From a virus, in IMG/VR virus record IMGVR_UViG_3300029319_000572, positions 1 to 22,145 of that record: 22,145 nt of DNA. One strand, given 5' to 3'. A model generated the notes under the pieces. It saw nothing but the letters and a program-made list of their open reading frames with translations, was not told the DNA's origin and made no database searches. Numbering within the stretch: position 1 is the stretch's first letter; each line of letters begins with the position of its first letter. The position numbers and the translations under genes were made by a program. Positions 1-22,145 of this stretch are shown here, in pieces.

Positions 1-264
1 GTTCTTGGCTATCTGGATAGCAATATGTGATTTGCCGATTGAAGGCGGTCCAAAAATCTCAACGATACGACCCTCAGGCAGTCCGCCGTTTGGTTTTCCT
101 GCTACCAAATAATCAAGTTGTTTGGACCCTGTTTTGATCCATCTATTTACATGGGTCGGGCTGTCATCATAGGCAAGATTATAAGCAATCCTGTTCCCAT
201 GTTCTTTATTGAGTGACTTAATCAAGTCAGATGTAAAGTCGCTCGTATCATTTTTTCTTGGCAT
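1..264 (-). CDS. uvsX: UvsX/RecA-like recombinase, N-terminal part (runs off the left edge)
   Basis: Only the first 88 codons are in the window. The translation starts MPRKNDTSDF and contains a RecA-type nucleotide-binding loop, GPPSIGKS, at about residues 73-80 (Walker A, GxxxxGKS), preceded by the usual RecA-family lead-in (LDYLVAG...GGLPEGRIVEIFG). By family, this protein forms ATP-dependent filaments on single-stranded DNA and drives strand exchange in phage recombination-dependent replication, working with gp32. The ATG at 262-264 is chosen because it follows a good AGGAG ribosome site and opens the frame directly after the promoter at 290-318. UvsX is preferred to host-type RecA because gp32 lies immediately upstream in a T4-like setting. 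A DnaB-like or Sms-like ATPase is less likely but cannot be excluded from the N terminus alone. Confidence 0.82.
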   Translation of the reverse strand, partial: MPRKNDTSDFTSDLIKSLNKEHGNRIAYNLAYDDSPTHVNRWIKTGSKQLDYLVAGKPNGGLPEGRIVEIFGPPSIGKSHIAIQIAKN

Positions 265-289
265 AATTCAAATCTCCTTTAGACACTTT

Positions 290-318
290 AATTTAAGCGT
301 TGAACTAATAATGTACAA
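290..318 (-). promoter_or_regulatory. Promoter of uvsX (TTGTACAT-N15-TAAATT)
   Basis: On the minus strand TTGTACAT (318-311) is followed after exactly 15 nt by TAAATT (295-290). Read as sigma70-like, this is a -35 hexamer TTGTAC, a 17-nt spacer and a -10 TAAATT. The same block with the same spacing occurs before gp32 and before the 76-aa gene, which is the main support. The predicted start of transcription near 283 leaves a short leader holding the AAGGAG ribosome site. Confidence 0.6.
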
Positions 319-330
319 ACATTCTTGAAT

Positions 331-357
331 AAAAAAGGGAGTCGCAAAGCGACTCCC
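331..357 (-). terminator. Rho-independent terminator after gp32
   Basis: On the minus strand a perfect 9-bp stem GGGAGTCGC / GCGACTCCC (357-349 and 345-337) with a TTT loop is followed at once by six Ts (336-331). It lies 28 nt beyond the gp32 stop and upstream of the uvsX promoter, so it should end gp32 transcripts and separate the two units. There is no T run on the plus-strand side, so it works in one direction only. Confidence 0.92.
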
Positions 358-384
358 CTTAAGAGATTTCTCTCCAACCAAGGC

Positions 385-1161
385 TTACAGATCAAAGTCT
401 TCAAGATCAGCAAAAGCATCATCAATCTTATTAAAAGTCTTACCAGAATCTGCATTCTTGGCAGGCTTAGAATTTGAACGATGCTCTTCTACTTCAGCTT
501 CAGTCTCGTCACCTTCGTTTAGCCAGTTATTGATAATATTCTCTAGCTTTTCGTAGGACTCGAGCTGATAGAAGTCATCCAAGTTGGGAATGGCTGATGT
601 CCATTCCTTAACATTGTCAGCTGAACCGAGTGGGGTTGACTTTGGTCGTGGACGAACTTCTGTGGTTGCCCACTTCATCCCTGGTGCCTTTGAACAGAAC
701 ACCTTGACATCGTGACCTTCGTTAATGTCAGTGATGTCTCCATAGTCCGGATCCAGCATGACGTTTAGAAGGTTCTGATACACTTGCTTTCCGAAAGCCC
801 AAAGACGTACGCCTTCTGACTCTTCACCGCGGACAATTACCGCAGCATAGGATCGCATCTTAGGATAAAGCTTCTTGGCCAATTCGTATGACTCCTTTGA
901 GCCCTCATCGCGAAGCTTATTAATGAGCTCTTGAATAGGGTCTGGCTTACCAAATTGATAAGGCGAAAGAAGTCCTGGATTGTTACCAATATTATAATAG
1001 AAGTAACGCTCCTTGAATGGATTTCCATCATTGTCTGGGAAAGCAATAATACGAACCGCGTATTCCTTTCCTTCTTCGGGGCGCCAAAAGACACGCCGCT
1101 TTGAATTGTTTCCAGATAGTTGTCCGAGCTTTTTACGCAATGCGTTAAAGTCAATAGCCAT
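385..1161 (-). CDS. 32: gp32-like single-stranded DNA binding protein
   Basis: A 258-aa protein resembling T4 gp32, which coats single-stranded DNA during replication, recombination and repair. Visible family signs: a basic N-terminal patch (NSKRR, about residues 19-23) where T4 has its cooperativity (LAST) motif; a core block with VRLWAFGKQVYQNLLNVML matching the gp32 core YRFGKKIWDKI-type segment; the SAIPNLDDFY segment, close to SAIPNIDD of T4; and an acidic tail ending DDAFADLEDFDL, the part that in T4 contacts partner replication proteins. It is shorter than T4 gp32 (301 aa) and lacks the Cys/His zinc cluster: I see only one cysteine. The start is fixed by a strong AAAGGAG site. It has its own promoter and its own terminator and lies directly upstream of uvsX, as expected for a highly expressed replication gene. 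Function is by family resemblance. Confidence 0.88.
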   Translation of the reverse strand: MAIDFNALRKKLGQLSGNNSKRRVFWRPEEGKEYAVRIIAFPDNDGNPFKERYFYYNIGNNPGLLSPYQFGKPDPIQELINKLRDEGSKESYELAKKLYPKMRSYAAVIVRGEESEGVRLWAFGKQVYQNLLNVMLDPDYGDITDINEGHDVKVFCSKAPGMKWATTEVRPRPKSTPLGSADNVKEWTSAIPNLDDFYQLESYEKLENIINNWLNEGDETEAEVEEHRSNSKPAKNADSGKTFNKIDDAFADLEDFDL

Positions 1162-1206
1162 GATTTTTCTCCTTTAAATGTTTAAATGTCTATTGTGTAT
1201 TTTGTT

Positions 1207-1221
1207 GTCAACAATGTTGAC
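1207..1221 (-). promoter_or_regulatory. 15-nt inverted repeat at the 5' end of the gp32 leader
   Basis: GTCAACATTGTTGAC is a perfect inverted repeat around one central base. Its first base falls where transcription from the 1228-1256 promoter should begin. As RNA it can form a 5-bp stem (GUCAA/UUGAC) with a 5-nt loop at the very 5' end of the message; as DNA it could be an operator. T4 gene 32 is controlled through its leader RNA, but no pseudoknot like that of T4 was recognised here. Confidence 0.45.
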
Positions 1222-1227
1222 TTTGAT

Positions 1228-1256
1228 AATATACAATGCCTAACGGCAATGTACAA
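1228..1256 (-). promoter_or_regulatory. Promoter of gp32 (TTGTACAT-N15-TATATT)
   Basis: TTGTACAT (1256-1249) is followed after 15 nt by TATATT (1233-1228), the same design and spacing as at 290-318 and 1542-1570. The -35 block begins inside the last codon of the 76-aa gene. The spacer contains a small inverted repeat, TGCC-GTTA-GGCA. The leader to the gp32 start is about 60 nt. Confidence 0.65.
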
Positions 1257-1258
1257 AA

Positions 1259-1489
1259 CTATTTCTTCTGAACGAAGCTGTAAAGTTTTTCAGCCTCAGC
1301 AATAATATCTTCAGTGGTTGGAAACGTAGGATAAGTGACAGTTTTAATGTCAAAGGTCTTATCTCGTTCCAGGCTTAGGTGCATGTGTTGTTCAACTCTA
1401 TCATGCTCTTTGTGGTATCTTTGCATCAAGATACCTTCGGCTTGTGCCAACAAACCAGCGCGTAGCGCGTACGGATTATTACTACTCAT
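1259..1489 (-). CDS. Hypothetical 76-aa protein upstream of gp32
   Basis: A small soluble protein starting MSSNNPYALRAGLL and ending EKLYSFVQKK. The layout, an N-terminal NPYxLR helix, a middle charged helix (HKEHDRVEQHMH) and a C-terminal FPTTEDIIAEAEKLYSFV helix, resembles a small protein of unknown function that I recall from many marine T4-like phages. That is from memory of sequence style, not from a search. No catalytic motif, signal peptide or membrane segment is visible. The start has a clear AGGAG site 7 nt upstream. It has its own promoter and precedes gp32, so it is probably expressed with the replication genes. No function is assigned. Confidence 0.78.
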   Translation of the reverse strand: MSSNNPYALRAGLLAQAEGILMQRYHKEHDRVEQHMHLSLERDKTFDIKTVTYPTFPTTEDIIAEAEKLYSFVQKK

Positions 1490-1520
1490 TTTTTTCTCCT
1501 GTGTTATGTGTAGTGTGTAT

Positions 1521-1536
1521 GTGCTTTTATAAGCAC
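1521..1536 (-). promoter_or_regulatory. 5'-terminal hairpin of the 76-aa gene leader
   Basis: GTGCTT-ATAA-AAGCAC forms a 6-bp stem with a 4-nt loop. It begins about 6 nt downstream of the -10 hexamer at 1547-1542, that is at the predicted first transcribed base. There is no T run, so it is not a terminator. Its placement mirrors the inverted repeat at the start of the gp32 leader. Confidence 0.4.
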
Positions 1537-1541
1537 AATTA

Positions 1542-1570
1542 ATAATACAGGGTACTTAGAATATGTACAA
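1542..1570 (-). promoter_or_regulatory. Promoter of the 76-aa gene (TTGTACAT-N15-TATTAT)
   Basis: TTGTACAT (1570-1563), 15 nt, then TATTAT (1547-1542). This is the third copy of the promoter design used before gp32 and uvsX. It sits directly after the stop codon of the upstream 87-aa gene and opens the replication-gene stretch, giving transcription independent of the late tail operon. Confidence 0.62.
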
Positions 1571-1571
1571 A

Positions 1572-1835
1572 TTAATTTTCGTCTTCGCCTGATCCATAAG
1601 GCTTATCTCCAGGACCGTGTCCCGATGCGCCTAATGGACCGGTGTAACCAGTAATTCCACCAGTAACAGATGCTTCGTCAGCATCCATTTCTTCAGTCTC
1701 TTCCTCTTCCTCATACTGAGGTTGGGGTTCATCGCGGTGTTTTTCAGTTGTAGTGTCTGGCTCTCCAAGAAGATTTTTCTTTTTCTCTTCGGCCAAAACC
1801 TGCCTTACAAATAACCTTACTAATTCCATATCCAT
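1572..1835 (-). CDS. Small acidic protein with RxFVRxxL N terminus (87 aa)
   Basis: No recognised family. The protein has three parts: an N-terminal amphipathic stretch (MDMELVRLFVRQVLAEEKKK), a very acidic middle (QYEEEEETEEMDADE), and a Gly-rich tail (GGITGYTGPLGASGHG...). The N terminus resembles that of the next gene upstream (RQFVRLLLEKEEE) at R, F, V, R and L. The ATG at 1833-1835 is preferred over the TTG at 1848-1850 because GGGGAG lies at proper distance before the ATG. The start is 2 nt after the stop of the 208-aa gene, so the two are translated as neighbours in one message. High charge and low complexity suggest a disordered protein; a scaffold, internal virion or inhibitor role is possible but not shown. 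Confidence 0.7.
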   Translation of the reverse strand: MDMELVRLFVRQVLAEEKKKNLLGEPDTTTEKHRDEPQPQYEEEEETEEMDADEASVTGGITGYTGPLGASGHGPGDKPYGSGEDEN

Positions 1836-1837
1836 GA

Positions 1838-2464
1838 TTAAACTCCCCAATTCGTTGCTTTACTGCTGGTGTAAATAATAAAAGAATCCTTGCCTTTGAC
1901 TCGCTCGACTCTTAAATTTTTAATAACCGTTGAATCGGCGCTAAGATACCCTGCTTTATTAGCTGCAGAAAGAAGAGCTCTAATAAAACCAAAAGATCTT
2001 TTTCCGCCTTTATCATCTTCTTTCCACTGGGGTTTTAATGTAAGGTGGACGCCGTTTTGATTTTTAGAAGATTTCACCAAAATCGCTTCGTCAATTAACG
2101 CACCCATTTCTCCAGCGGCTGCAGAATTAAATAGTTTAGCTAAAGAAGCATGCCAGGTTCTTCCAGTCGATTTTTGAACACCTAATTCATCTAACATATC
2201 CTTGGCCTCCTTTGGAGTACCGTTTGATCGATATTTCATGTTAGCCAAACCGGCATCTGTAATGGGTCGACCTTTGGATAAAGTGTTATCTGTATCTACT
2301 TTTAAAACTTCGCGGTCGTCGCCAATAGTTTTTTCAGAATCTTGCTCTGCTCGACGTCGTTTCTTTTTTTGGTTTTCAGATTCTCTTTTCGGCTTGTCTT
2401 CACTTGCTTGTTCTTCTTCTTTTTCTAAAAGAAGCCTTACAAATTGTCTAGTAGCTGTATTCAT
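1838..2464 (-). CDS. Hypothetical 208-aa protein, charged N terminus
   Basis: No family recognised. It starts MNTATRQFVRLLLEKEEE, followed by a highly charged, probably disordered stretch to about residue 60 (KPKRESENQKKKRRRAEQDSEK). A more globular C-terminal half then includes GALIDEAILVKSSK, a basic aromatic segment (KRSFGFIRALLSAANKAGYL) and the strand-like VERVKGKDSFIIYTSS. The start codon overlaps the polymerase stop as ATGA (2461-2464), so translation is probably coupled to the upstream polymerase gene. The N-terminal 15 residues resemble those of the next gene downstream. The mixed basic/acidic stretch next to a polymerase would fit nucleic acid or virion-core binding, but this is inference. 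Confidence 0.72.
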   Translation of the reverse strand: MNTATRQFVRLLLEKEEEQASEDKPKRESENQKKKRRRAEQDSEKTIGDDREVLKVDTDNTLSKGRPITDAGLANMKYRSNGTPKEAKDMLDELGVQKSTGRTWHASLAKLFNSAAAGEMGALIDEAILVKSSKNQNGVHLTLKPQWKEDDKGGKRSFGFIRALLSAANKAGYLSADSTVIKNLRVERVKGKDSFIIYTSSKATNWGV

Positions 2465-3531
2465 AATTTTTCAACCTTCACCGGTAATTTAAATTGCAGG
2501 CCGACATCTAATGCATCAACCGGAGTTTTGTTCTGCTTGTATATAAATATGAGGCCATCGTGAATTATCCAATGTGGAACTATATCAACCAGCTTAGAAA
2601 AATTATAAAATCCGTACAGCGCAGCATCAGCGGCCGATGATTGAAGCCATAAAGCCAAGAGATGCTTCCCAGTTGCACCGTTTAGATTGACAAGCCTACC
2701 AAACATATTTCGTATACAGTCGTTTTCTGTCAGGCACTCTAGCTCTTTAATTTTTTCAGATACCTTAAAATAGTCCTCTATCATTTTTGCAAACTTATCT
2801 CCGCGACCTGATCCATATAGCGCAGCCATCGTTGCTATTTTAACCTTGGCACGACTTATTTTGTTATCGAATATATCTCTTTGCAAAACATCATAAATAT
2901 CGGTACGAGGCTCACGACCTTGAGAAACTAAAAGAACGTTTGGCTCGATAGAAACAAAATCAATGGAATAACCATCCTCTAAACCTTTCCTTAAGCCTGA
3001 ATGCATAGTAAGAACGTTTGGGCCTCCAATTACCGACAATCTTCCTGTTTTAGTCTTCGTTCTTAGGTACATGGGTTTAGATAGCTGTCCATCCCAAAGA
3101 TGCGGTCTAATATGGCTATTTATATGTTTTTCTAAATTAGAATCCACTAAATCTAAATTATAAACAGCCGGTTTTAACGAATCTATGAAATAATTTATTT
3201 TTGCGTGAATACTAATTAAGCGACCATCGTGGACGTTAGTCAATTCATCGTAAAAACCTATCTGTTTGTTTACTAGATCCTGGAATTTTTGATTTCCTAT
3301 ATAAAGACTCCAGGGTGGACTTACACCTAGAATTTTTGAGGATTCCATATAGTTTTCAGGAATAAGGGGTTCGCATGTGTTTCCAAAGATTTTACACATT
3401 TCTGATAATGATCTGATTCCATCATCTGCCGTCACGCAGTCATCTTCAATAGTAGAAGACCAACTATACTGACCTAAACCATAAACAAGGTGAGACGATG
3501 TAACAAAGTTTTTAGACTTAATAACTAACAT
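2461..3531 (-). CDS. Minimal family A (Pol I/T7-type) DNA polymerase domain protein
   Basis: A 356-aa protein carrying the palm and fingers motifs of family A DNA polymerases in correct order. TGRLS at 162-166 is followed by GGPNVLTM, like the PNLQ block. Motif A is D191-FVSI-E196, keeping the metal-binding Asp and the Glu. TDIYDVLQRDIF (210-221) resembles the DIH...AAE segment. Motif B is R227-AKVK231 through Y239-G240, keeping Arg, Lys and Tyr-Gly, with Met at the usual Phe position. LQSSAADAAL lies at 296-305, and motif C is H324-D325-G326, where the usual Glu is Gly. The GSGRGDKF and final HD context look closer to T7 than to E. coli Pol I. There is no 3'-5' exonuclease domain and little room for a full thumb; residues 1-105 are unrecognised. 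Family A enzymes in phages usually exceed 550 aa. The gene follows the hub gene and a late promoter. Both catalytic Asp are present, so activity is plausible, possibly specialised. Confidence 0.85.
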   Translation of the reverse strand: MLVIKSKNFVTSSHLVYGLGQYSWSSTIEDDCVTADDGIRSLSEMCKIFGNTCEPLIPENYMESSKILGVSPPWSLYIGNQKFQDLVNKQIGFYDELTNVHDGRLISIHAKINYFIDSLKPAVYNLDLVDSNLEKHINSHIRPHLWDGQLSKPMYLRTKTKTGRLSVIGGPNVLTMHSGLRKGLEDGYSIDFVSIEPNVLLVSQGREPRTDIYDVLQRDIFDNKISRAKVKIATMAALYGSGRGDKFAKMIEDYFKVSEKIKELECLTENDCIRNMFGRLVNLNGATGKHLLALWLQSSAADAALYGFYNFSKLVDIVPHWIIHDGLIFIYKQNKTPVDALDVGLQFKLPVKVEKL

Positions 3532-3557
3532 AACTATAATATAGCATTGTTTGTTTT

Positions 3558-3565
3558 TATTTATA
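3558..3565 (-). promoter_or_regulatory. T4-type late promoter TATAAATA before the polymerase gene
   Basis: A perfect match to the T4 late promoter octamer lies in the 42-nt gap between the hub gene stop and the polymerase start. The expected transcription start about 6 nt downstream gives a leader of roughly 20 nt. The leader has no clear Shine-Dalgarno sequence before the ATG at 3531. Confidence 0.7.
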
Positions 3566-3573
3566 AAACAACT

Positions 3574-6500
3574 TTAACTATCAGCAGCGTCTGAGCCCAG
3601 TGCGCTGACTTCAGCAATCATTTTACTGAAGTTGCCAAGCAAGCTTTGGAACGTACCAAATTTCTGTAGAGGCACAAACTTTACAGTTGTTGTAAATTTT
3701 CCAGGAGAGAATTTATGACTAACTCCACTAACTCCGTATACATCATCAAGAGTCGTTCCAGTACCGAAGTCTATGAAATACTGCTGGCCAAAATTCATTA
3801 ACGGGCACCCATAAATTTCCATAGATAATTGTGCTGGAAAAGTTCTCAATGGCAAACCGTCATCAGCGCCACCGTCTGGTCCACCACCAGCTCCGCTGGC
3901 TCTTTGCATGTGGATAGTCGCCATACGATTATCTTGTTGGGTTGCTAGGTTAGCCTTAATTACAGCGCTGTAGGTTGAGCCATATTTAATCGATGGCATG
4001 TTTCTGTGAAATAGATATTTCAGCCCTGCAGGACCACCTTTTATTCTAACATATTCGATGTTTAAGTTGTCTTGAATTTCTTCTATTGTTGCCGGATTAG
4101 TTTCTAATCCAGAAACGGCATCAAAGGTGGGAGATAACTGGTCTATTGGAACAGAGTTTCCACTAGAATCAACGCCTTCAAGGATGTCTAGTTCAGCGAG
4201 AACCGCCATCTGCTCGGCAAAAGCGGCTGCATAATTAGACAAACTTATCGCTCTTTGAGAATCTGCATCGGGCGGATCTTCAAGCGCGCGGAAGGCAGCA
4301 ACAGCTGCAGTATTAATCGCAGATGATAGACTGCCTCTTAAAGATTCCCACATCTCTGCAAACCCATTAAATGAAGTTGCTGATTGATCAAAGAAATGTA
4401 TTCTTAGAATAGTTGAATTGTCTCCGCCAGAAGAAGCATCGGCGCCAGGAACTGTTTCAAGATACATTTGAACCGATGGTTTGGTAAATTTCTGCTCAGA
4501 TCCTGGGCCATAAGCAGCTTCAAAAACAGCTTTTTTCTCAGAGGCTATCTGGGTTCTTGCTTCTTGACTTTCTTCATACTGAGATCTAAGTTTCGATTTT
4601 CCGGTTTCTGGGTCTCTTTCATAGATTGAACCGAATCCAAATATGTCACTGGCGATGTTGTTGAAAAAAGTTGAATTCATAAAACCAACGAAGCCAGCAA
4701 GAGTCATCGATGGAGACTTCTTTACTTTTGCTTTCAATTGTTCTTCGAAAACACTGAGATTAATTGGAAATGAACCAACGTCATGATCCCTGGCATAGGT
4801 CGAATATTGGTTCATTGGATAGAACATCAATTGAACTTCATCGAATTTCCTTGTTGAAGCAAGAGGTTTAGCTATAAACTCTAAGGCTATTCGTGCAAAA
4901 GAGCTATATCCAACTAATCTTCCAAAACCTTCGTCGTTGTAATCAGGATGATATTCAATACCAACTGCAGAGCAACCTTTGGCGTACGGATCATCTCCAG
5001 AAGAAACCGCAGCTTGTTGGGCTTGTGTTGCTGCCTGGATTTGCGATTCAAGATTACTGGCAGCAACCACGGCTTGTTGCATGTTGTTGGCTAAGTCAGT
5101 GTAATCTTCGCTGGCGTTTGGATTGCTCTGAATAGAATTTATTACGGACTGCAGTTCTTGCTTATCTTCGTCAGACATGGACATTAATGCGGAGACGCTA
5201 TTTGCTTTACCCATGACCTGCTCGCCAACCATTTCCTCATTCTCTACTAAATCCGCTCTAATGGATCTCTTTATTTCTCGAATAGATCTTAGAAGGGCTT
5301 TAATTTGCTCAAAAGAATTGGCAACGTTATGATCAGTAATCATTCTGAAAGTTAAGTCATTGTTTCCTTTAGAAACTAGTTTTAGATTTATATCTACTTC
5401 ACCAACATCATTAAATGACATCCCAGAATTTACAACCTGAAATTTTTCTTTGACCCTTAATGCATTAAGCATTGTAGCAAAGTCATTAGCGCCACCCATG
5501 CCTTCAGGATGTGACCAGCCATATTCCGCTAATATCTCAATATTTGCCAATCCGTCAGGCTTAACAAGCTGACCTATCTCAGCCAACCTAGAGCGGTCGT
5601 GCAATGTAAAAGACATCGATGCGGATTTTGTAGAAATCATGCCTCTAGCCGGTACAACTTCGACGTCGAAAGATTTCAATGTCATAAAAGGCCTAAACCT
5701 GTCTATTACACTGGCTTGCCGGCCCGCAGGAGTCATTCTCTCTGGGCCTATATCATAATGTGGTTCGTTTCCATTAACTAGAGTCTGTGGGCTTGTAAAT
5801 ACTTCCATTCCTGCAACAGTGGCTGGTGCTGCTTCGGTTTTTGGCTGTCCGTTCTCATCGAAAGCGATCGTTCCGTCATCGTTATAAACCTGTTGTGTAG
5901 GAAGTTGAAGACCTTTTGGTAAAGCTCGAACCCAAGGATCAGTTTCTTCAACGACGGCTTTACCGTTTAGAAACCTAAGTAAGCTAATTCCATCACCTAT
6001 TTTAATCTCGCCACCTATATCTTCAACTTGCTTTGTTTTAGTAAGCAGTTTGATGTCAACATAAGGTTGACATTTTGAAATTTCAACGGTGGGCAATAAA
6101 TTTAAAAATATTCCGACCAGACCCGAACTTCTGTTTGCAAAATTCAGAGCAGGGTTATGAAATTGTATTGCTGTTATGTTTGGGGCTTCTTTTGTAGGAG
6201 CATCAAAACTTGAATTAAAATTATTCCCAGGACCCAGTATAGTCGACATTTGTCCCCAACTACAGAAATCAGGAGTTATGTCTTCAGCATGGATTGTAAA
6301 CAATCTTCCGTGATCAGTGTCGCCATTGATCGCTGCCACAAGATTATCACCAGGATCAGCACCAGCGACAAAATCAGATGCAGCTTCGATAAACTGTGAA
6401 GTAAATGTACCTCCATCTGTCATTCCCACCAAAGCACCGATTAAAACCTCTAGATCACTTCCTGGCGCTACGTCGACTTCAGAATCCATCGATTCAAAAG

Positions 6501-6642
6501 CATCTGTTGCAGAAGCAGGGTCAACTCCGCCACCGGTGGAAGCCAAATTCAGTAACCTGGCCACAAATTGGTGTTCGCCAATATCTCCAGTGAAAAAACC
6601 TAGTCTGTTAACAGCTCTTCTTATGTAATCAGAATTCGACAT
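3574..6642 (-). CDS. Baseplate hub-like structural protein (1022 aa)
   Basis: A large virion protein, most likely part of the central baseplate hub. Around residues 330-430 it has SMSFTLHDRSRLAEIGQLV, an EYGWSHPEG stretch and LRVKEKFQVVNSGMSF, followed by strand-rich segments. Near the C terminus (about 935-990) the pattern YGCPLMNFGQQYFIDFGTG, then YGVSGVSHKFSPGKFTTTVKF, matches the gpD/gp44/gp27 hub fold ending, in which a strand pair carries a V-x-x-V-x-H element before a final beta strand. The middle (about 470-560) is helical and Gln/Ala-rich, possibly coiled coil. T4 gp27 is only 391 aa, so this protein is much larger and may combine functions. It starts 1 nt after the LysM gene stop without a strong ribosome site, which suggests coupling. 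The hub assignment is fold-style inference; a virion structural role is more secure. Confidence 0.68.
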   Translation of the reverse strand: MSNSDYIRRAVNRLGFFTGDIGEHQFVARLLNLASTGGGVDPASATDAFESMDSEVDVAPGSDLEVLIGALVGMTDGGTFTSQFIEAASDFVAGADPGDNLVAAINGDTDHGRLFTIHAEDITPDFCSWGQMSTILGPGNNFNSSFDAPTKEAPNITAIQFHNPALNFANRSSGLVGIFLNLLPTVEISKCQPYVDIKLLTKTKQVEDIGGEIKIGDGISLLRFLNGKAVVEETDPWVRALPKGLQLPTQQVYNDDGTIAFDENGQPKTEAAPATVAGMEVFTSPQTLVNGNEPHYDIGPERMTPAGRQASVIDRFRPFMTLKSFDVEVVPARGMISTKSASMSFTLHDRSRLAEIGQLVKPDGLANIEILAEYGWSHPEGMGGANDFATMLNALRVKEKFQVVNSGMSFNDVGEVDINLKLVSKGNNDLTFRMITDHNVANSFEQIKALLRSIREIKRSIRADLVENEEMVGEQVMGKANSVSALMSMSDEDKQELQSVINSIQSNPNASEDYTDLANNMQQAVVAASNLESQIQAATQAQQAAVSSGDDPYAKGCSAVGIEYHPDYNDEGFGRLVGYSSFARIALEFIAKPLASTRKFDEVQLMFYPMNQYSTYARDHDVGSFPINLSVFEEQLKAKVKKSPSMTLAGFVGFMNSTFFNNIASDIFGFGSIYERDPETGKSKLRSQYEESQEARTQIASEKKAVFEAAYGPGSEQKFTKPSVQMYLETVPGADASSGGDNSTILRIHFFDQSATSFNGFAEMWESLRGSLSSAINTAAVAAFRALEDPPDADSQRAISLSNYAAAFAEQMAVLAELDILEGVDSSGNSVPIDQLSPTFDAVSGLETNPATIEEIQDNLNIEYVRIKGGPAGLKYLFHRNMPSIKYGSTYSAVIKANLATQQDNRMATIHMQRASGAGGGPDGGADDGLPLRTFPAQLSMEIYGCPLMNFGQQYFIDFGTGTTLDDVYGVSGVSHKFSPGKFTTTVKFVPLQKFGTFQSLLGNFSKMIAEVSALGSDAADS

Positions 6643-6643
6643 A

Positions 6644-6931
6644 TTATACCAATGCGTTGATCCTTTCTATTTGAATTGGAACATTAATTATAGTACCAGG
6701 AGGGATTTGTAAAGCCCACCCTATATTAGAGGCAGCAGCTAAAACCCACCATAGCCTAGCATCTCCTAAATATTTCGCAGCAACTATATCTAATCGTTCC
6801 GACTCTTTGGTCTTATATCGCTTAAACTTAATTGTGCCGTTTCTAATTCCATTTTTAATTTTATTTATCGATTCATTAGTAGCCAACAATTTTCCGCCGC
6901 GGATTCTTCGATCTGATCTGTATCTATTCAT
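6644..6931 (-). CDS. LysM-like small baseplate protein (gp53/gpX type)
   Basis: A 95-aa protein whose C-terminal half, about residues 47-88, has the LysM-like pattern of tail proteins: ERLDIVAAKYLGDARLWWVL, then a SNIGWAL segment, then IPPGTIINVP. In P2-type phages (gpX), in T4 gp53 and in contractile injection systems, such small LysM proteins bind at the hub-wedge interface of the baseplate and help hold it together. The N-terminal 40 residues are basic (RYRSDRRIRGGK; RNGTIKFKRYK). It lies between the two large baseplate genes, with an AGGAG site and 16 nt of gap upstream and 1 nt downstream. The structural role is well supported by motif and place; identity with gp53 specifically is less sure. 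Confidence 0.78.
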   Translation of the reverse strand: MNRYRSDRRIRGGKLLATNESINKIKNGIRNGTIKFKRYKTKESERLDIVAAKYLGDARLWWVLAAASNIGWALQIPPGTIINVPIQIERINALV

Positions 6932-6947
6932 GCTGTTCTCCTATGGC

Positions 6948-9900
6948 CTATGGTTCATCTTCCAAGTATTGTGTCTGTGTTACATGATAGGTCGCATCTC
7001 TAGCATCCATTCCTTCAGGATGTACATCTTCATGTCTATGAGGACTAGATCCAGCCACATTGAATACAGGTGCACGAATCATACCATCTGAATCGAGACC
7101 TGGGGCAACATCGTGGATCGGAGTAAACGCTATTGAGATCTTACAGCCCTTTGGAGCTTTGTATCCAAAGTTTCTCGTATCCCAATTAATTGTATCATTT
7201 ATCCCCCAGTCAAAATTCAATGATGTTATAACACCAGCTAGACCACGTCCTGCAGTTGTCTCAAAAGACCGCATAATGGGATTCTTATCGCCAAATAATC
7301 TTTCTCGCATTGCGTCAATTTCTGCAGTAGTTGGCGGAGGATCCTGGGTTGTGACATCAACATCTTCAAGTGAAGCGGCAGTATCAGGGAATATTGCCGT
7401 ATTTACACCGTGACAGATTAGAGCAGCTGAATCCATGTGGTTAATGTCACGGTACGATAAGAACGCGGTCGTGATTGCTTCACCTGTACTATTTCTTGTA
7501 GCTATTCTGTTTTGTGTAGGAAATCCAGGGGCCGGATTTGAAGGAACTAATTCTACCTTAATAACAATTTCTTCCTGGTTTGGACTAGTGCCTCCAAGCG
7601 GATTACTAAAGGGATGATACGAAAGTATTTTTACACCGATATTTCCTTCAACAATCGTTGCAGACCAGTCAGATCCTACGGTATTTGTATCCGGATCAAA
7701 TGCTACTAAAGGATTATATGGAGGATCTAAAATTACTATACTTCCAACCGGCCAGCCTCTAGTGTCGTCATGGCCGCCTTCAGGAGTAAGCGGAACTTCA
7801 TTAACTTGGTTATAAATTTCCATTGTGGCCGTTTCACAAGAAACACCTTCGATAGTTGTTGTTACAGGATCATACTGTTCTAAGACCTGGAAGTTAGGAT
7901 CTGCCACTCCCATCAGTCTTGCTATAGCCTCTCGAGAGTAATTAGATTTAATCAGGTCTCCGACCCTCATTCTAATAACAGGCGTTGCGGTTGTGACTTG
8001 AGAGAAAGGCTGAACAAATCTGGTGACTCCATCAGGGCCATTATGTTCAAGCATTGTCCCTCGTGAAAACTGCGGATAAACCATAGCAATAAGTTTATTC
8101 ATTTTGAAATACATTTCCCTCATATCCTTTTTATTATAAGATATAAGTGTAAAATCTATGTTAATTGATCGCGAGGTTTTTGAGTATATTTGCACATCGT
8201 CAATTCTACCAAAGCCTGAAGAAGCGTTGTATTGCGGACTAAAACTGTCAGACAAAGCGTTCAAGAATGCGTGAAAAGCGACAATTTCATTAGTTCTCAG
8301 ATCATGGAAGTAGAAAGGTACATGCTCGGCTTCTAACATGTTTTCGATTGCTTCGACCTCCTCTCTCGAGAATCTGTTAGCACTCGGAGCATCAGGCACA
8401 GGCTCACCCAACTTATTAAGAGCAGCACTAGAAGCGTTTGTGGATAAGCCAGCAGGTGCAGCGACGACTTGTAGAAGGCCATAAAATAAATCATTGGTCT
8501 GTTCATTACTAGTTAAACCAATTGTTCCCGCAGAACCGCCAGGACCGACAAATCGTGAGCGGCCTTGCTTAAAAGCGTTCGGAAGCAAAAGAAGAGAAGG
8601 GATGTTTCTAACTGACGTGGCACCATTTAAAGATGAGAATCTATTTGCAGCGTGACGATTGGCAGCGCTGTTTACCATTCTATTCAAGTCTCTTACACGG
8701 GAAAATCTATAAGGCTGCGGCGTCAGGCTGGAACCTCCTGAAACACCGGAAGCAGCGATGTTTTCCGCGATGATACACATCGATCTAATAAATTGCATTG
8801 CTACACAATCTTTAAATTCTGTCAAAAAAGCCGTGGAATTTGGAAGCTGATCAAAAGGAACGTCTGGTATCTGTGGCAATCCAAAGTTATTTCCTGGCCT
8901 GACCATTCTTTTTAGTTTTCGTACGAAAGTTTTCCAAAATGTTGTTACAGTCGGATCAGCTGCTAATTGCTCTTTGATGTTTGTTAAACCTAACTGTACC
9001 AGCCTTTTTATAATGTCGTTCGGGTTACCGGTTGCGGTTATTGTAAATCTAGGAACAGGTATACCAAGTCTTCGAAGGAAAGCATAACCTGCGTTGGCTA
9101 GAGGAAAAGTTGGTGTACCAGAAGTTTCACCAGTTTCGAAATCAATTGCAGTGGGAGACGGAAAATTTCCGAAACCGAATCTTTGACCTGGTGCCAAACC
9201 CGATGGGTTATGCGGCTGGTTTGTGTAAATTCCACCATAACTAAACATTGACGTCAGGCCGCTTAGAAGATCTAAGGCCGGTTCTAATAATTCCATTGCC
9301 TCATCTAGACCTTCGCCAAGTACAACATTCGCTTCATCGTTATGATCTATGCCGAACGGGAAATCAGGAGTATTTAAAACACCGTTAGAACTAGAAAAAT
9401 CTATTGCTGAACCGTTTCCATCAGGTGGACCATTATCTGGATCAGTTGAATCAGGCATGCCGGAATCTGGGTCTAAACCAGTTTCAGGATTTACTGTACC
9501 GTAATTTAAATTTGCACTCACTCCCCTGGGATCAGAAGGGTTCGACGAAGGGTCTCTTGCTAAAGTTAGTTGCGACTCAGGAAATGCATCTTTTGCTCTT
9601 TGCCCGGTGTTTAAAACAAATTGCGCAATTTGCTTAATTTTTTCTAATTGAGGATGATCCTTCCTCACCCCAAATTCGTCAACAAAATCTATGTTTTCAT
9701 ATCCATCTGTCAAAGGAGTAGCAAATGGAGCATTTGGTGATGTTAAAGCAGAAAATCTACTGGTTTCCAATATATTGCCTACTCTTGCTGGGATAGTTGG
9801 ACTATTTAGAAGCGTGTGCCCATCAGTTTGAGCGTTTTTATCTAGAGACGGTCCATCAATACCCTCAAGGTCAAGAAAGAAACCCAGTCGATCAAGTATT

Positions 9901-10268
9901 TGAAACCCGGTTCTCAAATTCAATTCTTCAAGGCTGCTTGGAGTTGGTTGTATAAAAGCTTCCTGAGGATCACTAACAGTTGTTAATGGAGCCGGCTGGC
10001 CGGTAGAAGGATCTGTTAAGCCAAGTGGTGTTAAGTCTGGTTCAACAGGGAACATGTTTTGCTCTTCTAAGCGCTCAAAACCTTTTGTCTTTTGTGATAA
10101 ATAATCCCCAATTGAAGCTCGTGTATCATCTGATATATCATCTAATCCAGGTTGAGAGGTCGGATCATTCGTTCCGGGTTCTTCTCCACCATAGGGAGAC
10201 GTTCCAGTACCCTCAGGGTTCATCCCGCCATTTCTAATCTCAGCTAAAAGTTCTCCGATAGTTGGCAT
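6948..10268 (-). CDS. Large baseplate / tube-initiator-like structural protein (1106 aa)
   Basis: Follows the tape measure gene by 2 nt, with GGGAG inside the end of that gene as its ribosome site. The first 300 residues are rich in Pro, Gly, Asp and Ser and look flexible. Around residues 645-740 a folded region reads FYFHDLRTNEIVAFHAFLN, then SRSINIDFTLISYNKKDMREM and KLIAMVYPQFS. This has the style of tail-tube-like initiator domains (T4 gp48/gp54), where a strand of the form xFTLxx is followed by a helix and an aromatic-proline loop. Near the C terminus, NFGYKAPKGCKISIAF and TPIHDVAPGLDSDG form a second distinctive block. A putative OB-like or beta-rich segment lies about 835-925. No enzyme motif is seen. 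Place after the tape measure and before LysM and hub genes points to the baseplate; the exact T4 counterpart is uncertain. Confidence 0.65.
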   Translation of the reverse strand: MPTIGELLAEIRNGGMNPEGTGTSPYGGEEPGTNDPTSQPGLDDISDDTRASIGDYLSQKTKGFERLEEQNMFPVEPDLTPLGLTDPSTGQPAPLTTVSDPQEAFIQPTPSSLEELNLRTGFQILDRLGFFLDLEGIDGPSLDKNAQTDGHTLLNSPTIPARVGNILETSRFSALTSPNAPFATPLTDGYENIDFVDEFGVRKDHPQLEKIKQIAQFVLNTGQRAKDAFPESQLTLARDPSSNPSDPRGVSANLNYGTVNPETGLDPDSGMPDSTDPDNGPPDGNGSAIDFSSSNGVLNTPDFPFGIDHNDEANVVLGEGLDEAMELLEPALDLLSGLTSMFSYGGIYTNQPHNPSGLAPGQRFGFGNFPSPTAIDFETGETSGTPTFPLANAGYAFLRRLGIPVPRFTITATGNPNDIIKRLVQLGLTNIKEQLAADPTVTTFWKTFVRKLKRMVRPGNNFGLPQIPDVPFDQLPNSTAFLTEFKDCVAMQFIRSMCIIAENIAASGVSGGSSLTPQPYRFSRVRDLNRMVNSAANRHAANRFSSLNGATSVRNIPSLLLLPNAFKQGRSRFVGPGGSAGTIGLTSNEQTNDLFYGLLQVVAAPAGLSTNASSAALNKLGEPVPDAPSANRFSREEVEAIENMLEAEHVPFYFHDLRTNEIVAFHAFLNALSDSFSPQYNASSGFGRIDDVQIYSKTSRSINIDFTLISYNKKDMREMYFKMNKLIAMVYPQFSRGTMLEHNGPDGVTRFVQPFSQVTTATPVIRMRVGDLIKSNYSREAIARLMGVADPNFQVLEQYDPVTTTIEGVSCETATMEIYNQVNEVPLTPEGGHDDTRGWPVGSIVILDPPYNPLVAFDPDTNTVGSDWSATIVEGNIGVKILSYHPFSNPLGGTSPNQEEIVIKVELVPSNPAPGFPTQNRIATRNSTGEAITTAFLSYRDINHMDSAALICHGVNTAIFPDTAASLEDVDVTTQDPPPTTAEIDAMRERLFGDKNPIMRSFETTAGRGLAGVITSLNFDWGINDTINWDTRNFGYKAPKGCKISIAFTPIHDVAPGLDSDGMIRAPVFNVAGSSPHRHEDVHPEGMDARDATYHVTQTQYLEDEP

Positions 10269-10270
10269 TA

Positions 10271-13200
10271 TTATTCTCCCGCAGCTTCAGCGCCACCGGC
10301 ATCAGCGCCGCCGCGACTAGTGTTGATAACAAAGAACGGACCGCCTTCAGCATCGTCTCCAAGAGCAGCGGCAAGATCCTTGGAATCGATGTTAACCTTG
10401 AAGCTAACATTGATATTTAGGCCTTCATGTTGGACAGTAACTGTACCATCCCCGGCTAGACCGGCAGCGACCTTTTGAACAGTTGTCTCGGCAGCTAATG
10501 GTTTCAGTTCACCAAGGGCTGCACCTACCGTGTTTATTTTATTTACGAGCTCGGCCGTGTTTCCTAAAGTCTTTTCGGCTAACGTTCCAATTTCCGGAAG
10601 TTTGCCTATAGATTCAAATAATTTTGTTAAAGAGTCATTTATTCCGGCTACGCTATCTGAAATACTTCCAACATGTTTCGCGTAAGATTGTAATTCGGTG
10701 GATAATGTGCCTAATTCTTCTGGACCACCGAAACCCTGCATGAATGTCATAAAACTAGGCAGTATTCCGTTGAGGTCTCCCTTTGACGCGCCGAAGACAC
10801 CTTTAAGTGCAGTCCCTAAAGCAGCCCTTAATTCGTTAGGCCCTTTATTTTGAATCCCTTGGTCTAACGTAAATAAAGCATCAAACATGCCAGTAATCCC
10901 ATTCGTCATGTCTGTTATGGCAGCTATCATTGGATTCATTTCTTTAACAACTGCTACTACCATTCCGGTGAGTTGTTTAAGTTTATCAGCACCGTAAGTT
11001 GATACAAAATTCTCTATTACTTCGCCGACATTGGTTACTTCCGGCAATGCGACTCCGAGGGCTGCGCCGAGAGCTTTTAATTTTTGACCAGGTTCGCCGA
11101 CAGTTATTTCGCCAAGTTTCTCCATCAAGTCGCCAACGGCTCCTGTCATAGAGTTAATTCCATCTAATTTTGCAGCAGCCTCATCTAATCCAGTCGTATC
11201 CAAGCCGGCGACATCTTTCGAAAGTTTATCAACAGATTCCTGGGTTGGACCCTTAAGTGATCCTTCCATTTCCTCAGTACCTTGAGAAAATCCTGCTGCA
11301 GTCTGTTCACCCATTTCAGCCATAAGTGTTGATGGAGACGATATACCTAAGAAGCTCTTAACGCCGCTAATTGCAGCTTCCATTTTTTCTTTGAGTATTT
11401 TTGCGATATCAAACGAACCAGTAAATCCAGCTATCATGTCCACAGCCATGGCGACCATCGTTGCAGGATTAAGATATTTTGCAATAAAACCAATTGCATC
11501 AACTATAATGCCCTTCACCTTATCAAAACCTTCCCTAAACGGAGTTGCTATGTCAAGGCCAAATAGCGACTCTGTTATCGCACTAACAGCGTCAAGAATC
11601 ATGAACGAAGGCATCATTAAAATATCTATCAACTGATCAATGCCGGATGTCAGGACGTTAACTATGTTATCAACCGCATCGAAAAGGAACTGGGCCACCA
11701 TAGGACCAAATTCTGTCACTTTTGCTAAAATGAAGTCCAGGCCTTCAATGAATTTCAGTGGTATATACGTGATTAAGTCAATGTATGTGTTTACCATGTC
11801 CATAATGACATCTTTTAAGGCACCGAAAGCCGACGCTGCAGCGTCAACTACACCCTGCATTTCGGCCATCATCTCTTCAGGCATTGCACTAATAGAGCCC
11901 ATGAAACCATCAACAACATTCCCGCCGAAGCCAGCCATTACTGTTGATGGAGATGAAATACCGAAGAAGTTTTTAACAGAATCAACTGCTCCTTTGGCCA
12001 TGTTTCCAACTTTTTCGGCTAAATTAAATTCTGACATGAATCCTGTTATTGCATCCGCAGCCATTGAGATCCACGTCATTGGGTTGAAATAGCTGGCCAC
12101 TGTGCCTATGGCAGTTCCAATTGATCCAACAATCTCACTGAACTTAGTCCAAAGTGGATCAAGAAAAGCAGCTATTGGTTCAATAATCGGAGCAATATAA
12201 TCATTGTATAAACCAGTAAACATTTCACCTAGTGTGGTAATAGCACCAGACACTGCATTGTAGGCAGCCATAAAAGTACCCTGAAGCACTACCATGAATA
12301 TCTCACCCATGGCACTCATTATTGGCTCAACCACTGACCACAACATCTGGAATAGATTAGCTAAAGAACTTAACATGTTCATAAATGGATCGACCACTGC
12401 TGCCATGACGTAATCTTTTATGAATTGAAAAACGTTTTGCAGCATTTGATACATGCCTTCAAAGAACGGAGTAAACTTATTAAAGAAAGCTGCCATTCCG
12501 TTTTTCATGTCGGCAAGGCCGCCTTCGAAGGCTCCAGACAAGTCGAATATTCCGAAAGTTAAAAAGTCAAATACATCTAAAAGAACCTGAATAGGAATTG
12601 TAACAGTATCGACCATTGATCCAATGAAATACCCGACCTTTTCACCCATTGTTTTAGTATCGTCGGTTAAGAAACTAAATAAGTCCATTAAGTTTTCGAC
12701 TATTTCAACAACTGTCATGATAGCAGCTATGGCTATTCCTATAGGGGCTGCGATTGCTGCTAAGGCTGAACCGACAGCACCGAGCATAGCGCTGAACCCT
12801 GCAGCTATTCCACCGCCGGCCAAACCTCCAGCTGCAGTAAAGGCAGTACCGAATACACTAGCCAATCCGGGGATAACCATCGTAGTTACCAGACTAGACA
12901 AAGTGGCAAAGAGCATCGAGATTGCGCCAGAAATAATTGCGGGTCCAAATAAGACTCCAAAGACCGCTAAAACTTTCCCAGGATTTTTTGTCGCCCAGTC
13001 CACCAAGAAATCCACTAATTGACTGAGCACTTCACCAGCAAGATCTGCAAGCGCACCCATAAGAGGCTTTATGTTTTTCGACAGTGCATCGAAAACATTA
13101 GCTATACCTTCGTTGATCGGAGAATCTTTGCCACCAAACATGTTTGGGCCTTCTTGAGCAAATCCATTCGCTAAGCCATCTGTTAGATCTTTAATTAACG

Positions 13201-14965
13201 AAGTTGCGTTCGATAAAACCCAGTTAAGGGCTGTCGCTATTCCATTAAGAATTTTTCCACCAAACTCTTGTACTTTATCACTCGAAAAGAAATTCTGGAT
13301 AGCATCATTAATTCTGCCGGTGAACTGTTTAAAGTCTCCGGTTTTAGCAAGTTCTACAATTGCATCTTTTATGTCTCTAAAGAATTGCACAATGCCATCG
13401 AGAAGACCTTGTAAAGTATCCAAGTGTTGGCTTGAATTGGAGCCAAAAACACCGGTAGAACCGAACAACTCATTTGCAAGTTCTTTACCTATTTCAAAAA
13501 CTTCACGAAGGGCGTCTCGAACTTTCTGTGAGCCCTTCATAAACATCTCTGTGTATGATAATGCATGCATAAAGCCATCAGTAAACGCTTCAAAGAAGCC
13601 CTCAACTCTATCCATCATGTGCTCAACGGATTTTTCGATTCCCTTTGCGGCCTCAAGCATAGCTTCTTCAGGAGACATCTGTTCTTGAGCAGCTTCAGCG
13701 TCTGCGACCATCTCATCAAAAGATACATCAGCGTTTGCAGGATCCATCATGGCGTATAGATCGTTTGGATCAACACCCATCTGTTCCGCCAAATAGGCCT
13801 TTTCCTGACGGGAGAGATCATCTAAAGATCTACCGGTCTCCATAAAGGCCTGTCTCATCATGTCCATTTGTTCAGCTGGAGATTCTGCATTCATCAGCGC
13901 CATGGCATCAACGTTCATTCCGAAAGTTTCGGCTAATTTAGCTGCTCCAACAGCTGCATCTTCAAAGTTGGCGAACTTATCAAACATTCCCTTTAGGGAG
14001 TCGATTTCAACACCTAATTTAGCAGCATAGGTTGCGGTAGCAGTTAATTCAGCACGAGACATGTGGCCAAATTCTGCCATATTCTCAGTTAACTTGCTGA
14101 GGTTTTTACCTATAACCTTTCCACTAACGCCGTACTGCTTGCTCATTACCATGACTTGAACAGTTGTTTCTTCCAGGGCAGTGGTCATGTCTTCACCAGC
14201 CTGGACTGCCTGATCTCTTAGACCAGCAAGCGCCTCGGCTGACATTCCTAAACCTTCGTTCATTACTAAGGCAGCAGCAGCATTGTCGACAAAATCATCA
14301 GCCAGACGATTGAAAGAAGCCCCGAGGTCTTGGGCCATCTGAGACATTGCTTCAAGGGCGCCTGTCAGATTTGTACCATAAATTGCACCCAAACTCATGC
14401 CTGCTGTTGAAGCAAATTCATTTCTTAAAGCCTTATTCATCTCAACGACGGCTTTACCTTCGTTGGAAGCAAGGTTTCCAAATTCCCCTCTAACTGCCTC
14501 ATATGCCTTGGCTATTGAATCGCCCTGTGCTGCGATGTCTTGGGCCATTGATAGCAAGCCGGACCACGATTGCATCAAGGCGCCGACAGCTCCCTTAGCA
14601 AGATTAAAGATACCAGAGGCAAGGCCACTAACGGCATTAAAAGTTCCGCCTAAAACATTCTTAAATGTTGACATTCCTTTTTGCGCGCCCACAAGGACAG
14701 AACCAGCAACAGCGAACTGTTTTCCCATCTTTTTTGCGGCATCCCCTGCATCTTCAGAGCCGCTGGCCAGATCTTCCAGCGCGCTGGTCATGTCCTTGAC
14801 GCTATCACTATCGATATCATCACCAGCCCCGGCCAATTCTCGCATATAGTCGGTCTGCTGACTAATTGTACTACCCAAGGCTTCGAACCCTTTCGAAACC
14901 TTTCCGATCATATCGTTTATCGATGTCAGCAGCGATAATTGTTCGCCTAGATCTTGGTTAGACAT
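10271..14965 (-). CDS. Tail tape measure protein (1564 aa)
   Basis: By position (after tube and chaperone genes, before baseplate genes), size and composition this is the tape measure, the extended protein inside the tail tube that sets its length and leaves first during infection. The N terminus is helical with likely coiled coil (SLLTSINDMIGKVSKGFEAL). Residues about 655-760 are strongly hydrophobic with Gly/Ala-rich runs (GLASVFGTAFTAAGGLAGGG; AIAAPIGIAIAAIMTVVEIV), typical of the membrane-active part of tape measures. Two copies of the SSPST motif common in this family, VKNFFGISSPSTVMA (near 992) and VKSFLGISSPSTLMA (near 1197), lie in duplicated blocks about 205 residues apart. No lysozyme or peptidase motif was seen. 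At about 0.15 nm per residue, the length predicts a tail near 235 nm, far longer than T4 (590-aa gp29). The start has AGGAT upstream. Confidence 0.9.
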   Translation of the reverse strand: MSNQDLGEQLSLLTSINDMIGKVSKGFEALGSTISQQTDYMRELAGAGDDIDSDSVKDMTSALEDLASGSEDAGDAAKKMGKQFAVAGSVLVGAQKGMSTFKNVLGGTFNAVSGLASGIFNLAKGAVGALMQSWSGLLSMAQDIAAQGDSIAKAYEAVRGEFGNLASNEGKAVVEMNKALRNEFASTAGMSLGAIYGTNLTGALEAMSQMAQDLGASFNRLADDFVDNAAAALVMNEGLGMSAEALAGLRDQAVQAGEDMTTALEETTVQVMVMSKQYGVSGKVIGKNLSKLTENMAEFGHMSRAELTATATYAAKLGVEIDSLKGMFDKFANFEDAAVGAAKLAETFGMNVDAMALMNAESPAEQMDMMRQAFMETGRSLDDLSRQEKAYLAEQMGVDPNDLYAMMDPANADVSFDEMVADAEAAQEQMSPEEAMLEAAKGIEKSVEHMMDRVEGFFEAFTDGFMHALSYTEMFMKGSQKVRDALREVFEIGKELANELFGSTGVFGSNSSQHLDTLQGLLDGIVQFFRDIKDAIVELAKTGDFKQFTGRINDAIQNFFSSDKVQEFGGKILNGIATALNWVLSNATSLIKDLTDGLANGFAQEGPNMFGGKDSPINEGIANVFDALSKNIKPLMGALADLAGEVLSQLVDFLVDWATKNPGKVLAVFGVLFGPAIISGAISMLFATLSSLVTTMVIPGLASVFGTAFTAAGGLAGGGIAAGFSAMLGAVGSALAAIAAPIGIAIAAIMTVVEIVENLMDLFSFLTDDTKTMGEKVGYFIGSMVDTVTIPIQVLLDVFDFLTFGIFDLSGAFEGGLADMKNGMAAFFNKFTPFFEGMYQMLQNVFQFIKDYVMAAVVDPFMNMLSSLANLFQMLWSVVEPIMSAMGEIFMVVLQGTFMAAYNAVSGAITTLGEMFTGLYNDYIAPIIEPIAAFLDPLWTKFSEIVGSIGTAIGTVASYFNPMTWISMAADAITGFMSEFNLAEKVGNMAKGAVDSVKNFFGISSPSTVMAGFGGNVVDGFMGSISAMPEEMMAEMQGVVDAAASAFGALKDVIMDMVNTYIDLITYIPLKFIEGLDFILAKVTEFGPMVAQFLFDAVDNIVNVLTSGIDQLIDILMMPSFMILDAVSAITESLFGLDIATPFREGFDKVKGIIVDAIGFIAKYLNPATMVAMAVDMIAGFTGSFDIAKILKEKMEAAISGVKSFLGISSPSTLMAEMGEQTAAGFSQGTEEMEGSLKGPTQESVDKLSKDVAGLDTTGLDEAAAKLDGINSMTGAVGDLMEKLGEITVGEPGQKLKALGAALGVALPEVTNVGEVIENFVSTYGADKLKQLTGMVVAVVKEMNPMIAAITDMTNGITGMFDALFTLDQGIQNKGPNELRAALGTALKGVFGASKGDLNGILPSFMTFMQGFGGPEELGTLSTELQSYAKHVGSISDSVAGINDSLTKLFESIGKLPEIGTLAEKTLGNTAELVNKINTVGAALGELKPLAAETTVQKVAAGLAGDGTVTVQHEGLNINVSFKVNIDSKDLAAALGDDAEGGPFFVINTSRGGADAGGAEAAGE
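11318..11362 (-). repeat. Tape measure internal repeat, copy 2
   Basis: A 45-nt stretch matching 11933-11977 at 38 of 45 positions in direct orientation, encoding the VKSFLGISSPST region. Similarity continues more weakly upstream in the protein (PATMVAMAVDMIAGF versus PMTWISMAADAITGF), so the duplicated unit spans about 55-60 residues. Confidence 0.75.
11933..11977 (-). repeat. Tape measure internal repeat, copy 1
   Basis: Partner of 11318-11362, encoding VKNFFGISSPST. Same strand and reading frame, 615 nt apart, which equals 205 codons exactly, so the two lie in register as part of a duplicated module. Confidence 0.75.
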
Positions 14966-14975
14966 ACTTTAAATC

Positions 14976-15215
14976 CTAGAATGGCCACTTAATTCCAGTA
15001 GCTTCCTGATACACTTTTGCAGCCTGGTTCTTCTTAGAAATCTGTTCAACAACCTGATCCAAATTGTAGTCGCCATGTAGCATGTCATAAAGAACTTTTG
15101 ACTCAAAAATTACATTTGCCAACGGCTCTGCATGAGCTTTAGACTCCACCACCAACTTTGGCTGAGAATCACCCTTGATAAAGCTTATCATATCTATAAT
15201 TTGTTTTGGATCCAT
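14976..15215 (-). CDS. Hypothetical 79-aa protein upstream of tape measure
   Basis: Starts MDPKQIIDMISFIKGDSQPK and ends YQEATGIKWPF; not recognised. It looks mostly helical and slightly acidic, with no membrane segment, signal peptide or cysteine. A very good ribosome site (AGGGAGGAAAAAC before ATG) indicates strong translation. It sits just after a terminator and 10 nt before the tape measure start, whose AGGAT ribosome site overlaps its stop codon. This is where tailed phages keep genes for tape measure assembly, so a role as an extra tail assembly factor is a reasonable guess, but nothing in the sequence proves it. Confidence 0.72.
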   Translation of the reverse strand: MDPKQIIDMISFIKGDSQPKLVVESKAHAEPLANVIFESKVLYDMLHGDYNLDQVVEQISKKNQAAKVYQEATGIKWPF

Positions 15216-15260
15216 GTTTTTCCTCCCTAATAAGAATAATTATGCCTAGACAAAAAATTC

Positions 15261-15286
15261 AAAAAAAGAAAGCCGCTCAAGGCGGC
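15261..15286 (-). terminator. Rho-independent terminator inside the tail operon
   Basis: On the minus strand GCCGC (15286-15282), loop CTTGA, GCGGC (15276-15272), then TTTCTTTTTTT (15271-15261). It starts 6 nt after the stop of the frameshift extension and 46 nt before the 79-aa gene. The 5-bp stem (6 with a G-T pair) is GC-rich but short, so it may be partial, lowering tape measure and baseplate transcription relative to sheath and tube. Confidence 0.78.
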
Positions 15287-15291
15287 ATTAT

Positions 15292-15555
15292 CTAAGTAAA
15301 TCTTCGAAGTTTAGCTGGAACATGTGTTCTATGGTTACCCATTAGACCCCTAGCTTCTGGGGTATTAGTATGGGCAGCCTTAGATTGGATCTGCTGGCCG
15401 TCTTTACCCTTTTCAAACTCTTGATTAATTCTTCTAATAAACCAATTTCTTTGCCAAACAGGAATATTGTAGGCTTCGTAGTAACTGAAGCCCATATAGT
15501 ACATTAGCCCAAAAATATGCTCTAATATATAGGTCTTATCCTTCGGCGTCAGGCC
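15292..15555 (-). CDS. gp51/gpT-like tail assembly chaperone extension (read by frameshift)
   Basis: An 88-codon open frame, +1 relative to the gp26-like gene, reading GLTPKDKTYILEHIFGLMYY and on through MGFSYYEAYNIPVWQRNWFI to a basic C terminus (HVPAKLRRFT). The segment YYEAYNIPVWQRNWFIRRIN resembles the short aromatic, W-R-rich T-type proteins encoded just before tape measures. There is no start codon between the upstream in-frame TAG (15571-15573) and the ATG at 15502-15504, and that ATG has no good ribosome site; it would also drop 17 residues that look like part of the same domain. I therefore read this as the C-terminal extension of the upstream gene, made when ribosomes shift on the T run at 15556-15562, giving a protein of about 368 aa. 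If the ATG were used, the product would be 70 aa. Confidence 0.72.
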   Translation of the reverse strand, partial: GLTPKDKTYILEHIFGLMYYMGFSYYEAYNIPVWQRNWFIRRINQEFEKGKDGQQIQSKAAHTNTPEARGLMGNHRTHVPAKLRRFT

Positions 15556-16399
15556 AAAAAAACGATGCCCCTAACGGCATTCTAACCTCCGATTCTTCAC
15601 CACAGTGTGGACATTCCATCCATGACTTCATTTCGATCCCTGGCTCTATCTTATCAATATGGGCTCTAAGAGCGCGAGAATCGCGAGCCGGCATATTTCT
15701 AATAAACATTTGGATCTTTGTTTTATCGGTAACGTTGTCGACTGCCTGGATTTGATAGCGGTACCGTAAAGTAATCATATTAGAATTTTTAGATCCAGAC
15801 TTTTTAGATCTTTCATTGAGCTTATTAATTTCAGCTTCATCGCCACCATCAAGAAACTTATATTTAACTACTTTTTTGGTAAAAGGTAATTCAAAGGAGA
15901 ATAAATTTTGACCCAGCTGGTCGGGGTCTTCTTCTAATAGCTTAAGTGGAAGCTTGGTAAGATCAAAACCCTGGGAAGATGTTTCTTTACACTCAGGACA
16001 CTGGACTTCAGCACTATAATCTGAACCATAACCAGTAATTCTCAGAGATGTCATGATGGCATTGCGATCACCGGCAACTAACGAATGAGGATCGATGGCT
16101 TTATTTACTAAGCAAGATCTGATAAGCTCTGTAATGACTGTTCCTTTTTTAATAAGGGCTCGAGAAGTAAGAATATCTTCCTCTCTAGCAGTCATTGGTC
16201 TAATTTCAACTGTCGTCTGCATGTGCAGCGGTGAACCTTCTGGATATACTTTACCTCCAGATGGAAGAGGGACGAGTTCGGTCGGAATATCCAAACCAAA
16301 GTCGTCCTTCATCGTGTTTCTGACAGGCATGCCAGTCATTTTCGCGCGGTCGCCAGGAGCTCCACTAAAAATATCATTGTTTCGTTTTTCACCAGACAT
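15536..16399 (-). CDS. 26: gp26-family baseplate/tail assembly chaperone (G-like)
   Basis: A 287-aa protein of the T4 gp26 baseplate family by its order of blocks: ELVPLPSGGKVYP at 41-53, an IRPMTAREEDIL segment at 67-77, AGDRNAIMTSLRITGYG at 109-125, and a zinc-ribbon-like pair of CxxC sites, CPEC at 134-137 and CPHC at 263-266. Position between tube and tape measure matches gpG of lambda and the tail assembly chaperones of other tailed phages, which bind the tape measure while the tail forms and are not kept in the finished virion. The frame ends in a TAA only 7 codons beyond a seven-T run (15556-15562). A GGAGG with correct spacing precedes an internal in-frame ATG (Met274). The start is set by GGAG before the ATG at 16397-16399. 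Family membership is fairly secure; chaperone function follows from synteny. Confidence 0.8.
   Translation of the reverse strand: MSGEKRNNDIFSGAPGDRAKMTGMPVRNTMKDDFGLDIPTELVPLPSGGKVYPEGSPLHMQTTVEIRPMTAREEDILTSRALIKKGTVITELIRSCLVNKAIDPHSLVAGDRNAIMTSLRITGYGSDYSAEVQCPECKETSSQGFDLTKLPLKLLEEDPDQLGQNLFSFELPFTKKVVKYKFLDGGDEAEINKLNERSKKSGSKNSNMITLRYRYQIQAVDNVTDKTKIQMFIRNMPARDSRALRAHIDKIEPGIEMKSWMECPHCGEESEVRMPLGASFFWPDAEG
15556..15562 (-). promoter_or_regulatory. Candidate programmed frameshift site (TTTTTTT)
   Basis: The zero frame reads TCG TTT TTT TGG; slipping +1 (or -2) on the T run continues as TTT GGC CTG into the extension frame. The window in which the shift can occur is only about 35 nt, from the TAG at 15571-15573 to the TAA at 15536-15538, and the T run lies inside it. 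An SD-like AGGGG (15572-15568) is 5 nt upstream of the run and GGAGG (15590-15586) lies further up, both possible stimulators. A short GGC/GCC stem follows. Confidence 0.68.
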
Positions 16400-16474
16400 A
16401 AAATAATCTCCAAATTAATCTGAATACACTTCTTAATTTAGAGATTACTACGTCTTTGTAAAATGAAAAACAAA

Positions 16475-16482
16475 TATTTTTA
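16475..16482 (-). promoter_or_regulatory. Weak late-promoter-like octamer before the gp26-like gene
   Basis: TAAAAATA, one mismatch from TATAAATA, overlaps the stop codon of the tail tube gene, the same arrangement seen at 20022-20029. The distance of about 75 nt to the next start is longer than at the better sites, so the call is tentative. Confidence 0.25.
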
Positions 16483-16968
16483 GTATTGCAATACGCAGTT
16501 ATCAAATCTCATCGAAAGGCTGATTTCCGTAGGATCGTCAGTACCGTAATCCAAACCACCGAAGTCAGCGGAAGTAAGGAAAGCACCTTTGATGTCCCAG
16601 AACTCAACTACAGTTCCGACTGGATCCAACAGCTTGAGCTGAATGTCTCTCTTGTAGAAATCAGCGTAACCAGCGCGGCCAGAAACTGATTCGTAGTGTG
16701 TACGAATCCATTCCATTACCTGCTGCGCTCCGGATGGAGCAATGGGATCGTGGATAGTAACATCAAATGTTCCAAGATCCGCCTTACCGGCTAAGTATCT
16801 TTTCGAATTGATATACTCGATAGTGTTCTCATTGAAAGAGATGGAAGGGCGCTTAGCGGTCTTGACAAGAAAAGCGTCAATACCTTCGATTGCTAAAACC
16901 CACCTATTTTGTCTTTTTGGCTCGAACTTATTCGGGAGCAAATCGACGACGTCTAATGTTTCTGGCAT
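16480..16968 (-). CDS. 19: Tail tube protein (gp19-like)
   Basis: A 162-aa protein, almost the same length as T4 gp19 (163 aa), directly after the sheath gene. It shows the tube-protein pattern: an N-terminal KRQNRWVLAIEGIDAFLVKT strand pair, a KRPSISFNENTIEYINSKRY segment, GTFDVTIHDPIAPSGAQQVM followed by an EWIRTHYE helix, and the strands RDIQLKLLDPVGTVVEFWDI and GAFLTSADFGGLDY ending in TEISLSMRFDNCVLQY. Tube proteins stack as hexameric rings to make the inner tube that is driven into the host cell when the sheath contracts. A strong AGGAG site precedes the ATG. The sheath-then-tube order is the general one for contractile tails. Confidence 0.92.
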   Translation of the reverse strand: MPETLDVVDLLPNKFEPKRQNRWVLAIEGIDAFLVKTAKRPSISFNENTIEYINSKRYLAGKADLGTFDVTIHDPIAPSGAQQVMEWIRTHYESVSGRAGYADFYKRDIQLKLLDPVGTVVEFWDIKGAFLTSADFGGLDYGTDDPTEISLSMRFDNCVLQY

Positions 16969-17019
16969 TTTCTATTCTCCTGTTATACCATTAATTATGT
17001 GGTTCACAAAAATTGTTGA

Positions 17020-19995
17020 TTAAATTTCTGCGCCTTGGTTAGTTACAACGAAATCAAGTGAAATAAACTCAACGGCTCTAGTAGGTTGTAAGAAGATCTT
17101 ACCACGAACTGTGTTATTTTCAACATCAAGTTGTGTAGTTGTACTAGAGTCGATTATTACCTTAAATCTATCTAATCCTTGCTGAGCTTGGATTCTAGCC
17201 AAGATTGGCTGGACAGCTCCAGAGAACCTTGCTAAGGTACTCTCACGATTAGGTTCGAAGATAATAGTGTTAGCAACTTTCTTGACTTTTCTACGGATGT
17301 CGATAAGCAATCTTCTTACATTAACTCTGTCAAGTGCAGATTGAGCTTGCAGCAACGTTTTCTGTCCGAAAACAACTACACCTTGAGAGCTTGGGAAAGA
17401 AGTGATAGGATTGATATCAACTTCATAGAGTGTGTCAAGATTTGCTCTGTTCATCTTGACCTGCGCTTGTTCAGTAGTTGCCAATGCTCCGCGAGTAAAG
17501 CCCGCAGGTGCAAACCAAGGATGTGCAACCTTATCATTAAGTGCCATTGCTCCTAAAACTGCAACAGATGGAGGACATCTGACATTGGCACCAGAAACTG
17601 GATCTCTGACCAAGCAGTCTGGGAAGTAAGCGGCAGCGAAACTTGTATCTAAGCCACGAGCTTGTAACTTAGCCGCTGTGTTTGTTACACTAATTTCTTG
17701 CACGGAACCCGTTACAATACCCGAAGTGCCGGTATAGTCGCATTCTTCAATGTCCATTACATAAAGGGCATCGAATCTTTCTTCTGTTCTATCGATTGCG
17801 TAATCTGTAACAGCAGGCTCACGAAGACCAGGGATTGCCAGCAACTGAATGTCTATCGATGATTTCTCTGCGATAACATCAAGAGCTTTACGATATGCAG
17901 CAACCGTAGGACCGGCAGTACCACCTTGAACGGCAGAATCAGATATTTCTCTGACAGCTGCAGCATTCAACATTTGCGCCTTATCGGTATCAAAGATGTT
18001 TACTCCGTCAAAGCCACCTTGCATGAAAGTGGTGAACTTGTAGTATCTTCTAGAGGCTTGCTGAGCAAAATCTTTATCAATGTCCAAGAATCTCATGCCT
18101 GAAGTTCCAGGATTTTGACCACTTCTGTAGTATCTTGCCGAAGCCCACTGTGTAGGATCAACAACATCTTCAGCACTCTTGGTCTTAATCAATACTCTTT
18201 CCAAGGTAAATTTACCATTAAGGAATCTGTCAGCATCTAAAACAGCACTGTTTGCATCTGCAACGCCTTCGTTTGCGCCAACCCAAGCTGGATTATTTCC
18301 TTCATAACCTGGATGGTACTTGGTCCAGTTTTTCATGTTATGGTTGATCGCTGTACCATCGTTTGGAATGTCAACATCAGTAACCTTAGTGTTGTGGATT
18401 CCCCAGTAAAGATCAGAAACAACTCTTGCCTTATTTCCAGTGCCACTCGCAACAGAACTTCTGTAGAGAAGCGGAGCCTGTACCATATCAAGGAACATGT
18501 GTTGTTTTGCACTACCACCTTCTGCAGGAAGAGCGGTACTGTCTGGAGAGTGTGGATTTAACATTGTAGAACCAGATGTGACCAAGTGATATGGACCGCG
18601 GAATCCTACTGGAAGGGCTTCTGCATTCATCGTGCCTGCATCGATTGAGGCTACAACCTCAACCCTGATATAAGCTGATTGATTAGCATAGGAACCTTCT
18701 ACTACCAACTTTTGATTTGCAGTTGCTTTATCGAAGTCGTAGAATATGTTCTGATCACCGATAATTCTTGAAATGTATCTAGGACTGTTTGGATCCAAGC
18801 TACAACCAATGAATTTCTCAAGGATAACTGGATTAGTATCGTAGTCGTCAAATCGACGTACTAAGACATCAAAAGTACCATACTTGTTAAGAACATCTCT
18901 GCTCTTTTGAATATTGGCAATAGAGACCTTAACTTTATCATTTCCGTAAACACCGGCGTCTAAAGCGTGGAACTTAAACAAGTTCTTTTCTGAATTACCG
19001 AGCGTTTGAGAAATAATGAAAGGAGTACACGCGTGACGGAATCTATATTCAAACCCTTCATAGTTAGGAACATAATCGCCGCTACCATAGTCGTTTCTAC
19101 CACCAGCACCACTGTTAATCAGAACACGAGTTCTATGACCCTCCAAACCGTGAGATGGAGCAACAACCGCAAGTGCAGGATCAACATCAAAATATGAATA
19201 AAGCAAGTGACCCTTGGTTTCTATAGATCCAGGATCCGTGTTTAAAATCTTTGCAAAGTAGTTGCTTGCGCCAGGATCCATAGAAGCTGAAATAACTTGA
19301 GGATAAGCGCCGGTATAACCGTTCAAGAAGAGAGTAAACGTTGATCCACCGTTTGCACTAAGATCCATGGCTCCGTGTTGAGCACCAGCATCTAAATATT
19401 GACCATAGCTGCCCTGAGCAACCGAAGATCCGGTAGTTGGGTTTGAAGCTCCTGATCCTGAAAGCCCAGGAAGAACCCCAGAAGGAAACATTAAAACGCC
19501 TCTGAGAACCGAGGCTGACATCGGAGTGTCTATGCCTGCATCCTGGAAGTATGTAGAACCAAGAGACTCGGACATGATCGTTCCAAGAAAAAATGTTCTA
19601 CCTAAAGGACCACCAGCTCCTGCTTTGGAGTTGTGTCCAACAGTTCCAACGTCCTGTACTTGTCTTGCTCCGACGACGAATCCAGCATTTTCTACCCTAC
19701 CGGAGGAAAGAGCTTTTTCACCCTTACCAATACCTAGCGTTCTGACGTAAGCACCAGACCGAGCATTTCTAATCCATTCCGCTACTGCGATTGGACCAAA
19801 TTTCTTACCATCAGATGGTCCAAATTTTGATGCAAAGTCTGCCATTGTTGCAAAAGATACTGGAACAAATGCCGGACCTTTTTCAGCCGTACCGATCACA
19901 ACGGCCGGCGTTCCTTGAATAGTTACGGTACCTGGTTGGCTTAAGTCGATCTCGGTTGCGGAGACCCCAGGACTCTTTAGAATTTTTTCTGCCAT
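17020..19995 (-). CDS. 18: Tail sheath protein (gp18-like), complete paralogue
   Basis: A 991-aa contractile sheath subunit. The N terminus, ILKSPGVSATEIDLSQPGTV then GTPAVVIGTAEKGPAFVPVSF, has the usual sheath start used for linking neighbouring subunits, and the C-terminal 140 residues (DRVNVRRLLIDIRRKVKKVA; FKVIIDSSTTTQLDVENNTV; PTRAVEFISLDFVVTN) carry the conserved sheath core with the last strands that knit the sheath mesh. T4 gp18 is 659 aa, so about 330 extra residues are present, probably as surface domains in the middle (roughly 105-300 and 480-600). The next gene upstream encodes a second sheath with the same domains. Start set by CAGGAG before the ATG, just downstream of a late promoter octamer that overlaps the stop of the first sheath gene. 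Confidence 0.93.
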   Translation of the reverse strand: MAEKILKSPGVSATEIDLSQPGTVTIQGTPAVVIGTAEKGPAFVPVSFATMADFASKFGPSDGKKFGPIAVAEWIRNARSGAYVRTLGIGKGEKALSSGRVENAGFVVGARQVQDVGTVGHNSKAGAGGPLGRTFFLGTIMSESLGSTYFQDAGIDTPMSASVLRGVLMFPSGVLPGLSGSGASNPTTGSSVAQGSYGQYLDAGAQHGAMDLSANGGSTFTLFLNGYTGAYPQVISASMDPGASNYFAKILNTDPGSIETKGHLLYSYFDVDPALAVVAPSHGLEGHRTRVLINSGAGGRNDYGSGDYVPNYEGFEYRFRHACTPFIISQTLGNSEKNLFKFHALDAGVYGNDKVKVSIANIQKSRDVLNKYGTFDVLVRRFDDYDTNPVILEKFIGCSLDPNSPRYISRIIGDQNIFYDFDKATANQKLVVEGSYANQSAYIRVEVVASIDAGTMNAEALPVGFRGPYHLVTSGSTMLNPHSPDSTALPAEGGSAKQHMFLDMVQAPLLYRSSVASGTGNKARVVSDLYWGIHNTKVTDVDIPNDGTAINHNMKNWTKYHPGYEGNNPAWVGANEGVADANSAVLDADRFLNGKFTLERVLIKTKSAEDVVDPTQWASARYYRSGQNPGTSGMRFLDIDKDFAQQASRRYYKFTTFMQGGFDGVNIFDTDKAQMLNAAAVREISDSAVQGGTAGPTVAAYRKALDVIAEKSSIDIQLLAIPGLREPAVTDYAIDRTEERFDALYVMDIEECDYTGTSGIVTGSVQEISVTNTAAKLQARGLDTSFAAAYFPDCLVRDPVSGANVRCPPSVAVLGAMALNDKVAHPWFAPAGFTRGALATTEQAQVKMNRANLDTLYEVDINPITSFPSSQGVVVFGQKTLLQAQSALDRVNVRRLLIDIRRKVKKVANTIIFEPNRESTLARFSGAVQPILARIQAQQGLDRFKVIIDSSTTTQLDVENNTVRGKIFLQPTRAVEFISLDFVVTNQGAEI

Positions 19996-20021
19996 TTGTT
20001 AAACTCCTGTTTATCTATAAG

Positions 20022-20029
20022 TATTTATT
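20022..20029 (-). promoter_or_regulatory. Late promoter octamer AATAAATA before the complete sheath gene
   Basis: AATAAATA matches the NATAAATA form of T4-like late promoters and overlaps the last codons of the upstream sheath gene. Transcription would start near 20016, leaving a leader of about 20 nt with CAGGAG before the ATG at 19995. The spacing is nearly that of the site at 3558-3565. Confidence 0.55.
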
Positions 20030-22145
20030 CAAACGAAACACCGGCGTTTGTAATGATAAAATCGATTGAAATAAATTCGATTGATCTAGTTGGGACTACG
20101 ATAATCTTACCATTCAACCTATTGTTTTCTTTATCAAGCTCGGTATTGTTGGTATCATCCATAACAACTCGGAAAGATTCGACACCCTGTTGTGCTTGAA
20201 TAAGCGAAAGTCTAGGCGATACAAGATTAATAAATCTATCTCTCGTTGCTTGGTTATTTTGTTCAAAAAGTAATCTGTCTGCAACACCGATAACTTGGCG
20301 CTTCAATTCGAGCATCATTCTTCTTACGTTGACTCGATCAAGCGCTGATCTGGCCATTTGAAGTGTCTTCTGTCCGAAGATTACAAAATCTCCACCAGGG
20401 AAGGTGGCAATCGGATTAATTCTAGCATCATACAACTCATCGCGATCATTAGTAGTCAATCTTGCAGTGACGTTCTTGACGAATCCTAAAGCACCTCTGT
20501 TGAAACCAGCGGGAGCAAACCAAGGATAAGAAACAGAATCAGTATAAGCAAGTGCTCCGATCGCCGCAATAGAAGAAGGAACCTTAACGTTTCTTCCGCC
20601 GTTTGTAGCGTCCTCGATGAAGACATCTGGGAAATAAGCTGCAGCGTAGTTGTTATCAATGCTTCTTCTTGTGAATTCCTCTGCAGTCTTTACAACTCCA
20701 GGACGGCCAGCTGAATCATCGAACAATCGATTTCCATCTTCATCATACGCTGGAATATCCATAAGATATATTGACATACTGTAGTCTTTATTACGATCAG
20801 CGGCGAAATCAGTGACGTATGGGTCTCTAATGCCAGGGATAGCAAGAATATTTGTTCTTACAGTCATAGGATCGGTCATAATCTCGGCTGCAGCCCTATA
20901 AGAAGCGACAACATTGTTTAATTTACCAGCACCAGACTGTGCATTAGTTGCTGTACCCGAAAGACCGAGACCATTTGTAATACTATCAGCGGCTTTTCCA
21001 CCAGTTTCAGTAGAAGCTGCCTTGTCATTCATTCTCGAGATGTCTTTATCCAATATATTCAATCCGTCGAATCCACCAGAGAAAATATTGGTGAATTTTG
21101 TGAAAGCAGTGAATCTATTGAACAGCAAAGAACTCGAATTGATTAGCGTTGCTAAAGTAATTCTATCTGTATCTTCAATCGGATCGTTCACAGTGTAAGT
21201 TTTTGGATCGACCGAGCCGTTTCTAATGTAAACTGCCTCTTTCATGTGCTGACTTGAAGAGCCAGTCAGAGAACCGTTTGTATCGATATGGCCGGCGCCG
21301 TTCAATTGTTGTCTAAGTGCAACACGCGCCAAAGTAAACTTATGATTGTGGAATGAATCCGACTGGGTGCCGGCAGAAGTGAGTGCATCAAGCTTCTGAA
21401 TACCGGTCAGCTTTGTATAAGTTCTAACAAGCGGATTGATCTCCGATCCAGCATTAGAGTTAAATACATTCGCAGATCCACTAGCAATACGGTCTAATTT
21501 AACACCCCAGTAGAATCTTGCATCAGCTCTTTCTTTCAAGCCAGGCTCACCCAAAAAGACTGGTGAAGAAGATTTCACAGCGCCCTTAGTAACCTTGTAC
21601 CTGAATGGAAGAGGAGGAACGATAGACCCAGTAAGCGTCGTAGTGTCTTTACAATGTAGCCTAGAAGTTCCAAGATCGTAAGAACCGTCATCAGCCGATG
21701 GGTTAGTTCTTGTTGGAGAAGTATTAAGGCCGCCAATTCCTCGGAAACCGAATGGAAGTGCAGCTGCAGGAACTTCGCCAGACTCAAACTCATCAGACAT
21801 TTGTACTCTAACGTATGCTGATCTGTTTGCATACTTTCCAGAAAGCACTAATCTTCTTTCATCTTCGTTTGCTTCGTCAAAGTTAAACCTAAGTTTGAAA
21901 TCACCGATAACTCGTGCAACGAATCTTTCGTCATTTGGATTTAAGCTGCAGCCAGGATATCTTTCAAGAATTTCTGGAGCTAAATCACTATCATCAAACT
22001 TTCTAACTTGAACTTCGAACGTTCCATAATCGTCGTTAGGATCATTAGAGGCTTTAAGGTCAGCAATAGAGATTTTGAATTTATCATTTGCGTATGAACC
22101 GTCAGAAATGCACTCGAAGTGGAATAAGTCGAATTCTGAACTACC
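20025..22145 (-). CDS. Tail sheath protein, second paralogue (partial, runs off the right edge)
   Basis: The frame is open from the window end, so the start is outside; 706 residues are visible, beginning GSSEFDLFHFECISDGSYAN. They align along their length with the neighbouring sheath: SYANDKFKISIADLK versus VYGNDKVKVSIANIQ, YGTFEVQVRKFDD versus YGTFDVLVRRFDD, GKYANRSAYVRV versus GSYANQSAYIRV, and C-terminal VPTRSIEFISIDFIITNAG versus QPTRAVEFISLDFVVTNQG. Identity is clear but well below full, so this is an old duplication rather than a recent repeat. A possible GTG at 21848 is internal and should not be used as the start. Both copies keep the conserved C-terminal core, so both may assemble into sheath; one could instead form a special ring or decorate the tail. 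Confidence 0.92.
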   Translation of the reverse strand, partial: GSSEFDLFHFECISDGSYANDKFKISIADLKASNDPNDDYGTFEVQVRKFDDSDLAPEILERYPGCSLNPNDERFVARVIGDFKLRFNFDEANEDERRLVLSGKYANRSAYVRVQMSDEFESGEVPAAALPFGFRGIGGLNTSPTRTNPSADDGSYDLGTSRLHCKDTTTLTGSIVPPLPFRYKVTKGAVKSSSPVFLGEPGLKERADARFYWGVKLDRIASGSANVFNSNAGSEINPLVRTYTKLTGIQKLDALTSAGTQSDSFHNHKFTLARVALRQQLNGAGHIDTNGSLTGSSSQHMKEAVYIRNGSVDPKTYTVNDPIEDTDRITLATLINSSSLLFNRFTAFTKFTNIFSGGFDGLNILDKDISRMNDKAASTETGGKAADSITNGLGLSGTATNAQSGAGKLNNVVASYRAAAEIMTDPMTVRTNILAIPGIRDPYVTDFAADRNKDYSMSIYLMDIPAYDEDGNRLFDDSAGRPGVVKTAEEFTRRSIDNNYAAAYFPDVFIEDATNGGRNVKVPSSIAAIGALAYTDSVSYPWFAPAGFNRGALGFVKNVTARLTTNDRDELYDARINPIATFPGGDFVIFGQKTLQMARSALDRVNVRRMMLELKRQVIGVADRLLFEQNNQATRDRFINLVSPRLSLIQAQQGVESFRVVMDDTNNTELDKENNRLNGKIIVVPTRSIEFISIDFIITNAGVSFE

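Follow-up and report, generated by a model that had tools for sequence, protein, structure and literature searches.

A predicted miniature family A DNA polymerase, conserved between the tail and replication modules of far-T4-like phages

INTRODUCTION

Why would a phage related to T4 encode a DNA polymerase of only 356 amino acids directly behind its baseplate genes, and what would such an enzyme do there? This question is raised by IMG/VR record IMGVR_UViG_3300029319_000572, a fragment of 22 kb (22,145 nt) that was analyzed over its whole length and is referred to below as the window. A first-pass annotation of this DNA had noted the motifs of family A polymerases in the short open reading frame, no exonuclease domain, and an octamer in front of the gene that was read as a late promoter. 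The protein was proposed to be an extra polymerase, made late, in a phage expected to replicate with a family B enzyme of the gp43 type. Here, we examine this protein, termed mini-PolA, together with its relatives, its genomic neighborhood, and the replicative polymerases that accompany it.

RESULTS

Gene content of the window

The main genes of the window are all encoded on the minus strand (Table 1). The series begins with two sheath-like genes and continues with the tail tube gene and the gene for a baseplate hub-like protein, followed by a probable tape measure of 1564 aa and by large proteins of the baseplate type. The gp53-like wedge, mini-PolA, two small ORFs, and another small ORF come next, and the series closes with a single-stranded DNA binding protein (SSB) resembling gp32 and the beginning of a RecA gene. 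The stop codon of mini-PolA overlaps the start codon of the 208-aa gene (ATGA, 2461-2464). The 1022-aa protein on the other side of mini-PolA had no match in family searches and is found in the same position and order in L019 and L103, the loci that carry the closest mini-PolA relatives.

TABLE 1 Location and assignment of mini-PolA, its active-site positions, and the neighboring genes in the window (residues after the equals sign or in brackets are those of E. coli Pol I)
Feature	Position	Strand	Basis
RecA/UvsX-type recombinase, N-terminal part	1..264	-	PF00154 2.4e-8; gene continues off the window
gp32-like single-stranded DNA binding protein	385..1161	-	PF08804 3.4e-9; phrog_1192 1.3e-23
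76-aa conserved small protein	1259..1489	-	homologues in L019 and L103
92-aa acidic small protein	1572..1850	-	homologues in L019 and L103
208-aa protein	1838..2464	-	homologues after mini-PolA in L019 and L103
Mini-PolA, predicted 356-aa exonuclease-less family A DNA polymerase	2461..3531	-	ORF, iterative profile, AF2, Foldseek
Motif C: H324 D325 G326 = H881 D882 E883	2554..2562	-	
Q297 = Q849, invariant	2641..2643	-	alignment
Motif B/O helix: R227 (R754), K231 (K758), M235 (F762), Y239 (Y766)	2815..2853	-	
E196 = E710; Glu in the subfamily of the window, His in the sister subfamily	2944..2946	-	
D191 = D705, motif A catalytic Asp, invariant	2959..2961	-	alignment
R164 = R668, TGRLS motif, invariant	3040..3042	-	alignment
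TATAAATA octamer, probably a chance occurrence rather than a conserved late promoter	3558..3565	-	
1022-aa structural (baseplate-type) protein, immediately upstream of mini-PolA	3574..6642	-	
gp53-like baseplate wedge protein	6644..6931	-	phrog_7145 1.8e-7

Several further features of this region were observed. The two tail-sheath-like genes are arranged in tandem (17020-19995 and 20025-21848, minus strand), and their products share 35% identity over 621 aligned columns. The gene for the 76-aa protein between mini-PolA and SSB appears to be duplicated in tandem in L103 (5705-5929 and 5963-6241). The small proteins encoded between mini-PolA and SSB often have N termini in which a brief amphipathic segment closes with (L/I)-x-E, such as MNTATRQFVRLLLE; such N termini were seen in the products of 1838-2464 and 1572-1850 (minus strand) and in L019, L103, L105, L106, L109, L111, L118, and L120, and are reminiscent of the targeting peptide of T4 internal head proteins that is cut by the prohead protease.

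Family A membership and predicted structure

As a single query, the window protein matched nothing in Pfam, the PDB, 50,697 phage records (tblastn), or viral contigs, and a family search of the window DNA gave no PF00476 match. The orphan status suggested by these single-sequence searches is contradicted by iterative profiles with three relatives. The search seeded with the proteins of the window, L019 (62% identity, 355 aa), and L103 (60%, 356 aa) returned 133 ORFs, and the same iterated profile picked up the ordinary 777-aa PolA of Flavobacterium phage immuto at 1.1e-43. The genes of L019, L103, and L104, the next relative (34-35%, 356 aa), occupy the same place, adjoining SSB, while most members of the family are only 12-30% identical to the window protein. 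When a profile of 59 members was compared with the PDB, the best 60 sequences were exclusively chains of the Pol I, Pol nu, and Pol theta types, headed by Taq Pol I (E 1.6e-25). PF00476 was matched individually by 40 of the 59 relatives (E <= 0.001), several of which exceed the Pfam cut-off for this family, whereas the window protein alone gives no match. As had been proposed, an exonuclease domain was not detected: none of the 59 members matched an exonuclease family, which includes the DnaQ-like 3'-5' exonuclease domain, and the N-terminal 5'-3' exonuclease domain that marks Pol I orthologues (PolA1) is not present in the same chain. In a FastTree phylogeny, the mini-PolA sequences grouped into a clade of their own (support 1.0), separate from the eight ordinary enzymes of family A that were included.

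The AlphaFold2 model of the window protein has a pLDDT of 96 and a pTM of 0.92, and its top Foldseek matches are all of the Pol I type (Bst, Taq, Klenow, and Pol nu; probability 1.00). The whole-chain TM scores (on query) of about 0.4-0.57 are moderate, which may be attributed to the much-shortened chain and to domain orientation; in the model, the fingers and the N-terminal part are shorter than those of Pol I. The model of a 440-aa member of the sister subfamily described below superposes on the whole Klenow fragment with a TM score of 0.80 on query, and the family is thus probably descended from a Klenow-type enzyme. The exonuclease part at the N terminus looks vestigial in this 440-aa protein and seems further reduced in the window protein. 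Mini-PolA is accordingly predicted to consist of a Klenow-like palm, fingers, and a reduced thumb, lacking a usable 3'-5' exonuclease. Together, profiles and models place mini-PolA within DNA polymerase family A as a genuine, though strongly reduced, member.

Comparison with close relatives gave pN values of 0.27-0.30 against saturated pS values of 0.73-0.77, and a dN/dS of about 0.15 (0.145) where computable. The closest relatives have 355-356 aa and the same architecture. A decayed fragment of a longer polymerase, a possibility raised in the first-pass annotation, is ruled out by these equal lengths and by the invariant catalytic residues, and the 356-aa ORF is a genuine gene subject to purifying selection.

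Active site and two subfamilies

Alignment with E. coli Pol I located the family A motifs at the positions listed in Table 1, in agreement with the initial reading. Among the nonredundant relatives, R164, D191, Y239, G240, and Q297 are conserved in 111 of 111 sequences, K231 in 110 of 110 readable ones, and D325 in 110 of 111. In motif B (R-x3-K-x3-F/Y-x3-YG), R227, K231, Y239, and G240 are present, and the F/Y position is Met in the window and Ile, Leu, or Phe in relatives. Two residues had been singled out earlier as deviations. The Met is there, at a position that varies in the family. The Gly that replaces Glu after the motif C Asp is likewise real but not the anomaly it was taken for: most mini-PolA members have Ala or Ser at the E883 position, and the other phage family A polymerases aligned have Ser or Gln. 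Both the F762 and E883 positions are thus variable in the mini-PolA family as well as in other phage family A enzymes.

A different pattern was seen at the positions of E710, R754, and H881, for which only two combinations were found. Glu/Arg/His is present in 33 mini-PolA members, including the window, and in the full-length immuto enzyme. His/Tyr/Tyr (E710H/R754Y/H881Y) is present in 78 of 112 sequences, which form the sister subfamily; in examples such as L072:9737-11059, L001:38124-39350, and L017:1-1326, the rest of the family A active site is conserved. Because the outgroups carry Glu/Arg/His (the motif C of T7 failed to align), this combination is the ordinary state, and His/Tyr/Tyr is derived, being confined to a single clade (FastTree support 1.0). 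The change corresponds to one event in the tree, and the perfect co-occurrence of the three residues is therefore not independent evidence of their coupling.

These replacements bear on whether mini-PolA is an enzyme at all. One reading is a polymerase fold that has lost catalysis and acts as a regulatory or DNA-binding factor, such as a partner of SSB or RecA. This would agree with the altered dNTP site of the sister subfamily and with the strong shortening of the entire family. We nevertheless consider it unlikely, as both metal-binding Asp residues and the equivalents of Lys758, Tyr766, and Gln849 are invariant or almost so at identities mostly of 12-30%, a degree of conservation that is hard to account for without catalysis, and as the subfamily of the window has kept the canonical residues. 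The window protein is thus predicted to be catalytically active. Since the sister subfamily has lost E710, R754, and H881, catalysis should not be taken for granted in every member of the family.

E710 of the Klenow fragment excludes ribonucleotides. A polymerase specialized for unusual nucleotides or RNA primers, with an altered nucleotide site in the E710H/R754Y/H881Y subfamily, would be in keeping with this role of E710 and with a triple change that one clade shows throughout. Phage polymerases specialized for modified dNTPs are known, namely, DpoZ (PMC8775771), and immuto possesses 7-deazaguanine DNA-modification genes. However, the subfamily of the window has the ordinary Glu/Arg/His and no modification genes were seen in the window, which makes such a specialization highly improbable.

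Genomic neighborhood and the late-promoter question

Considering at each locus only those sides with enough sequence to be testable, mini-PolA is followed on the same strand by RecA in 71 of 73 loci, by a 5'-3' exonuclease in 56 of 58 (PF02739 at 7.1e-30 in L103), and by DnaB in 47 of 49. SSB follows in 85 of 98 loci, a figure that is biased for those loci that were found via SSB, others having been found via the polymerase itself. Upstream, a homologue of the gp53-like protein is present in 54 of 59 loci. The same gene order is annotated in immuto and is readable in the 484-kb uncultured phage LR756508. Mini-PolA therefore sits where the tail module meets the replication module, and it is the first gene of a conserved cluster of small genes, SSB, RecA, 5'-3' exonuclease, and DnaB in far-T4-like marine phages. 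Its earlier placement at the end of a baseplate operon was correct in that it lies behind baseplate genes, but it equally opens this cluster.

This arrangement is relevant to the proposal of a late or virion polymerase, which would be expressed with the tail genes and act at packaging ends or ride in the particle. In its favor, mini-PolA immediately follows baseplate genes encoded on its own strand, and the next two genes may carry candidate head-targeting-like N termini. However, mini-PolA itself has no such tag, and its constant downstream neighbors are replication and recombination genes. As to the octamer, TATAAATA does precede the gene, but the window contains 3 copies where 1.26 are expected, and 12 of 100 shuffles reach 3. 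In the 120-base upstream regions of 102 distinct homologues, it was found once, in the window, where 1.3 occurrences were expected; it is missing upstream of the homologue in L019 and L103 and before each of the ten further gene starts of the window that were tested. A late promoter was ruled out by this upstream test, and since the octamer is neither conserved nor above chance, the late-expression idea is left with the position of the gene alone. No evidence from the sequence supports a late gene status, and a late or virion polymerase is judged very unlikely.

The mini-PolA family comprises at least 562 confirmed IMG/VR loci, as opposed to 3 phage genomes among the 50,697 annotated records. 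Among the records searched, no cultured phage represents the subfamily of the window, and many members of the family carry a hypothetical label or lack annotation altogether. Homologue searches showed that mini-PolA is absent from T4, a cyanophage, and RM378, so that T4-type replication can do without it. The RM378 genes named DNA polymerase or Pol I-like were checked as candidates and do not belong to this family.

A second polymerase in the relatives

In the subfamily of the window, large relatives encode a family C polymerase (PF07733), the open frames spanning 1188-1365 aa (G001 with 267 kb, G002 with 235 kb, G003, G004, G007, G009, and G020; G002 and G020 appear to be almost identical), rather than the gp43-type family B replicase that had been anticipated. 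In the sister subfamily, family B enzymes of 816-855 aa are present in G005, G006, G012, G013, G015, G017, and Microcystis phage Mel-JY01, and immuto has its full-length family A polymerase (777 aa) beside mini-PolA. No replicative polymerase was found on several shorter contigs with mini-PolA, as is expected of fragments. In LR756508.1 (W04; 484 kb), mini-PolA is accompanied by family B matches in two separate open frames and by a family C match (47415-48068, 260623-262308, and 266583-266900).

These co-occurring family C, B, or full-length A enzymes rule out mini-PolA as the replicative polymerase of the phage. Because the relatives with mini-PolA also encode a full replicative polymerase, mini-PolA appears to be a conserved accessory polymerase; for the window this is inferred from its relatives, its own replicase lying off the 22-kb fragment. 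The initial view of an extra polymerase, perhaps for repair, agrees with the separate full-size replicases and with the intact active-site residues and fold. In one group of marine jumbo phages, about half were reported to encode a family C polymerase (PMC9123017).

DISCUSSION

We propose, with a probability of roughly 0.55, that mini-PolA is an exonuclease-less gap-filling and recombination polymerase that works with SSB, RecA, and a separate 5' nuclease. In such a scheme, the genome would be replicated by a different, full-size polymerase, and mini-PolA would take over short stretches of synthesis to which the replicative enzyme is poorly suited. The separate 5' nuclease would remove primers or flaps, leaving gaps that mini-PolA would fill, and mini-PolA would also extend 3' ends made by RecA/SSB recombination. 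The net result would be a Pol I split into two genes, one for the polymerase and one for the 5' nuclease.

The main rival is a low-fidelity translesion or mutagenic polymerase comparable to PolA2/APEX of Actinobacteria, whose exonuclease is dead; it would extend past lesions during synthesis that depends on RecA. The lack of exonuclease family matches in all 59 members and the cluster shared with RecA and SSB would fit, and there is a published precedent, in that accessory enzymes of family A whose exonuclease is dead are regarded as mutagenic in repair (PMC12926913). However, about half of the ordinary bacterial Pol I enzymes have also lost the proofreading residues (PMC12926913), so the absence of an exonuclease alone does not mean lesion bypass, and the dNTP-binding residues in the subfamily of the window are canonical. 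We regard a translesion role as rather improbable.

For the family as a whole, a broader reading can be offered tentatively. Far-T4-like phages may possess an ancestral, dedicated accessory family A polymerase that was kept in place while families A, B, and C replaced one another in the role of replicative polymerase. In a large branch, the nucleotide site may have been remodeled from Glu/Arg/His to His/Tyr/Tyr for a new substrate or a nonpolymerizing role. This scenario as a whole is possible rather than probable. If mini-PolA is an accessory polymerase as proposed, a large group of environmental T4-related phages keeps a polymerase that is separate from the replicase and constant in gene position, with the replicase varying between families A, B, and C. 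The benefit that a phage draws from an accessory polymerase, be it Okazaki maturation, gap repair, recombination, or mutagenesis, thereby becomes testable. To our knowledge, mini-PolA may be among the smallest natural family A polymerases, and its small size and natural nucleotide-site variant are of possible interest for polymerase engineering.

Already known are family A itself, accessory exonuclease-less family A enzymes in bacteria, and one phage record that annotates the gene as a family A polymerase. What appears to be new is its recognition as a miniature polymerase in its own right that is conserved in far-T4-like phages, stays constant while the replicase family changes, and has a two-state nucleotide site. 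A literature search, mostly outside subscription journals, revealed no description of the gene; the searched passages of a survey of far-T4 phages do not mention it and state that T4 transcription-regulation genes were not detected (PMC4360716).

Comparison with known systems places mini-PolA as follows. T4 gp43 is likewise a phage DNA polymerase in a T4-related virus, but it belongs to family B and is the replicase of T4, a phage in which mini-PolA was not found. The nearest annotated counterpart is gene 1 of immuto (QQO91919, "DNA polymerase family A"), which is of the same family, precedes SSB, RecA, 5'-3' exonuclease, and DnaB, and coexists with a second, full-length PolA; it differs in its length of 441 aa, its vestigial exonuclease-like N-terminal part, and its membership of the His/Tyr/Tyr subfamily. 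Another example is WWT39333 of Mel-JY01, recorded as a "hypothetical protein" without polymerase annotation, which is of the same family and in the same place in a genome with a family B replicase, whereas it has 408 aa and belongs to the His/Tyr/Tyr subfamily. PolA2/APEX is also an accessory family A enzyme without a working proofreading domain, beside a family C replicase (PMC12926913), but it is bacterial and has a vestigial exonuclease domain and a beta-clamp motif; the phage origin and reduced N terminus of mini-PolA argue against its being a member of that group. With the Klenow fragment, finally, mini-PolA shares the predicted palm, fingers, and thumb fold and the equivalents of R668, D705, E710, R754, K758, Y766, Q849, H881, and D882. 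It differs in having 356 instead of 605 aa, shorter motif spacing, no 5' nuclease domain, Met for F762, and Gly for E883, and 163 instead of 344 residues precede the R668 position, the exonuclease part being short and unrecognizable.
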